Source: Cedecea neteri NBRC 105707 = ATCC 33855 (GTDB lineage: Bacteria > Pseudomonadota > Gammaproteobacteria > Enterobacterales > Enterobacteriaceae). Taken from it: 64,000 nucleotides of DNA. The position numbers and the translations under genes are program-made. The notes below the pieces were generated by a model. The model had not been told where the DNA came from. It made no database searches and saw only the letters and a program-made list of their open reading frames with translations. The stretch spans positions 1 to 64,000 of the forward strand of contig NZ_BCTL01000018.1 of NCBI RefSeq assembly GCF_001571265.1. The letters are read 5' to 3'. Below are positions 1-64,000 of this stretch, in pieces (the stretch's first letter is position 1; every line of letters starts with the position of its first letter).

Positions 1-181
1 CGATGAGAGCCGGGAACAAGGGCGTAGCGGTGAGACCTGAAGCGACTGTTAGTTTCCGTTTGGCTGCAAATTCAAAGCGAGTCGTTCACCGTTGCGGTGG
101 CTGCATATAAAACAGGGCCGGAAGTGAACGGAACCTTAGCCGATCCTTCATAAGCAAGCCTCACCAGCCCCCCTGGCTCGA
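1..181. other. Window edge, no supportable gene
   Basis: Downstream of napC to the left edge. All frames on both strands are short. A 21-codon frame on the minus strand (starting with the ATG at about 145) and an open end of about 35 codons on the plus strand resemble nothing I know. No terminator hairpin is evident for the nap operon. In E. coli ccm genes follow napC, but none is recognisable here. Confidence 0.5.
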
Positions 182-784
182 TCAAAACCCCGCCTCAACC
201 TCTCTCATATCCGGCAGCTTATGCGCTATCCCTTTGTGGCAGTCGATACAGGTTTTACCGTCTTTGATCGCTTCATCATGCATTTTGGCGGCCACGGTTT
301 TCTGTGCCGTAAAATCCATATAGTCGAAATTGTGGCAGTTTCGACACTCCTGCGAGTTGTTGTTCTTCATGCGCCGCCACTCGTTTTGCGCCATCGCCAG
401 ACGGTGATCGTCAAATTTCTGTGGCGTGTCTATCAGGCCAAAAGCTTTGGCATACAGCTCCTTGCTGGCCTGAATTTTACGGATCATTTTTGGCACCCAT
501 TCATGCGGTACATGGCAGTCCGGGCAGGTGGCGCGCACGCCGCTACGGTTGTTGTAATGCACCGTGCCCATATACTCCTCATAGACGTTATTGCGCATTT
601 CGTGGCAACCGATGCAGAACTCTTCGCGGTTGGACATTTCCATTCCGGTGTTGAAACCACCCCAAAAGATTATCCCGGCAGCAAAACCGATAAGCAGCAA
701 GGTGCCGAGCGCTAACCGGCTTGGTCTGCGCCACCACCGCCACACGCGCTTAATGATGCCGGGTTGACGAGTTGATTTATCCAT
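182..784 (-). CDS. napC: Cytochrome c-type protein NapC, quinol-to-NapAB electron donor
   Basis: NapC/NirT-family membrane tetraheme cytochrome that takes electrons from quinol in the inner membrane and passes them to periplasmic NapB/NapA. The 200-residue protein has a basic N-terminus, one membrane anchor (about residues 24-45) and four CXXCH heme sites seen as CIGCH, CPDCH, CRNCH and CIDCH. Length matches the family. It follows napB by three bases and is the last gene of the napFDABC operon. Because napGH are absent, NapC is the only quinol-linked electron donor visible for this enzyme. Confidence 0.97.
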   Translation of the reverse strand: MDKSTRQPGIIKRVWRWWRRPSRLALGTLLLIGFAAGIIFWGGFNTGMEMSNREEFCIGCHEMRNNVYEEYMGTVHYNNRSGVRATCPDCHVPHEWVPKMIRKIQASKELYAKAFGLIDTPQKFDDHRLAMAQNEWRRMKNNNSQECRNCHNFDYMDFTAQKTVAAKMHDEAIKDGKTCIDCHKGIAHKLPDMREVEAGF

Positions 785-787
785 AAC

Positions 788-1237
788 TTATTTCCCAAAC
801 CCTTTGGATGGCTCGAAGGTATTTTCAACAATCGGGGCAACATCCGCCTGGGGTACATGGCATTGAAGGCAGAAATAGCGGCGAGGCGCCACGTTCGATA
901 ACACTTTGCCGTCGCTATCCATAAAGTGCGTTGGGCTGACGCGCGGCGCCCCCGTGGTACGGTAACTTTCAACGCCGTGGCACTGCAGGCAGCGGTTGCT
1001 GGTCGTCGTGACCTGGTAACCGTCCACGCTGTGCGGGATCATCGGCGGCTGATTAACGTAGTTCAGCGCCATCCGTGGCTGCTGTTTTGGCATACCCACC
1101 GCCCCTTCCGGCGTGCCGGACACTTCTGGCGATTGATTGAGATCCACGCCGTTTGCCGCCCAAAGCGCGCCGCTGATAACCAGAGTGAATGCCGCTCCCC
1201 ATTGAAACAACGCCTTCATCAGGCCTTGGTTATTCAT
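788..1237 (-). CDS. napB: Diheme cytochrome NapB, small subunit of periplasmic nitrate reductase
   Basis: 149-residue periplasmic diheme cytochrome c that relays electrons from NapC to the catalytic subunit NapA. An N-terminal signal peptide ends near the ALWAA stretch, and the two heme sites are CLQCH and CLQCH in the second half. It lies 86 bp downstream of napA, at the place where napG and napH sit in E. coli. That gap has no residue of either gene, only a short inverted repeat (CGGGCG/CGCCCG). Confidence 0.97.
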   Translation of the reverse strand: MNNQGLMKALFQWGAAFTLVISGALWAANGVDLNQSPEVSGTPEGAVGMPKQQPRMALNYVNQPPMIPHSVDGYQVTTTSNRCLQCHGVESYRTTGAPRVSPTHFMDSDGKVLSNVAPRRYFCLQCHVPQADVAPIVENTFEPSKGFGK

Positions 1238-1323
1238 GATTTAGCTCCCAGGCTCCATCGAATTGTTATTCTGAAAACATCCTCCGGGCGGATATCGATG
1301 CCGCGCCCGAAGGACATAGCTTG

Positions 1324-3810
1324 TTAAACCTTTGCCAGCTTCACGGCGCACTTCTTGAAATCCGCCTCTTTAGAAAGCGGATCGGTAGCGTCGAGCGTCA
1401 GGTTATTCACCAGCTGCGCGGCGTCGAAGAACGGCATGTAGACCAGGCCCCGAGGCGGCTTGTTACGGCCTCGGGTTTCGACGATGGAAACCACTTCCCC
1501 ACGGCGGGAAATCACCTTCACTTTGTCGCCACGGCGCAGACCGCGCTCTTGCGCATCCAGCGGATGAATAAACGTTACGGCTTCCGGGAAGGCACGATGC
1601 AGCTCCGGCACGCGGCGCGTCATGCTGCCGGTGTGCCAGTGCTCAAGCACACGCCCGGTAGAAAGCCACAGGTCGAACTCCTGGTCCGGCGCTTCCGCCG
1701 CCGGCTCGAACGGCAGCGCGAAGATCACCGCTTTCCCGTCCGGCTTGCCGTAAAACTTGTAGCCTTCCCCGGCCTTCACGTAAGGATCGTGACCTTCGCT
1801 GTAGCGCCACTGGGTTTCTTTCCCGTCGACCACCGGCCAGCGCAAACCCCGCGCTTTGTGGTAGTCGTCAAACGGGGCGAGATCGTGCCCGTGTCCGCGA
1901 CCAAAGCTGGCGTACTCTTCAAACAGGCCCTTTTGCAGGTAGAAGCCCAGCTCGCGGGACTCGTCGTTTAGCTGTTTATCTGTCAGTTCGGTTAGCGGGA
2001 ACTTGCGGACCGCGTCGCTGGTAAACAGCACGTCGAACAGAGTCTTGCCCCGGTACTCGGGTTTCTTCTCAAGAAGGTCGGCAGGCCAGACATCCTCGAC
2101 CTTGAAGCGTTTTGCAAAGGTCACCAGCTGCCAGAGATCGGACTTCGCCTCGCCCGGCGCGATCACCTGCTGGCGCCAGAACTGCGTGCGGCGCTCGGCG
2201 TTGCCGTAGGCGCCCTCTTTTTCCACCCACATGGCGGTCGGCAGGATCAGGTCGGCCGTCAGCGCACTGATGGTTGGGTAAGGATCGGAGACGATGATGA
2301 AGTTGCGCGGATCGCGCCAGCCCGGCATACGCTCTTCGGTGATATTCGGCCCGGCCTGCATGTTGTTGTTGCACATCACCCAGTACACGTTGAGCTTGCC
2401 GTCTTTTAGCGCTCGGTCCTGCGCCACTGCGTGCAAACCCACTTTGGCTGGGATAGTCCCGGCCGGCAGCTGCCACGTTTTTTCGACGATTTGCCGGTGT
2501 TTTTCGTTAGTGACGACCATGTCCGCCGGTAAGCGGTGCGCAAATGTGCCCACTTCACGCGCGGTGCCGCAGGCAGAGGGCTGCCCGGTCAGCGAGAACG
2601 GCCCGCAGCCCGGCTGAGAGATTTTCCCGGTCAGCAGGTGCAGGTTGTAAACCAGGTTATTAGCCCACACGCCGCGCGCGTGCTGGTTAAAACCCATCGT
2701 CCAGTAGGAAATCACTTTCTTATTCGGGTCGGCATAAAGCTTCGCGAGCGCTTCAAGCTGGTCTTTCGGTACCCCGCTCATTGCAGCGGTTTTCTCCAGC
2801 GTGTACTCGGCAACGAACGCTTTGTACTCGTCGAAGCTCATCGGCTCAGAGGCGTCAGACCCCGGATTCTTCGCGGCTTTTTCCAGCGGGTGAGTCGGGC
2901 GCAGCCCATAGCCAATATCCGTCACGCCCCGGCGCAGGTTAACGTGCTGCTTAAAGAACGACTCGTTAACCGCATTGTTCTGAATGATGTAATTGGCGAT
3001 GTAGTTCAGGATGACCAGATCGCTTTGCGGCGTGAACACCATGCCGTTATCCGCCAGCTCAAAGCTGCGGTGCTGGAAGGTCGAAAGCACCGCCACATTG
3101 ACGTTTTCATCGGACAGGCGGCGGTTAGCAATGCGCGACCAGAGCACCGGGTGCATTTCCGCCATGTTAGAGCCCCAAAGCACAAAGGCGTCCGCCTGTT
3201 CGATATCGTCATAACAGCCCATCGGCTCATCCATGCCAAAAGTGCGCATAAAGCCGACGACGGCAGATGCCATACAGTGGCGCGCGTTTGGATCGATGTT
3301 GTTAGAACGGAAACCCGCCTTAAACAGCTTCGCGGCGGCGTAGCCTTCCCACACAGTCCACTGGCCGGAGCCGAACATGCCGATGCCTTCCGGGCCTTTG
3401 TCTTTTAAGGTGGCTTTGAATTTCTCTTCCATCACATCAAAGGCTGTTTCCCAACTGACCGGCTGGAATTCCCCCTCTTTGTGGTACTGCCCGTCTTTCA
3501 TGCGCAGCAGCGGCTGAGTCAGACGATCTTTTCCGTACATGATTTTTGGCAGGAAGTAGCCCTTAATGCAGTTCAGACCGCGGTTGACCGGCGCTTCCGG
3601 GTCGCCCTGGCTGGCGACGACGCGGCCATTTTGGGTCCCCACCAGCACGCCGCAGCCGGTACCACAGAAGCGGCACGGGGCTTTGTCCCATTTAATAGCA
3701 TCGGGTTTGCCTACCACCGCACGAGCCACGCCCGGTGCGCTTAGGCCCGCCGCTGCGGCGGCTGCGGCAACGGCATTCGCTTTCATAAAGCTACGACGAC
3801 TGAGTTTCAT
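1324..3810 (-). CDS. napA: Periplasmic nitrate reductase catalytic subunit NapA
   Basis: Reduces nitrate to nitrite in the periplasm with a bis-MGD molybdenum cofactor and one [4Fe-4S] cluster. The 828-residue protein is full length. Visible features are a twin-arginine signal (SRRSFMK, residues 5-11), a Cys cluster CRFCGTGC followed by NCIKG near residues 46-83, and the Mo-ligand region NARHCMAS near residue 180. The start overlaps the napD stop by four bases (ATGA), so translation is probably coupled. NapD is known to bind the Tat signal and hold back export until cofactor loading is complete. Confidence 0.98.
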
Positions 3811-4070
3811 GGTGCTTCCTCACCTTGTTCATTCTGCTGGTGATAAACCAGCGACACCGCCAGCACGCCGGAGATATTGCGTGCCCGCTCAATTTGTTCG
3901 AGCAGCGTGCTGCTCTCGGCTGCCTCGATAACCACCGCAAGTTTGCCGCTGTCGATATCGTCAACCGCAACCTCGCTGCCCGGCAGGGCATTGATCGCGC
4001 TGCGTATGGCAGCGACATGTTCAGGTTTGGCCTGAACCACCAGGCCGCATACGTGCCAGTCAGACTGCAT
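3807..4070 (-). CDS. napD: NapD, Tat-signal-binding maturation chaperone for NapA
   Basis: 87-residue cytoplasmic ferredoxin-fold chaperone of the NapD family that binds the NapA twin-arginine signal peptide. The start [13 protein letters not shown] and overall length agree with E. coli NapD. It overlaps napF upstream by 11 bp and napA downstream by 4 bp, the compact napF-D-A order. A longer alternative frame over the same bases is a shadow and is not used. Confidence 0.95.
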
Positions 4071-4551
4071 TTTGTGGCCTCAGAGTGATGGCTGAAGTCG
4101 GGCAAACGGCAACACAAGCGCCGCAGCCGTGACAGGCAGATGAAGAAATCCGTGGACGGGACACGTCCTGAAGAGTGGGGATGAACCGAATGGCCTGCGG
4201 CTCACAGGCATCTTCACAGCTGCGGCACTCCACCTGATGCCAGGCCAGACAGGTTTCGCTGAGCTGTAATGTCAGTGACCAGGGTTGAGCCGATTGCGGG
4301 GCAAAAAGCCGCTGTGGGCAAACGTCCGCGCACGCGTAGCAGAAGGTACACTCGCCCCGGCTAAAGTCGATTTCAGGGTAGCCGCCCTGGCCGCGGCGAA
4401 GCACCCGGCTTTGACAGGCGGTAATGCAAATATCGCAGCGCGTGCAGTCCAGCAGAAAATGAGATTCATCGCCGCTCCACGGAGGGCGAATGGCGGGAGT
4501 AGAACTGTGCCAGCCTCCGGTCAGCAGGCCGCGACGGGTCAGTTTAGCCAT
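4060..4551 (-). CDS. napF: NapF, iron-sulfur protein of the nap operon
   Basis: 163-residue cytoplasmic ferredoxin-type protein thought to help NapA acquire its iron-sulfur cluster. Four cysteine motifs are visible: CTRCDICITAC, CTFCYACADVC, CRSCEDAC and CHGCGACVAVC. It is the first gene of napFDABC. The upstream region toward narQ contains NarP/NarL-like and FNR-like elements, as in the E. coli napF control region. Confidence 0.96.
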   Translation of the reverse strand: MAKLTRRGLLTGGWHSSTPAIRPPWSGDESHFLLDCTRCDICITACQSRVLRRGQGGYPEIDFSRGECTFCYACADVCPQRLFAPQSAQPWSLTLQLSETCLAWHQVECRSCEDACEPQAIRFIPTLQDVSRPRISSSACHGCGACVAVCPTSAITLRPQNAV

Positions 4552-4639
4552 TGGGCAGATCCTTGCTCAAAATGCCCGGCCAGGTCGACACCGGGTAGAA
4601 ACGTTTTTCTTTTTATCCGCGGATTTTCTGCGGTTTTTA

Positions 4640-4711
4640 CGGCATTTAAGGTATGTGACGAGGGGTTACAAAAGCATCCCCATAAAGGGGTAAATGCCGG
4701 GGTCGGATCAA
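4640..4711 (-). promoter_or_regulatory. napF promoter with NarP/NarL 7-2-7 site and FNR half-site
   Basis: A 7-2-7 inverted heptamer pair TCCCCAT-AA-AGGGGTA lies at 4677-4692 (centre 4684.5). An FNR half-site ATCAA lies at 4707-4711. If the missing half is counted, that site centres at 4704.5, exactly 20 bp further upstream. In E. coli napF the NarP and FNR sites centre at -44.5 and -64.5, the same spacing, which puts the start near 4640 with a -10 like TACCTT. The left FNR half (CGGGG) does not match consensus. Positions are seen; function is inferred. Confidence 0.6.
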
Positions 4712-4902
4712 AGAGGTGAACGGTTTCGGCGCGACGGGGACGAATCAGCAGATGTAAGGCAGACGTTATGATGTGGCAAAGCTTGCGTTAAATGCGGCAG
4801 GATTTTTCGCGCCGGGGTGCAAAAGTCGCCGCCAGACGTTTGCGTCTAACGCAGATTCTGGTAGGTTTCGCTCCACCGCATTCTTTAAAGGGTTATTCCC
4901 CC

Positions 4903-6612
4903 GTGACAGTCAAACGCTCGGTCTCCACCAGCCTTGCCCGCGCTTTCTTTTCGATCGTTTTGCTGTCGTTGCTTTCAACCGGCATCGCGATGCTGACGCT
5001 CGCCAGCAGCCTGAAAGACGCGGAAGCGGTGAATATTGCGGGCTCGCTGCGCATGCAGAGTTACCGTCTTGGCTACGACCTGCAGGGTGATCCCAAAGCC
5101 GTTGCGGCACATTTACAGCAGTACCAGCAGTCGCTGGATTCCCCGACACTGCAGCAGCTCAACCGCTTTTGGGTGCCCGACGAGGTTAAGACTCGCTATA
5201 ACTCGCTGCAGGATGCCTGGCAGCAAATGCAGAAGCACATTCAGAACGAAGATATCGACTGGTACCGCTACAACATCGCCGCCTATGTCGAACAAATCGA
5301 CCTGTTTGTACTGGCGCTGCAGCACTATGCCGAGCGAAAAATGATGCAGGTTGTCGCAGCTTCGGTGGTCGGTTTTATGGCGATTTTCACCCTCGTGTTC
5401 TTCACCTTGCGCCGTATTCGCCAGCAGGTGGTTGCGCCGCTAAATACGATGGTAGAAGCCAGTCAAGCCATTGAGCGCGGCGAGTTTACGCCGCCCAATC
5501 TCGACCGCTCATTACCCAATGAACTGGGTGCGCTGGCGCAGGCTTTTATCCGCATGGCGGATGAGCTGCAAAAACTCTACCGCTCCTTAGAGCAGCAGGT
5601 GGAGCAAAAGACCCTGAGGCTGCAGGAAGCCAACCGTATGCTCGAAGTGCTTTACAGCTGCTCTCAGGCACTGAACGTCAGCACCATCAACCGCGACTGC
5701 TTCGTGCAGATCCTGCAAATTATCCACCAGCATGAGGCGGTTAGCGCCCTGCAAATGCAGGTCGGCGAAAACTGGCGCCTGACGGAAGGCTCCCCGGTAC
5801 AGGACGAAGAATGGCATACCCTGCCGCTGGTCCAGCAGGACAGCGCTTTTGGTACGCTGCGCTGGCAATCGTCAGGTAAACCCCCTTCCCCACAACTGAT
5901 GAAAAGCGTTGCCACCATGCTGGGGCGAGGCGTGTACTTTAATCAGGCACAGAAACACTATCAGCAGTTGCTGCTGATGGAAGAGCGAGCCACGATTGCC
6001 CGGGAGCTGCATGACTCTCTGGCACAGGTTCTCTCTTATCTTCGTATCCAGCTCACGCTGCTGAAGCGCGCGGTGCCGGAAGACAATCAGCCCGCTCAGC
6101 GTATTGTTGGGGACTTTTCTCAGGCCCTGAACGACGCTTACCGCCAGCTGCGCGAACTGCTCACCACCTTCCGCCTGACGCTGCAGCAGGCGGATTTACC
6201 TGCCGCGCTGCAGGAACTGCTTGAACCGCTGCGCGAGCAAACCCAGGCAGAGATAAGCCTGGCATGCAGCATGCCGACCCAGGCGCTGGATGCTTCTCAG
6301 CAAATCCATCTGCTGCAAATCATCCGTGAGGCGGTGCTGAATGCGATTAAACACGCGAATGCGAGCCATATTGAGATTGTTTGCCGCTCAGAAAGCGGCG
6401 GAGAGCATTACGCCTCGGTCTTTGACAATGGGCACGGCATTGCCAGCCTTGAAGAGCCGGAAGGTCACTACGGGCTGAATATCATGCACGAACGCGCGGG
6501 TCGCCTGGGCGGGGAACTAACAATATCTCGTCCGCCGCAGGGCGGAACACTTGTGGAGGTCCATTTCTCCTCCACTCCCCCGGCGGGTGCCGGTGGTCAT
6601 AACAATAATTAG
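4903..6612 (+). CDS. narQ: Nitrate/nitrite sensor histidine kinase NarQ
   Basis: Membrane sensor kinase that detects periplasmic nitrate/nitrite and phosphorylates NarP/NarL. The GTG at 4903 (MTVKRSVSTSLARAFF) is chosen because the protein then matches E. coli NarQ from residue 1 (569 aa here); the frame is open further upstream without resemblance. Features in order: TM1 (about 14-34), the nitrate-binding P-box SLRMQSYRL (about 46-54), TM2 (about 147-167), HAMP, a cysteine-containing central region, the H-box RELHDSLAQ with His at 370, and a HATPase domain with DNGHGI. The narP start follows after 19 bp. Confidence 0.95.
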   Translation: MTVKRSVSTSLARAFFSIVLLSLLSTGIAMLTLASSLKDAEAVNIAGSLRMQSYRLGYDLQGDPKAVAAHLQQYQQSLDSPTLQQLNRFWVPDEVKTRYNSLQDAWQQMQKHIQNEDIDWYRYNIAAYVEQIDLFVLALQHYAERKMMQVVAASVVGFMAIFTLVFFTLRRIRQQVVAPLNTMVEASQAIERGEFTPPNLDRSLPNELGALAQAFIRMADELQKLYRSLEQQVEQKTLRLQEANRMLEVLYSCSQALNVSTINRDCFVQILQIIHQHEAVSALQMQVGENWRLTEGSPVQDEEWHTLPLVQQDSAFGTLRWQSSGKPPSPQLMKSVATMLGRGVYFNQAQKHYQQLLLMEERATIARELHDSLAQVLSYLRIQLTLLKRAVPEDNQPAQRIVGDFSQALNDAYRQLRELLTTFRLTLQQADLPAALQELLEPLREQTQAEISLACSMPTQALDASQQIHLLQIIREAVLNAIKHANASHIEIVCRSESGGEHYASVFDNGHGIASLEEPEGHYGLNIMHERAGRLGGELTISRPPQGGTLVEVHFSSTPPAGAGGHNNN

Positions 6613-6631
6613 CTTTATTCAGGAGTTAGCA

Positions 6632-7273
6632 ATGTCTGAGCACACGGTTTACCAGGTTTTAATCGTCGACGATCATCCGCTGATGCGGCGCGGAGTCCGC
6701 CAGCTTCTTGAGCTGGACAGTACGTTTTCCGTAGTAGGTGAAGCCAGCGGCGGCGCAGAGGCCATCAGTTTAGCGAATCGGCTGTCGCCGGATTTGATTC
6801 TGCTCGACCTGAACATGAAGGGCCTGAGCGGCCTTGATACGCTCAACGCCCTGCGCCGGGACGGGATCAGCGCTCGCGTGGTGATCCTGACGGTGTCCGA
6901 CGCCCGCAGCGATATCTTCACGCTGATTGATGCCGGGGCCGATGGCTACCTGCTAAAAGACAGCGATCCGGAGGTTTTACTGCAGGATATTCACCGCTGC
7001 CTGACGGGTGAGAAAGCGTTTAGCGAGCAGGTTCGCGAGTGCCTGTTTAACCGTGGCAGCGAACGGCAGAGTAGCGATCCGTTTGCTATTCTCACTGAAC
7101 GCGAGCTGGACGTGCTGTCAGAGGTGGCTCGCGGGCTGTCGAATAAGCAAATTGCCAGCGGGCTGCATATTTCAGAAGAGACGGTAAAAGTGCATATTCG
7201 TAACCTGCTTCGTAAGCTGCAGGTTAGATCGCGCGTCGCGGCCACGGTATTATTTTTGGAAAGTCGAGGTTAA
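6632..7273 (+). CDS. narP: Nitrate/nitrite response regulator NarP
   Basis: 213-residue LuxR-type response regulator, partner of NarQ, that binds 7-2-7 heptamer sites such as the one upstream of napF. The receiver domain has the DD pair near residues 13-14, Asp59 in LILLDLNMKG and the conserved Lys in LLKDSDPE. The C-terminal HTH contains LTERELDVL and NKQIASGLHISEETVKVHIRNLLRKL. The ATG at 6632 has AGGAG just upstream; the frame extends into the narQ end but without similarity. It resembles NarP more than NarL. In E. coli narP is unlinked to narQ. Confidence 0.93.
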   Translation: MSEHTVYQVLIVDDHPLMRRGVRQLLELDSTFSVVGEASGGAEAISLANRLSPDLILLDLNMKGLSGLDTLNALRRDGISARVVILTVSDARSDIFTLIDAGADGYLLKDSDPEVLLQDIHRCLTGEKAFSEQVRECLFNRGSERQSSDPFAILTERELDVLSEVARGLSNKQIASGLHISEETVKVHIRNLLRKLQVRSRVAATVLFLESRG

Positions 7274-7426
7274 AACGACCCAATAAAAGGTACGGTTACA
7301 AATCCTGCCAATTCCAAAGCATATTTACACTATCTCCTAAATTTCTCCACGTTTGACTAAGTGGTTAAAGCTACAGTGATGCGGTTATTGATAACAATTA
7401 GAAGCTTTTAAAGGGGTCCTGACCGC
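7274..7426. other. narP-acrD intergenic region
   Basis: No hairpin terminator is visible after narP. A TTGACT hexamer at 7353-7358 could be a -35 for acrD, but no -10 sits at the right distance. AAAGGGG just before the acrD ATG is the ribosome binding site. Confidence 0.4.
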
Positions 7427-10400
7427 ATGGCGAATTTTTTCATATCTCGCCCCATTTTTGCCTGGGTGCTGGCAATTTTGCTTTGCCTGACCGGGGCACT
7501 GGCTATTTTTTCGCTGCCCGTCGAGCAATATCCCGACCTCGCGCCGCCAAACGTGAGGATCACCGCGAACTATCCGGGCGCTTCCGCCCAAACTCTGGAG
7601 AACACGGTTACCCAGGTCATCGAACAAAGCATGACCGGCCTGGACAACATGATGTACATGTCGTCCCAAAGCAGCAGCGCCGGTCAGGCCACCATCACCC
7701 TGAGCTTTAAAGCCGGGACCGACCCGGACTCTGCCGTCCAGCAGGTGCAAAACCAGCTGCAGTCAGCGGTGCGAAAATTACCGCAGGATGTGCAGACTCA
7801 GGGCGTCACGGTGAACAAAACCGGTGATACCAACATCCTGATGGTGGCATTTGTATCCACCGACGGCAGCATGGATAAGCAGGACATCGCCGACTACGTC
7901 GCCAGTAACGTGCAGGACCCGATGAGCCGCGTGAACGGCGTCGGCAGCGTGGATGCCTACGGCTCGCAGTATTCCATGCGCATCTGGCTGGACCCCAACA
8001 AGCTCACTAACTACCAGATGACGACCCAGGACGTCGTCACCGCCATCAAATCCCAGAATGCGCAAATTGCCGTCGGCCAGCTTGGCGGTACCCCGGCGCT
8101 GGACAAACAGGCGCTGAACGCCACCATCAACGCCCAGTCGCTCCTGCAAACGCCGCAGCAGTTTAAAGACATTACCCTGAGGGTGAATCAGGACGGCTCG
8201 CTGGTCACGCTTGGGGATGTGGCAGACGTTGAAATGGGCGCGGAGAAATATGACTTCCTGAGCACCTATAACGGCCAGGCCGCTTCCGGGTTGGGCATTA
8301 AGCTGGCCTCCGGTGCCAACGAGATGGAAACCGACAAGCTGGCCCGCGCCAAAATCGAAGAGCTTTCGCAGTTCTTCCCGCACGGCCTTGAGGCCAAAAT
8401 CGCCTACGAAACCTCCCCGTTTGTGAAGGCCTCGATTACCGACGTGGTGAAAACGCTGCTCGAAGCGATCCTGCTGGTGTTCCTGGTGATGTACCTGTTC
8501 CTGCAAAACTTCCGCGCCACGCTGATTCCGACCATTGCGGTGCCGGTGGTTCTGCTCGGTACTTTCGCCGTGCTGTATGTCTTCGGCTACAGCATTAACA
8601 CGCTGACGATGTTCGCGACGGTGCTGGCCATCGGCCTACTGGTGGATGACGCCATCGTGGTGGTAGAAAACGTCGAGCGTATTATGAGCGAGGAAGGCCT
8701 CTCCCCTCGAGAAGCTACCCGCAAATCAATGGGCCAAATCCAGGGCGCGCTGGTTGGCATCGCTATGGTGCTGTCCGCCGTGTTTGTGCCGATGGCCTTC
8801 TTCGGCGGCACCACTGGCGCAATTTACCGCCAGTTCTCGGTCACGATTGTCGCCGCCATGGTGCTGTCGGTGCTGGTCGCGATGATCCTCACGCCGGCCC
8901 TGTGCGCCACCATTCTTAAGCCGCTGCACAAAGGCGAGCACCACGGCCAGAAAGGCTTCTTCGGCTGGTTTAACCGCACCTTTAACCGCAGCGCCGAACG
9001 CTACGAAAATGGCGTGGCCAGAATTCTCGCCCGCAGCGTGCGCTGGATGCTGATTTATGTCCTGCTGCTCGGCGGCATGGTGTTCCTGTTCCTCAAGTTG
9101 CCAACCTCGTTCCTCCCGCAGGAAGACCGGGGCGTATTTACCACCTCCGTGCAGCTCCCCAGCGGCGCAACCCAGCAGCAGACCACCAAAGTGGTGCAGC
9201 AGGTGGAACGCTATTACCTGACCGAGGAGAAAGCCAACGTCGTTTCGGTGTTCTCCACCATTGGCGCAGGCCCCGGCGGGAACGGGCAAAACGTCGCCCG
9301 AATGTTTATCCGCCTAAAGGACTGGGACGAGCGCAGCGCCGACGGCAGCTCGTTTGCCATCATCGAACGAGCGACCAAAGCCTTTAATAAGATTAAAGAA
9401 GCACGAGTCATTGCCAGTAGCCCGCCAGCGATTAACGGCCTGGGCAACGCCGCAGGTTTTGATATGGAGCTGCAGGATCACGCCGGTGCCGGGCACGACG
9501 CGTTAATGCAGGCGCGTGACCAGCTTTTGGAAATGGCCAGCAGTGACCCACAGCTCACGCGAGTACGCCACAACGGCCTGGACGACAGCCCACAGCTGCA
9601 AATCGATATCGACCAGCGTAAAGCTCAGGCGCTCGGCGTCTCGATTGACGATATCAACAACACGCTGCAAACCGCCTGGGGCTCAAGCTATGTGAACGAC
9701 TTTATGGATCGCGGCCGCGTGAAAAAGGTTTATGTTCAGGCTGCGGCCAAATACCGCATGCTGCCGGACGATATCAACAGCTGGTATGTGCGCAATAAAA
9801 CCGGCGGCATGGTGCCTTTCTCCGCCTTTGCCACCTCCCGCTGGGAAACCGGCTCGCCTCGTCTGGAGCGCTACAACGGCTATTCCGCGCTGGAAATTGT
9901 GGGTGAAGCCGCGCCGGGCTTAAGTACTGGCACCGCAATGGATATCATGGAACAGCTGGTGAGCAAGCTGCCAAACGGCTTTGGCCTTGAGTGGACGGGC
10001 ATGTCCTATCAGGAACGCCTCTCCGGCGCGCAGGCTCCTGCCCTGTATGCCATCTCGCTGCTGGTGGTGTTCCTGTGCCTTGCGGCGCTGTATGAAAGCT
10101 GGTCGGTACCGTTCTCCGTTATGCTGGTCGTACCGCTTGGGGTGATAGGCGCACTGCTCGCCACCTGGATGCGCGGCCTGGAGAACGACGTTTATTTCCA
10201 GGTCGGGCTGCTGACGGTGATTGGGCTTTCGGCGAAGAACGCCATTCTGATCGTCGAATTTGCCAATGATCTGAACGCCAAAGGCCAGGACTTGGTCGCT
10301 GCCACACTTGAGGCCTGCCGCCAGCGCCTGCGCCCAATATTGATGACTTCGCTGGCGTTCATTTTCGGCGTGCTGCCGATGGCGACCAGCACCGGGGCGG

Positions 10401-10537
10401 GCTCCGGCAGCCAGCATGCGGTAGGCACGGGCGTTATGGGCGGGATGATCTCCGCCACCGTACTGGCCATCTTCTTTGTGCCGCTATTCTTTGTGCTGGT
10501 GCGCAGACGCTTCCCGCTGAAAGAGCATCACGACTAA
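7427..10537 (+). CDS. acrD: RND efflux pump inner-membrane transporter AcrD
   Basis: 1036-residue resistance-nodulation-division transporter. It exports aminoglycosides and other hydrophilic amphiphiles by proton antiport and is known to work with AcrA and TolC. The start [16 protein letters not shown] is the canonical HAE1 N-terminus. The central proton-relay segment [14 protein letters not shown] (about residue 405) and the second half [14 protein letters not shown] are intact. Position between narQ(P) and yffB is as in E. coli, which supports AcrD over AcrB. A strong terminator follows. Confidence 0.95.
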
Positions 10538-10558
10538 GCGCCGCAGATCTTCGGCCAC

Positions 10559-10590
10559 AAAAAAGGCGACCTCTAAAGGGTCGCCTTTTT
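10559..10590 (+). terminator. Rho-independent terminator of acrD
   Basis: Stem GGCGACC (10565-10571) pairs with GGTCGCC (10579-10585), flanked by A-tract and T-tract that extend the stem. It lies 25 bases after the acrD stop and, with its A-tract, could also act on the ypfM side. Confidence 0.9.
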
Positions 10591-10652
10591 ACTGATGTTC
10601 GCTGAGTATTCAGTACCAGAATATCGCGCCGTTGCTTTTTATGCCGGAACGC

Positions 10653-10712
10653 TTATTTGCGCAACATATCTTCGATGAAGTCTTTCCACTGCCCTAATTC
10701 GTGCTCAATCAT
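10653..10712 (-). CDS. ypfM: YpfM, 19-residue small protein
   Basis: Short frame MIEHELGQWKDFIEDMLRK followed by TAA. It differs from the E. coli microprotein YpfM at only a few positions and lies in the same place, between acrD and yffB on the opposite strand. The sequence AGAGGCGGTT precedes the ATG as a good ribosome binding site. Function is unknown; the peptide is amphipathic and rich in E/K/D. Conservation of the frame, with changes at a few residues and intact start and stop, supports real translation. Confidence 0.88.
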   Translation of the reverse strand: MIEHELGQWKDFIEDMLRK

Positions 10713-10914
10713 AACCGCCTCTCTTGATGTTGGCGCAATTATACGCGGATATATTCTGCGATTGAACCCTTTTTGAGCGGCGAAGTCTTGAGCGTCTTCA
10801 CAAATATATTGTTAGCAGAATAATGATTTAGCCTGAAATCGCGGCTCGATAATTCCCCTCACCTGCGGCAAAATGGTTGCCCTCTGAAAAATTAAAACGG
10901 GACCGACCGCCACC

Positions 10915-11271
10915 ATGATCACCATGTACGGCATTAAAAACTGCGACACCATCAAAAAGGCGCGCCGCTTTCTGGAAGCTCAGGGCGTCGATTACCAGTT
11001 TCACGACTACCGCGTTGACGGGCTGGACGCCGCGCTGCTGAATGGGTTTATCGCAGAACTCGGCTGGGAAGCGCTGCTTAATACGCGTGGAACCACCTGG
11101 CGCAAGCTGGATGAAGCCCATCGCGCGTCCATCAACGACGCACAAAGCGCGGCGGCGCTGATGCTGGAGATGCCGGCAATCATCAAACGCCCATTGCTCT
11201 GCGCGCCCGGTCAGCCTATGCTGCTGGGTTTCAACCAAACTCACTATCAGCAGTTTATCAACGAGGTATAG
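10915..11271 (+). CDS. yffB: YffB, ArsC/Spx-family thioredoxin-fold protein
   Basis: 118-residue protein of the arsenate-reductase/Spx family with N-terminal [14 protein letters not shown] (active-type Cys near residue 10) and the family segment GTTWRKLD plus KRPLLC. No arsenical operon is nearby and the enzymatic role of YffB homologs is uncertain (glutathione-dependent thiol reductase is suggested). The start ATGATCACCATG could be either ATG; the first is used, matching the E. coli length. Only four bases separate its end from dapE, implying an operon. Confidence 0.9.
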
Positions 11272-11275
11272 TCTT

Positions 11276-12403
11276 ATGTCCTGCCCGGTTATTGAGCTGA
11301 CGCAACAGCTTATTCGTCGTCCTTCCCTGAGCCCGGATGATGCCGGTTGCCAGGCGCTGCTGATTGAACGCCTGCGCGCGATTGGTTTTACCGTTGAACA
11401 CATGGATTTTGGCGATACCCAGAACTTCTGGGCCTGGCGTGGACAGGGCGAAACGCTGGCGTTTGCCGGGCATACCGACGTGGTCCCGTCAGGCGACGCC
11501 GACCGCTGGATCAACCCGCCGTTTGAACCGACTATTCGCGACGGGATGCTGTTTGGCCGCGGTGCCGCAGACATGAAAGGTTCGCTGGCGGCGATGGTCG
11601 TTGCAGCTGAACGTTTCGTCGCCCAGCATCCAAATCATAAAGGCCGCCTGGCGTTTCTCATCACCTCCGATGAAGAAGCCAGCGCGACCAACGGCACCGT
11701 GAAGGTTGTTGAAGCGCTGATGGCGCGTCGCGAACGCCTGGACTACTGTCTTGTGGGCGAGCCGTCCAGTACTGAAATCGTCGGCGACGTGGTGAAAAAC
11801 GGCCGTCGCGGCTCTCTGACCTGTAACCTGACTATTCACGGCGTGCAGGGCCACGTTGCCTACCCGCATCTGGCGGATAACCCGGTGCATCGCGCGGCCC
11901 CGATGCTCGCAGAGCTGACGGGGATTGAGTGGGACAAAGGCAACGAGTTCTTCCCGGCCACCAGCATGCAGATTGCCAACGTGAAGGCCGGGACCGGCAG
12001 CAACAACGTTATCCCAGGCGACATGTTCGTCCAGTTTAACTTCCGCTTCAGCACCGAGCTGACCGATGAAGACATCAAGCAGCGCGTTATCGCCCTGCTG
12101 GATAAGTACGAACTGCGCTATACCGTCGAGTGGTGGCTTTCCGGCCAGCCGTTCCTGACCTCACGCGGTAAGCTGGTGGATGCGGTAGTGAACGCCGTTG
12201 AGCACTATAATGAGATTAAACCGCAGCTGTTAACCACGGGCGGTACATCTGACGGGCGCTTTATCGCGCGTATGGGGGCTCAGGTTGTTGAGCTGGGGCC
12301 GGTGAATGCCACCATTCATAAAATCAATGAATGCGTAAACGCCGCCGACCTGCAGCTGCTGGCCCGGATGTACCAGCGCATAATGGAACAGCTTGTCGCC
12401 TGA
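11276..12403 (+). CDS. dapE: Succinyl-diaminopimelate desuccinylase DapE
   Basis: 375-residue cytoplasmic M20A zinc peptidase-fold enzyme that hydrolyses N-succinyl-LL-diaminopimelate to LL-DAP and succinate, in lysine and peptidoglycan precursor synthesis. Metal and catalytic motifs visible are [10 protein letters not shown] (about 66), RGAADMKG (about 97) and [11 protein letters not shown] (about 132). It is full length and sits between yffB and ypfN as in E. coli. Another pathway gene, dapA, is about 6 kb away on the other strand. Confidence 0.97.
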
Positions 12404-12431
12404 CGGGCAGTCAACTGAACGAGGTATCAGC

Positions 12432-12620
12432 ATGGAATGGCTATCGCATTACTGGTGGATTATCGTCCTGGTGTTATTGCTGGGGATGTTTATTAACGTG
12501 ATTAAAGACCTGAGCCGAATCGACCCGAAAAAGTACATGGCAGACAAACCCGAGCTTCCGCCGCATCGTGATTTTAACGATAAGTGGGACGACGAGGACG
12601 ACTGGCCTAAGAAGAAATAG
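12432..12620 (+). CDS. ypfN: YpfN, UPF0370 small membrane protein
   Basis: 62-residue protein with one N-terminal transmembrane helix ([18 protein letters not shown]) and an acidic tail containing [16 protein letters not shown], the signature end of UPF0370. The ATG at 12432 follows GAGGTATCAGC; the longer upstream frame is not used because YpfN starts MxWL. Function unknown. It lies 28 bp after dapE and is followed by a strong hairpin. Confidence 0.92.
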
Positions 12621-12625
12621 CCACA

Positions 12626-12657
12626 CGCCTCACTCCGGGGGATTCCGGAGTGAGGCG
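12626..12657. terminator. Bidirectional hairpin between ypfN and ypfH
   Basis: A 13-bp perfect stem (CGCCTCACTCCGG with CCGGAGTGAGGCG, loop of six) separates convergent genes. No long T-tract follows in either direction, so it is a terminator by position more than by sequence. Confidence 0.75.
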
Positions 12658-12662
12658 CATAT

Positions 12663-13358
12663 TTACAGCAGTTCAATCAGATCATCATCTTTCAGTGCTC
12701 CGCCGCCGCTCAAAGCTTCATCAAAATAGTGCTTCGGCACGGTGTAGCGCAGGTGATCCAGCGCCGCCTTCATGCTGCGGTCGTCTATTGCATGCCCCAG
12801 ATCGTCAATCAAATCCAGCGTAACGTCCCCACCCAGGCTAAGTAACTTCTCGGCGGCATCCACCGAATGCGTCGCGTGGATCACTTTATCGTTATCGCCG
12901 TGAATCAGATGAATCGTGGTGCTGGTAGACGCCTGCTGCGGCAACTCCGCGTAACGCCCGCTAAAGGCGATGACACGCGCCGCAAGGCCCGGCTGCGCTT
13001 TAATGCTTTCCAGCGCCATGATAGCCCCCTGCGAAAAACCGATCAGCGCAGTAGCCGTGGGCGGCACGCCGCTTTGCTGCTGCCAGTAACGCACGGTTTC
13101 AATAAAGGCTGGCATCACGACATCCACTCGCTGCTGGCGGTTTTCCTCCGTTACGCCCGCCACGGAAAACCACTCCCGGCCTGCGCCGCTTTGGCCCGGG
13201 CCGCTAATACTGACCACCAGTGCGTCAGGAAATTCCGGAGCAAACCAGCTGCCGATTTCGCCCATCGCTTTCGCCGTGTCGCCCACGCCGTGGAACAGCA
13301 GTATCAGTTGGCTGGCGGGGGTGACGGGGCTTTGGACAACAAAATGGTCATGTTTCAT
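12663..13358 (-). CDS. ypfH: YpfH, alpha/beta-hydrolase esterase
   Basis: 231-residue phospholipase/carboxylesterase-family hydrolase. The nucleophile elbow is GFSQGA (about 112-117), the acid lies in HGDNDKVI and the histidine in DLGHAID. The oxyanion-type N-terminal FHGVGD is present. E. coli YpfH has broad short-chain esterase activity; the physiological substrate is unknown. It is convergent with ypfN and is followed upstream by tmcA on the same strand, with 72 bp between them. Confidence 0.92.
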   Translation of the reverse strand: MKHDHFVVQSPVTPASQLILLFHGVGDTAKAMGEIGSWFAPEFPDALVVSISGPGQSGAGREWFSVAGVTEENRQQRVDVVMPAFIETVRYWQQQSGVPPTATALIGFSQGAIMALESIKAQPGLAARVIAFSGRYAELPQQASTSTTIHLIHGDNDKVIHATHSVDAAEKLLSLGGDVTLDLIDDLGHAIDDRSMKAALDHLRYTVPKHYFDEALSGGGALKDDDLIELL

Positions 13359-13430
13359 GGTTTTCTCCTGGTTGATGAAGACAACTATACGCCGCCGTCA
13401 GGGGATGACCATGCCGTTTCATTGAACAAG

Positions 13431-15461
13431 TTAGTGGAATTTTTGCAATTGCAAAATGCCGTTTCGCAGCGCCTCTGCCCTTGCCTGGTCCAGGTTATCC
13501 AACGCGCTTCGAGCTTCCTCACGCATCAGCGCAAGCAACGCTTTTTTGCCAGAAAGCCCCAGCCGCTGGCTAAGTACTTCGCTGCTTTCACGCCGATCCA
13601 GGCGACCGCGCAGGGCGTGAAGCGGTAAAGGGCTCGCCAGCAGAAGGCGATTCAACGCGCCCAGGCAGGCTTCCAGCGGACGATGCGCGAAAGCAAAGCC
13701 GGACAGCTCTTCCCAGTCTGCTGCCAACAGTTCTGTTGGGCTATCCGTGGTCAGCGGCAAAGCCAATTCCAGCCAGGTTTTTTGCCATGGCCAGTCTCGC
13801 TGTAGCCGCTGCCGCTCATTTTCCATCAGCGACTGGCCTTCCGGCGTGAGCGGCAATAGCGCCATCGCGCTGTAGCAGCCGCTGCTGGCCTCTTTGTAAG
13901 AACCAATTCGAACCAGCTCGAACCCGCAGCGCTGCCAGAAGCGCCATAGCTCATCGGTGTAGCCGAAGCTGACCGAGAGATAGTCATGTCGAGCCTTCGC
14001 GGCCTGGCGTGCAAGCTGAACCATGCTGGCGCCGATATGTTCACGCTGGCGCTGAGGATGGACGGCAATGCGGCTGATACGCAGCCCACGCAAAGTAGCG
14101 GCAAGCGGGCTCCCGCCATGCGCCGCCAGCGATTGCGCCACCAGATTGCCTCTGGGGCGACGGAATCCGGCCCACACGCTGCGGCTCAGGTTTTCATCAA
14201 GCCCGCCTTCTTCGACCATCCACAACGCGCCTGCGCACAGCTCGCCCATATTAGCAGCGATAAAATGCTGGCCGGGAGCATCAAGCATGCGTCGCCAGTC
14301 GAGCGGCGAGGTGCGGTAATGCGCGCCCGAAAGCAGCCGGTACATCTGCTTTAACTGCTCAGGTTTACGCGACCAGTCTGCCTGCTCAACAACCTGTAAA
14401 ACAGGATCGCCCTGCGGGAATTGTTCAAGATCCGGCTCATCGAACAGCATGATCCTGTCAACGGCATGTTCCAGCGGATCGCCCAGCGCCCAGCGGATCG
14501 GCGTATCAAGCGCGAAGCGCCTGAGCGACGGCAGTGTTGCGCAGAACTTCAGTAAAAAACCGCGCCCGGTTCCCTCGTACCCTTGCACCGTCGTGGTCAA
14601 CAAAACGCGTGGGAAGCGATCTATTAGCTGGCGTAACAGCGGGGCCGGAATCGCCGCCGCCTCGTCAACCACCAGCCAGTCATACGCCGGCAGATCGTGT
14701 TCAGCAGCCAGCGCGTCCGGAGCCATAAACTGGAAAGATTCTCCGGCATAGCGAGCCAAAACGTCGGTGGCGGCCTTTGCCGGAGCGGTGACCAGAGAAT
14801 CGCCTGGGCTGCGGCCAACCAACATACCGGCCAGAGCAGACTTGCCCCGCCCTCTGGCCGCCGTCACCACCGCTACGCCGCGCTCCATCTCAGACAAATT
14901 ATCGAGAATGGCAGCCTGCTCCTGCTCAGGCGCGCCGCTCGCGGGCTGCCAGTCAGGACGAAAAGCAAAGCGATTCAGGGTAAGCGGCTCATGCTGCTGC
15001 CATAACATGGACTCTGAGTCCTGCCGTATGCAGCGCTGCAGATGGGAAACAAAATGGGGGGTCGGGATCGCGTGGGGAGTATCGCTCCAGCGGCAGGAAT
15101 CTTCATCGGGAAGCGAAGGCCAGCGCGGCCAGTCGGGCGTCAGCAACAACAGCCAGCTGCCCGCTTTCAGCATCCCGGAAAGCGCCGCGAGCGCGGCGGC
15201 ATCCAGTCCGAGCCTGGCATCGAATACGGCATGCTGAAACTCACGCCCCAGCATGCTACGCACCGCCGAGGGTGCACAGTGAAAAGGCAACTCAGGCGAA
15301 GGGCCAACCCACAGCCAGTCTCCAGTTAAAGAAGCCGACAGCGCGGCAACCTGCTGGCCGCTCCATTCACATTCGCCGGCCAGCACCATCAGCCGACGAA
15401 TGCCCGTTTGCTGCATTTGCGTCGTCGCCTGCTGCAGCTGCTCTATCGTCCCTGCGGTCAT
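13431..15461 (-). CDS. tmcA: tRNA(Met) cytidine acetyltransferase TmcA
   Basis: 676-residue RNA acetyltransferase that makes N4-acetylcytidine at the wobble base of elongator tRNA-Met using acetyl-CoA and ATP. It has an N-terminal domain, a RecD-like helicase core with Walker A ARGRGKSALAG (about 203-213) and Walker B LVVDEAAA, then a GNAT domain with the acetyl-CoA loop RQREHIGASM and a C-terminal tail. Length is close to E. coli TmcA (671). It is 3 bp from ypfJ on the same strand, hence probably co-transcribed. Confidence 0.96.
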   Translation of the reverse strand: MTAGTIEQLQQATTQMQQTGIRRLMVLAGECEWSGQQVAALSASLTGDWLWVGPSPELPFHCAPSAVRSMLGREFQHAVFDARLGLDAAALAALSGMLKAGSWLLLLTPDWPRWPSLPDEDSCRWSDTPHAIPTPHFVSHLQRCIRQDSESMLWQQHEPLTLNRFAFRPDWQPASGAPEQEQAAILDNLSEMERGVAVVTAARGRGKSALAGMLVGRSPGDSLVTAPAKAATDVLARYAGESFQFMAPDALAAEHDLPAYDWLVVDEAAAIPAPLLRQLIDRFPRVLLTTTVQGYEGTGRGFLLKFCATLPSLRRFALDTPIRWALGDPLEHAVDRIMLFDEPDLEQFPQGDPVLQVVEQADWSRKPEQLKQMYRLLSGAHYRTSPLDWRRMLDAPGQHFIAANMGELCAGALWMVEEGGLDENLSRSVWAGFRRPRGNLVAQSLAAHGGSPLAATLRGLRISRIAVHPQRQREHIGASMVQLARQAAKARHDYLSVSFGYTDELWRFWQRCGFELVRIGSYKEASSGCYSAMALLPLTPEGQSLMENERQRLQRDWPWQKTWLELALPLTTDSPTELLAADWEELSGFAFAHRPLEACLGALNRLLLASPLPLHALRGRLDRRESSEVLSQRLGLSGKKALLALMREEARSALDNLDQARAEALRNGILQLQKFH

Positions 15462-15464
15462 TGA

Positions 15465-16343
15465 TTAACGGAGCGCATTGCCGAAGGTGTTGCACTGGGC
15501 AGGATCGCCGCCGTCAAAACCACGTTTGAACCAGGTGTAGCGCTGCTCTGAGGTGCCGTGGGTAAAACTGTCCGGCACCACGCGGCCCTGGCTTTGCTGT
15601 TGCAGGCGATCGTCCCCGATGGCTTCGGCAGCATTGAGCGCCTCTTTCAGATCGCCCGAGTCAAGCACCTGCTGTTTCTGCATGCTGTTACCCCAGACGC
15701 CAGCGAAACAGTCGGCCTGAAGCTCCATTTTCACTGAGAGGCGGTTAGCTTCAGCCTGGGACGCATTCTGCTGTAGCTGGCGTACTTTCGGCTCAATGCC
15801 CAGCAGCTTCTGCACGTGGTGGCCGACTTCGTGAGCAATCACGTAGCCTTGCGCAAAGTCGCCGCCTGCGCCAAGTTTATTGCGCATATCGTCGTAGAAA
15901 GAGAGGTCGATATAGACGGTGCTGTCCGCCGGGCAGTAGAACGGCCCCATCACGGACTGGCCGGTACCGCAGCCGGTGCGCGTTGCCCCGCGATACATCA
16001 CCAGCTTAGGCTGCTGATAGGTGCGGCCCATTTTCTGGAAAATTTCACCCCAGGTATCTTCGGTTGTCGCCAGAATCACCGAGGTAAACTTAGCGGCCTC
16101 GTCGTCTTTCGGGCTGATGGTACGCTGCTGGGAAGATTGCTGAGAGACTTGCGGCTCGCCGGACAGGAAGGAAGTGAGATCGACGCCGTAATAGCTTGCC
16201 ACAATGACCACGACCAGCAGCACCAGGCCACCTTTACCCCGAGGAATGCGGAATCCGCCGCCACCCATGCTCATGCCGGGGCCGGAGGCGTCATTGCGCC
16301 TGTCTTCTACATTGTCGCTTTCGCGACGTCCTTGCCAACGCAT
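15465..16343 (-). CDS. ypfJ: YpfJ, putative neutral zinc metallopeptidase
   Basis: 292-residue protein with an N-terminal cytoplasmic segment [16 protein letters not shown], one transmembrane helix (about 36-58) and a periplasmic domain with the zincin motif HEVGHH (about residue 165) and a downstream QADCFAGVW. The ATG at 16343 is chosen because it gives the family N-terminus and is preceded by GAGGATGAGCG; an upstream in-frame ATG would add eight residues. Substrate unknown. It lies between purC and tmcA as in E. coli. Confidence 0.92.
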
Positions 16344-16423
16344 ACGCTCATCCTCATTCACAATCACAACTTGTAATGGATAGATCGTAGGTGGTTACCG
16401 GCAGGATTACCATAAGAACAGAC

Positions 16424-16455
16424 AGCGAAAAAACAGGGTGCGCAAAAACGCACCC
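16424..16455 (-). terminator. Rho-independent terminator after purC
   Basis: On the minus strand, stem GGGTGCG (16455-16449) pairs with CGCACCC (16442-16436) and is followed by TGTTTTTTCGC. It ends purC transcription before ypfJ. Confidence 0.85.
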
Positions 16456-16464
16456 CATTGCGCA

Positions 16465-16480
16465 ACGTAAACGATTGCGT
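16465..16480. promoter_or_regulatory. PurR-box-like sequence between purC and ypfJ
   Basis: ACGTAAACGATTGCGT matches the PurR consensus ACGCAAACGTTTGCGT at 14 of 16 positions. It begins three bases beyond the purC stop and precedes the purC terminator and the ypfJ start. A role in ypfJ control or as a roadblock is inference. Confidence 0.45.
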
Positions 16481-16482
16481 GG

Positions 16483-17196
16483 TTAGTCTAATTTAACGCC
16501 GAGACGGTGAGCAACTTCCTCATACGCTTCAATCAGGCCACCCAGACTCTGGCGGAAACGGTCTTTGTCCATCTTATCAAGCGTTTCTTTGTCCCACAGG
16601 CGGCTGCCGTCGGGTGAAAACTCATCGCCCAGCACCACTTCGCCCTTAAACAGGCCAAACTCCAGCTTGAAGTCAACGAGGATCAGGCCAGCGTCATCAA
16701 ACAGCTTGCTCAGCACGTCGTTAGCTTTGTAGCTCAGCTCGCGCATGCGGGCCAGATTCTCTTTGCTCACCCAGCCAAAGGTTTCGCAGTAAGATTCATT
16801 GACCATCGGGTCGTGCATGGCGTCGTTTTTCAGGAACAAATCGAACAGCGGTGGGTTCAGCTCAATACCTTCTTCAATACCAAGGCGCTTCACCAGTGAA
16901 CCCGCAGCGCGGTTACGAATCACGCATTCTACCGGCACCATGTCGAGCTTCTTCACCAGCACTTCGTTGTCAGAAAGCAGCGCTTCCATCTGGGTCGGGA
17001 TACCCGCTTCTTCCAGTTTGGCCATAATGAAATGGTTAAACTTGTTGTTTACCATGCCTTTACGGTCGAACTGCTCGATGCGTGCCCCGTCACCTGCTGA
17101 CGTATCGTTACGGAATTCGAGCACCAACAGATCCGGGTTTTCCGTACTGTAAACGGTTTTCGCTTTGCCGCGATACAACTCAGCTTGCTTTTGCAT
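16483..17196 (-). CDS. purC: SAICAR synthetase PurC
   Basis: 237-residue phosphoribosylaminoimidazole-succinocarboxamide synthase; joins CAIR and aspartate with ATP in purine synthesis. The start [16 protein letters not shown] and motifs [11 protein letters not shown] and LVDFKLEFG are characteristic, and the length equals that of E. coli PurC. GGAGTAAGAAAG precedes the ATG. It is downstream of dapA-bamC on the same strand but separated by an ERIC repeat and a hairpin. Confidence 0.97.
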
Positions 17197-17242
17197 CTTT
17201 CTTACTCCAGGTATAGCGATCGCTTGCGCAATCGGAGGGGTT

Positions 17243-17365
<123 letters not shown>

Positions 17366-17387
17366 TCTACATAGGCCTAAATAACAA

Positions 17388-17407
17388 GGGCCGGAATTAA
17401 CCGGCCC
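17388..17407 (-). terminator. Hairpin after bamC
   Basis: GGGCCGG (17388-17394) pairs with CCGGCCC (17401-17407) around a six-base loop. Read on the minus strand it is followed by TTGTTATTT, a moderate T-rich tract, 7 bp after the bamC stop. Confidence 0.75.
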
Positions 17408-17414
17408 CTGAGTG

Positions 17415-18449
17415 TTACTTGCTGAATGCTGCCTGGAAGACAGCGACCAGCGCATCGTTCTGAGACTGCGTCAACGGATGCCCTTTCGGGTCGATGAACT
17501 GCAGGCTGCTGCGGTTATCGAGGTCGCCAACCTGCAGCTTATAGTCGCCGTTGGTCAGCCCCGGGTCTTTCGCTCCCAGATCGCTCCAGCTGCTGTCAGA
17601 CAATGCTTTGTAGGTGACCGCGATATTGCCCTTAGAACGGGTTGTATCGGTGACCTTCATGCCCGCTTTTTCAAGCGCAGCCGGCAGGCGGTTCCACACC
17701 ACGTTGAACGGCGCACGAACGACCAGCATTGGCAGCCCGGTATCATCCGCCGCGCTCTGCACATCAAGCTGCGCTGAACTGCGGTTGTCCTGCGCATTCT
17801 GGCGGGTCGTTTCAGACTTATCGAGACCGGCACTGATGATGTTCAGCATTTGCGCGCTGTAGCGTTGCAGAGAAGAAGCATCCGCCACAGGCTTGCCGCC
17901 CTGCTCGAGGTTCAACAGTTTGACAACAACGGACTGCTGGTAGCCCTGCGGCTGCACGCTAATCTGGTAACGGCCGCGGTACTGCACGTCTTCGTCAGCA
18001 CGGTTCCACTGAACCCAGTCAGTTGTCAGGGTCTGGCCGGCATCGTTGCGTTGTGCGATAGCGTAGTTCCCGGATTGCAGAATGCTCACAACCTGAGACC
18101 AAAGGCCGCTCGCCTTGTTAGCTTCAACCTGCAGCGTAGCGGTGTCACCGGTAAACTGAGTGCGCGCCCCGTTCACCAATGCCAGCGCCTGCGCAGGTGG
18201 GCGAATATCCAGCTGCTTACCTACAGCACCGCTGCCGTTGGTGACCGGAATGTTGTAGTCGCCATTCTGAATCGGCAGGATCATCCCGGCCGGAGAATGG
18301 ATTTCCGCAAGTGGAGTCGCCTCCAGGTAGGACTCATCGCCGCTAACCTGACGCTTGTAACGTTGATCGGAACTGCACGCCGCTAACAGCATGGCGAGCG
18401 AAACAACAGCAACTTTTGCCACCGTCGACTTCTGTACTGAGTAAGCCAT
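17415..18449 (-). CDS. bamC: Outer-membrane assembly lipoprotein BamC
   Basis: 344-residue lipoprotein of the BAM complex that inserts beta-barrel proteins in the outer membrane. It has a type II signal with lipobox LLAAC (Cys about 25), an unstructured lasso segment that contacts BamD, and two helix-grip domains. The ATG at 18449 (MAYSVQKS) is preceded by GGGAG. It is 16 bp downstream of dapA, an arrangement conserved in enterics. Confidence 0.96.
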
Positions 18450-18465
18450 CAAATCTCCCTAAGCT

Positions 18466-19344
18466 TTACAGCAGACCGGCATGCTTAAGCGCGCTAATAA
18501 TCACCGGGCGACTTGCGTCGGTCAGCGGCGTCATCGGCAGGCGTAAGGTATCGGTTGCCACAAGACCCAACTCCCTGGCGGCCCATTTCACCGGGATAGG
18601 GTTGGGTTCTACAAACAATTTATGGTGCAGCGGCATCAGACGCTGATTAATTTCGCGAGCCTGTGCAAATTGCCCTGAGATGGCCAGTTTACACATTTCC
18701 GCCATCTCACGCGCGGCTACGTTTGCGGTCACGGAAATTACGCCGTGGCCACCAAGCTGAATAAAGTCCAGCGCGCTGGCGTCATCGCCGCTCACCAGGA
18801 TGAAGTCATCTTCAACCAGCTCTTTGATCTGGTTTACGCGGCTTAAGTTCCCGGTGGCTTCTTTGATACCGATAATATTTTTGATTTTCGCCAGGCGGCC
18901 AACGGTTTCCGGCAGCATGTCACAGCCGGTGCGAGACGGCACGTTATACAGCATCTGCGGCAGATGGGTGCTTTCAGCAATCGCTTTAAAGTGCTGGAAC
19001 AGTCCTTCCTGGGTAGGTCGGTTGTAATAAGGGGTGACCGTCAGGCAGCCTACAATGCCGCTGTCCTGCAGGTGATGTGTCAGGGAAATCGCTTCGGAGG
19101 TGGCGTTAGCCCCGGTACCGGCAATGATCGGGATACGCCCGTCCGCCAGTTCCACGGTCAGCTTCACTACGTCGACGTGTTCGTCGTGGCTTAAGGTAGC
19201 CGATTCGCCGGTAGTCCCTACCGAGACAATCGCCGATGTTCCGCTGGCGACATGGTAATCAATCAGTTTTTTCAGGCTGGACCGGCAGACATTACCTTTC
19301 TCATCCATCGGCGTAATTATCGCGACAACACTTCCCGTAAACAT
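18466..19344 (-). CDS. dapA: 4-hydroxy-tetrahydrodipicolinate synthase DapA
   Basis: 292-residue cytoplasmic TIM-barrel lyase that condenses pyruvate and aspartate semialdehyde, the first committed step to DAP and lysine. Visible are GTTGESATL (about 42-50), the Tyr of PYYNRP (about 133) and the Schiff-base Lys in GIKEATGN (about 161). The ATG at 19344 gives the standard N-terminus MFTGSVVAI; the frame extends six codons further without support. Divergent from gcvR. Confidence 0.97.
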
Positions 19345-19490
19345 TAGCCACCCTCTGTGCAAACATGTTCTCCAATGTTACGTTTGGTGCCATAGCAAAA
19401 GCAAGCCGCCAGAAGGCGCTAAGCGGTTGGCAGCTTACTTTTTTTATGCTTTCCTAATGTGAATCTCACCGATTGACAGGAAGAATACGT

Positions 19491-20045
19491 TTGACACCCT
19501 CATCACACCATTATTTGGTTATCACAGCCCTGGGGGCGGACCGTCCGGGTATCGTCAATACCATCACCCGTCACGTAAGCAGCTGCGGCTGTAACATCGA
19601 AGACAGCCGTCTTGCTATGCTGGGTGAAGAATTCACCTTTATCATGCTGCTTTCCGGCAGCTGGAACGCGATAACCCTGATCGAATCCACCCTGCCGCTA
19701 AAAGGCGCAGAACTCGATCTGCTAATTGTGATGAAACGCACAACCGCGCAGGAAAGACCGGCTACGCCTGCTACCGTGTGGGTGCAGGTTGAAGTGGCGG
19801 ACTCGCCGCACCTGATTGAGCGATTTACCCACCTGTTTGACACCCATCAGATGAACATTGCCGAGCTTGTCTCCCGTACTCAGCCTGCTGAAAACGGCGT
19901 GGGGCCGCGCCTGTACATTCAGATAACTGCCCACAGTCCTGGTTCACAGGATGCGACAATTATCGAGCAAGCGTTTAAAGCCCTATGTACAGAATTGAAA
20001 GCAGAAGGCACTATTAACGTGGTTAACCCACAGCAAGATGATTAA
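19491..20045 (+). CDS. gcvR: Glycine cleavage system transcriptional repressor GcvR
   Basis: 184-residue protein with two ACT domains that binds glycine and antagonises the activator GcvA by protein contact. The segment from HHYLVITALGADRPGIVNTI to LLIVMKRTTA is nearly identical to E. coli GcvR. The TTG at 19491 is taken as start because AGGAAG lies 7 bp before it and it aligns with MTLSS of E. coli; another TTG 18 bp upstream is less likely. The next gene, bcp, follows after 15 bp. Confidence 0.93.
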   Translation: MTPSSHHYLVITALGADRPGIVNTITRHVSSCGCNIEDSRLAMLGEEFTFIMLLSGSWNAITLIESTLPLKGAELDLLIVMKRTTAQERPATPATVWVQVEVADSPHLIERFTHLFDTHQMNIAELVSRTQPAENGVGPRLYIQITAHSPGSQDATIIEQAFKALCTELKAEGTINVVNPQQDD

Positions 20046-20060
20046 AGACGGAGAGTAGTG

Positions 20061-20531
20061 ATGAGCCCACTGAAAGCCGGTGATATTGCACCGAAATTTA
20101 GCTTGCCCGATCAGGACGGCGAACAAGTAAATTTAACCGACTTCCAGGGACAGAGAGTTCTGGTTTATTTCTATCCAAAAGCAATGACACCAGGCTGCAC
20201 CGTGCAGGCATGTGGTTTGCGCGACAACATGGATGAGTTGAAAAAGCGTGGCGTGGAAGTGCTGGGCATCAGCACCGACAAGCCGGAAAAACTTTCCCGT
20301 TTTGCCGAGAAAGAGCTGCTTAACTTCACCCTGCTTTCTGACGAAGACCATCAGGTTTGCAGTCAGTTTGGCGTGTGGGGCGAGAAATCTTTTATGGGCA
20401 AAACCTATGACGGCATTCACCGCATCAGCTTCCTGCTGGACGGCGACGGTAAAGTGGAGAAGGTGTTTGACGATTTCAAAACCAGCAATCACCACGATAT
20501 CGTTGTAAACTGGCTGACTGAAAACGCCTAA
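20061..20531 (+). CDS. bcp: Thioredoxin-dependent peroxiredoxin Bcp
   Basis: 156-residue cytoplasmic atypical 2-Cys peroxiredoxin (PrxQ type) that reduces hydroperoxides with thioredoxin. The peroxidatic Cys46 and resolving Cys51 are both in MTPGCTVQACGLRD. A GTG directly precedes the ATG; the ATG at 20061 is used. A strong terminator follows, so gcvR-bcp look like one transcription unit. Confidence 0.96.
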   Translation: MSPLKAGDIAPKFSLPDQDGEQVNLTDFQGQRVLVYFYPKAMTPGCTVQACGLRDNMDELKKRGVEVLGISTDKPEKLSRFAEKELLNFTLLSDEDHQVCSQFGVWGEKSFMGKTYDGIHRISFLLDGDGKVEKVFDDFKTSNHHDIVVNWLTENA

Positions 20532-20540
20532 GAACAGATA

Positions 20541-20569
20541 AAAAAGCCGACATCTCAGTCGGCTTTTTT
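20541..20569. terminator. Bidirectional terminator between bcp and perM
   Basis: Stem AAAAAGCCGAC (20541-20551) pairs with GTCGGCTTTTT (20558-20568), with T-tracts in both directions. It separates convergent genes bcp and perM. Confidence 0.93.
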
Positions 20570-20576
20570 CTGGCTG

Positions 20577-21653
20577 TTATTCGCGGCTCACCGCGTCATC
20601 CCCCACCGAAGCATCCGGCCAGGCATGAACCACGGCTTTAATCAGCGTTGCCAGCGGGATAGCGAAGAACACGCCCCAGAAGCCCCACAGCCCGCCGAAA
20701 ATCACCACCGACAGAATAATCACCAGCGGATGAAGATTCACCGCCTCCGAGAACAGCACCGGCACCAGCAGGTTGCCGTCCAGCGCCTGAATAATCAGGT
20801 ACACGCCAAACAGCGTCCAGAACTCAGTGCCGAGGCCAAACTGGAACAGCGCCACGCAGATAACCGGAATGGTGACCACAAACGCGCCGATGTACGGAAT
20901 AAGCACCGAGAAGCCAACCAGCACCGCCAGCAGCAACGAATAGTTCAGCCCGAAGACAATAAAGCCGATATAGGTCGCCACGCCCACGACGATCATTTCC
21001 AGCACTTTACCGCGAATATAGTTGGTGATTTGCTGGTTCATCTCCAGCCAGACCTGCCCCGCCAGGCCACGGTTGCGCGGCAGAACGCGGCGCACGGCGT
21101 TCAGCATCTGCTCTTTATCCTTCACCAGGAAGAACACCATTAGCGGCACCAGAATCAGATAGATAGCCAGCGTCAGCAGCCCAACCAGCGACGCCAGGGA
21201 GAATTTCACCACCTGGTCGCCCATGCCTGACAGCCGCCCGCGCACGTTTTCGGCCATGGCGTCGATAATGCCCGCGTCCACCAGCGCCGGGTAGCGCTTC
21301 GGCAGCGTGGCGGCAAAATCAGAAAGCTTGTTGAGCATTCCCGGCATATCGCGAATCAGGTTAATGCCCTGCTGCCAGGCGACGGGAGCCACAAACAGCA
21401 CCATCAGCAGCAAAATGCCGACAAACAGCACCAGCACGATAGTCGTCGCCCACGTTCGGGAACAGCCGACACGCTCCAGGCGTGCCGTCGGCCACTCGAG
21501 CAAATAGGCCAGAACAATAGCCACCAGCAGCGGTGCCAGCAGGCCATGAAGGAAGAACAGAATGCAAAAGCCCGCCACAAGAATAACCAGCAGCGCAATC
21601 GCCTCCGGATCGCTGAAACGACGGCGATACCACTGCAACAACATGTCGAGCAT
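20577..21653 (-). CDS. perM: PerM, AI-2E family inner-membrane transporter
   Basis: 358-residue polytopic protein of the AI-2E exporter/permease family with about seven or eight transmembrane helices, including the conserved C-terminal block GGLWGFWGVFFAIPLATLIKAV. The substrate of PerM is not known. The ATG at 21653 (MLDMLLQWYRRRFSDPEA) follows GAAGGGATGT and matches the E. coli start; 17 upstream in-frame codons are excluded. Divergent from bepA, as in E. coli. Confidence 0.92.
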   Translation of the reverse strand: MLDMLLQWYRRRFSDPEAIALLVILVAGFCILFFLHGLLAPLLVAIVLAYLLEWPTARLERVGCSRTWATTIVLVLFVGILLLMVLFVAPVAWQQGINLIRDMPGMLNKLSDFAATLPKRYPALVDAGIIDAMAENVRGRLSGMGDQVVKFSLASLVGLLTLAIYLILVPLMVFFLVKDKEQMLNAVRRVLPRNRGLAGQVWLEMNQQITNYIRGKVLEMIVVGVATYIGFIVFGLNYSLLLAVLVGFSVLIPYIGAFVVTIPVICVALFQFGLGTEFWTLFGVYLIIQALDGNLLVPVLFSEAVNLHPLVIILSVVIFGGLWGFWGVFFAIPLATLIKAVVHAWPDASVGDDAVSRE

Positions 21654-21856
21654 ACATCCCTTCCGTGAAGTTTTTTTTGATGGCGAATTGTATCGAAATG
21701 TCACCGTAAAGACTTTGCTTTTTACGGCGGATTACAAAGGGATAATCAACCAAATAAAATCTTCGCAGCTTCAACGCCCTACAGTACACTTCTTTAAGCG
21801 AACAAACTTGTACTCATCGTGTCAAAATCTGACAACGACTAAACGGGACAGTAGTT

Positions 21857-23320
21857 ATGGTTAGGCAGTTGAAAAAGACCCTGATTGCAACACTTACGGC
21901 CGCACTGCTGGCGGGAAGCGCACTCCCTGTAAACGCGGATGTGACTGACCAGCTTCCCGACATGGGAACATCCGCAGGCAGCACGCTGTCTATCGCCCAG
22001 GAAATGCAGATGGGCGATTTTTACGTCCGTCAGCTGCGAGGCAGCGCCCCGCTGATTAACGATCCATTACTCACGCAGTACATTAACTCGCTGGGGATGC
22101 GGCTGGTCAGCCACGCCAACTCGGTGAAAACGCCTTTCCACTTCTTCTTAATCAACAACGACGAAATTAACGCCTTCGCCTTCTTTGGCGGCAACGTGGT
22201 GCTGCATTCGGCGCTGTTCCGCTATGCCGACTCAGAAAGCCAGCTGGCTTCGGTGATGGCTCACGAGATTTCCCACGTGACCCAGCGCCACCTGGCGCGT
22301 GCGATGGAAGACCAGAAGAAAAATGCGCCGCTGACCTGGGTGGGTGCGCTGGGCTCGATCCTGCTGGCGATGGCGAGCCCACAGGTCGGGATGGCCGCGC
22401 TGTCCGGTACGTTGGCCGGGACTCAGCAAGGCATGATCAGCTTTACCCAACAAAACGAACAGGAAGCGGACCGCATTGGCATTCAGGTGCTGCAGCGCTC
22501 AGGCTTTGACCCGCAGGCGATGCCGGGCTTCCTGGAAAAACTGCTCGACCAGGCTCGCTACTCTTCTCGCCCGCCGGAAATTCTGCTGACTCACCCGCTG
22601 CCGGAAAGCCGCCTGGCGGATGCCCGCAACCGCGCCAACCAAATGCGCCCGGTGGTTGTGCAGTCCTCAGAAAACTTCTATATGGCGAAGGTTCGCACCC
22701 TGGGGATGTATAACTCAGGACGCAATCAGCTGACCCCTGACCTGCTGGATGCCTGGTCGAAAGGCAACGTGCGTGAGCAAAATGCAGCTCAGTACGGGCG
22801 AGCGCTACAGGCTTTGCAGGCGGATAAATATGACGAAGCAAGAAAAGCGCTTCAGCCGCTGCTAACCGCCCAGTCGGCAAACCCCTGGTATCTCGACCTG
22901 GCGACAGATATCGACCTCGGCCAGCACAAGGCAAACGACGCTATCAACCGGCTGAAAAACGCCCCGGATCTGAAGAACAACCCGGTGCTGCAGCTGAACC
23001 TCGCCAACGCTTATCTTGAAGGCGGGCAGCCCGCTGAAACGGCAACGCTGCTTAACCGCTACACCTTCGCCCATCCTGACGATACCAACGGCTGGGATCT
23101 GCTGGCTCAGGCGCAGGGCAAGCTAGGCAACCGCGATCAGGAGCTAGCCGCGCGCGCAGAAGTCATGGCGCTAAACGGCCGTCTGGATCAGGCCATTTCG
23201 CTGCTCAGCAGCGCCAGCTCGCAGGTGAAGCTCGGCAGCCTGCAGCAGGCCAGGTACGACGCCCGGATCGATCAGCTGCGCCAGCTACAGCAGCGCTTTA
23301 AACCTTATATGAAGATGTAA
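21857..23320 (+). CDS. bepA: BepA, periplasmic chaperone/zinc protease
   Basis: 487-residue M48 metalloprotease that helps assemble LptD and degrades stalled outer-membrane proteins at the BAM complex. It has an N-terminal signal peptide (cleavage near VNA-DV), the zinc motif HEISH (about residue 136) with the third ligand region [11 protein letters not shown], and a C-terminal TPR domain (about 310-480). Length equals E. coli BepA. yfgD follows after 11 bp. Confidence 0.96.
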
Positions 23321-23331
23321 CAGGAGTTCTT

Positions 23332-23688
23332 ATGTCCAAGAAGGTCGAAATTTATCACAACCCACGCTGCTCCAAGAGCCGCGAAACGCTGAACCTGCTA
23401 AAGGAAAACGGCGTCGAGCCAGAAGTGGTGCTCTATCTGGAAACCCCACCGGATGCAGCGACCATCCAGTCGCTGCTGAAGAAGCTGGGCTTCACCAGCG
23501 CGCGTGAACTGATGCGCCGCAAAGAAGACCTGTACAAAGAGCTAAAGCTGGATGACGCCAGCCTCAGCGAGGAAGCGCTTATTAACGCGATGATTGAGCA
23601 CCCGAAGCTTATCGAGCGCCCTATCGTTCTCGCCAACGGGAAAGCCCGTATTGGCCGTCCTCCTGAGCAGGTGCTCGAGATCCTCTAA
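23332..23688 (+). CDS. yfgD: YfgD, ArsC-family protein
   Basis: 118-residue arsenate-reductase-family protein with N-terminal YHNPRCSKSRETL (active-type Cys about 11) and C-terminal ERPIVLANGKARIGRP. These features are closer to true ArsC than those of YffB, but no arsR or arsB is nearby, so arsenate reduction in vivo is unproven. It is in an operon with bepA, as in E. coli. After this gene the E. coli order (hda, upp) stops. Confidence 0.9.
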   Translation: MSKKVEIYHNPRCSKSRETLNLLKENGVEPEVVLYLETPPDAATIQSLLKKLGFTSARELMRRKEDLYKELKLDDASLSEEALINAMIEHPKLIERPIVLANGKARIGRPPEQVLEIL

Positions 23689-23696
23689 CCTGCCAG

Positions 23697-23718
23697 CCCG
23701 TTCCCTTCCGGGAACGGG
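23697..23718. terminator. Hairpin between yfgD and opgB
   Basis: CCCGTTCCC (23697-23705) pairs perfectly with GGGAACGGG (23710-23718) around TTCC. It abuts the opgB stop and lies 9 bp after the yfgD stop, so it probably ends both convergent transcripts. T-tracts are short. Confidence 0.75.
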
Positions 23719-26007
23719 TTAGCCGCTCACCGGCACAATTTTCAGCTCAGCTAACCCCACGCCCAGCTTACGCGGATCGTGCCCCAGAATATTGCCCTCG
23801 TTGGACAGCTGCGGCTTCGGTGGCTCAATGGTCAGCACCTTGCTGCCTTCAGGGTTATCAAAGCGCAGTGTGACGGTCGAGAGCTGGTCGCCAAAGGTGA
23901 TGCTCTGCTCTTCATCACCGACCTTCACCGAAACCGGCTCGCCGACGTTCGGCCCAAAGGCTTTCGCCACCAGCACCAGATCGAACGTTGTCGGCAGCGG
24001 ATCCTGATATTCAATCGTCACAGCCGGAGCCATGTTGGCGTTTGACCAACGGCCCCAGGCTTCCGGGCGCGAAATACCGCTGAACTGCTTCACGCTCTGC
24101 GGCGCCCCGGCCACGTTGAAAATGAAGCTGTCCGCCTGGTAGCGAATGTTGTTTTCATCCGCCTTCAGCAAGGCAACGTTGTTTTTAAAGCGCTCATTGC
24201 TCAGCGTTTGCCCGTCAAACTGCACGTTGTATTCGTCCAGCGGCTTGTCCACCAGCCTTACCGTTGGCTCGCCGCCCAGCTGCCCCTGCGCCACGCACAG
24301 CCCGGTAGAAAGCGCGAGCTGTGGCTCCCACAGGCGCGCCATTTTGTAGCAGCGGTCGGCCCAGATAAACCGGTCATCGCTTTTAAAATCCGCCAGCTGA
24401 TAGCGCAATGGCGCGGAATATTCACTTTCCGGCAGCGGCTCAATTTTACCTTTACCGATCTTCAGCAGCAGCGGCAGCTTGAAGTGCGCGCCGGAGTAGC
24501 TGAACGTGTTCTTCTTCTGATCGATGCTGTAGCGGCTGATGGTTTTCGGGAAATTCCACAGATCGATCACGTCCGGCTTCCACTCGGAGATCTTCTCTTT
24601 CAGGTTGGTGAAGACCATCGACAGCGACTCGCCGGACAGGCTACTGCGCCCCAGGCCGATGTAGTTCCCGCCGCCGAGAATATCCAGCACCGTGGCGCCG
24701 TTATCCATCGTGTTGCGCTTCACGGCTTTTATTTCTGCCTGCGGTTTGTCGCCGCGAATCACAAAGAACAGGTTCTGCCTGTCCTGCTTGGTCAGGTATT
24801 TATACGCCGTGTTGTTCATCGCCAGATGATCGGAAGAAACCACGATCACTGTATTACGGAAATAAGGCGAGGCTTTGATTTTGTCTATCAACGCCGCGAT
24901 ATGCTCCTGGCTGCAGGAAACGGCGCTAAAAGAGCGGTTTTCTTTACCGTCGTAGCTGTAGCTGCGGCGGTTACATGTTCGCGAAATAAAGCCGTCCGGG
25001 TGATGAGTATCGACCGTCAGCGTAAACAGCGAGAAACGCTTCCCGGCTTTAGAAAGCTCGATAAACTTGTCATAAGCTTCATCCAGCACCGTATCATCGT
25101 AAAAGCCCCAGTTATTCTTGTAATTCGGGTCGGCCACCATCCCCTTCAGCTCCTGCGCGCCGTACATATGCTCGAAGCCGTGGGACTGCAGGAAGATATC
25201 TTTGCCGGCAAAGCGCAGGTCCGCGCCCTGGATAAAGTAGTTTTGATAGCCGGATGCCTTAAGAATATCGCCCAGGCAGATGTTCTTCGGGAAGAAGCTC
25301 GACATCGACGCCGAAGAGTTGCCTTCAAAAGGCGCAAACAGCGGGATCCCACACTGCGAGGCCACAATGCCCGCAATGGTGTAGTCCATGCCCGCCATCT
25401 GGCTGGTGTGGCTAAAATCTATCGCCTGGCTTTTCAGGGCGTTCAGCTCGGGCGCTAAGTCGGGAAACGCCTGCTCATCAAAATAAGTGCGCTCCAGGCT
25501 TTCGCCGTAGATATAAACCAGGTTCAGCTTTGGCTGTTTAATGGTGCCTTCCGGCACTTTATACCAGTCGGCAAAGTCAGACGTGCCGGTACGAGTCTGA
25601 GATTTAATCAGCGACACCACCTGCTGATACGCAGGCGTTGTTTTTATCGAAAACAGGGCCAGAAACAACGCCAGGGCGCTGTAGCCCAAATGATGAGGAT
25701 GGTTCTTTCGGCGTAAAACCCAGGTCAGACCGCCAAAAATGGCAATTAACCCGACGGCCAGGCCCAGCCCCGGCAGAATGTATTTGCCGACGCCTGCGCC
25801 GGTCATACTGCTGGTGAGCGTATAGAGCACCGCATCGTTAATGCCTTCGCCGGTAAAATAGTTACTGGCCAGCAACGTCACGTTGAGCACGATGAACAGG
25901 CCGAGCATCAGCAGGATGATCGTCAGCCACCAGATATTTCGACCGGCCTTTACCGCATACACGGCAATAGCCGCCAAAAATAGCACCAAAGAAAGCAATT
26001 CGGACAA
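23719..26007 (-). CDS. opgB: Phosphoglycerol transferase I OpgB
   Basis: Inner-membrane enzyme that transfers phosphoglycerol from phosphatidylglycerol to periplasmic membrane-derived glucans (osmoregulated periplasmic glucans). About 762 residues with N-terminal transmembrane helices (about 1-145) and a periplasmic alkaline-phosphatase-fold domain with [10 protein letters not shown] (nucleophile Thr), DTHHPDGF and SSDHLAMNN. The TTG at 26007 aligns with E. coli MSELL and has GAGG eight bases upstream; an earlier TTG would add two residues. Not in its E. coli neighbourhood. Confidence 0.93.
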
Positions 26008-26258
26008 CGCCAATACCTCAACCCTCGCGCAGCCTGGCGCGATTATTCATGCAGAAAAATAACAGCCGGTAATTTAACCTCACTGTCATATGGCTGCAAT
26101 TCTCCTGACACTACTTTGCGCACAGCATCGACTTTTCAGAATTTCCCCTCAATTTTAAGACTGACGGCCTTTAATAGTTTCCAACTATTACAACCATCGC
26201 TACTACAACGAACCAGGGAATTGACCTTTTTGGCGCTAAAGTGCTGTAATTTCGCCGC

Positions 26259-26327
26259 TGTTATAATTTTTTAAAGTGGAATTGTAACGCGCAACACCGG
26301 CCACCCCCGCAACGGGTGGCCTTTTTT
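26259..26327 (+). ncRNA. Candidate small RNA with extended -10 promoter and terminator
   Basis: TGTTATAAT at 26259-26267 is an extended -10 with a perfect hexamer. About 30 bp later a perfect intrinsic terminator follows: GGCCACCC (26299-26306), GGGTGGCC (26314-26321) and six T. The transcript would be about 54 nt and contains no ATG. A second promoter match, TTGACC-N18-TGTAAT (26221-26250), would give about 70 nt. The gene to the left points away, so this plus-strand terminator has no other evident purpose. Confidence 0.45.
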
Positions 26328-26345
26328 ATGCCCGCAGAAAAACTG

Positions 26346-26401
26346 TTAGGAAATACCTCTTGATTCAATAAAACCTACCCATTAGAGCCCAGGGCTAAAA
26401 T
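26346..26401 (+). promoter_or_regulatory. OxyR-like site and ahpC promoter
   Basis: Four tetramers TTAG-N7-CTCT-N7-ATAA-N7-CCAT (26346-26382) follow the OxyR pattern ATAG-N7-CTAT-N7-ATAG-N7-CTAT with exact spacing and 12 of 16 matches. A -10 TAAAAT lies 13 bp beyond, with no good -35, as expected for an activator-dependent promoter. Confidence 0.6.
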
Positions 26402-26440
26402 TCGTTACCTTTCTCCCATCGCAAAACGGAGGAAGTTTAG

Positions 26441-27004
26441 ATGTCTTTAATTAATACCAAAATCAAACCATTCAAAAATCAGGCTTTTAAAAACGGCGAA
26501 TTCGTTGAAGTTACGGAAAAAGATACCGAAGGCCGCTGGAGCGTTTTCTTCTTCTACCCGGCTGACTTTACTTTCGTTTGCCCGACCGAACTGGGCGACG
26601 TGGCTGACCATTACGAAGAACTGCAGAAGCTGGGCGTAGACGTTTATTCCGTCTCTACCGACACTCACTTCACCCACAAAGCGTGGCACGGCAGCTCTGA
26701 AACCATCGCTAAAATCAAATACGCGATGATCGGCGACCCAACCGGCGCGCTGACCCGTAACTTCGAAAACATGCGTGAAGATGAAGGTCTGGCAGACCGC
26801 GCAACCTTCGTTGTTGACCCACAGGGCATCATCCAGGCTATCGAAGTGACCGCCGAAGGCATTGGCCGTGACGCTTCTGACCTGCTGCGCAAAGTGAAAG
26901 CTGCCCAGTACGTAGCTTCCCACCCAGGCGAAGTTTGCCCGGCTAAATGGAAAGAAGGCGAAGCGACTCTGGCTCCATCTCTGGACCTGGTCGGCAAAAT
27001 CTAA
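26441..27004 (+). CDS. ahpC: Alkyl hydroperoxide reductase peroxidase subunit AhpC
   Basis: 187-residue typical 2-Cys peroxiredoxin, a decamer-forming cytoplasmic enzyme that reduces H2O2 and organic peroxides and is recycled by AhpF. The peroxidatic Cys47 is in TFVCPTE and the resolving Cys166 in EVCPAKW. GGAGGAAGTTTAG precedes the ATG. Codon choice is strongly biased to preferred codons, consistent with high expression. Confidence 0.98.
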
Positions 27005-27033
27005 GTTTTATCCGCGTTACCCTCTTTTATTTT

Positions 27034-27063
27034 ACGGCTACTCCTTTTGGTAGCCGTTTTTTC
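27034..27063 (+). terminator. Attenuating terminator between ahpC and ahpF
   Basis: ACGGCTAC (27034-27041) pairs with GTAGCCGT (27050-27057), followed by TTTTTT. Partial termination here would keep AhpF lower than AhpC, as their protein ratio requires. Confidence 0.8.
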
Positions 27064-27084
27064 TCGCCACCAGGGAGACTGACC

Positions 27085-28653
27085 ATGCTCGACACAACAA
27101 TGAAAACCCAGCTCAAAGCCTATCTTGAGAGACTAACCAAACCTGTTGAGTTGATTGCCACGCTGGACGACGGCGCGAAATCATCTGAAATAAAAGAACT
27201 GCTGGCAGAAATAGCTGAGTTATCTGACAAAGTTTCATTCACCATTAATAACGACCTGCCGGTGCGCAAGCCGTCGTTTTTAATCACTAACCCAGGCTCA
27301 AACCAGGGCCCGCGCTTTGCCGGCTCTCCGCTGGGTCACGAATTCACTTCCCTGGTGCTGGCCTTGCTCCAGGTCGGCGGTCATCCGTCCAAAGAGTCTC
27401 AGGATCTGCTGGCGCAAATCCGTGAGATCGACGGTGACTTCCACTTTGAAACCTATTATTCCCTCTCCTGCCACAATTGCCCGGACGTTGTGCAGGCGCT
27501 GAACCTGATGAGCGTGCTGAACCCGCGCATCACCCACACCGCTATCGACGGCGGCGTTTACCAGAATGAAATTCAGGAACGCAACGTGATGGGCGTACCT
27601 GCCGTGTACCTGAACGGCAAAGAGTTTGGCCAGGGCCGCATGACGCTGGCTGAAATCGTGGGCAAAATTGACACCGGCGCAGAAAAACGAGCGGCGGAAG
27701 CGCTGAACCAGCGCGAAGCTTATGACGTGCTGATCGTCGGCAGCGGCCCTGCGGGGGCGGCGGCGGCTGTGTATGCGGCGCGTAAAGGCATCCGTACCGG
27801 CCTGATGGGCGAACGCTTCGGCGGCCAGGTGCTGGATACCGTGGATATCGAAAACTACATTTCCGTGCCAAAAACCGAAGGCCAGAAGCTGGCGGGCGCG
27901 CTGAAAGCCCACGTGGACGACTACGACGTGGACGTGATCGACACCCAAAGCGCCAGCAAGCTTATCCCGGCCAAAACCGAAGGCGGCCTGCATCAGATTC
28001 AAACTGCGTCCGGCGCAACCCTGAAAGCGCGCAGCATCATCGTGGCCACCGGCGCCAAATGGCGCAACATGAACGTGCCGGGCGAAGATCAGTACCGCAC
28101 CAAAGGCGTAACCTACTGCCCGCACTGCGACGGCCCGCTGTTTAAAGGCAAGCGCGTGGCGGTGATCGGCGGCGGTAACTCCGGCGTGGAAGCGGCTATT
28201 GACCTGGCGGGCATCGTTGAGCACGTGACCCTGCTGGAATTTGCCCCAGAAATGAAGGCCGACCAGGTGCTGCAGAACAAAGTTCGCAGCCTGAAAAACG
28301 TCGATATCGTGCTGAACGCCCAGACGCTGGAAGTGAAAGGTGACGGCAGCAAAGTGACCGGCCTGCAGTACAAAGACCGCGTGACCGAAAGCGTGCATGA
28401 CGTTGCCCTGGCCGGCATCTTCGTGCAAATCGGCCTGCTGCCGAACACCACCTGGCTGGAAGGCAGCGTGGAGCGCAACCGCATGGGTGAAATCATCATC
28501 GACGCGAAATGCGAAACCACCGTCAAAGGCGTATTCGCCGCGGGCGACTGCACCACCGTGCCTTACAAACAGATCATCATCGCCACGGGCGAAGGCGCAA
28601 AAGCTTCCCTGAGCGCGTTTGATTACCTGATTCGCACCTCAGCCCCAGAATAA
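27085..28653 (+). CDS. ahpF: Alkyl hydroperoxide reductase flavoprotein AhpF
   Basis: 522-residue FAD disulfide reductase that moves electrons from NADH to AhpC. It has an N-terminal double thioredoxin-fold domain with SCHNCPD (about 129-132), then a thioredoxin-reductase-like part with [17 protein letters not shown] (redox pair, about 345-348), [10 protein letters not shown] and the FAD motif AAGDCTT. The ATG at 27085 follows AGGGAGACTGACC; the open frame upstream overlaps ahpC and is not used. Confidence 0.97.
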
Positions 28654-28697
28654 AGCACCTGCCAATAAGGCCGCGCCACAGCGGCCAGCCATAAAAA

Positions 28698-28881
28698 AAG
28701 CGGCTCATTGAGCCGCTTCATCGTGTCGAGAGATCCCAGACAACAGAATGATTGTCATAGGATTTAATTTCAGTAAATAAGGAAAATCAATTGATTGATT
28801 TTCGGCTGATAACCACAAAGAGGGAAAAACCACGCTTTTTCCCTCTTTGTTATCAACAAAAGCGGCTCATTGAGCCGCTTT
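28698..28881. terminator. Hairpin cluster between ahpF and cysS
   Basis: Two copies of the same terminator stem, AAGCGGCTCATTGAGCCGCTT, lie at about 28698-28719 and 28860-28881; the first ends ahpF and the second, read on the minus strand with its T-tract, ends cysS. Between them is a long hairpin with arms CAAAGAGGGAAAAA/TTTTTCCCTCTTTG (about 28815-28850). Nothing protein-coding is seen. Confidence 0.8.
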
Positions 28882-28896
28882 TTCACGTTCTGAATC

Positions 28897-30282
28897 TTAC
28901 TTACGACGCCAGGTTGTACCGCCTGCGCCGTCTTCAAGCACAATGCCCATCTCGTTCAGACGGTCACGCGCCTGGTCTGCCAGCGCCCAGTCTTTCGACT
29001 GACGTGCATCGTTACGCTGCTTGATCAGCGCTTCAATCTCCGCCACTTCGCCGTCGTCCGCCTGCGCGCCGCCCTGCAGGAACTGCTCCGGATCCTGCTC
29101 GAGCAGGCCCAGAATTGCGGAGAGCTTACGCAGCGCCGCCGCCAGTCCGTTGGCCGCCGTAAGATCTTCCGCTTTCAGGCGGTTAACTTCACGGGCCATA
29201 TCAAACAGCACGGAATAGGCTTCCGGGGTGTTGAAGTCGTCGTCCATCGCTTCGCGGAAGCGGGCTTCGAAGGCTTCGCCCCCGGCTGGCGCCACATTAC
29301 TGTCGGTGCCACGCAGCGAGGTGTAAAGACGCTCCAGCGCCGAGCGAGCCTGTTTCAGGTTCTCTTCGCTGTAGTTGAGCTGGCTGCGGTAGTGGCCGGA
29401 CATCAGGAAGTAACGCACGGTTTCCGCGTCGTAATACTTCAGCACGTCACGCACGGTGAAGAAGTTGCCCAGGGATTTGGACATCTTCTCGCGGTCAACC
29501 ATCACCATCCCGGAGTGCATCCAGGTATTAACGTACTCGCCGTCGTGGGCACAGGTAGACTGCGCGATTTCGTTCTCGTGGTGCGGGAACATCAGATCGG
29601 AGCCGCCGCCGTGAATGTCAAAATGGTTGCCCAGCTCTTTGCAGTTCATGGCGGAACATTCGATATGCCAGCCCGGGCGGCCTTCGCCCCACGGAGAAGT
29701 CCATGCTGGTTCGCCCGGCTTGGACATTTTCCACAGCACGAAGTCCATCGGGTTGCGCTTCACGTCAACCACGTCAACGCGCGCACCCGCCTGGAGCTGA
29801 TCCAGGTCCTGGCGAGACAGCACGCCGTAATTCGGGTCGGTGACCACCGAGAACATCACGTCGCCGTTCTCAGCCACATAGGCGTGATCGCGGGCCAGCA
29901 GCTGTTCAACAATTTCGATGATTTCCGGGATATGTTGGGTCGCACGCGGCTCGCTGTTCGGGCGGGAAATGTTTAGCGCGTCGAAATCTTTGTGCATTTC
30001 GACGACCATGCGGTCGACCAGCGCGACAAAATCTTCGCCATTTTCATGGGCGCGCTTAATGATTTTATCGTCGATGTCGGTGATGTTACGCACGTAGTTC
30101 AGCTCATAGCCCAGGGAACGCAGGTAGCGCGCCACCACGTCAAACGCAACAAAAGTACGGCCGTGGCCGATGTGACAGAGATCGTAAACGGTGATACCAC
30201 ACACGTACATGCCTACCTTTCCGGCATGAATAGGTTTGAATTCCTCTTTTTGGCGAGTCAGGGTATTAAATATTTTTAACAT
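28897..30282 (-). CDS. cysS: Cysteinyl-tRNA synthetase CysS
   Basis: 461-residue class I aminoacyl-tRNA synthetase. The HIGH motif is HIGHGR (about 37-42) and the KMSKS motif KMSKS (about 266-270). The zinc ligands include Cys28 in YVCGIT and the central HIECSAMN segment. Length equals E. coli CysS. It is divergent from ppiB, as in E. coli. Confidence 0.98.
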
Positions 30283-30367
30283 CAGGGGATTCCATGTAAG
30301 CGTGTGGAAGAATACTCCCTGGTATCTTACCCGATTATTTTCCCCGGCGGCAGTCTGCTTTGCATTA

Positions 30368-30432
30368 CTGACTATGATGTAGCGTTATGCTATAACAGCG
30401 TGCTGGTACGACGGCACCGTTTGCCGTCGTAC
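30368..30432 (+). promoter_or_regulatory. ppiB promoter and 5'-terminal stem-loop
   Basis: CTGACT (30368-30373) with a 17-bp spacer and TATAAC (30391-30396) make a plausible sigma-70 promoter starting near 30403. The new transcript would open almost at once with an 11-bp perfect stem, GTACGACGGCA (30406-30416) with TGCCGTCGTAC (30422-30432), loop of five. Confidence 0.55.
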
Positions 30433-30457
30433 TCTCTGACACTCATAGGATGCAAGC

Positions 30458-30952
30458 ATGGTTACTTTTCACACTAATCACGGCGACATCGTCATCAAAA
30501 CTTTTGATGATAAAGCGCCTGTTACCGTTAAAAACTTCCTGGACTACTGCCGCGAAGGCTTCTACAACAACACCATTTTCCACCGTGTGATCAACGGCTT
30601 TATGATCCAGGGCGGCGGTTTCGAACCGGGTATGAAGCAGAAAGCGACTAAAGACACCATTCAGAACGAAGCGAATAACGGCCTGAAAAACACCCGTGGT
30701 ACGCTGGCAATGGCTCGTACCCAGGCTCCGCACTCTGCCACCGCACAGTTCTTCATCAACGTTGCCGACAACGACTTCCTGAACTTCAGCGGCGAAAGCC
30801 TGCAGGGTTGGGGCTACTGCGTGTTCGCAGAAGTGGTTGAAGGTATGGATGTGGTTGAGAAAATCAAAGGCGTTTCCACCGGCCGCAGCGGTATGCACCA
30901 GGATGTACCGAAAGAAGACGTTATTATCGAAAGCGTAACCGTAAGCGAATAA
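30458..30952 (+). CDS. ppiB: Peptidyl-prolyl cis-trans isomerase B (cyclophilin) PpiB
   Basis: 164-residue cytoplasmic cyclophilin without signal peptide. The catalytic region [15 protein letters not shown] and [17 protein letters not shown] are conserved. Its stop codon shares bases with the lpxH start (TAATG), so lpxH is likely translated by coupling. Confidence 0.97.
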
Positions 30953-31674
30953 TGTCGACGCTGTTTATTGCAGATTTACACCTCTGCTCAGAAGAACCGG
31001 CGATCACCGCCGGTTTTCTGCGTTTTTTGGCCGGTGAAGCCCGCCAGGCGGATGCGCTTTACATCCTCGGTGACCTGTTCGAAGCGTGGATTGGCGATGA
31101 CGACCCGGAACCGCTGCACCAGCAAATCGCCACCGCGATTAAAGCGCTGGTTGATTCAGGCGTGCCCTGCTACTTCATTCACGGCAACCGCGACTTCCTG
31201 CTCGGCAAACGCTTTGCCAAAGCCAGCGGCATGGCGCTGCTGCCGGAAGAAAAGCTGCTCGACCTGTATGGCCGCAAAGTGCTGATCATGCATGGCGACA
31301 CGCTGTGTACCGACGACGAAGGCTACCAGGCGTTTCGCCGTAAGGTTCACCAGCCGTGGCTTCAGGCGCTGTTTCTTGCCTTCCCTCTGTTTATACGTAA
31401 ACGCATTGCCGCCCGGATGCGCGCCGGCAGCAAAGCCGCCAACAGCAGCAAGTCTATGGCCATCATGGACGTTAATCCGCAGGCCGTGGTCGATACCCTC
31501 ACCCGCCATAATGTTCAATGGCTGATTCACGGGCACACGCACCGCCCGGCAATCCACGAGCTTACCGCCAACGGGCAACCCGCTTTCCGTTGCGTATTAG
31601 GCGCGTGGCATGAAGAAGGGTCGATGATCAAAGTGACGGCGGAAAACGTCGAGCTGATCCACTTTCCTTTCTGA
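30952..31674 (+). CDS. lpxH: UDP-2,3-diacylglucosamine pyrophosphatase LpxH
   Basis: 240-residue peripheral membrane calcineurin-like phosphoesterase that makes lipid X in lipid A synthesis. Metal motifs visible: ADLHL (about 6-10), [12 protein letters not shown] (about 39-50), HGNRDFLLG (about 78-86) and HGHTHRPA (about 195-202). Length matches E. coli. Confidence 0.97.
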
Positions 31675-31708
31675 TAACAAAGCCCGCCTTTTTGCCGATT
31701 TGCTAACC

Positions 31709-31746
31709 ACGCAACCGTTTTCCTTGCCGGAAGTTCGTGCTATTCT
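31709..31746 (+). promoter_or_regulatory. PurR operator and promoter of purEK
   Basis: ACGCAACCGTTTTCCT (31709-31724) is the purEK operator sequence known from E. coli. A -10 TATTCT lies at 31741-31746, so the operator covers the -35 region and bound PurR with hypoxanthine or guanine should block RNA polymerase. Confidence 0.8.
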
Positions 31747-31813
31747 CTGAGCCCTTCTGAGCGGGCGCCCGACGCCCGATGATGTCTGCACACCCACAGG
31801 AGTTTTGAGACGC

Positions 31814-32323
31814 ATGTCTTCTGAGCACACCCCGGCGCGTATCGCCATTGTTATGGGTTCCAAAAGTGACTGGGCCACCATGCAGTTTGCCGCTGAAATC
31901 CTTACCGCCCTGAATGTCCCTCACCATGTCGAAGTCGTCTCCGCCCACCGCACGCCGGACAAACTGTTCAGCTTTGCCGAGCAGGCCGAAGCCAATGGCT
32001 ACCAGGTGATCATTGCCGGAGCCGGTGGCGCTGCGCACCTGCCGGGTATGCTGGCCGCGAAAACCCTGGTCCCGGTGCTGGGTGTGCCGGTCCAAAGCGC
32101 TGCTCTGAGCGGCGTGGACAGCCTTTATTCTATCGTCCAGATGCCGCGCGGCATTCCGGTCGGCACGCTGGCCATCGGTAAAGCCGGGGCAGCCAACGCC
32201 GCCCTGCTGGCCGCGCAGATCCTGGCCCTGCATGACGCAGACCTGAGCCAGCGCCTGGCGACCTGGCGTCAGACCCAGACCGACGAAGTGCTCGATAATC
32301 CGGATCCACGGAGCGAAGCATGA
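31814..32323 (+). CDS. purE: N5-CAIR mutase PurE
   Basis: 169-residue class I enzyme that converts N5-CAIR to CAIR in purine synthesis. The N-terminal GSKSDWATM binds the nucleotide phosphate and SAHRTPDKL carries the catalytic His. The ATG at 31814 is preferred to an in-frame TTG three codons earlier. It overlaps purK by four bases (ATGA). Confidence 0.97.
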
Positions 32324-33390
32324 AGCGCGTCTGTGTCTTAGGTAACGGCCAGCTGGGGCGCATGCTCCGCCAGGCCGGTGAGCCGCTGGGCATCGCCGTT
32401 TACCCTGTCGGGCTGGACGCCGAGCCGGAAGCCGTGCCGTTCGCTCAAAGCGTGATCACCGCCGAGATTGAGCGCTGGCCGGAAACCGCTCTGACCCGCG
32501 AACTGGCGCGCCACAACGCCTTCGTTAACCGCGATATCTTCCCAATCATCGCCGACCGCCTGACGCAAAAGCAGCTGTTCGATAAGCTCGGCCTGGCCAC
32601 CGCGCCGTGGCAATTGCTTTCCGGCAGCCACGAATGGCAGGCCGTGTTCAGCCAGCTCGGCTCTCTGGCGATTGTGAAGCGCCGCGTCGGCGGGTATGAC
32701 GGCCGGGGCCAGTGGCGCTTGCGTGCCGATGAAACTGACCAGCTGCCGGAAGAGTGCTACGGCGAATGTATCGTCGAGCAGGGCATTAACTTCTCCGGCG
32801 AAGTTTCTCTGGTGGGCGCGCGCGGCCATGACGGCAGCACGGTGTTCTATCCGCTGACCCACAACCTGCATCAGGACGGCATTCTGCGCACCAGCGTTGC
32901 CTTCCCGCAGGCCAATGCCGAACAGCAGCGCCAGGCCGAAACCATGCTCACCGCCATCATGCACGAGCTGGGCTACGTCGGCGTGATGGCGATGGAGTGC
33001 TTCGTCACCCCAGCCGGCCTGCTGATCAACGAGCTGGCTCCGCGCGTGCACAACAGCGGGCACTGGACGCAAAACGGCGCCTCCATCAGCCAGTTCGAGC
33101 TGCACCTGCGCGCCATCGTGGATTTACCGCTGCCGCAGCCTGTGGTGAATGCGCCATCGGTGATGGTGAACCTGATCGGCACCGACCTGAACTATGCCTG
33201 GCTGAAGCTGCCGCTGGTGCACCTGCACTGGTACGACAAAGAGGTTCGTCCGGGCCGCAAAGTCGGTCACCTCAACCTGAATGACAGCGATACCGGCCGC
33301 CTGAGCGCCTCGCTGGAAGCTCTGGTTCCCCTGCTGCCGGTGGAATACGCCAGCGGTATTGCCTGGGCACAGAGCAAGCTGGTGAAGTAA
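32320..33390 (+). CDS. purK: N5-CAIR synthetase PurK
   Basis: 356-residue ATP-grasp enzyme that carboxylates AIR with bicarbonate and ATP to N5-CAIR, the substrate of PurE. Visible: GNGQLGRML at the N-terminus, the ATP-grasp loop [13 protein letters not shown] (about 124-136) and [14 protein letters not shown] (about 237-250). In an operon with purE under the PurR site upstream of purE. Confidence 0.97.
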
Positions 33391-33402
33391 AAGCGCGTCG
33401 CG

Positions 33403-33434
33403 TCTGACCCTCTGTACGACTTTAGAGGGTCAGA
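33403..33434. terminator. Strong hairpin after purK
   Basis: TCTGACCCTCT (33403-33413) pairs perfectly with AGAGGGTCAGA (33424-33434) around ten bases. No T-tract follows; the downstream sequence is pyrimidine-rich (TTTCCCCCTCCCCC). Confidence 0.6.
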
Positions 33435-33517
33435 CCAATTTCCCCCTCCCCCTTTCCTTTGCCCGACCAGAAGCGCACAATCCCCCACGTTACGCCGCTT
33501 CAGACTAAGGTTATGCC

Positions 33518-34615
33518 ATGGAAAAACGCCCTAACGCGCAGGACTACGACCGCCTGCTGCTCAACGACATCCCGCTGATAGACGTTCGCGCCCCGGTAGA
33601 GTTCGCTCAGGGAGCAATGCCCGCTGCCCATAACTTACCGCTGATGCTGGACGATGAACGCGCGCAGGTCGGGACATGCTATAAGCAGCAGGGCCAGCAG
33701 GCAGCCGTCGAACTGGGGCACCGGCTGGTCAGCGGCGAGCGAAAAGCCAGCCGGGTCGAACGCTGGCTGGAGAGCTGCCGCCAGCAGCCTGAAGGCTATT
33801 TATGTTGCGCCCGGGGCGGGATGCGCAGCCACATCGTGCAACAGTGGCTACGGGAAAACGGCCTCGAGTACCCGCTGGTCACCGGCGGCTACAAAGCCCT
33901 GCGCCAGCATGCCATGCAGGTAATCGACACCCGTTCGCAGTGGCCGATGATTATCGTCAGCGGCAACACAGGATGCGGCAAAACCATTCTCATCCGTTCG
34001 CAGCCAACGGGCGTTGACCTTGAAGGCCTGGCGCACCATCGCGGCTCGTCGTTTGGCCGCACGATTGTGGCGCAGCCTTCTCAGGCCAGCTTCGAAAATA
34101 ACCTCGCCGTCACCCTGCTGAAAATCAGCCCGAACGAGCCCAAAACGCTGGTTGTGGAAGATGAAGGCCGGATGATTGGCTCCCGCCATATCCCCGAAGC
34201 CTTCAGAGAACAGATGCTGCGCTCGCGTATTGTGGCGATCGACGATCCGTTCGAACTGCGGCTGGAGCGCCTCAAAAACGAATACTTCGAGCAGATGATC
34301 GAGGCGTTTTTATCCGTCAGCGATGAAGAAACCGCCTGGCGCGATTACGCCGAGTACCTGCACCACGGCCTGTTTGCCATCCGCCGCCGTCTGGGCATGG
34401 AACGCTTCCAGCAGTTCACCACCAGGCTGGACGAGGCGCTGCTCACCCAGCGGAAAACCGGCTCCTGCGAAGGCCATCTGGCCTGGCTGTCGCCGCTGCT
34501 GAAAGAGTATTACGACCCGATGTACCGCTATCAGCTCAGCCAGAAGGCCGACCAGATTGTCTTCCGGGGAGATTACCAGCAGGTCGAGTCCTGGCTGCGC
34601 AGCATTAACGGTTAG
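33518..34615 (+). CDS. selU: tRNA 2-selenouridine synthase SelU
   Basis: 365-residue enzyme that turns 2-thiouridine at the tRNA wobble position into geranylthio- and then selenouridine using selenophosphate. The N-terminal rhodanese domain has [10 protein letters not shown] (catalytic Cys about 96-97), followed by a P-loop GNTGCGKT (about 149-156) and GSRHIP. The last 11 bases overlap the end of the convergent MFS gene. In E. coli selU also borders the variable allantoin/rhs region. Confidence 0.95.
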
Positions 34616-35810
34616 CCGATTTATCCCCTGCCGAGAGCGCCAGCCCCAACCCGGTTACCGCCAGCAAGACCAGAGGAATGCCCACCGCCCACGGCAGCGT
34701 AAACGAAAGCGCGAACAGTGCCGTGCCGGTAGCCGGCCCCACCGATCCCTGCAAATCGCTCACCACCGAAAGCGCGGCCATATAGGTCGCGCGTAACCGC
34801 GCCGGGGCTAACTTGTTCACCGCCGTCGGGATCAGCGGGCCGGTCATCATCTGGGACAGCGAATAGAGGCAGACTGCCATCACCAGCGTCACGACGTGAG
34901 GATAAGCCAGCAGCAAAACAAAGGCGGTGATAAGCGAGGAGCCTGCGCTGAGGGTGATAAACAACGGCGAACGTCGGGCAAACAGCTTTGTTAAGGCGAG
35001 CTGACCAATCGTGTTAATCCCCGCCCCGAACGCGAACAGATAACCGATACTGGCCGCGCTCATCCCCATCTGATTGCTGGCATACAGCGGCATGACGGCC
35101 TCCACCCAGCTCCCGGCCACGCCCAGCAGCAGCACCCACATTAGCAGCACGGCCAGGCGACTATCCCGGAACGCGGGCAACAGCGCGCTAAACCCTTCTT
35201 CGCCGTCCTCATCTTCCACATCAGCGGCTAACGAACGTGTTTCCGACAGGCAAATCGCCAGCATCAGACCGCCCGCAACCAGCACCGAACCTCCGGCCAG
35301 AAAAACGTAGCCCAGCCCCTCTTGCACCAGCACCGTGCCCAGCAGTGGCCCGGCAATGGCGCCCGCGCCGGAACACACGCGCATAATGCTGAACTGGCGG
35401 CGGTGCTCCGCAGCTGGCGTGGAGTCGGCCACAATGGTGTAAATGGTCGGATGCAGCACCGACTCAAACAGGCCAATAACGATCAGCACTGCAGCAGCAG
35501 CAAAGACGCCGTGCGCAAAGAACAGCGCGATAAAGCCCGCCCCGACGCCGGTCGCCGAAATAATCAAAACGGGCCTTCTGCCCACGCGATCGGCAATGCC
35601 GCCGATAAACGGCGCGGCCAGCAGTTCGCCCCCGGCATAGCAGCCGAACAGCAGGCCAATAAACTCCACCGGGATAGCGGCAGACTGCTGCGCCCACAGA
35701 GGGAAAAACGGGACAATGGCGCCGTCGACCAGGCCAACGATGAAATAGAGGATAAAGCCCAGAACGTGGGGCTTGCGGTACGAAACAAGGGGGGATGCGA
35801 ATAGTGCCAT
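34605..35810 (-). CDS. MFS transporter, DHA1/Tet-like efflux type
   Basis: 401-residue major facilitator with 12 predicted membrane segments and the motif A sequence [11 protein letters not shown] between TM2 and TM3. An acidic cytoplasmic linker VEDEDGEEG near the middle joins the halves. It looks like a drug/H+ antiporter of the Tet/multidrug type; substrate unknown. The ATG at 35810 (MALFASPLV) is preferred to an upstream TTG. The 3' end overlaps selU by 11 bp tail to tail. No regulator is adjacent. Confidence 0.8.
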
Positions 35811-36392
35811 GATGTTACCCAAGTACAATTACCCCGAATGCCGGGGAGAATATGTACGTTGGATAACGTTAACGTTTACGACTTGCGAGAAGCTGGAGCG
35901 ATACTAGCCAATCGCCGGGTAAAGGGCAACTGTGAGATTTGGGGGCTGGTGGTGGGTGGGGGATTTGGGTAGTTTTGAGTTTGGGGGTTATTGCTAAAGG
36001 GCTGGCACTAAAAAAGCATTTACTTGTAGATAGATTTTTTGTCTGCTTAGTGCCAAAAGCAGACCTCTCAGAACTATTGAATTTAGTGCAATGGTGAAGA
36101 ATAAGTGCCGCTTAGCTTACTGGTTATACATATTGGGATACCTTGGCATGGACATCAGAGAGCCATGGATTTACCATCAAAGACGGTTCGTTATAAACAT
36201 GATCTCTATACAGATTTAACTAAAATCAATTGTCGCTTTTTGCTCAGTTCTTTACTCCTTGAGGATTAATTTCCATAAAGTGCGATCATTAGCATACTGC
36301 TAGGCTAGCAGTATCTAAACGGGCGGATTATAGTGTTATTTTTTTTGTAACCACTTCTGGAATTTAGCGTTTTAAAACTTAAAGAGGTTAAA
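35811..36392. other. Left flank of the accessory islet, non-coding
   Basis: About 580 bp without a gene, turning from GC-rich to AT-rich. In order: the palindrome AACGTTAACGTT (35865-35876) in the MFS promoter region, a G-run tract (35941-35987), a 9-bp inverted repeat TGGCACTAA/TTAGTGCCA (36003-36011 and 36047-36055), and a perfect 10+1+10 palindrome (36294-36314) before the nuclease gene. No reading frame or tRNA remnant is recognised. Confidence 0.55.
36294..36334 (+). promoter_or_regulatory. Palindromic operator candidate and promoter of the nuclease-herA pair
   Basis: ATACTGCTAG (36294-36303), one G, then CTAGCAGTAT (36305-36314) is a perfect inverted repeat. A -10 TATAGT lies at 36329-36334, so the repeat covers the -35 region, the usual place for an operator. 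AAAGAGG precedes the ATG at 36393. The cognate regulator is not obvious in the window. Confidence 0.5.
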
Positions 36393-37571
36393 ATGGGGCG
36401 TTCAGCCGACTACACTATCCAAGGTTTTTTATATCAATTTAATCTAACACTCGCTGAGCTACTCAAGGCTGCGGATGAGGCAGAAATTACTATCGAAGGG
36501 ATTGTCGAAGATATAGAAGTCGCTACATTTACCGGAACCAAGGCCATTCAATGTAAATATCACGAAACACAGGAAAAATATACTCCCAGCATTCTGTATG
36601 ACCCGCTGCTTCAGATGATGAAGCATTTTAAGTCAAATCCCAATGCAAAAATAAGTTATCACCTTTTTGCTCATTTTCCGAATACATCTTTAATAACTAT
36701 TTCTTCTGCGGATTTGAAGAGCGCCCTTACTTCTAAAAATAAAGATTTACAGCATTTGATAGCAGAGGCTATAGATGTTGATATTAATCAATTCCTTAAG
36801 GTATTTGATATAAAAGTAACGCCAAAGTATGACGATTTGATGGAGGAGAATGTAAAACTGCTTGTCGATCTAGGCTTTAACAAGAGTGAAGTGGAAATAT
36901 TATTCTATCCCAACGCCATTCAGATCATTGGTGATCTTAGTATTAAGCATGACGAAAATCTTAGGAAAATCACCAAGAGTTTTTTCCTGGAAAAATTACG
37001 CCGAATCAGATCTACCGCAGTTTCTCAATGGACTCTTGCTTTAAAAACACGTCATAAGATTTTAGAGGCACGACGTAAACAATTAAAAGAGAACCTGAAT
37101 GCAAATGTTCGTTTGCGATTTATACTTATTTTTCCTGCTCTTCTAGAGGAGTTTGATAGCCAAATCGTTCTCTTTATAAAATCTTTTGTTGATAAGTATC
37201 ATTTTAAACAGATACATACTCACACTCCAATTTTTATATTGAATGTTTCTCAAGAAATATTTGATGGTATTGCAGATAGACTAGTTGGCAAGGATGTAAT
37301 TCCAAATCTTGGGCGACCAGTAAATAATTTCTCAGGGAAGCATTTTTTCCGTGATCCGATTGTTACCAAGGATAAAAAAGAGTTTGTCTTACGCTTCATC
37401 CGTTGGGATGACTATAAAAGTCTTTTTGTCGAAACTAAGGCGGACGATTTATTTGTAATTGGCAACGGAGATATTTCTAGTTTAGACCTACAGGATGTAA
37501 ATCTTGAAATTTTAGGCGCTGAAAAAATTGATGAAATAAAATATATGCTGGGGATGACTAATGCTTATTAA
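36393..37571 (+). CDS. DUF4297/Cap4-like PD-(D/E)xK nuclease, HerA partner
   Basis: 392-residue protein. The N-terminal 60 residues follow the DUF4297/Cap4 nuclease pattern: GFLYQF with Gln15, Glu35, Asp40 in EDIEV, and the QxK form of the PD-(D/E)xK motif, Gln53-Cys-Lys55, then YHE. Residues about 120-250 are helical and charged; the C-terminal part (about 250-390) is unrecognised. The last 11 bp overlap the herA start, so the two are co-translated. Such nuclease-HerA pairs are known as anti-phage systems forming a joint complex. No CD-NTase or SAVED domain is present, arguing against CBASS. Base composition is clearly more AT-rich than the core genes. Confidence 0.7.
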   Translation: MGRSADYTIQGFLYQFNLTLAELLKAADEAEITIEGIVEDIEVATFTGTKAIQCKYHETQEKYTPSILYDPLLQMMKHFKSNPNAKISYHLFAHFPNTSLITISSADLKSALTSKNKDLQHLIAEAIDVDINQFLKVFDIKVTPKYDDLMEENVKLLVDLGFNKSEVEILFYPNAIQIIGDLSIKHDENLRKITKSFFLEKLRRIRSTAVSQWTLALKTRHKILEARRKQLKENLNANVRLRFILIFPALLEEFDSQIVLFIKSFVDKYHFKQIHTHTPIFILNVSQEIFDGIADRLVGKDVIPNLGRPVNNFSGKHFFRDPIVTKDKKEFVLRFIRWDDYKSLFVETKADDLFVIGNGDISSLDLQDVNLEILGAEKIDEIKYMLGMTNAY

Positions 37572-39327
37572 AATTGGAACAGTGCTTTCATGTGCGCCAG
37601 AGGCTGTTGTAGTTGCTGTTGATAACCTTGAAGTTTTTGAGAAGAATAAAGAAAATCTTCAAGTTGGCCGTTTTCTTAAGATTGCCCAGGGAAACCTTGA
37701 CTTTACTATCGTTACCATCAGAAACATCAAAGGTACAAATACAACCACACCTGACGGAAAACCGATCTGGAACTTCCAAATTGAATGTCAAGCTATAGGA
37801 ACTTTAGTTGATGGCAAAAGTTTTGACCGTAGCAGCCTTCTTTTACCGGTTCCAACTGAACATGCATTCATTGCGGAAAATGATACCTTAGACAAGATAT
37901 TCACGGCTGATGGCGATCATGACTTCCCTCTTGGAAAACTTTCGATGAATAAATCTATTGATCTTATGATCAGTGGCAATAGATTCTTCAGTAAGCATAT
38001 TGCGGTTGTGGGATCTACTGGTTCCGGTAAGTCGTGCACCGTTGCTAGTGTGTTACAGGGTATTGTGGGAATATCTCAACGTAAAAACAGCAACAAGAAG
38101 ATGCAAAATAACTCGCATGTGGTGATATTTGATATTCATGATGAATATACTGCGGCATTTACTTTACAGGCTGAAGAGTCTTTCACTCTGAGTCGATTAG
38201 ATATTGACTCCCTGCAGCTCCCATACTGGCTGATGAACTCTGAAGAACTCGAAAGTATGTTTATCGAAAGTAACGAAGCGAACTCTCATAATCAAGTTAG
38301 CCAGTTCAAGTATGCTGTTGTGCTTAATAAGGAAAAACATAACCCTGCGGTTCCGGAAGTGACTTATGACACCCCTGTGTATTTCTCGATCACAGAGGTT
38401 TACAACTTCATTGAAAATATGAATAGGGAGGTCATTGGTCGGCTATCTGGAGAGGATAAACCAAAGTTAGCTAATGGAGATCTAGTCTCTGATCGGAGTA
38501 TTTATTTCGAAAAAGCACACGATTTTGTTGCTACCTCGAGTGCAGCTGCATCCAAGGCTACTAATGGACCTTTCAATGGGGAGTTCAATAGGTTTGTTTC
38601 GCGGTTGGAAACAAAATTAACTGATAAACGTCTTCGGTTTCTTTTGAATACTAAGAAAGCTGATGGCAAGAAACATTTGACTGAGGACTTCGAGACGCTA
38701 ATGAAGCAATTTATTGGCTATCTCCAAAAATCTAACGTCACTATTGTCGACTTAAGCGGAGTTCCGTTCGAAGTTCTTAGCGTAACTGTAAGCTTGATTT
38801 CTCGCCTAATTTTTGATTTTTGCTTTCATTATTCTAAATTGCAGCATGCGCTTGGTAAACTCAATGATATTCCTGTTATGTTGGTGTGTGAGGAGGCGCA
38901 CAACTATGTACCTCGAGATAATCATGCTTCATATCGAGCATCTCGGAAGTCCATCGAACGCATAGCAAAGGAGGGCAGGAAATATGGCCTAAGTCTGATG
39001 GTAGTAAGTCAGCGTCCTTCAGAAGTATCGGAAACAATATTTGCTCAGTGTAACAATTTCATTTCTCTGCGTCTTACAAACGATGCCGATCAGTCATACG
39101 TGCGACGACTATTTCCAGATAATGCCAACGCGATTACGGAAATCTTACCTAATCTAGCCCCCGGAGAATGCGTAGTAGTTGGTGATGCCGTGTTGCTGCC
39201 AGCGGTGATAAAAATGCCACTACCTTCCCCAGAACCACATTCCCAGAGCGTAAAAGTGCATAGTGAATGGAATGCAGCATGGCGTGACATTGTCTTCGAG
39301 AAGGTTATTGAACGTTGGAGAAAATAA
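37561..39327 (+). CDS. HerA-type FtsK/HerA-superfamily ATPase (predicted defence helicase)
   Basis: 588-residue DUF87/HerA ATPase. A beta-barrel HAS-like N-terminal domain (about 1-100) precedes the RecA-like core. Walker A is GSTGSGKSC (151-159), Walker B LVCEEAH with Glu444-Glu445, and the sensor segment VVSQRPSEV follows. HerA proteins form hexameric rings that translocate on DNA; with a DUF4297 nuclease they restrict phages. The start ATG lies inside the preceding gene (11-bp overlap). A hairpin follows at 39376. AT-rich like its partner, so both were probably acquired together. Confidence 0.88.
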   Translation: MLIKIGTVLSCAPEAVVVAVDNLEVFEKNKENLQVGRFLKIAQGNLDFTIVTIRNIKGTNTTTPDGKPIWNFQIECQAIGTLVDGKSFDRSSLLLPVPTEHAFIAENDTLDKIFTADGDHDFPLGKLSMNKSIDLMISGNRFFSKHIAVVGSTGSGKSCTVASVLQGIVGISQRKNSNKKMQNNSHVVIFDIHDEYTAAFTLQAEESFTLSRLDIDSLQLPYWLMNSEELESMFIESNEANSHNQVSQFKYAVVLNKEKHNPAVPEVTYDTPVYFSITEVYNFIENMNREVIGRLSGEDKPKLANGDLVSDRSIYFEKAHDFVATSSAAASKATNGPFNGEFNRFVSRLETKLTDKRLRFLLNTKKADGKKHLTEDFETLMKQFIGYLQKSNVTIVDLSGVPFEVLSVTVSLISRLIFDFCFHYSKLQHALGKLNDIPVMLVCEEAHNYVPRDNHASYRASRKSIERIAKEGRKYGLSLMVVSQRPSEVSETIFAQCNNFISLRLTNDADQSYVRRLFPDNANAITEILPNLAPGECVVVGDAVLLPAVIKMPLPSPEPHSQSVKVHSEWNAAWRDIVFEKVIERWRK

Positions 39328-39375
39328 AATGAGTTATTACTGATAGCTAGGTTTAATAGTTAAAAATATAAATGA

Positions 39376-39397
39376 ATGGCCGCTGCATTGCGGCCAT
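39376..39397. terminator. Bidirectional terminator between herA and the 60-aa gene
   Basis: ATGGCCGC (39376-39383) pairs with GCGGCCAT (39390-39397). Read on the minus strand it is followed by TCATTTATATTTTT, a usable T-rich tract, 11 bp beyond the small gene's stop. Confidence 0.7.
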
Positions 39398-39408
39398 ATC
39401 TACTACAT

Positions 39409-39591
39409 CTAGATATCATCAGGTAGTTCACGAATAGCCTTGCGTATATTAGTCTCAGCATTATCTAACTCTTTTACAGCGCGTGATATATCTGAGCGAC
39501 CATCTTCTACTTTTGAACGAGCTCGTCGTAATGTGGATATAGCATCATCGATAGCACTCAATGCTCGCTTTAATCTTCTTTTCGTATCCAA
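39409..39591 (-). CDS. Small uncharacterised coiled-coil protein
   Basis: 60 residues, highly charged, no Cys, Trp or aromatic residues, no signal or membrane segment. Ala/Leu/Ile recur with heptad-like spacing (AISTLRRARSKV, AVKELDNAETNIRKAI), so a single long helix or helical hairpin is likely. AAAGG lies 5 bp before the ATG and a terminator follows. It is convergent with herA in the same AT-rich islet. I do not recognise the family; it might be a regulator or an accessory of the neighbouring system, but nothing in the sequence proves this. Confidence 0.55.
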   Translation of the reverse strand: MDTKRRLKRALSAIDDAISTLRRARSKVEDGRSDISRAVKELDNAETNIRKAIRELPDDI

Positions 39592-39782
39592 CCTTTAAAT
39601 CCTCTTATAAGTAAATAATGATTTATAGACTCGTATGTAAAACACGGCATTCGGCGATTAAGTATCGACTGCGTTAGATCAATCTACCGCAAGTGTATCG
39701 AATCCGTTTCTCGCTCACGGTAGACACTTTAAAATCAAACCACCCCTCCCCCTCTGGGGGAAGGCACCACCCAACCAAAACA
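39592..39782. other. Right flank of the accessory islet
   Basis: AT-rich DNA changes back to GC-rich. The only structure is CCCCC-TCT-GGGGG at 39748-39760 which, read on the minus strand and followed by a T-rich stretch, may end the next gene. No integrase or att-like repeat was found. Confidence 0.45.
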
Positions 39783-40316
39783 TCAATGAACCAAATTCAA
39801 AGCCCCGCCCTGAATCATCCCTAAATCACCGTCCAGTGAGCGAACAAACCTCGGGGCTTTTAAATCTTCGGTCAGCACTACGATCAGATCATACAGCAGC
39901 CCGGTCATCTGCTGACTTTGCTCCGGGGATTCTTGCTGGTTCAGCAGGACGATAGTTAACGCCGCGCAGTATTCGCGCAGCGGTTCGGAGTCGGTGGCTA
40001 GCGGGTTATAGCAGATGCGGGCTTCGCTCTCTTTGAGCGTCAACTTCTCTATCAGGTAGTCCGGCAGCGGGGCTTTGAGCACGCTTTTCAGGACTTCCAG
40101 CCCGGCGAGCAGGCGACCGCAGAGCGCCATGCGTTCCGTTTGATTTTGGTTTTCAAGCAAATGCTCTGCATACTGCTCGCAGATATCCAGCACCTGGAAG
40201 AGATCCATCGCTGCGCCCTGCGGCTTTTCTAGCAGGGTTGCGATATCGCCCGCAAATGCCGGGTCGTGTGGGGTGATTTCAGGGCGAGCCTGTGTGTTAC
40301 TATCAGCGTTAGCCAT
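39783..40316 (-). CDS. Hypothetical protein, mostly helical, with structured leader
   Basis: 177 residues from the ATG at 40316, which has GAGG nine bases upstream; that GAGG lies inside an alternative ATG (40331) that would add five residues. Predicted all-alpha and soluble, with no catalytic motif I can name; blocks such as AMDLFQVLDICEQYAEHLLENQNQ are amphipathic helices. The composition is like the core genome, unlike the islet at 36-39.7 kb. I do not recognise the family. The hairpin-rich leader resembles those before genes in P4-like satellites, but no phage gene is adjacent. Confidence 0.6.
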   Translation of the reverse strand: MANADSNTQARPEITPHDPAFAGDIATLLEKPQGAAMDLFQVLDICEQYAEHLLENQNQTERMALCGRLLAGLEVLKSVLKAPLPDYLIEKLTLKESEARICYNPLATDSEPLREYCAALTIVLLNQQESPEQSQQMTGLLYDLIVVLTEDLKAPRFVRSLDGDLGMIQGGALNLVH

Positions 40317-40336
40317 AGCGTTAGTCCTCATAACGT

Positions 40337-40404
40337 TGGTGGTTAGCCCTCGTCTGGTGTCTCACCACCATTCGGGGGCGCTTCTTTTTCCGGCTTTGGC
40401 CGGG
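40337..40404 (-). promoter_or_regulatory. Hairpin-rich leader of the 177-aa gene
   Basis: TGGTGGT (40337-40343) pairs with ACCACCA (40364-40370), enclosing a competing inner stem GGTG/CACC (40356-40366). Further upstream CCGGC-TTTG-GCCGG (about 40391-40404) forms another hairpin. The two could be alternative structures controlling translation or premature termination. Confidence 0.4.
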
Positions 40405-40556
40405 TTTATTTCTTGCTCATCCCTCCGATCATACTGGATGGTTGCACAGTAACCCAGATGAAAAACCAGGCAGATTGGCAAACTTCGAGGCGGCTCGCAG
40501 GAAATGATGAAACGCTTGGGGGAATTGCAGATTGGGGGCTTATCAGGAAGAAAACA

Positions 40557-40576
40557 GGCCGAACAAACGTCCGGCC
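40557..40576 (-). terminator. Terminator after metI-type gene
   Basis: On the minus strand GGCCG (40576-40572) pairs with CGGCC (40561-40557), followed by TGTTTTCTT. It lies 10 bp after the stop of the permease gene. Confidence 0.75.
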
Positions 40577-40586
40577 AGAAAGAAGG

Positions 40587-41246
40587 TTAATGCCTGTCGC
40601 GTTTATCCGCGCGTTTGGCGAGATAGTCGCCAAACATTTGCACGATTTGCACCAGCACAATCAGCGCCACGACCGTGACCACCATGACCTGGGTTTCGTA
40701 GCGGTAATAGCCGAAGCGGATCGCGAGGTCGCCCACGCCGCCGCCGCCAACAATCCCCGCCATCGCCGAGTAACCGATCAGGCTGACCAGGGTTATGGTT
40801 AACCCGCGCAGCAAACCGGCGCTGGCTTCCGGCAGCAGCACGGTGCAGATGATGCGCATCGGGCTGGCGCCAAAGGCTTCCGCGGCTTCAATAATGCCTT
40901 TATCCACTTCCCGCAGCGCGCCGTCCACCAGGCGGGCATAAAACGCAATTGCCGCCACCGACAGCGGCACGGAAGCCGCAATCGGCCCGATGGTGTTGCC
41001 GAGCAGGAACTGCGTCAGCGGCAACAACAGCACCAGCAGAATGACGAACGGCACCGAGCGCACGATGTTCACCAGTACCGAACTGATGATGTTCAACGAG
41101 CGGTTCTGCCAGAACAGATTGCGGTCGGTGACGAAGATCAAAAAGCCCAGCGGCAGGCCGCCGATGATCGCCAGCAGCGTGGAAATGCCCAGCATCTGGA
41201 AGGTTTCGCCAAAGGCAATCGTCAGGTCCGCGACTAAATCATCCAT
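40587..41246 (-). CDS. MetI-type ABC permease
   Basis: 219-residue inner-membrane permease of the methionine-uptake family with about five transmembrane helices and the EAA-type loop EAAEAFGASPMRIICTVLLPEA. It overlaps the ATPase gene by 8 bp and is the last of a binding protein-ATPase-permease operon. E. coli metNIQ has the order N-I-Q and is located elsewhere, so this is probably a paralogous set. The substrate is not certain to be methionine. Confidence 0.87.
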   Translation of the reverse strand: MDDLVADLTIAFGETFQMLGISTLLAIIGGLPLGFLIFVTDRNLFWQNRSLNIISSVLVNIVRSVPFVILLVLLLPLTQFLLGNTIGPIAASVPLSVAAIAFYARLVDGALREVDKGIIEAAEAFGASPMRIICTVLLPEASAGLLRGLTITLVSLIGYSAMAGIVGGGGVGDLAIRFGYYRYETQVMVVTVVALIVLVQIVQMFGDYLAKRADKRDRH

Positions 41247-42255
41247 TCAGCACCTCCACACAGGCCGTATGTTTCCGAATATGGTCGATGGCATCCCCCA
41301 CCGCCGCCGGGTTGCCGGGCGCGGTGATCGCCACCACCAGAATGCCCAGCGCCCGGTCGCTGATATACTCGATTTTGCCGTGCAGAATGTTCACGCCGAC
41401 CCCAAACTTCACCGCCGCGAAGGAGAGCACCGGCTGTTCGGCCGAGTCGCCGACGAACATGATTTTCAGCAGCGCGCCGCGCATGTTGTCCAGCAGGCGC
41501 ACCGGCAGCGTCAGATTCAGCGTGTGGGACACCAACTGGCGGGTAAATTCATGCTGCGGATGCGCGAAGATGTCGAACACCTCGCCGGATTCCACCACTT
41601 CGCCGCCGGACATCACCGCCACGCGGTCGCAAATCGTTTTGATCACGTTCATCTCATGAGTGATCAGCACGATGGTGATCCCCAGCTGCTGGTTGATCTT
41701 TTTCAGCAGCGCCAGAATGGTGGCGGACGTTTCCAGATCCAGCGCCGAAGTCGGTTCATCACAGAGCAAAACATCCGGATGGTTCGCGATGGCGCGCGCA
41801 ATGCCCACGCGCTGTTTCTGCCCGCCGCTCAGCTGCACCGGGTAGCGGTTGGCTTTGTCGGCCAGGCCCACCAGCTCAAGAATTTCATCCACGCGCGGGC
41901 CGATTTTACTGCGTTCCCAGCCTGCAGCTTTGAGGCTGAACGCCACGTTCTGCCTGACCGTCCGGGTGTGCATCAAATTGAAGTGCTGGAAAATCATGCC
42001 GATGCGCTGACGCGCTTTGCGCAGCTCGGCCCCCTGCAGCGCGGTGATCTCGGTCCCACCGATTTTTACGCGACCCTCACTTGGGCGCTGGAGCGCGTTC
42101 AGGGTACGCAATAAGGTACTTTTCCCGGCTCCGCTGGTGCCGACAATGCCAAAAATCTCCCCCGCGCCAATGTGCAGCGAAACATCGTTCACCGCCCGGC
42201 TGGTCTGGCTCCGGCCCGAGGGGAAGTCCACGCAGACCTTTTCAATCTCAATCAT
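41239..42255 (-). CDS. MetN-type ABC ATPase with NIL domain
   Basis: 338-residue ATP-binding subunit. Walker A GTSGAGKS (39-46), signature LSGGQKQR (about 142), Walker B VLLCDEPTSALD. The C-terminal part (about 260-338) has the NIL domain that in MetN binds substrate and inhibits transport, so feedback control by the imported compound is likely. Located between the binding-protein and permease genes. Confidence 0.92.
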   Translation of the reverse strand: MIEIEKVCVDFPSGRSQTSRAVNDVSLHIGAGEIFGIVGTSGAGKSTLLRTLNALQRPSEGRVKIGGTEITALQGAELRKARQRIGMIFQHFNLMHTRTVRQNVAFSLKAAGWERSKIGPRVDEILELVGLADKANRYPVQLSGGQKQRVGIARAIANHPDVLLCDEPTSALDLETSATILALLKKINQQLGITIVLITHEMNVIKTICDRVAVMSGGEVVESGEVFDIFAHPQHEFTRQLVSHTLNLTLPVRLLDNMRGALLKIMFVGDSAEQPVLSFAAVKFGVGVNILHGKIEYISDRALGILVVAITAPGNPAAVGDAIDHIRKHTACVEVLNG

Positions 42256-42278
42256 GACAACCTCAAATCAGCGATAAA

Positions 42279-42299
42279 GAGCAGGCATCCCGCCTGCTC
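42279..42299 (-). terminator. Intercistronic hairpin between binding protein and ATPase
   Basis: GAGCAGGC (42279-42286) and GCCTGCTC (42292-42299) form a perfect stem with a five-base loop, followed on the minus strand by TTTATC. It would stabilise the binding-protein mRNA or reduce read-through, giving more binding protein than ATPase. Confidence 0.65.
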
Positions 42300-42310
42300 G
42301 ATTTGCTCTA

Positions 42311-43147
42311 TTACTTTTTATCTGCGGCAACCATCCAGTCAGGTTTCTGGAAGGCGTTGAAAATATTCTGCGGATCGTCGATCGCTTTTTCGTAGGCCGG
42401 TGACTTCACTGTCTCGACGATGTCTTTGGCAAACGGTTTATCCGCATCTTCGGCACGCACCGCGATGATGTTTTTGAGGTTCTCGTCCAGGTGTTCCTGT
42501 TTGAGCGCGGAAGAGAGTTTTAGCCCGGCGGCAATGGCAAAGTTACCGTTGACCAATGCGGCGCTGGCGCTGTCCAGCGTGCGCGGCAGCTGTGCGGCTT
42601 CCAGCGATTTAAACACCAGCCCTTTCGGGTTGGTGGCGATGTCGCGCTCGGAGGCCTTGGTCGGGTCAATGTTGTCTTTGATGGTGATAAGCTCCATCGA
42701 CTGCAGGAAGCGCAGCCCACGGGCCAGGTTGGTCGGGTCGTTAGACAGGGTGACAATGTCGCCTTTCTTCAGTTCGTCCAGGCTTTTGACTTTATGGGAA
42801 TAAATACCCATCCCGGCGGTTGGCACGGTGATCAGCTTCGCCAGCTTGAGGTTTTTGTCGGCGGTGAATTTGTCGAAGTACAGCGAGTGCTGGAACAGGT
42901 TGGCGTCGATGCTGCCGTTCGCCAGCGCCATGTTGGGCTGCACGTAGTCGCTGAACTCGCGCACCACGACTTTATAGCCTTTCTCTTTTAACGACGGGGC
43001 GATGGCCTGTTTGACCATGTCGCCGTAAGGCCCCGGCGCCACGCCGAAGACGATGGTGTGCGGGTCGCTGTTGGCCTGAGCAAACTGCAGGCCGCTGGCC
43101 AGAAGTAAAGCGCCGGTCGCCACGCGCCAGCCGAAACGATTTCCCAT
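42311..43147 (-). CDS. MetQ/NlpA-family substrate-binding protein, non-lipidated
   Basis: 278-residue periplasmic binding protein of the NlpA/MetQ family (IVFGVAPGPYGDMVKQ, FSDYVQPNMALANGSIDANLFQH, LSNDPTNLARGLRFLQ). Unlike E. coli MetQ and NlpA it has no lipobox Cys; the signal ends GLQFAQA-NS, a type I site, so it should be soluble in the periplasm. First gene of the operon. The upstream 110 bp show no tandem MetJ boxes (AGACGTCT), so control by methionine through MetJ is not supported. Confidence 0.88.
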   Translation of the reverse strand: MGNRFGWRVATGALLLASGLQFAQANSDPHTIVFGVAPGPYGDMVKQAIAPSLKEKGYKVVVREFSDYVQPNMALANGSIDANLFQHSLYFDKFTADKNLKLAKLITVPTAGMGIYSHKVKSLDELKKGDIVTLSNDPTNLARGLRFLQSMELITIKDNIDPTKASERDIATNPKGLVFKSLEAAQLPRTLDSASAALVNGNFAIAAGLKLSSALKQEHLDENLKNIIAVRAEDADKPFAKDIVETVKSPAYEKAIDDPQNIFNAFQKPDWMVAADKK

Positions 43148-43376
43148 GGGTATTCTCCCTTACAGAATGATGTGTGGTGTCCTGAGGCGAGCCTCTTTCA
43201 CGGGCCGATTACTAAGTCGTTGATCCAACTGGACAGAGTAAGATGGCACATTCCGCTAGCAGGGGTAATTGAAAATATTTCATCTTGCGCGCGGGAGAAG
43301 GCGCGGCAGGCATAAAGCGGGCTTTTGCGAATAACAAAAAAGCAAAGCGGAAAACCCGCTTTGCTTTAGAGTGAGC
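43148..43376. terminator. MFS terminator and binding-protein upstream region
   Basis: On the minus strand AAAGCAAAGCGG (43367-43356) pairs with CCGCTTTGCTTT (43350-43339), followed by TTGTTATT: a strong terminator for the MFS gene. The remaining 190 bp hold the promoter of the metQ-type operon; no clear -35/-10 pair stands out. Confidence 0.8.
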
Positions 43377-44855
43377 TTAATCAGCGCAGGATGCCGCCCG
43401 TTTGCGCTTAACGTATGTTTTGACGTTGAACAGCAAATAACTCGCCAGCGACAAACAGCCCACGCCCGCTGCGCCGTAGGCCAGAACGCCTGAAAAACCG
43501 TCATTCAGCGCCTGAATAATAATGTCGCTGCTGAGCGTGGCTCTGGTGCCGCCAGCGATTTGTTCTGCCAGGGCATATCTTTCGCTCACGCTGTCGATAT
43601 GGCTCTGTAAACTTTCGGCTATCCCCGCCACCAGCAGGCTCCCCATTAAGGCAATATTGATGGCGAGGGTAATTAAGCGCGAACTGATATCAATCCCGGA
43701 AGCCATGCCCACGCGGTTAGCGGCGACGGAACTCGTGGTGGTGTTGGTGACCGGGGTATTGATTAACCCCAGCGCCATCCCCGAAAGTATTGCGCCGGGT
43801 AGCAAACTGACCTGATAGATGACGGCCAGTCTCATCAGGACAAATCCCAGGCCGATAGTCAGCAGCCCCAGCGGGATGAGGCGCGCGGCACCAAAACGCA
43901 GCACAAGCTTCTCACCGACCGGCGGCATTAACAATGTGGGCAGGGTGTAGGCCAGCAGCGCCATACCAGTCTCCATAATGCTGTAGCCCTTCCCTATCTG
44001 GTAATAAACCGGCAGATAAATCATCAGCGGCCAGAAGCTGAAATTCATCCCCACGGACCCCATCAGCGCGCCGGAGAAAGGTCTGATCCGAAAGACAGAG
44101 AAATCAAACATAGGATGCGGGTGGCGTAGCTCAATGATGACGAACAGCCCCAGGCTAATAAACGTACCCAGCAAGGTTAACTGGGCTTCACGGCTGGTCC
44201 ACCCGATGTTCCCGCCCTGAGTGATGAGCCAGGTCGCCCCCACCACTCCTATGCTCAACGTCACCAGGCCCGCAACATCCAGCGGTTTCGTGGTGTTTTC
44301 CCGCGACTCGATAACATTTTTCAGGGTCAGAGCCAGGGTGAGCAGCGCAATAAAACCGTGGATCAGAAATACCCATTGCCAGCTAAACCACGCCTCCAGC
44401 ACGCCGCCGATGACGGGGCCAAAGCCCAGCCCAAAACCAAATGTGATCCCCCAGGCGGAAAATGCCCTGCTGCGCGCTTTTCCCGCTGGAAACTGAACCG
44501 ACAGGATGGCAATCAGGCTGGTTAACATCGCCCCGCCGCTCAGTCCCTGCAAAAAGCGCCCCACAATAAGCCATTCCGGCGTCCGGGCCAGGCCACAGAG
44601 AACCGACGTCAGGCCAAACCCAATAATGCTGATAATAAAAATACGCTTGCGGCCATATTTATCCGCCAGTGTTCCCGTGGCCATCAGTACCGCCGTACAG
44701 GAGAGGGTATAAGCGTTCATAATCCACTGCAGTTCACGGAAATTGGCCTGCATCTGCTTTTCCAGCACCGGCAAAATAACCGGGACGCTGGATATTTCCA
44801 GGCCCGACATTAACGCGGCCAAACAGACCGCCATCAGCGCTAATAGGTTTTTCAT
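43377..44855 (-). CDS. MFS transporter, DHA2 (14-TM, EmrB/QacA-like)
   Basis: 492-residue exporter with 14 predicted membrane segments, motif A GTLADKYGRKR (about 68-78) and the antiporter motif C region WGITFGFGLGFGPVIGG. It is probably a drug or small-molecule/H+ antiporter, substrate unknown. The ATG at 44855 (MKNLLALMAV) has AGGAAATCAGT upstream; 29 earlier in-frame codons are excluded. Divergent from a GlxA-type regulator that likely controls it. Confidence 0.85.
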   Translation of the reverse strand: MKNLLALMAVCLAALMSGLEISSVPVILPVLEKQMQANFRELQWIMNAYTLSCTAVLMATGTLADKYGRKRIFIISIIGFGLTSVLCGLARTPEWLIVGRFLQGLSGGAMLTSLIAILSVQFPAGKARSRAFSAWGITFGFGLGFGPVIGGVLEAWFSWQWVFLIHGFIALLTLALTLKNVIESRENTTKPLDVAGLVTLSIGVVGATWLITQGGNIGWTSREAQLTLLGTFISLGLFVIIELRHPHPMFDFSVFRIRPFSGALMGSVGMNFSFWPLMIYLPVYYQIGKGYSIMETGMALLAYTLPTLLMPPVGEKLVLRFGAARLIPLGLLTIGLGFVLMRLAVIYQVSLLPGAILSGMALGLINTPVTNTTTSSVAANRVGMASGIDISSRLITLAINIALMGSLLVAGIAESLQSHIDSVSERYALAEQIAGGTRATLSSDIIIQALNDGFSGVLAYGAAGVGCLSLASYLLFNVKTYVKRKRAASCAD

Positions 44856-45029
44856 ACTGATTTCCTGCAAAACGTTAAGAAGGTGCCAGCATGAAAGATT
44901 CGGGGTGGAGTAGAAATCGACGCCCAGGTCAGTTATCGTCAAGATCGTGCCATTTTAGAGACAGAACGACCATGCCAGTCACCTATTCAGATCAAGACCG
45001 CGCTTAGAGCGAAAAATCGACGGCTGGTT
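44856..45029. promoter_or_regulatory. Divergent promoter region MFS / GlxA-type regulator
   Basis: 174 bp. Read toward the MFS gene, ATGGCACGATCTTGACGAT (44940-44954 region on the plus strand reversed) resembles targets typical of GlxA/FtrA-type AraC regulators (TGGCACG plus TTGAC). This is inference from memory, not a matched profile. Confidence 0.35.
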
Positions 45030-45983
45030 GTGCTGGCCTATCAGTGTCTCTGCACCTTTGAGTTCGGGATTGCCGTCGAAGCTTTTGGCCGCGTGGATGA
45101 AGTGCTTGGGCAGCCTCTCTATGATTTGCGCGTCGCGTCGTTAGAAAATGGCGTTTTTGACGCTCAGGGCGGCGTACGTTTAGTCGTGGACGGAGGACTG
45201 GAGCTGCTCGAGGATGCCGGGACAATTGTCATCCCCGGCTGGCGAAATGTTTTTGAACCGGCCCCGGAGCCGCTGATTGCCGCCTTACAACGCGCCCATC
45301 AAAACGGTTCCCGGATAGTGTCGATTTGCGCCGGCAGCTTTATTCTCTGCGAAACAGGATTACTGGACGGCAAGCGAGCCACCGCCCACTGGAACAGCAC
45401 GGAGATCCTCGCGGACAGGTTCCCTGCGGTGCAGGTGGAACACAGCATGATCTATGTCGATGAGGGCAGTCTGATCACCTCCGCAGGCGGCGCCGCCGGG
45501 GTCGATCTTTGCCTGCATCTTATCCGCCGTGATTACGGGATTGAAATCGCCAACCGGACTGCACAACGCATGATTACGCCCCCGCTACGGGAAGGCAGCC
45601 AGGCACAGTGGGTTCAGCAGCCCGTCCCTAAACGCCGCACTAAAAGCCTGGCGCCCTTGCTGGACGATCTGCGCCATCATCTGAATACGCCCCTGGTGAT
45701 TGAGCAGCTAGCCAGGCAGGCGGGCATGAGCCGCCGGACCTTCATCCGCCGGTTCAAAGATGCCACCGGCACCACGCCGGGCGAGTGGATGCTCAGCCTC
45801 CGGCTGGAAAAGGCTTGTGCGCTGCTGGAAAGCGAGAAACTCAGCATTGATCAGGTTGCGGAACAGTCTGGATTTGGCTCAGCGGAAACGCTCCGGCATC
45901 ACTTCCGGCTGCGATTTAAAACCACGCCCACACAGTGGCGCAAGGCCTTCAATGCCAGAACATGCATACCCGTTTCTGAATAG
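45030..45983 (+). CDS. GlxA-family AraC-type transcriptional regulator
   Basis: At least 317 residues: an N-terminal DJ-1/PfpI-like domain (about 1-175, with SICAGSFILCETGLLDGKRAT at the nucleophile elbow) and a C-terminal double HTH of the AraC family (about 210-305, MSRRTFIRRFKDATGTTPGEWM and IDQVAEQSGFGSAETLRHHF). The start is uncertain: GTG at 45030 begins inside the first beta strand (VVLAYQ). The frame stays open upstream (RRLVVLAY) but offers no ATG, and an ATG at 44972 in another frame reaches a stop at 45005. It probably regulates the divergent MFS gene. Confidence 0.8.
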   Translation: MLAYQCLCTFEFGIAVEAFGRVDEVLGQPLYDLRVASLENGVFDAQGGVRLVVDGGLELLEDAGTIVIPGWRNVFEPAPEPLIAALQRAHQNGSRIVSICAGSFILCETGLLDGKRATAHWNSTEILADRFPAVQVEHSMIYVDEGSLITSAGGAAGVDLCLHLIRRDYGIEIANRTAQRMITPPLREGSQAQWVQQPVPKRRTKSLAPLLDDLRHHLNTPLVIEQLARQAGMSRRTFIRRFKDATGTTPGEWMLSLRLEKACALLESEKLSIDQVAEQSGFGSAETLRHHFRLRFKTTPTQWRKAFNARTCIPVSE

Positions 45984-46049
45984 GTAAAAAATAAGGCAGG
46001 AAACGCTAAATAAGGCGGGCAGCAGGGCTGCCACCCGCCAGAGGCACGA

Positions 46050-47201
46050 TTAGAAATCGTAGCGCAGACGAACCAGGTTCATGTCGCCCAGGTTGTCGGT
46101 GCTGGAGGTGAAGACGTGCTCGTAATCCACCTGGAAGCCGTAATCCAGCTTGAAGCTCACACCCACACCGTTGTCGATGCGCTGGTAGCTGCGGCCGGTC
46201 ACGTACTGCAGACGGTCACCCATGAAGTATGGCTGCACGGATTTCACCGCGTACTGGCCAACCGGGATGGTGTAACCCGCGAAGTACTCGATGCCCCACG
46301 CGTCGCCGGAGAAGTAGTTGTTGATGTCTTTCTGTTTGGTCAGAAGGAAGTTCTGGTACCAGCCGCCGCCGAAGCTGAACGTCCAGTTGTCCGGTTTCCA
46401 GCTCAGCGCCGTACCGTAGATGTTCTGGTTGTAGGACTTGCTATCGCCGTCGTTCGGGTTACGCATATCGGCACGGGTGTAGTTCCATGCGGTGCCCCAG
46501 GTCAGGTCTTTGGTGATGTGGTAATCCACGCCCAGAGAACCGCCGCCTTTACGCTTGTAGCGCATGCCGTTGGTGGCACGGATGTCGTGATCTTCAAACA
46601 GGTAAGAAGCGTACACATCCGCATCGCCGAAGGTGTTTTTGTACTTCAGCATGTTGCGGGAACGGTAAGAACCGTCGTAGTCGCCGCTCATGCCGTTACC
46701 CGGAGCCTGACCGATCATGTCGTAGTCCCAGATATCGGTTTTCGCGCCAACCACATCATAGTAGATGCTGTTTTGCTGGCCGTAGGTCAGCTGACCCCAG
46801 GTTTTGCTTTTCAGGCCGGTATACAGCATACGGCGAGTGGTGTTGTTCGCGCCGTCTGCATAGTGGTGGTCCCACTCGAAGACCGCCGGAATATTCACGC
46901 CCAGCTCGTAATAGCTGATCCAGCTAATATCATCGAACAGATAATAATCAGCCGCGAAACGGAAACGGGTGCCGCCGTCAAAGCCATTACGTTTGTAAGA
47001 GCCTTTATCGCCGTCGCCGGACATCATATTAAACTGTGGACGAATACTGCCGCCCACGGTGAAGTTGAGGCGGCTGAGTGGGTTACCGGCCTGCGGGTCT
47101 TGCTTCAGGACGGTGATTTCTGCGTTAGCAGCGAACGACGCCATACCTGCAAGCAGGCCGGCCCCAATCAGTAATGGTAAAGCGCGCAAATTTGCTTTCA
47201 T
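46050..47201 (-). CDS. Gram-negative outer-membrane porin
   Basis: 383-residue precursor with a type I signal (cleavage near AANA-EI). The rest is alternating beta-strand sequence rich in Gly, Tyr and Asp, ending in RLRYDF with the terminal Phe required for BAM recognition. It belongs to the general bacterial porin superfamily but is divergent from OmpC/OmpF/PhoE, lacking an obvious PEFGG loop. The pore is more likely a specific or substrate-selective one, but that is inference. Monocistronic with its own AT-rich promoter region. Confidence 0.8.
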   Translation of the reverse strand: MKANLRALPLLIGAGLLAGMASFAANAEITVLKQDPQAGNPLSRLNFTVGGSIRPQFNMMSGDGDKGSYKRNGFDGGTRFRFAADYYLFDDISWISYYELGVNIPAVFEWDHHYADGANNTTRRMLYTGLKSKTWGQLTYGQQNSIYYDVVGAKTDIWDYDMIGQAPGNGMSGDYDGSYRSRNMLKYKNTFGDADVYASYLFEDHDIRATNGMRYKRKGGGSLGVDYHITKDLTWGTAWNYTRADMRNPNDGDSKSYNQNIYGTALSWKPDNWTFSFGGGWYQNFLLTKQKDINNYFSGDAWGIEYFAGYTIPVGQYAVKSVQPYFMGDRLQYVTGRSYQRIDNGVGVSFKLDYGFQVDYEHVFTSSTDNLGDMNLVRLRYDF

Positions 47202-47421
47202 GTGGATCCTTAGTAACCGTATTTATTATAAGCGCGGGCATATTAACGCTTATTAAGTCCGATTTCTGAGGGATTTTTATTAATTCGTGCGGTTATCTAT
47301 CAGTCTTTTCTTAATAGATATTAAAAAAACATCAAAAAATGCAGAAAATATGTGCTAACGCAATAAAAAGCGAAATATAACAAAGTTTATAGCGGTAGCC
47401 GGGCGTCCCTGCCCGGCTTCA
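47202..47421. other. Porin upstream region and ybbP terminal hairpin
   Basis: 220 bp, AT-rich. AGCCGGGC (47397-47404) pairs with GCCCGGCT (47411-47418) just after the ybbP stop, with no T-tract; it may be a REP-like unit acting as an mRNA end. The porin promoter is probably in the TTATTATAAGC/TTAAGTCCG stretch near 47220-47260. Confidence 0.5.
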
Positions 47422-49836
47422 TCAGACGACAAACTGGCGGAAAAGCGCCTTCCCTTTCAGCAGGCGAACGCCCAGCCAGCCGCCGCAAAGTGACAGCAAT
47501 ACCGCCCCGGTAACAGGCAGCACGATCCACAGGCGCCAATCAGGCTCCCACGGGAAGTCGAACACCCGCGTTTGCAGCACGCCAAGCGCCGTTTCGGCCC
47601 CGATGGCCGCCACCAGGCCGGACACCAGCCCCAGCACGGCAAACTCGCACCACAGCGTGGTTCTGAGCAGCTTTTTGCCCGCGCCCAGCGTGCGGTAAAC
47701 CACCAGTTCCTGATGGCGCTGGCGCATGCCAACCTGCACCTGAGCCAAAAGCAACAGCAGGCCGCAGGCGGTCACCAGCACCACCATCACCTCCAGCGCG
47801 CGGCTGACCTGTTCCAGCACCTGGCCGATTTGTTTCAGGATAGCCCCGATATCCAACAGGCTGACGGTTGGGAATTCACGGTTAAGCTGGGTCAGCAGGC
47901 CGTTACTTCCCTCCCAGCGGAAGCTGGTGAGCCAGCTCTGCGGCTGCCCGTCCAGCGCACCCGGCGGGAAAATGAAGTAGAAGTTTGGCCGCAGGCTTTC
48001 CCAGTCCACTTTGCGCAGGCTGGTCACCTTCGCGGTGAAGTCCTGGGTATCCCCCATAAAGGTTACGCTGTCGCCGAGTTTAATGTTCAGCCGCTTCGCC
48101 ACCCCGTCGTCCATCGACACTTCCCTGGCCTTCGGCGGCCAGCTGCCCGCCAGGATAGGGTTATGATCCGGCTTCTGGCTCTGCCAGGTCAGATTCAGCT
48201 CGCGGTTCAGCGCCTCGTCCGGGTTGCCCTCGGTGGACTGGCCGTTAATCGCCGTCATGCGCGCCCGCACAATGGGATAGAACGAATCCGGGATCACCTG
48301 ATGGTCGGCGAGGAAAGTTTTCACCGGCTGAACCTGCTCCGGCGCAATGTTTACCAGGAAGTAATTCGGGCTTTCCGGCGGCAACTGCTGCTGCCATCTG
48401 TCCAGTAAATCGCCCCGCAGCACTAACAGCAGCGCCAGCAGCATAAACGACAGCGAGAATGCCGCCAGCTGGCTAAGCGTCGCCCACGGCTGGCGCAGCA
48501 GGCGATTAACCGCCAGGCGCAGCGCCAGATTTTTCAACGTGAGCTTCTTAAGCAGTTTAAGTACGCCCCAGCCGACGAGGCCGCACAGCGCCGCCAGCAC
48601 CAGCGTGCCCGCCAGCACTGCCCACAGCAGCGCACTGCCGCCCATGAGCAACGCCAGCAGCAGCACCACTACGACGCTTATCACCGGCAGATAAATTTTC
48701 AGCGGCCAGACGCTGGCCACGGCGTCACGGCGCAGCACGCGCAATGGCTGAGTCGCCAGCAGCAGCCGGTACGGACGCAGCCCCACCAGCACGGAGATCG
48801 TTACCATCGCGCCGATAGCCCACACCCACGGCCAGAGGCTCGCAGGCGGCAACGCGGCAGGCAGCACCGGCTTCAACAGCTGCATCAACGCGGCCTCGAA
48901 CAGCAGCCCTACCGCGCCCCCGGCAATCGCCGAGAGCAACAGCACCATCAGCCACTGGCCGATAATCAACTTACGCAGCGCCGCCCTGCCCGCCCCCAGC
49001 GTTTTCAGAATAGCCACCAGGTCGTAGCGGCTGCGGCAGTAGTGGCTCATCGCCACGGCAATCGCCGCCACGGCCAGCAACAGCGTCAGCAGGGCGGAAA
49101 GCAGCAGGAACTGCTGAGAACGCTCCAGCGACTTGCCCAGCGCGCCTTCGTCCTGCTCCATGCCGATCCAGCGCTGCTCCGGCTTCAGCTTCGGCAGCAG
49201 AAAGTTTTCAAACTGCAGCAGCTGCTGCGGGTTGCCGCCAAACTTATAGCGCCAGCTAATGCGGCTGCCGGGCTGCACCGCGCCGGTTTTCTCGACGTCA
49301 GCCAGGTTCATCATCAGCCGGGGCGCAATCTGGAACGGGTTAAACCCGGCGTCCGGCTCCTGAATTACCTGCCCGACAATACGCAGCGTGGCATCGCCCA
49401 CGTCTATGTTATCGCCCACTTTCAGGTTGAGCAGAGCCAGCAGGCGCGGCGCAAGCAGCGCGGTACCCGGCTCAGGCTTCAGGCCTGGCGGGTTAGTTTC
49501 CAGCTCGCCGTACATCGGGTAAACACTGTCGACCGCTTTCACATCCGCCAGCTGCGGCGTGTCTCCGGCAAAAGTCATGGTGGCGAAGCTCAGCTGTTTG
49601 CCGACCTTTAAGCCATCGCTTTGTGCCTGAGTCAGCCATTCATCCGGCACGGCGCGGGCGCTGCGCAATGTTCTGTCGCCCGCCATATACTCGCGGCTTT
49701 GCTGGCTGAGGCCTTTTTCCATTCTGTCGCTGATGCTGCCGAGCGCCAGCACGCAGGCCACCGCCAGGCTAAGCGCCAGCCAGACAATCAGCAGCGAGGG
49801 AGAGCGCCACTCGCGCCAGAACCAGCGGGCTATCAT
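47422..49836 (-). CDS. ybbP: YbbP, FtsX-like ABC transporter permease
   Basis: 804-residue inner-membrane protein with N-terminal TM, a large periplasmic domain, paired FtsX-type TM blocks in the middle (about 255-430) and at the C-terminus (about 680-790). It is the permease partner of YbbA and is thought to move lipids or lipid-derived molecules; the true substrate is unknown. The ATG at 49836 (MIARWFWREWRSPSLL) overlaps the ybbA stop as ATGA and matches E. coli; four earlier codons are excluded. Confidence 0.94.
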   Translation of the reverse strand: MIARWFWREWRSPSLLIVWLALSLAVACVLALGSISDRMEKGLSQQSREYMAGDRTLRSARAVPDEWLTQAQSDGLKVGKQLSFATMTFAGDTPQLADVKAVDSVYPMYGELETNPPGLKPEPGTALLAPRLLALLNLKVGDNIDVGDATLRIVGQVIQEPDAGFNPFQIAPRLMMNLADVEKTGAVQPGSRISWRYKFGGNPQQLLQFENFLLPKLKPEQRWIGMEQDEGALGKSLERSQQFLLLSALLTLLLAVAAIAVAMSHYCRSRYDLVAILKTLGAGRAALRKLIIGQWLMVLLLSAIAGGAVGLLFEAALMQLLKPVLPAALPPASLWPWVWAIGAMVTISVLVGLRPYRLLLATQPLRVLRRDAVASVWPLKIYLPVISVVVVLLLALLMGGSALLWAVLAGTLVLAALCGLVGWGVLKLLKKLTLKNLALRLAVNRLLRQPWATLSQLAAFSLSFMLLALLLVLRGDLLDRWQQQLPPESPNYFLVNIAPEQVQPVKTFLADHQVIPDSFYPIVRARMTAINGQSTEGNPDEALNRELNLTWQSQKPDHNPILAGSWPPKAREVSMDDGVAKRLNIKLGDSVTFMGDTQDFTAKVTSLRKVDWESLRPNFYFIFPPGALDGQPQSWLTSFRWEGSNGLLTQLNREFPTVSLLDIGAILKQIGQVLEQVSRALEVMVVLVTACGLLLLLAQVQVGMRQRHQELVVYRTLGAGKKLLRTTLWCEFAVLGLVSGLVAAIGAETALGVLQTRVFDFPWEPDWRLWIVLPVTGAVLLSLCGGWLGVRLLKGKALFRQFVV

Positions 49837-50519
49837 GCTTCCTCCCACAGTTTGCCTTCACGCAGCCGCAGGCGGCGGTCGCAGCGTGCCGCCAGCTGCT
49901 CGTCGTGAGTAACGAGGATCAGCGTGGTGGAGAAATCACGGTTGAGGGAAAACAGCAGGTCGGCGATGCGGTCGCCGGTTTGCCTGTCGAGGTTGCCGGT
50001 TGGCTCATCGGCAAACAGCACGCCCGGTTTGCCGTTAAACGCCCGAGCCAGCGCCACGCGCTGCTGTTCCCCACCGGAGAGCTGTGCTGGCAGGTGATCC
50101 AGGCGTTTGCCTAAGCCCAACTGCTCCAGCAGCGCTTTGGCCTGCGCGCGGCTGGCCGAGCTGTTTTCACCGCGCAGCAGCGAGGGAAGCTCTACGTTTT
50201 CGAGGGCATTCAGGGTAGGCACCAGCATAAAGGACTGAAACACAAAGCCGACGTTCTTTGCGCGCAGCGCCGCCCTCGCCTCTTCATCCATGTTGTGCAG
50301 CGGCTGCCCGCAAAGGTGGACCTCGCCGTCCGTGCCGTCATCAAGCCCGGCCAGAATCGCCAGCAGCGTGGACTTGCCCGAGCCTGACTCGCCAATCAGG
50401 GCGATGGTTTCGGCCGGTTTGACAACCAGCTCAACTCCGGTAAGGATGGAAAGCTCGTGTTCACCCTGACCCACGGACTTACTAAGATGATGAACTTCAA
50501 CAATGTTTTCCGCTGGCAT
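49833..50519 (-). CDS. ybbA: YbbA, ABC transporter ATPase
   Basis: 228-residue LolD/MacB-like ATPase. Walker A GESGSGKST, signature LSGGEQQRVALARAF, Walker B VLFADEPTGNLD, H-loop THD. Works with YbbP. Its 5' end overlaps the divergent tesA start by 33 bp, so each gene's ribosome binding region lies in the other's coding sequence, as in E. coli. Confidence 0.95.
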   Translation of the reverse strand: MPAENIVEVHHLSKSVGQGEHELSILTGVELVVKPAETIALIGESGSGKSTLLAILAGLDDGTDGEVHLCGQPLHNMDEEARAALRAKNVGFVFQSFMLVPTLNALENVELPSLLRGENSSASRAQAKALLEQLGLGKRLDHLPAQLSGGEQQRVALARAFNGKPGVLFADEPTGNLDRQTGDRIADLLFSLNRDFSTTLILVTHDEQLAARCDRRLRLREGKLWEEA

Positions 50520-51110
50520 TTGCCCTTCCTGTTTCTGGCTTTGATGACCTTCCGCGCCGCCGCGGCGGACACGTTATTGATTTTAGGCGATAGCCTGAGC
50601 GCCGGTTACCGTATGGCAGCCACCAGCGCCTGGCCCGCTCTGCTGGATGCCAAATGGCAGCCGCAGAATACAAAAGTCGTGAATGCGAGCATCAGCGGGG
50701 ATACCGCTGCGCAGGGCCTGTCTCGCCTGCCCGCGCTGTTAAAACAGCATCAGCCTCGCTGGGTTTTAGTGGAGCTTGGCGGCAATGACGGACTGCGTGG
50801 GTTCCAGCCTCAAGAGGTAGAAAAAACCCTTAAGCAAGTTATCACCGATGTGAAGGCCGCCAATGCCCAGCCGCTGCTGATGCAAATTCGCCTGCCCGCC
50901 AACTACGGACGCCGCTATAATGAGGCGTTTAGCGCTATTTATCCGCAGCTTGCCAAACAGTTTGATATCCCTTTGCTCCCGTTCTTTATGGAGGAGGTGT
51001 ATCTGAAACCGCAATGGATGCAGGATGACGGCATTCACCCTAATCGTGATGCTCAGCCGTTTATCGCCGACTGGATGGCGACGCGGCTGACTCCGTTACT
51101 CTCTAAATAA
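50487..51110 (+). CDS. tesA: Acyl-CoA thioesterase I / protease I / lysophospholipase L1 TesA
   Basis: 207-residue periplasmic SGNH/GDSL hydrolase that cleaves long-chain acyl thioesters and lysophospholipids. The signal peptide ends RAAA-AD; the mature protein has Ser10 in LGDSLS, Gly and Asn in GGND, and Asp/His in DDGIHPN. The ATG at 50487 (MMNFNNVFRWHLPF) equals the E. coli start; the open frame upstream lies within ybbA. Divergent overlap with ybbA. Confidence 0.96.
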   Translation: MMNFNNVFRWHLPFLFLALMTFRAAAADTLLILGDSLSAGYRMAATSAWPALLDAKWQPQNTKVVNASISGDTAAQGLSRLPALLKQHQPRWVLVELGGNDGLRGFQPQEVEKTLKQVITDVKAANAQPLLMQIRLPANYGRRYNEAFSAIYPQLAKQFDIPLLPFFMEEVYLKPQWMQDDGIHPNRDAQPFIADWMATRLTPLLSK

Positions 51111-51187
51111 CCGGCGCAGCAGCGCCAGGCATGACGAGATAGTTAAACACGACTGATAAATAATCGGGGCACCCTTCGGGTAAAGTT

Positions 51188-51958
51188 ATGCAAAAATCCG
51201 TTTTAATTACAGGCTGCTCCAGCGGGATTGGCTTAGCCAGCGCGCAGGAGTTACAGAAGCTTGGCTACAACATTCTCGCCGCCTGCCGTAAACCGGCAGA
51301 CGTAGAGCGCATGAATCAGCTCGGTTTTACCGGCGTTCAGCTCGATCTTGATGACCCGGAAAGCGTCAAATGTGCCGCCGCCGAAGTGATTGAAATTACC
51401 GGCAATCGCCTTTACGGACTGTTTAATAACGGCGGTTACGGCGTGTATGGCCCGCTGAACGCCATTTCCCGCGAACAGCTTGAACAGCAGTTTTCCACCA
51501 ACTTCTTCGGCACGCACCAGCTCACCATGCTGCTGCTGCCCGCCATGCAGCCTCACCACGAAGGCCGCATCGTGATGACCAGCTCGGTAATGGGGCTGAT
51601 TTCCACGCCGGGGCGCGGGGCCTATGCCGCCAGTAAATATGCGCTGGAAGCCTGGTCGGACGCGCTGCGCATGGAGCTTCGCCACAGCGGGATTAAAGTC
51701 AGCCTGATTGAGCCGGGGCCGATCCGCACCCGTTTTACCGATAACGTCAATCAAACCCAGAGCGACAAGCCGGTAGAAAACCCAGGCATTGCCGCAAGGT
51801 TTACCCTCGGCCCGGAGGCGGTAGTGGCGAAAGTACGCCATGCTTTTGAAAGCCCAAGGCCAAAACTGCGCTACCCGGTGACCGTGGTAACCCACGTGAT
51901 TACCGTGCTGCGCCGCCTGTTGCCGGCGTGCGCAATGGACAAAATTTTACGGAGCTGA
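51188..51958 (+). CDS. ybbO: YbbO, short-chain dehydrogenase/reductase
   Basis: 256-residue classical SDR; E. coli YbbO reduces aldehydes with NADPH. The cofactor motif GCSSGIG is at residues 9-15 and the catalytic YAASK near 148-152 with the preceding Ser in SSVMGL. The usual NNAG motif is NNGG here (FNNGGYG), a mild deviation. The next gene, cnoX, starts 58 bp after the stop. Confidence 0.94.
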
Positions 51959-52016
51959 GTTGAAGTCCCGGCCTCAGCCCCCATGTAAAAAACAAATGCT
52001 TAACAGAGAATCGCCC

Positions 52017-52871
52017 ATGTCCGCAGAAAACATTATCAACATTACCGAAGCGAACCTGCACCAGACGCTGGAACAGTCCGTGGCTAAACCCGTGCTGTTT
52101 TACTTCTGGTCTGCCCGCAGCCAGCACTGCGAGCAGCTCACGCCGGTACTGGACAAGCTCGCAGCCCAATACAACGGCCAGTTTATTCTCGCCAAAGTTG
52201 ACTGTGACGCCGAGCAGATGGTGGCTTCGCAGTTTGGTCTGCGCTCCATTCCTACCGTATACCTTTTCCAGAATGGCCAGCCGGTAGACGGCTTCCAGGG
52301 GCCGCAGCCGGAAGAAGCGATTCGCGCCCTGCTCGACAAAGTGCTTCCGCGTGAAGAAGAGCTGAAAGCCCAGCAGGCAGTGGAACTGATGCAGGAAGGC
52401 AAACACGCCGAAGCGCTGCCGCTGCTGAAAGACGCGTGGCAGCTGTCCAACCAGAACAGCGAAATCGGCCTACTGCTGGCGGAAGTGCAGATTGCCCTGA
52501 ACCGCAGCGAAGACGCTGAAGCGGTGCTGAAAACCATTCCTTTGCAGGATCAGGACACGCGCTACCAGGCTCTGATTTCCCAGATTGAACTGCTGAAACA
52601 GGCCGCCGACACGCCGGAAATTCAGCAACTGCAGCAGCAGGTTCAAAACGAGCCGGACAACGCCCAGCTCGCCAGCCAGCTTGCCTTGCAGCTTCATCAG
52701 GTTGGCCGGAACGAGGAAGCGCTGGAGCTGCTTTATACCCACCTGAAAAAAGACCTGGGCGCAGCAGACGGCCAGGCGCGTAAAATGATGATGGAAATTC
52801 TGGCCGCGCTGGGCACCGGCGACGCGCTGGCATCCAAATATCGCCGTCAGATTTACGCTTTGATGTATTAA
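52017..52871 (+). CDS. cnoX: Chaperedoxin CnoX (YbbN)
   Basis: 284-residue cytoplasmic protein with an N-terminal thioredoxin fold and C-terminal TPRs. It protects proteins from hypochlorous-acid overoxidation and passes them to GroEL and DnaK. The active-site position reads SQHC (35-38) instead of CxxC, as in E. coli, so it is not a disulfide reductase. The ATG at 52017 gives MSAENI; 19 earlier in-frame codons are excluded. Confidence 0.95.
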
Positions 52872-52890
52872 GACTTCTGCGTAAAAAAAC

Positions 52891-52913
52891 AAAGGCCGGT
52901 AATTCCGGCCTTT
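52891..52913. terminator. Bidirectional terminator between cnoX and the cfa-type gene
   Basis: AAAGGCCGG (52891-52899) pairs with CCGGCCTTT (52905-52913), with A- and T-rich flanks on both sides. Confidence 0.92.
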
Positions 52914-52916
52914 TGC

Positions 52917-54068
52917 TTATCTGTAAACACGGATCCCGCCGTCCACGCCATTCGGGCTGAACAGCACCTGCCAGAGCTGAATGTTCCGCGCACGGAATGC
53001 CCCCGCACAAGCGTTCAAATAGTAGGTAAACATCCGTTTAAAACGCTCGTCATAATTGCGCGAAATATTAGGCCAGCAGCGAAGGAAGTTATCGTGCCAG
53101 GCCATCAGCGTTCTGTCGTAATCCGCGCCAATATTGTGCCAGTCTTCCATAATAAAATGTTTTTCGCTGGCGCTGGCAATATGGCGCACTGAGGGCAAAC
53201 AGCCGTTGGGGAAAATATACTTATTGATCCAGGGGTCGACGTTTAAATCCGTTTCATTCGAACCGATGGTGTGCAGCAGAAACAGGCCGTCGTCTTTAAT
53301 GTTGCGGGCGGCAACCTCAAAATAGGTGTTGTAGTTTTTCGGCCCGACGTGCTCGAACATGCCCACGGAAACAATCCGATCAAATTTGCTGTTGAGGTCG
53401 CGGTAGTCCTGCAGCAGGATCTCGACGTCCAGGCCCCGGCAGCGATCCTGCGCCATTTTTTGCTGCTCCGCCGATATCGTTACACCGACCACCGACACGC
53501 CGTATTCCTGTGCCGCATACTGCGCCAGACCGCCCCAGCCGCAGCCGATATCCAGCAGCCTCATACCTGGTTTAAGCTGCAATTTTTCGCAGATCATATG
53601 CAGCTTGTTACGCTGAGCCTCTTCCAGATTGCCCGCCTCTTTCCAGTAGCCACAGGAATATTGCATATACGGATCGAGCATCGCGGCAAACAGATCGTTG
53701 CCGATATCGTAGTGTTCTTTGCCGACTATCCAGGCGCGCTTACGGGACTGCAAATTAAAGACTCTGGCCCCGGCAATACGCAGCAGATCGGAGAAATGCT
53801 TCGGCATTTTGCTGTCCAGGCCGTGGCGCAAAATCTGGGTAAACAAAATATCCAGCCGGTCGCAGTCCCACCAGCCGTCCATATAGCTTTCACCCAGGCC
53901 GAGAGAACCTTCCTGTAATATTCGCTTGAAGAAGTCTGGATTATTCACCCGAATATCTGCCGGGCCGTTGCCGTCAATATCAATCGCCATAGGTGAAATT
54001 AATTCTTCCACGATTTTCTGCCAGTGGCTGTTATTGGTCTGATGCTGCTCAGCTATTATTGTCCCCAT
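52917..54068 (-). CDS. cfa: Cyclopropane-fatty-acyl-phospholipid synthase (Cfa-type)
   Basis: 383-residue SAM-dependent enzyme that adds a methylene bridge to unsaturated acyl chains of membrane phospholipids. SAM-binding LDIGCGWGG (about 173-181), substrate pocket GLGESYMDGWW, SVGMFEHVG and MEDWHNIG are all present, so it should be active. The ATG at 54068 with GAGGAAGC upstream gives the family length; a longer frame adds 31 unsupported residues. It stands between cnoX and qmcA, adjacent in E. coli, so it may be an inserted second copy. Symbol refers to family. Confidence 0.85.
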   Translation of the reverse strand: MGTIIAEQHQTNNSHWQKIVEELISPMAIDIDGNGPADIRVNNPDFFKRILQEGSLGLGESYMDGWWDCDRLDILFTQILRHGLDSKMPKHFSDLLRIAGARVFNLQSRKRAWIVGKEHYDIGNDLFAAMLDPYMQYSCGYWKEAGNLEEAQRNKLHMICEKLQLKPGMRLLDIGCGWGGLAQYAAQEYGVSVVGVTISAEQQKMAQDRCRGLDVEILLQDYRDLNSKFDRIVSVGMFEHVGPKNYNTYFEVAARNIKDDGLFLLHTIGSNETDLNVDPWINKYIFPNGCLPSVRHIASASEKHFIMEDWHNIGADYDRTLMAWHDNFLRCWPNISRNYDERFKRMFTYYLNACAGAFRARNIQLWQVLFSPNGVDGGIRVYR

Positions 54069-54311
54069 TGCTTCCTCACCGGGATAAGTGCTCTTGCCAA
54101 ATACCGCCCGCCCGATAGCGCGAGCCGCCGAAGCATCTGATATTACGCCTGCGCACACCATGCGTGAAATGAACTTACCCTATGAAAATCATTCCATTTA
54201 GGAATAATAAAATAATAAGCAGCAATTAATTCTCAACGGGCGCAGGACTGTTGCTGAATGTTTCAGGTTAAGCAGTTAGACTGAATGCAAAACAAACAGG
54301 AGGTTTTTTTA
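54069..54311. other. Divergent region cfa-type gene / qmcA
   Basis: 243 bp. AT-rich around 54180-54230 (AATAATAAAATAATAAGC), where both promoters probably lie. AACAGGAGG before the qmcA ATG is a strong ribosome binding site. No further elements recognised. Confidence 0.45.
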
Positions 54312-55226
54312 ATGCTTATCGTGATCCCCGTATTAATTCTCGTGGCGCTGGTGGTTGTAGCGGCCGGGGTAAAAATCGTGCCTCAGGGCTTTCAATGGAC
54401 AGTCGAACGCTTTGGCCGCTATACCAACACCCTGATGCCGGGCCTGAATCTTGTGGTGCCGTTTATGGATCGCGTGGGCCGCAAAATCAACATGATGGAA
54501 CAGGTGCTCGACATCCCTTCTCAGGAAGTCATTTCCAAAGACAACGCCAACGTCGCCATTGACGCCGTGTGCTTTATTCAGGTGGTTGACGCCCCGCGTG
54601 CCGCCTATGAAGTCAGCAACCTTGAGCTGGCTATCATTAACCTGACGATGACCAACATCCGTACCGTGCTCGGTTCGATGGAGCTGGATGAAATGCTGTC
54701 CCAGCGCGACAACATCAACACCCGCCTGCTGCACATCGTGGATGAAGCCACCAACCCGTGGGGCATTAAAATCACCCGTATCGAAATCCGCGACGTGCGC
54801 CCGCCGGCCGAGCTGATTGATGCCATGAACGCCCAGATGAAAGCCGAGCGTACCAAGCGCGCCTACATTCTTGAGGCCGAAGGGATCCGCCAGGCGGAAA
54901 TCGTCAAAGCCGAAGGTGAGAAACAGTCGAAAATTCTGAAAGCCGAAGGGGAACGCCAGTCAGCCTTCCTTGAAGCCGAAGCCCGCGAACGTAGCGCCGA
55001 AGCGGAAGCCCGCGCCACGCAGATGGTGTCCGAAGCTATCGCCAAAGGGGATATTCAGGCGGTGAACTACTTCGTCGCCCAGAAATACACCGACGCGCTG
55101 CAGCAAATCGGCTCGGCCAATAACAGCAAAGTGGTGCTGATGCCGCTGGATGCCTCCAGCCTGATGGGCTCTATCGCCGGGATCAGCGAACTTATCGCCC
55201 AGAGCGGCAACGAGCGTAAAAAATGA
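54312..55226 (+). CDS. qmcA: QmcA, SPFH/stomatin-family membrane protein
   Basis: 304-residue protein with one N-terminal TM ([19 protein letters not shown]), an SPFH domain and a long coiled-coil ([24 protein letters not shown] region) followed by a conserved C-terminus. Forms large oligomers in the inner membrane and is linked to membrane protein quality control with FtsH and HtpX. The ATG at 54312 follows AGGAGG; the frame's nine upstream codons are excluded. ATGA overlap with ybbJ. Confidence 0.95.
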
Positions 55227-55669
55227 TCGACAGTATTCTCGCGCACCCACACGTCTTCTGGCTTGCGCTAGGCGGACTGCTGCTGGCGGCGGAGATGCTC
55301 GGCGCCAGCGGCTATTTGCTTTGGAGCGGCGTGGCGGCGGTCATCACCGGCCTGCTGGTCTGGCTGCTGCCGCTCGGCTGGGAAACGCAGGGCGTCTGTT
55401 TTGCCCTGCTGACGCTGGTCGCCGCCTTTCTCTGGTGGCGCTGGCTGTCCAGCCGCAAGCAGCAAATTCCGGGTGAAGTGCTCAACCAACGTGGTCAGCA
55501 GCTGGTTGGCCGCCGTTTTCGTCTGGAAACAGCCTTGGTGAACGGCCGGGGACATGTTCGCGTGGCCGACAGCAGCTGGCCGGTAACCGCCGATGAAGAT
55601 TTACCGGCGGGCTGTGAGGTTGTGGTGCAGGCCGTGGAAGGCATTACGCTAAAAATTAAAGCGGTTTAG
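55223..55669 (+). CDS. ybbJ: YbbJ, NfeD-family membrane protein
   Basis: 148-residue NfeD-like protein: three TM helices in the first half, then a small OB-fold domain ([14 protein letters not shown] to the end). NfeD proteins pair with SPFH proteins such as QmcA, and the two genes overlap by 4 bp. The 3' end overlaps the convergent cueR stop by 4 bp. Confidence 0.93.
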
Positions 55670-56076
55670 TTTATCTCGTGGCGGTGGCAGCAGCCGGAAA
55701 GGTTGTCGATGATCGGGCAGTCGGCGCTTTCATCGCCCGGGCAGGCTTCTGCCAGCGTCAGCAAATGCTGGCGCATATTCTGCAGCTCAATAATATGCCT
55801 TTCGATATCCGCGACCTTCTGTAAGGTGCGCGCTTTTACGTCCGCGCTGTGCCGGGCCGGATCGTTAAACAGGCTCACCAGCTCTTTGCACTCTTCCAGA
55901 TTAAACCCGACCTGACGGGCCTGACGCAGCAGCGTCAGCTCATCGAGGTGCTTTTGCGTATAGCTCCGGTAGCCGTTGTCGGCGCGAAAAGGCGGCGTGA
56001 CCAGCCCTTTCTCTTCGTAAAAACGAATCGCCTTGCTGGTTAGCCCGGTTTTTTTCGCCACATCGCTAATATTCAT
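55666..56076 (-). CDS. cueR: Copper-responsive regulator CueR
   Basis: 136-residue MerR-family activator that senses Cu(I), Ag(I) or Au(I) at very low concentration. The HTH is [25 protein letters not shown], followed by a dimerisation helix. The metal ligands Cys112 and Cys120 are present in [10 protein letters not shown] dyad of the CueR type lies in the copA promoter, divergent from this gene. Confidence 0.97.
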
Positions 56077-56095
56077 TTTTGCTCCTTGACCTTCC

Positions 56096-56126
56096 CCTTG
56101 ATGGAAGGTTTAACCTCTTTCATAGT
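56096..56126 (+). promoter_or_regulatory. CueR operator and copA promoter
   Basis: TTGACC (56096-56101), a 19-bp spacer and TAACCT (56121-56126). The dyad ACCTTCC-N7-GGAAGGT (56099-56119) fills the overlong spacer, the hallmark of MerR-type promoters that CueR untwists. Confidence 0.92.
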
Positions 56127-56183
56127 TAACCGAATCATCCTTTCGGTCAATATTTCACCTCACCATCATACAGGAGTCTTGCG

Positions 56184-58688
56184 ATGTCACACATTGTGGA
56201 TCTGAATCTGGATGGCCTGACCTGCGGCCATTGTGTTAAACGCGTGAAAGAAAGCCTCGAGCAGCGTGCAGACGTTGAGCAGGCTGAAGTCACCCAAACC
56301 CACGCCCGCGTCACCGGTAGCGCTGCACCGGAAGCGTTAGTGGAAACCGTCAAGCAGGCGGGATACGGCGCAGAAGTCGCCAGCCACCCAAAGGCTGAAC
56401 CGCTGGCAGAGTCATCAACTCCGTCGGAAGCACTGACAGCGGTCGCCCCTTCGCTTCCGGCAGCGTCTACCGACGATGACAGCCAGCAGCTGTTGATCAA
56501 CGGTATGAGCTGCGCCAGCTGCGTCTCCCGGGTGCAAAATGCCTTACAGAATGTCCCGGGCGTCAGCCAGGCACGGGTTAACCTTGCGGAGCGCAGTGCG
56601 CTGATAATGGGCACCGCCTCCGCAGAATCGCTGGTCAAAGCCGTGGAAAACGCAGGCTATGGTGCCGAAGCGATTGAAGACGACCAGAAACGCCGTGAAC
56701 GTCAGCAGGAAACGGCGAACGCCGCCATGAAGCGCTTCCGCTGGCAGGCGATTGTCGCCCTTGCCGTCGGGATCCCGGTGATGGTCTGGGGCATGATCGG
56801 CGACAACATGATGGTCACCGAGAGCAACCGCTCTCTGTGGCTGACCATCGGCATTATCACCCTCGCGGTGATGGTCTTTGCCGGCGGCCATTTTTACCGT
56901 AGCGCCTGGCGCAGCCTGATGAACCGCGCGGCCACTATGGATACGCTCGTCGCCCTCGGCACCGGCGCGGCCTGGCTCTACTCCATTACCGTCAATATCT
57001 GGCCGCAGCACTTCCCGATGGAAGCCCGCCACCTCTACTACGAGGCCAGCGCGATGATCATCGGCCTGATAAATCTCGGCCATATGCTTGAGCAGCGTGC
57101 ACGTCAGCGATCCTCCAAAGCCCTTGAACGCCTGCTGGACTTAACGCCGCCGACCGCACGAGTAGTGACGGATGAAGGCGAAAAAACCTTACCGCTGGCG
57201 GAAGTCACCGCCGGAATGACGCTGCGTCTGACCACCGGCGACCGCGTGCCGGTTGACGGGGAAATCACCCAGGGTGAAGCCTGGTTCGACGAAGCAATGC
57301 TGACCGGCGAACCGGTCCCGATGCAAAAATCAAGCGGCGACGGTATTCATGCCGGCACCGTGGTGCAGGACGGCAGCGTGCGGTTCAAGGCCACCGCAAC
57401 CGGCAGCCACACTACGCTGTCCCGCATTATCCGCATGGTTCGCCAGGCGCAGAGCAGCAAGCCGGAAATCGGCCAGCTTGCCGATAAAATTTCTGCCGTA
57501 TTCGTGCCTGTGGTGGTGGCCATCGCGCTGATTAGCGCCGCTATTTGGTACTTTGTCGGCCCGGTGCCGCAAATCGTTTACACCCTGGTTATTGCCACCA
57601 CGGTGCTGATTATCGCCTGCCCTTGCGCCCTGGGCCTTGCGACGCCGATGTCGATTATTTCAGGCGTGGGCCGTGCCGCCGAGTTTGGCGTTCTGGTTCG
57701 CGATGCCGATGCCCTGCAGCGCGCCAGCACGCTGGATACCGTGGTCTTTGATAAAACGGGCACGCTGACCGAAGGCAAACCGCAGGTGGTTGCTGTAGAA
57801 ACTCGCTCCGGCGTGGATGAAGTACAGGCCATACGCCTTGCGGCCGCGCTTGAGCAGGGTTCAAGTCATCCGCTGGCTCGCGCCATTATTGAAAAAGCAG
57901 GCAGTTCGACGCTGCCGGAAGTCACCTCGTTCCGCACTCTACGCGGACTGGGCGTTAGCGGTGAAGTTGACGGGCATAAACTACTGCTGGGCAACAAAGC
58001 GCTGCTTGATGAACAGGGAGTGGATACACAGCCGCTTGTCGACAGCATTGATACGCAGGCGCGCTCAGGCGCCACGCCGGTTCTGCTGGCGGTAGACGGC
58101 CAGCTTATGGCGCTGTTAGCCATACGCGATCCGCTTCGCAGCGACAGCGTAAGCGCGCTGCAGCGCCTGCATCGCAACGGCTATCGTTTAGTGATGCTCA
58201 CCGGCGATAACGCCGTGACCGCCAACGCTATCGCCAAAGAAGTTGGCATTGACGAGGTGATTGCGGGCGTGCTGCCGGACGGCAAAGCTGACGCCATCAA
58301 ACAGCTGCAGCAGCAGGGCCGCCAGGTGGCGATGGTGGGCGACGGCATTAACGATGCTCCGGCGCTGGCTCAAGCAGAAGTGGGGATTGCGATGGGCGGC
58401 GGCAGCGACGTCGCGATTGAAACCGCAGCCATTACCCTGATGCGTCACAGCCTGGTGGGCGTTGCTGACGCGCTGGCCATTTCTAAAGCCACGCTGCGGA
58501 ACATGAAGCAAAACCTGATGGGAGCCTTCGTGTACAACTCGCTTGGCATTCCGATTGCCGCTGGCGTGCTATACCCGCTGACCGGCACGCTGCTTAACCC
58601 GGTGGTTGCCGGAGCCGCGATGGCGCTCTCTTCCATCACCGTGGTCAGCAACGCCAACCGCCTGCTGCGCTTTAAACCGAAAGACTAA
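56184..58688 (+). CDS. copA: Cu(I)-exporting P1B-type ATPase CopA
   Basis: 834-residue inner-membrane copper exporter. Two N-terminal HMA domains (CGHC near residue 14, GMSCASC near residue 110), eight TM helices, the CPC metal site in [13 protein letters not shown], the phosphorylation motif DKTGTLT, and [20 protein letters not shown]. Length equals E. coli CopA. A conserved slippery site in codons 68-70 allows a short product, CopA(Z). Regulated by CueR from the upstream dyad. Confidence 0.97.
56387..56400 (+). other. Programmed -1 frameshift site producing CopA(Z)
   Basis: C CCA AAG (56387-56393) is read in frame as CAC-CCA-AAG. A -1 slip gives CCC-AAA-GGC-TGA and ends the protein one residue later, giving a 71-residue copper chaperone with the first HMA domain. 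E. coli copA has the same heptamer and outcome (70 residues). The downstream stimulatory structure was not modelled. Confidence 0.85.
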
Positions 58689-58792
58689 CCTCTCTGCGGC
58701 CTGCCGTTCTCCTTTTGAGCGGAAGGCCGACTTTTTACTTTCCCCTTCCAGCCCAGGACGTTAGCATGGCTTTTTAGCCAGGGAATCGCGAT

Positions 58793-59593
58793 ATGGGTTT
58801 GTTCCAACGTCTTAGCTCACTGTTTTCCAGCCTGACAGCCTCCACTTATCCCTGGCCTGCCCTTGATATCACCCTTCCCGGCAAGCGCTATCTGCATCTC
58901 GTGGGCAGCATTCATATGGGCACGCGCGACATGGCTCCGCTTTCCTCGCGGCTGGTGAAAAAGCTGCGTGAGGCAGATGCCCTGATTGTAGAAGCGGATA
59001 TCCGCACTGGTGATTCGCCGTTCAGTGAAATCTCGGAGGACATCGAGCTTGAAGCGCGTATGGCACCGGACGATTACCAGCAGGTGCTGAGCCTTTGCGG
59101 CGAACTGGGTATCTCGCTAAGCAGCATTGAGCACCAGCCCGCCTGGCAGGTGGCGCTGATTTTACAGGCGCACCAGGCGCAGCGGCTTGGCCTTCGCCCC
59201 GATTACGGTATTGACTATCAGCTGCTGGAAGCCGCGCAGCGCTATAACGTGCCGGTTACCGAGCTTGAAGGCTCGCAAAGCCAGATAGATCTGCTGAAGG
59301 GGTTGCCTGAGGGGGGGATGCCGCTGCTGAACGACACGCTGGAGCACTGGCACACCAATGCACGCCTGCTGCAAATTATGATCGGCTGGTGGCTGGAAAC
59401 GCCGCCGCAGCAGGGCAACATTGCGCTCCCGAACACCTTTGGCGATGCGCTTTATGACGTATTAATGCACCAGCGAAACCGCCAGTGGCAGGCGTTTCTA
59501 CAGCAGCTGCCCGCCGGGCGCTACGTGGTTGCGGTTGGCGCGCTGCACCTTTACGGCGAAGGTAACCTGCCGGAAATGCTGAAAAAAGGGTAA
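58793..59593 (+). CDS. ybaP: YbaP, TraB/GumN-family protein
   Basis: 266-residue TraB/PrgY/GumN-family protein with the conserved N-terminal HLVGSIHMGTRDMAPL (the GxxH pattern) and C-terminal GRYVVAVGALHLYGEGNLP. The family resembles TIKI-type metalloproteases, but function in enterics is not established. No strong signal peptide. In E. coli the gene is likewise near copA, with ybaQ and others between, which are absent here. Confidence 0.9.
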   Translation: MGLFQRLSSLFSSLTASTYPWPALDITLPGKRYLHLVGSIHMGTRDMAPLSSRLVKKLREADALIVEADIRTGDSPFSEISEDIELEARMAPDDYQQVLSLCGELGISLSSIEHQPAWQVALILQAHQAQRLGLRPDYGIDYQLLEAAQRYNVPVTELEGSQSQIDLLKGLPEGGMPLLNDTLEHWHTNARLLQIMIGWWLETPPQQGNIALPNTFGDALYDVLMHQRNRQWQAFLQQLPAGRYVVAVGALHLYGEGNLPEMLKKG

Positions 59594-59619
59594 AAAAATG
59601 GCCAATATTTCTATTGGCC
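59592..59619 (-). terminator. Intrinsic terminator directed to the minus strand
   Basis: GGCCAATA (59600-59607) pairs with TATTGGCC (59612-59619). Read on the minus strand it is followed by ATTTTTTTACCC, a good T-tract; on the plus strand it is not. No minus-strand gene ends here; the nearest candidate transcript is ushA read-through across ybaK. Confidence 0.75.
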
Positions 59620-59801
59620 CGTCAAAGAGGAATTTCATTTATTATTCTGTTTATCCCGGCTGCCGAAGCAACCGAAGCTGAATTGTCGCTCAATGTGATG
59701 GTTTACGCCATCACTATTGTGTAGCGCTATATTACTCGTCAAGTATATCACTACGATTACTATTTTGTGCGTTTTCAAAACAACGAATAAAGAAGGAAAC
59801 C
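59620..59801. other. ybaK upstream region
   Basis: About 180 bp. A hairpin CAATGTGATGG/CCATCACTATTG (59691-59718) with one bulged base stands out. AT-rich sequence after it probably contains the ybaK promoter. AAGAAGGAAACC is the ribosome binding site. Confidence 0.45.
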
Positions 59802-60281
59802 ATGACTCCCGCGGTAAAACTCCTCGAAAAGAACAAAATCAGCTTTCAAATTCATGCCTATGAGCACGATCCGCTGGAAACCAACTTTGGCGACGAAGTG
59901 GTTCGCAAGCTGGGGCTGAACGCCGACCAGGTGTATAAAACGCTGCTGGTGGCGCTGAATGGCGACATGAAACACCTGGCCGTGGCGGTGACGCCGGTTG
60001 CCGGGCAGCTTGACCTGAAAAAGGTCGCGAAGGCGCTGGGCGTGAAGAAGGTTGAAATGGCGGACCCGATGGTCGCGCAGCGGATCACCGGCTATCTGGT
60101 CGGGGGCATCAGCCCTCTCGGGCAGAAAAAGCGCTTACCGACGGTGATTGATGCTCCGGCACAAGAGTTTGCCAGCATCTACATTTCCGGCGGCAAGCGC
60201 GGGCTGGATATCGAACTCGCGGCAAACGACCTGGCGAAGCTGCTGGATGCCAGCTTCGCCGATATCGCCCGCCGCGATTAG
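59802..60281 (+). CDS. ybaK: YbaK, Cys-tRNA(Pro) deacylase
   Basis: 159-residue trans-editing enzyme that hydrolyses Cys mischarged on tRNA-Pro. The YbaK fold block [21 protein letters not shown], with catalytic-type Lys46 region VYKTLLV, and [17 protein letters not shown] are present. The stop is 3 bp from the convergent ushA stop with no terminator between them. Confidence 0.95.
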
Positions 60282-60284
60282 CGC

Positions 60285-61937
60285 TTAGTTCCAGCTTACC
60301 TCGCCCTTAGGTTGGTAAGCATTTACGTCCAGCGGGGAGTTCTGTTCGATGTACTGTTTCAGGACTTCCGCATCGACAAAACCGGTGTTGACATAACCCG
60401 GCTTTTTATCGATTTCCGGGTAACCGTCGCCGCCGGTGCCGTTGAAGCTCAGCGTCGCCATGCGGTAGGTTTTGGCCGGGTCAATCGGCTGGTCTTTGAT
60501 TTTCAGGTTGCTCAGCTTACCGCCGGTTGAGGTGAAGCTGACGTTAGAGAACTGCGGATAGGCGCCAGAGTCCGGCGTTTTCTGCGCCACCGCCGTCAGG
60601 TATTCCTCAACGTCTTTGCCATTCATGTCGATATAAACCACGGTGTTGCCGAACGGCTGCACCTTGAGCACGTCTTTATAGGTAATGTTCCCGGCTTCGA
60701 TGGAATCACGCACGCCGCCGCCGCTCATCACCGCAAAGTCCGAGTTGGTTCGCGCCATTTGTGCCGCCAGCAGTACGCGCGCCAGGTTAGTCTGCACAAA
60801 GCGGACTTTACTGCGATCCCCTTCCAGATGCCCGTTCACGCTGCCTACTTTCACCTTCAGCGCGGCCTGGCCTTTGTTCTGGAACGGCGTCAGCAGGGAA
60901 AGCATCTGCTGGTTTTCAGCGATTTCAGGCGTGTAGAGTACGCGCTCACTTTGCCCGTTGTCGTAGGTGATTTTCTTTTTCAGGTTGATAGGGATCAGCT
61001 GATAGTGCACCAGCTTCATCTCGCCGTTGCGGAACTCAAAATCTGCCCGCCCGACGTATTTCCCCCACTCATGCGCCTGCACAATCCAGGTGCCGTTTTG
61101 TCTGTCCGGCGCGCACGGCGTACCCGGTACATAATCCTTCTGCTTCTGGTTTTCCTGCGCCATGCAGACCGGATCCTGTGAGTGACCACCCACAATCATC
61201 GTCAGCGCCCCGGCTGGCAGGCTTCTGGCCATTTCGACATCGCCCGGTGCATTCGAGCCGTGGTTGCCATTATCGTAATGGCCCATATGGGTTGCGGCGA
61301 TGATCACGTCAGGTTTTTCAGTGCCCTGCAGTTCCTGAATCACCAGTTTGGCTTCCTCCGCAGGCTTGCGGAATTCGATGTCGGTGAAGTATTCCGGGTT
61401 ACCGATTTTTGCCGTGTCGTCGGTGGTCAGGCCGATAACCGCCACCTTGATGCCCTGAGGTTTAAAAATCGCGTAGGGCTTAAACAGGCGCTCGCCGGTG
61501 CTTTTCTGGTAAATGTTGGCGGAGAGCAGCGGGAACTTCGCCCATTTTTCCTGCTGGCGCAGGACGGAGAGCGGGTTGTCGAATTCGTGGTTGCCGACGG
61601 CCATCGCGTCATAGCCAATCAGGCTCATGCCACGGAAGTCCGGCTCGGCATCCTGAAGGTCTGATTCCGGCACGCCGGTGTTGATATCACCGCCCGACAG
61701 CAGCAGCACGCTGCCGCCCTCGGCCGCAACCTCTTTACGCACGCTGTCTACCAGCGTTTTTTGCGCCGCCAGGCCGTACTCCGAGTACTCGTTGCGCCAG
61801 AAGTGGCCATGATGATCGTTGGTATGAAGAATCGTAATTTTGTAGGTCTTGTCTTTTTCCCAGGCCAGCGCTGAAGCGCTGGTTAAACTCAATGCCACCA
61901 GCAGCGCCGTGGTTATTGTTTTAGTAGCAAAACGCAT
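60285..61937 (-). CDS. ushA: UDP-sugar hydrolase / 5'-nucleotidase UshA
   Basis: 550-residue periplasmic metallophosphoesterase that degrades UDP-glucose and nucleotides for nucleoside scavenging. Signal peptide ends near ALA-WE. Metal-binding motifs HTNDHHGHF, GGDINTG, GNHEFDNP, ATHMGHYDNG and GGHSQDPVC are visible; the C-terminal domain binds the nucleotide. The ATG at 61937 with GGAGATGGGCA upstream is chosen over a codon six residues earlier. Confidence 0.96.
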   Translation of the reverse strand: MRFATKTITTALLVALSLTSASALAWEKDKTYKITILHTNDHHGHFWRNEYSEYGLAAQKTLVDSVRKEVAAEGGSVLLLSGGDINTGVPESDLQDAEPDFRGMSLIGYDAMAVGNHEFDNPLSVLRQQEKWAKFPLLSANIYQKSTGERLFKPYAIFKPQGIKVAVIGLTTDDTAKIGNPEYFTDIEFRKPAEEAKLVIQELQGTEKPDVIIAATHMGHYDNGNHGSNAPGDVEMARSLPAGALTMIVGGHSQDPVCMAQENQKQKDYVPGTPCAPDRQNGTWIVQAHEWGKYVGRADFEFRNGEMKLVHYQLIPINLKKKITYDNGQSERVLYTPEIAENQQMLSLLTPFQNKGQAALKVKVGSVNGHLEGDRSKVRFVQTNLARVLLAAQMARTNSDFAVMSGGGVRDSIEAGNITYKDVLKVQPFGNTVVYIDMNGKDVEEYLTAVAQKTPDSGAYPQFSNVSFTSTGGKLSNLKIKDQPIDPAKTYRMATLSFNGTGGDGYPEIDKKPGYVNTGFVDAEVLKQYIEQNSPLDVNAYQPKGEVSWN

Positions 61938-62125
61938 TGCCCATCTCCATGTCAAAATGTAACTGCGCAGAAATACCAGATAGCGGCCAGGATAGACAAC
62001 TAACTTTTCCGAAATGCGACTTTCTTCAAATCCCCCGCACGAGTATGTTAGCAGGGTAAGAATTTCTTCCGGGCGATTTCCTGCGTCGCCCGCTCTAAAA
62101 ACAATAACCGTTCGTACAGGTAATT

Positions 62126-63343
62126 ATGGCAAGCTCTCAAACCCTCACGCAGCCGGGCACGCCCCCGGAGCAAAAAAAAGCGCGCACCGCATTTGGGATC
62201 CTCGGCGCTATAAGCCTTTCCCATCTGCTTAATGACATGATTCAGTCGCTGATTCTGGCTATCTATCCGCTGCTACAGGCCGAGTTCTCCCTGAGCTTTA
62301 TGCAAATCGGGATGATAACTCTGACCTTCCAGCTCTCTTCATCGCTGCTGCAGCCGCTGGTGGGCTACTACACCGACAAATACCCGATGCCATGGTCGCT
62401 GCCGATTGGCATGTGCTTTACCCTTTGCGGCCTGGTGCTGCTGGCGCTGGCGGGCAGCTTCCCGGCGGTTCTGGTAGCAGCGGCATTGGTCGGCACCGGC
62501 TCGTCGGTATTCCACCCTGAGTCCTCGCGCGTGGCGCGTATGGCGTCCGGTGGCCGGCACGGGCTGGCGCAGTCACTGTTCCAGGTGGGCGGCAACTTCG
62601 GCAGCTCTCTGGGGCCATTGCTGGCGGCAGTCATTATCGCGCCTTACGGCAAAGGTAACGTGGCGTGGTTCGTGCTGGCAGCCCTGTTGGCGATTGTGGT
62701 CCTGCTGCAAATCAGCCGCTGGTATTCCGCTCAGCACAAAATTGCGAAAAGCCGCCCTGCCGTGCCGGTGGTCAACCCGCTGCCGCGCAACAAAGTTATC
62801 CTGGCGGTCTCTGTTTTGCTGCTGCTGATCTTCTCTAAATACTTCTATATGGCGAGCATCAGCAGCTACTTCACTTTCTACCTGATGCAAAAATTCGGAT
62901 TATCGGTACAAAACGCCCAGATCCACCTGTTCGCCTTCCTGTTTGCCGTCGCGGCGGGGACGGTTATCGGCGGGCCATTAGGGGATAAAATTGGTAGAAA
63001 ATACGTGATTTGGGGCTCAATCCTCGGCGTCGCGCCATTTACCCTTGTTTTACCCTACGCGTCGCTTTACTGGACGGGCGTGCTGACGGTAATCATTGGC
63101 TTCATTTTGGCCTCCGCTTTCTCGGCCATCCTGGTGTACGCTCAGGAGCTGCTTCCTGGCCGTATCGGCATGGTTTCCGGGCTCTTTTTCGGATTTGCCT
63201 TTGGGATGGGTGGCCTGGGTGCCGCAGTGCTTGGGCTTATTGCCGACCATACCAGTATCGAATTGGTCTACAAAATATGTGCCTTCCTGCCGCTCCTCGG
63301 TATTATGACAATATTCCTCCCCGATAATCGCCACAAAGCGTAG
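62126..63343 (+). CDS. fsr: Fosmidomycin resistance MFS transporter Fsr
   Basis: 405-residue major facilitator with 12 TM segments; E. coli Fsr exports fosmidomycin and is otherwise of unknown physiological substrate. The N-terminal basic tail, GILGAISLSHLLNDMIQSL, and GGPLGDKIGRKYVIWGSI motif A are present. Divergent from ushA, as in E. coli. It is followed by a strong hairpin. Confidence 0.94.
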   Translation: MASSQTLTQPGTPPEQKKARTAFGILGAISLSHLLNDMIQSLILAIYPLLQAEFSLSFMQIGMITLTFQLSSSLLQPLVGYYTDKYPMPWSLPIGMCFTLCGLVLLALAGSFPAVLVAAALVGTGSSVFHPESSRVARMASGGRHGLAQSLFQVGGNFGSSLGPLLAAVIIAPYGKGNVAWFVLAALLAIVVLLQISRWYSAQHKIAKSRPAVPVVNPLPRNKVILAVSVLLLLIFSKYFYMASISSYFTFYLMQKFGLSVQNAQIHLFAFLFAVAAGTVIGGPLGDKIGRKYVIWGSILGVAPFTLVLPYASLYWTGVLTVIIGFILASAFSAILVYAQELLPGRIGMVSGLFFGFAFGMGGLGAAVLGLIADHTSIELVYKICAFLPLLGIMTIFLPDNRHKA

Positions 63344-63349
63344 ATTTTA

Positions 63350-63374
63350 GCGGCCAAAGTATTGCTTTGGCCGC
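63350..63374. terminator. Terminator after fsr
   Basis: GCGGCCAAAG (63350-63359) pairs with CTTTGGCCGC (63365-63374), loop TATTG, a few bases beyond the fsr stop. The T-tract is weak. Confidence 0.8.
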
Positions 63375-63560
63375 GTCCCATTGCCATACCCTTCTGGTAA
63401 CTGCCCCACATAACTGAGTTAAATGCTACTCAGAGCCTTTTTTTTATCGAAATGCGCCTTTTATTCAAAATTCAACAATTATTCATAAACGCCGATAAGG
63501 AAATTGTCATAAACTGTGTAACAGAACGTTTTGGAACATCGGCCAACCAAAGGAGACGGA

Positions 63561-64000
63561 ATGCATCACGCCACACCGCTTATCACCACCATTGTTGGTG
63601 GTCTCGTGCTCGCTTTTTTACTCGGTATGCTGGCTAACAAGCTGCGCATATCTCCGCTGGTGGGCTATTTATTAGCTGGCGTGCTGGCGGGACCTTTTAC
63701 TCCAGGTTTTGTTGCTGATACCAAACTTGCCCCTGAACTGGCGGAATTAGGCGTGATTCTGCTGATGTTCGGCGTTGGGCTGCATTTTTCATTGAAGGAT
63801 TTGATGGCGGTAAAGGCCATCGCCATCCCCGGTGCGATCGCGCAGATTGGCGTCGCGACGCTGCTGGGCATGGCGCTTTCCTGGCTGATGGGCTGGTCAT
63901 TGATGACCGGCATCGTCTTCGGGCTATGTTTGTCGACGGCAAGTACCGTCGTGCTGCTACGTGCGCTTGAAGAGAGGCAGTTAATCGATACCCAGCGAGG
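63561..64000 (+). CDS. ybaL: YbaL, KefB-like cation/proton antiporter (partial)
   Basis: The first 146 codons of a CPA2-family antiporter, cut by the right window edge. At least four TM helices and the conserved segment ELAELGVILLMFGVGLHFSLKDL; the sequence is nearly identical to E. coli YbaL. AGGAGACGGA precedes the ATG. A TrkA-N domain expected at the C-terminus lies outside the window. Position next to fsr is as in E. coli. Confidence 0.95.
   Translation, partial: MHHATPLITTIVGGLVLAFLLGMLANKLRISPLVGYLLAGVLAGPFTPGFVADTKLAPELAELGVILLMFGVGLHFSLKDLMAVKAIAIPGAIAQIGVATLLGMALSWLMGWSLMTGIVFGLCLSTASTVVLLRALEERQLIDTQR

Follow-up and report, generated by a model that had tools for sequence, protein, structure and literature searches.

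Two overlapping genes in an A+T-rich islet of the Cedecea neteri genome very probably form a complete DUF4297-HerA anti-phage system, a double-stranded DNA (dsDNA) nuclease-translocase that would act by abortive infection and would presumably be active in this host. We base this reading on intact reading frames, retained catalytic residues, a low dN/dS, and coupling between the two partners across bacteria. Positions refer to a window of 64,000 nucleotides, which is the whole stretch of DNA analyzed here. The pair is ordinary but real; its branch of the family is already solved, and what makes the locus interesting is mainly where the pair sits and the unnamed genes found at that site in related genomes.

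The locus

Both reading frames are intact at the positions given by the preliminary description, with the 11-bp overlap that it reported, and the nuclease gene lies directly ahead of the HerA gene (Table 1). The two genes are also richer in A+T than their flanks, as had been claimed: the G+C content is 0.355 for the nuclease gene and 0.413 for the HerA gene versus 0.618 on the left (32320-35828) and 0.567 on the right (39783-44942). The placement of the pair between selU and ybbP stands only loosely since the immediate neighbors are an MFS transporter gene and a 182-aa ORF. The rhodanese-like gene that we take to be selU is one gene further to the left, and the permease ORF that we presume to be ybbP-like lies at a distance of about 8 kb on the other side.

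Besides the nuclease and HerA genes, the ORF list of the window shows no ORF of at least 80 aa within the islet. The promoter scan of the islet gave chance-level results (13 found, 10.6 expected), its repeats are only short two-copy matches of 73 to 93% identity, and the upstream intergenic DNA had no E. coli match. A 60-aa ORF (39409-39591, minus strand) was considered as a third gene of the system and rejected, as it is absent from the aligned DNA of another genome of the genus (G005), where the alignment breaks off at 39329 and picks up again at 39744. Its relatives sit on mostly small plasmids, and on both grounds we treat it as separate cargo.

Table 1. Features of the DUF4297-HerA locus and its surroundings, in window coordinates
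Feature	Position	Strand	Remark
Presumed selU	33518-34615		Rhodanese-like protein; one gene further left than the MFS gene
MFS transporter gene	34605-35828	-	Immediate left neighbor
Variable slot	35945..39782	.	Borders approximate (left 35943-36066, right 39735-39782); versus 7 other genomes of the genus
DUF4297 (Cap4-like PD-(D/E)xK) nuclease gene	36393..37571	+	ATG start, 392 aa, frame intact
Stretch with active-site E35, D40, Q53, K55	36495..36557	+	
Nuclease C-terminal assembly domain (putative)	37125..37568	+	About residues 245-392, boundary approximate; aligned with 8ziq_A, 9c1m_A
Overlap of nuclease and HerA genes	37561..37571	+	11 bp
HerA ATPase/translocase gene	37561..39327	+	ATG start, 588 aa, frame intact
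HerA Walker A	38011..38034	+	Residues 151-158 with K157
HerA E444/E445	38890..38895	+	Aligned with E426/E427 of E. coli HerA
HerA R473/K474	38977..38982	+	Aligned with R455/K456, arginine finger in the available text of PMC11291478
Terminator-like hairpin	39376..39397	-	Downstream of HerA; consensus scan only (5 found, 2.3 expected)
182-aa ORF	39783-40331	-	Immediate right neighbor
Permease ORF, presumed ybbP-like	47422-49848	-	About 8 kb right of the pair

Identity of the two proteins

The preliminary description proposed a DUF4297/Cap4-type nuclease and a HerA ATPase that together make an anti-phage cassette, and this identification is borne out by matches to models and solved chains with E values from 9e-44 to 1.2e-230 and by a gene order that recurs in 85 of 86 loci (the best 80 of 134 relatives plus 6), which together argue that the pairing is not due to chance. 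The profile search that it suggested for the nuclease returned the DUF4297 model of PADLOC (9e-44) and NCBIfam NF042945 (1.3e-52), the latter at 179 bits and thus under its cut-off of 300. Among the PDB chains, 8ziq_A aligned across residues 1-390 (5.8e-68), 9c1m_A aligned in two pieces (2.2e-70), and 8xav_G aligned across residues 1-246 (1.7e-17). A profile built from 29 relatives aligned window residues 2-348 with the E. coli-type nuclease at 99.7% probability. Gln15, Glu35, Asp40, Gln53, and Lys55 of the nuclease, as well as the Walker A motif (residues 151-159) and Glu444-Glu445 of HerA, were all found where they had been predicted.

The C-terminal 140 or so residues of the nuclease had been called unfamiliar and taken as a hint of a divergent subtype. 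They align through residue 389-390 with the solved DUF4297 chains 9c1m and 8ziq, and judging by this alignment, they are the known assembly domain of that family. In the available text of An et al. (PMC11291478), the DUF4297 C-terminal domain is built as a sheet of four strands lying between six helices; it links the subunits to one another and docks on HerA.

The second protein matched Pfam DUF87 (6.1e-30), PADLOC HerA (1.6e-169), and the anti-phage HerA model of NCBIfam, NF042944 (4.4e-185; 617 bits, under the cut-off of 850). The solved chains 9c1m_M (1.2e-230), 8ziq_M (6.5e-218), and 8xau_A (7.3e-132) were matched as well. Its Walker A motif reads GSTGSGKSC and includes K157. Its last residues, where a C-terminal hook may lie, align with those of E. 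coli HerA, with W586 present in 72 of 85 rows and 11 rows being gaps. R284 and K287 of the E. coli-type HerA, DNA-contact residues according to the available text of PMC11291478, correspond to K300 and L303 in the window HerA, so the contact is not retained in that form. At position 303, most of the aligned rows (best 80 of 134 relatives plus the added loci) have a hydrophobic residue. This substitution counts against the reading of the system as complete.

Other identities were considered and rejected. NurA-HerA, SIR2-HerA, and Hachiman (HamA) do not fit a partner protein that matched no Pfam family up to an E value of 1 and whose PADLOC matches were DUF4297 and, in second place, LmuA (8.6e-7) only. 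Lamassu is defined by a nuclease beside the SMC-like LmuB; here, the neighbor of the nuclease is HerA, which had no LmuB match in PADLOC, and the islet offers no further ORF of that size class (at least 80 aa).

Conservation and partner coupling

A scan of a collection of 84,980 species gave 264 candidate stretches and 134 relatives, of which the best 80 were used; together with five plasmid loci (L003, L006-L009) and the sister genome (L010), they make up the 86 loci. In all of these except L079, where the contig ends, HerA lies behind the nuclease in the same orientation. Within this set (best 80 of 134 plus 6), 85 of the 86 nuclease rows retain Y14, Q15, E35, D40, Q53, C54, and K55; the exception is L113, in which the stretch is missing in the frame used. 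The Walker lysine K157 is present in 84 of 85 HerA rows, the remaining row being a gap. The 11-bp gene overlap is identical in the 11 closest relatives (L003, L010, L046-L054). L107, L113, and L115 have a short or broken nuclease frame, with HerA being full length in L113 and L115 and short in L107. These three loci were kept in the counts, and they argue against a uniformly working family; contig ends truncate several of the HerA frames.

The pairwise distances of the two partners correlate strongly (r = 0.899 over 73 rows, window included), and none of 999 permutations in a Mantel test reached this value; 14 of 87 rows, incomplete or partnerless, were dropped beforehand. Compared with the copy in the sister species, dN was 0.126 for the nuclease and 0.088 for HerA, while dS was 2.5 and 2.2, respectively, and saturated, which makes dN/dS a rough measure. 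The low dN relative to the saturated dS points to purifying selection on both genes.

Proposed mode of action and alternatives

The architecture of DUF4297-HerA, the ATP-driven feeding of dsDNA, its nonspecific cutting, and the loss of infected cells have been described (review PMC12198126; PMC11291478). In the window system, a HerA hexamer would lie below, with twelve DUF4297 subunits on top in two layers linked by their C-terminal domains, presumably giving a 12+6 stoichiometry. Fueled by ATP hydrolysis, HerA would thread dsDNA through its ring and deliver it to the paired N-terminal PD-(D/E)xK domains, which would cut it without sequence preference; the nuclease alone would be nearly silent. 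Upon infection, DNA would be destroyed and the infected cell lost, and phage spread would probably be stopped in this way, as abortive infection. For the system of An et al., the available text (PMC11291478) presents nuclease, ATPase, and plaque data and reports protection against lambda that active-site mutations abolish; in growth curves, protection was lost in the D40A/Q53A/K55A and K157A mutants. D40, Q53, K55, and K157 are all present in the window pair.

The pair is rare and patchy. It was found in 2 of 59 genomes in the search of relatives (its own genome and one sister species), and a sample of 369 genomes from the class yielded it once, in its own genome, at E values up to 1e-20; the nuclease had no match in 50,697 phage records. 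Such a distribution is unlike that of a housekeeping repair gene, and it weighs against a DNA-repair pair for end processing of the archaeal NurA-HerA kind, with no role in defense, an explanation that we consider extremely improbable. HerA is common to repair systems, the window HerA matches the repair-HerA models NF040937 (3e-36) and NF040819 (8e-35), and an Mre11- or Rad50-like neighbor is present at 5 of the 86 related loci (best 80 of 134 plus 6). However, the match to the anti-phage HerA model is far stronger, and the partner matches DUF4297, with no NurA model matched in Pfam. A recombinase-like family and an N-6 methylase family are neighbors at 6 and 5 of the same 86 loci, respectively; as Mre11/Rad50-like neighbors are thus about as frequent as other neighbor families, we claim no special link.

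Relatives of the pair are also found on plasmids, with 18 of 72,556 plasmid records giving any match and 11 matching over 80% or more of the query, and one of them, on a Pantoea plasmid, lies amid conjugation genes. This would suit a pair that chiefly restricts plasmids or other mobile DNA and not phages, but anti-phage systems are commonly plasmid borne too. The published nuclease is promiscuous for dsDNA, which also agrees with such a role, whereas the tested system protects against lambda (both in the available text of PMC11291478), and overall we find restriction of mobile DNA as the main function very unlikely. It is highly improbable that the pair is a silent passenger of a variable slot, unused by its host. 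The same slot in another genome (G007) carries an integrase-like ORF and unrelated genes, and no promoter stands out in the islet scan, yet both frames are intact, the catalytic residues are kept, and dN is low relative to dS. An anti-phage DUF4297-HerA system is our preferred reading.

A variable site across the genus

The site of the pair varies among eight genomes of the genus, which is a new but modest point. The presumed selU and then the MFS gene are found in all eight, and the sequences diverge beyond positions 35943-36066 of the window. Six genomes (the window genome, G002, and G004-G007) rejoin common sequence at 39735-39782; G001 and G003 rejoin at 40362, and their interval holds just one ORF, of 247 to 254 aa. 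The slot holds DUF4297-HerA in the window genome, DUF4297-HerA with a 534-aa ORF behind HerA in G005, a DRT2 reverse transcriptase (PADLOC, 4e-205) in G002, and a Tmn-like YobI ATPase (2.8e-72, matched over the N-terminal third) with a PDC-S51/DUF3800 protein (8.3e-76) in G004. G006 has an ion-channel/pentapeptide protein, a 291-aa ORF, and a 458-aa putAbiC-like protein (20.3 bits, cut-off 22), and G007 has the integrase-like ORF, a GNAT protein, and a 308-aa ORF. Recognized defense genes are thus present in the slot of four of the eight genomes, the other four being without them on the scans made: PADLOC covered ten of the listed cargo ORFs, leaving out the integrase-like ORF and small ORFs, and for G001 and G003, one gene (L126) was scanned, against Pfam alone. 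The ORF of the 247- to 254-aa class in G003 had no Pfam match. Searches of Pfam, PADLOC, NCBIfam, and PHROGs, at the limits used, gave nothing for the 534-aa protein of G005, which is also absent among the neighbor families listed (15 largest at most); its one weak match, on a plasmid, is annotated as vWA domain-containing.

In our maximum-likelihood tree of 85 rows, the nucleases of the window, G005, Tatumella, and the Pantoea plasmid form one group (100/99), which joins two Pseudomonas copies (100/99). Inside this group, the G005 nuclease branches with the Tatumella/Pantoea pair, apart from that of the window (100/88). DNA identity between the window genome and G005 is 75% and 78% for the pair versus 94% for selU. 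From this gap and the tree placement, the two copies probably reached the one site separately.

The site is the more useful by-product of this work, with one left flank, differing cargo in eight genomes, and three kinds of recognized defense genes, and several of the unnamed ORFs in the slot are fair candidates for defense testing. The listed titles and opening lines of abstracts showed nothing on DUF4297 at hotspot sites, nor on HerA with Mre11 in phage defense. In archaea, HerA, NurA, Mre11, and Rad50 form a set. A wider reading would join these observations: the slot beside selU and the MFS gene would be a genus-wide defense hotspot into which DUF4297-HerA entered on two or more occasions, and the unnamed cargo (the 534-aa protein of G005, the 308-aa protein of G007, and the 458-aa putAbiC-like protein of G006) would be unrecognized defense genes. 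More boldly, DUF4297-HerA would in some lineages have joined an Mre11-Rad50-like pair as a bacterial defense counterpart of the archaeal set. We regard this joint reading as unlikely, though lineages with DUF4297-HerA beside an Mre11/Rad50-like pair are worth testing for cooperation.

Comparison with known systems

The E. coli type of DUF4297-HerA (8xav/8xau; NF042945/NF042944) has identical active-site residues at identical numbers, and the residue numbering of An et al. fits this type. Its HerA shares 246 of 556 aligned residues with the window HerA, differing at the R284/K287 positions discussed above, and its nuclease is only 25% identical to that of the window. The suspected divergence is thus real with respect to the E. 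coli type, while the branch itself, C terminus included, is a solved one. The window pair falls under both E. coli-type equivalog cut-offs (179 of 300 bits for NF042945 and 617 of 850 bits for NF042944), whereas the E. coli H1 pair, our control, scores above both (466 and 885 bits); 8xav matches the H1 protein over residues 1-394 (5.6e-264).

The pair on Agrobacterium tumefaciens plasmid pAt (8ziq/8zir/8zit) consists of the same two genes in the same order, with 36% nuclease identity to the window in an alignment over residues 1-390 that includes the C-terminal domain. It differs in its longer HerA (617 aa), in its 8-bp gene overlap compared to 11 bp in the window, and in being plasmid borne. 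The pAt nuclease is the 8ziq chain across the 392 residues compared, and this 8ziq-type pair likewise scores under both cut-offs (145 and 589 bits, the nuclease query lacking its first five residues). Since both pairs miss the cut-offs, the window pair is, on these scores and alignments, a member of a second, already solved branch of the wider DUF4297-HerA family, outside the E. coli equivalog. The best solved match for both window proteins is the DUF4297 domain protein and ATPase of 9c1m/9c1n/9c1x/9c5x, which we take to be the system of Rish et al. 2025. Its nuclease is 436 aa long, and the alignment of the window nuclease with it falls into two segments separated by an unaligned stretch.

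The closest copies are those of G005, Tatumella morbirosei, a Pantoea plasmid, and Pseudomonas donghuensis, at 76 to 79% nuclease and 86 to 91% HerA identity and with the same 11-bp overlap as in the window. Of these four, only that of G005 was shown to lie at the site of the window pair, the Pantoea copy being the one amid plasmid conjugation genes. With the window pair, a defense system that is already solved and tested gains a well-preserved member, in a branch that the curated NCBI cut-offs miss and whose genes therefore tend to be labeled hypothetical.

Genomic context of the DUF4297-HerA pair

The islet carrying the DUF4297-HerA pair corresponds to a slot that is variable within the genus. 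In the comparison of our genome with the seven others (G001 to G007), this slot is occupied by DUF4297-HerA in our genome and the sister species (G005), by DRT2 in G002, by Tmn-like and PDC-S51 in G004, by an ion-channel gene and a putAbiC-like gene in G006, and by integrase-like, GNAT, and 308-aa ORFs in G007, while G001 and G003 have only a single ORF of 247 to 254 aa there. In these last two genomes, the position of the 182-aa ORF flanking the islet is taken by a different ORF. The family of this flanking ORF is present in all eight genus genomes, with 1 to 7 matches per genome and a total of 30 places, fragments among them. The ORF had no match in NCBIfam, nothing above the cut-off in Pfam, and a single, very weak match in PHROG.

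Downstream of HerA, the 60-aa ORF, queried without its start codon, has relatives of approximately 49 to 53% identity in 15 plasmid records, most of them of plasmids of 4 to 9 kb and mainly from Klebsiella. The surrounding DNA matches three E. coli genomes at 80 to 82% identity, and a recombinase gene adjoins the matching DNA of one of these genomes.

Features in and around the variable slot and loci with Mre11-like or Rad50-like neighbours
Feature	Location	Strand	Loci
Variable slot (islet)	window 35945-39782		compared: L010, L031-L034, L126, L127
60-aa ORF	window 39409-39591	-	
182-aa flanking ORF	window 39783-40331	-	
534-aa ORF, immediately 3' of HerA in G005	L010 7631-9235	+	L010
Mre11-like and/or Rad50-like neighbours of DUF4297-HerA			L006, L009, L054, L104, L120

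Variation among related pairs

The 534-aa ORF of the sister species had no match in family searches (Pfam, PADLOC, NCBIfam, and PHROGs); one weak plasmid match is annotated as vWA domain-containing. In three relatives, the nuclease frame is apparently short or broken, with a full-length HerA in two (L113 and L115) and a short one in the third (L107).

Among the 86 related loci (the best 80 of 134 relatives, five plasmid loci, and the sister genome), five have an Mre11-like (calcineurin-type phosphoesterase) gene and/or a Rad50-like ATPase gene adjoining the pair, with part of the Rad50-like matches scoring under the Pfam cut-offs. Only the Rad50-like gene was found in L104, the genes face the pair in L054, and in the plasmid loci L006 and L009 they form one same-strand run with DUF4297-HerA.
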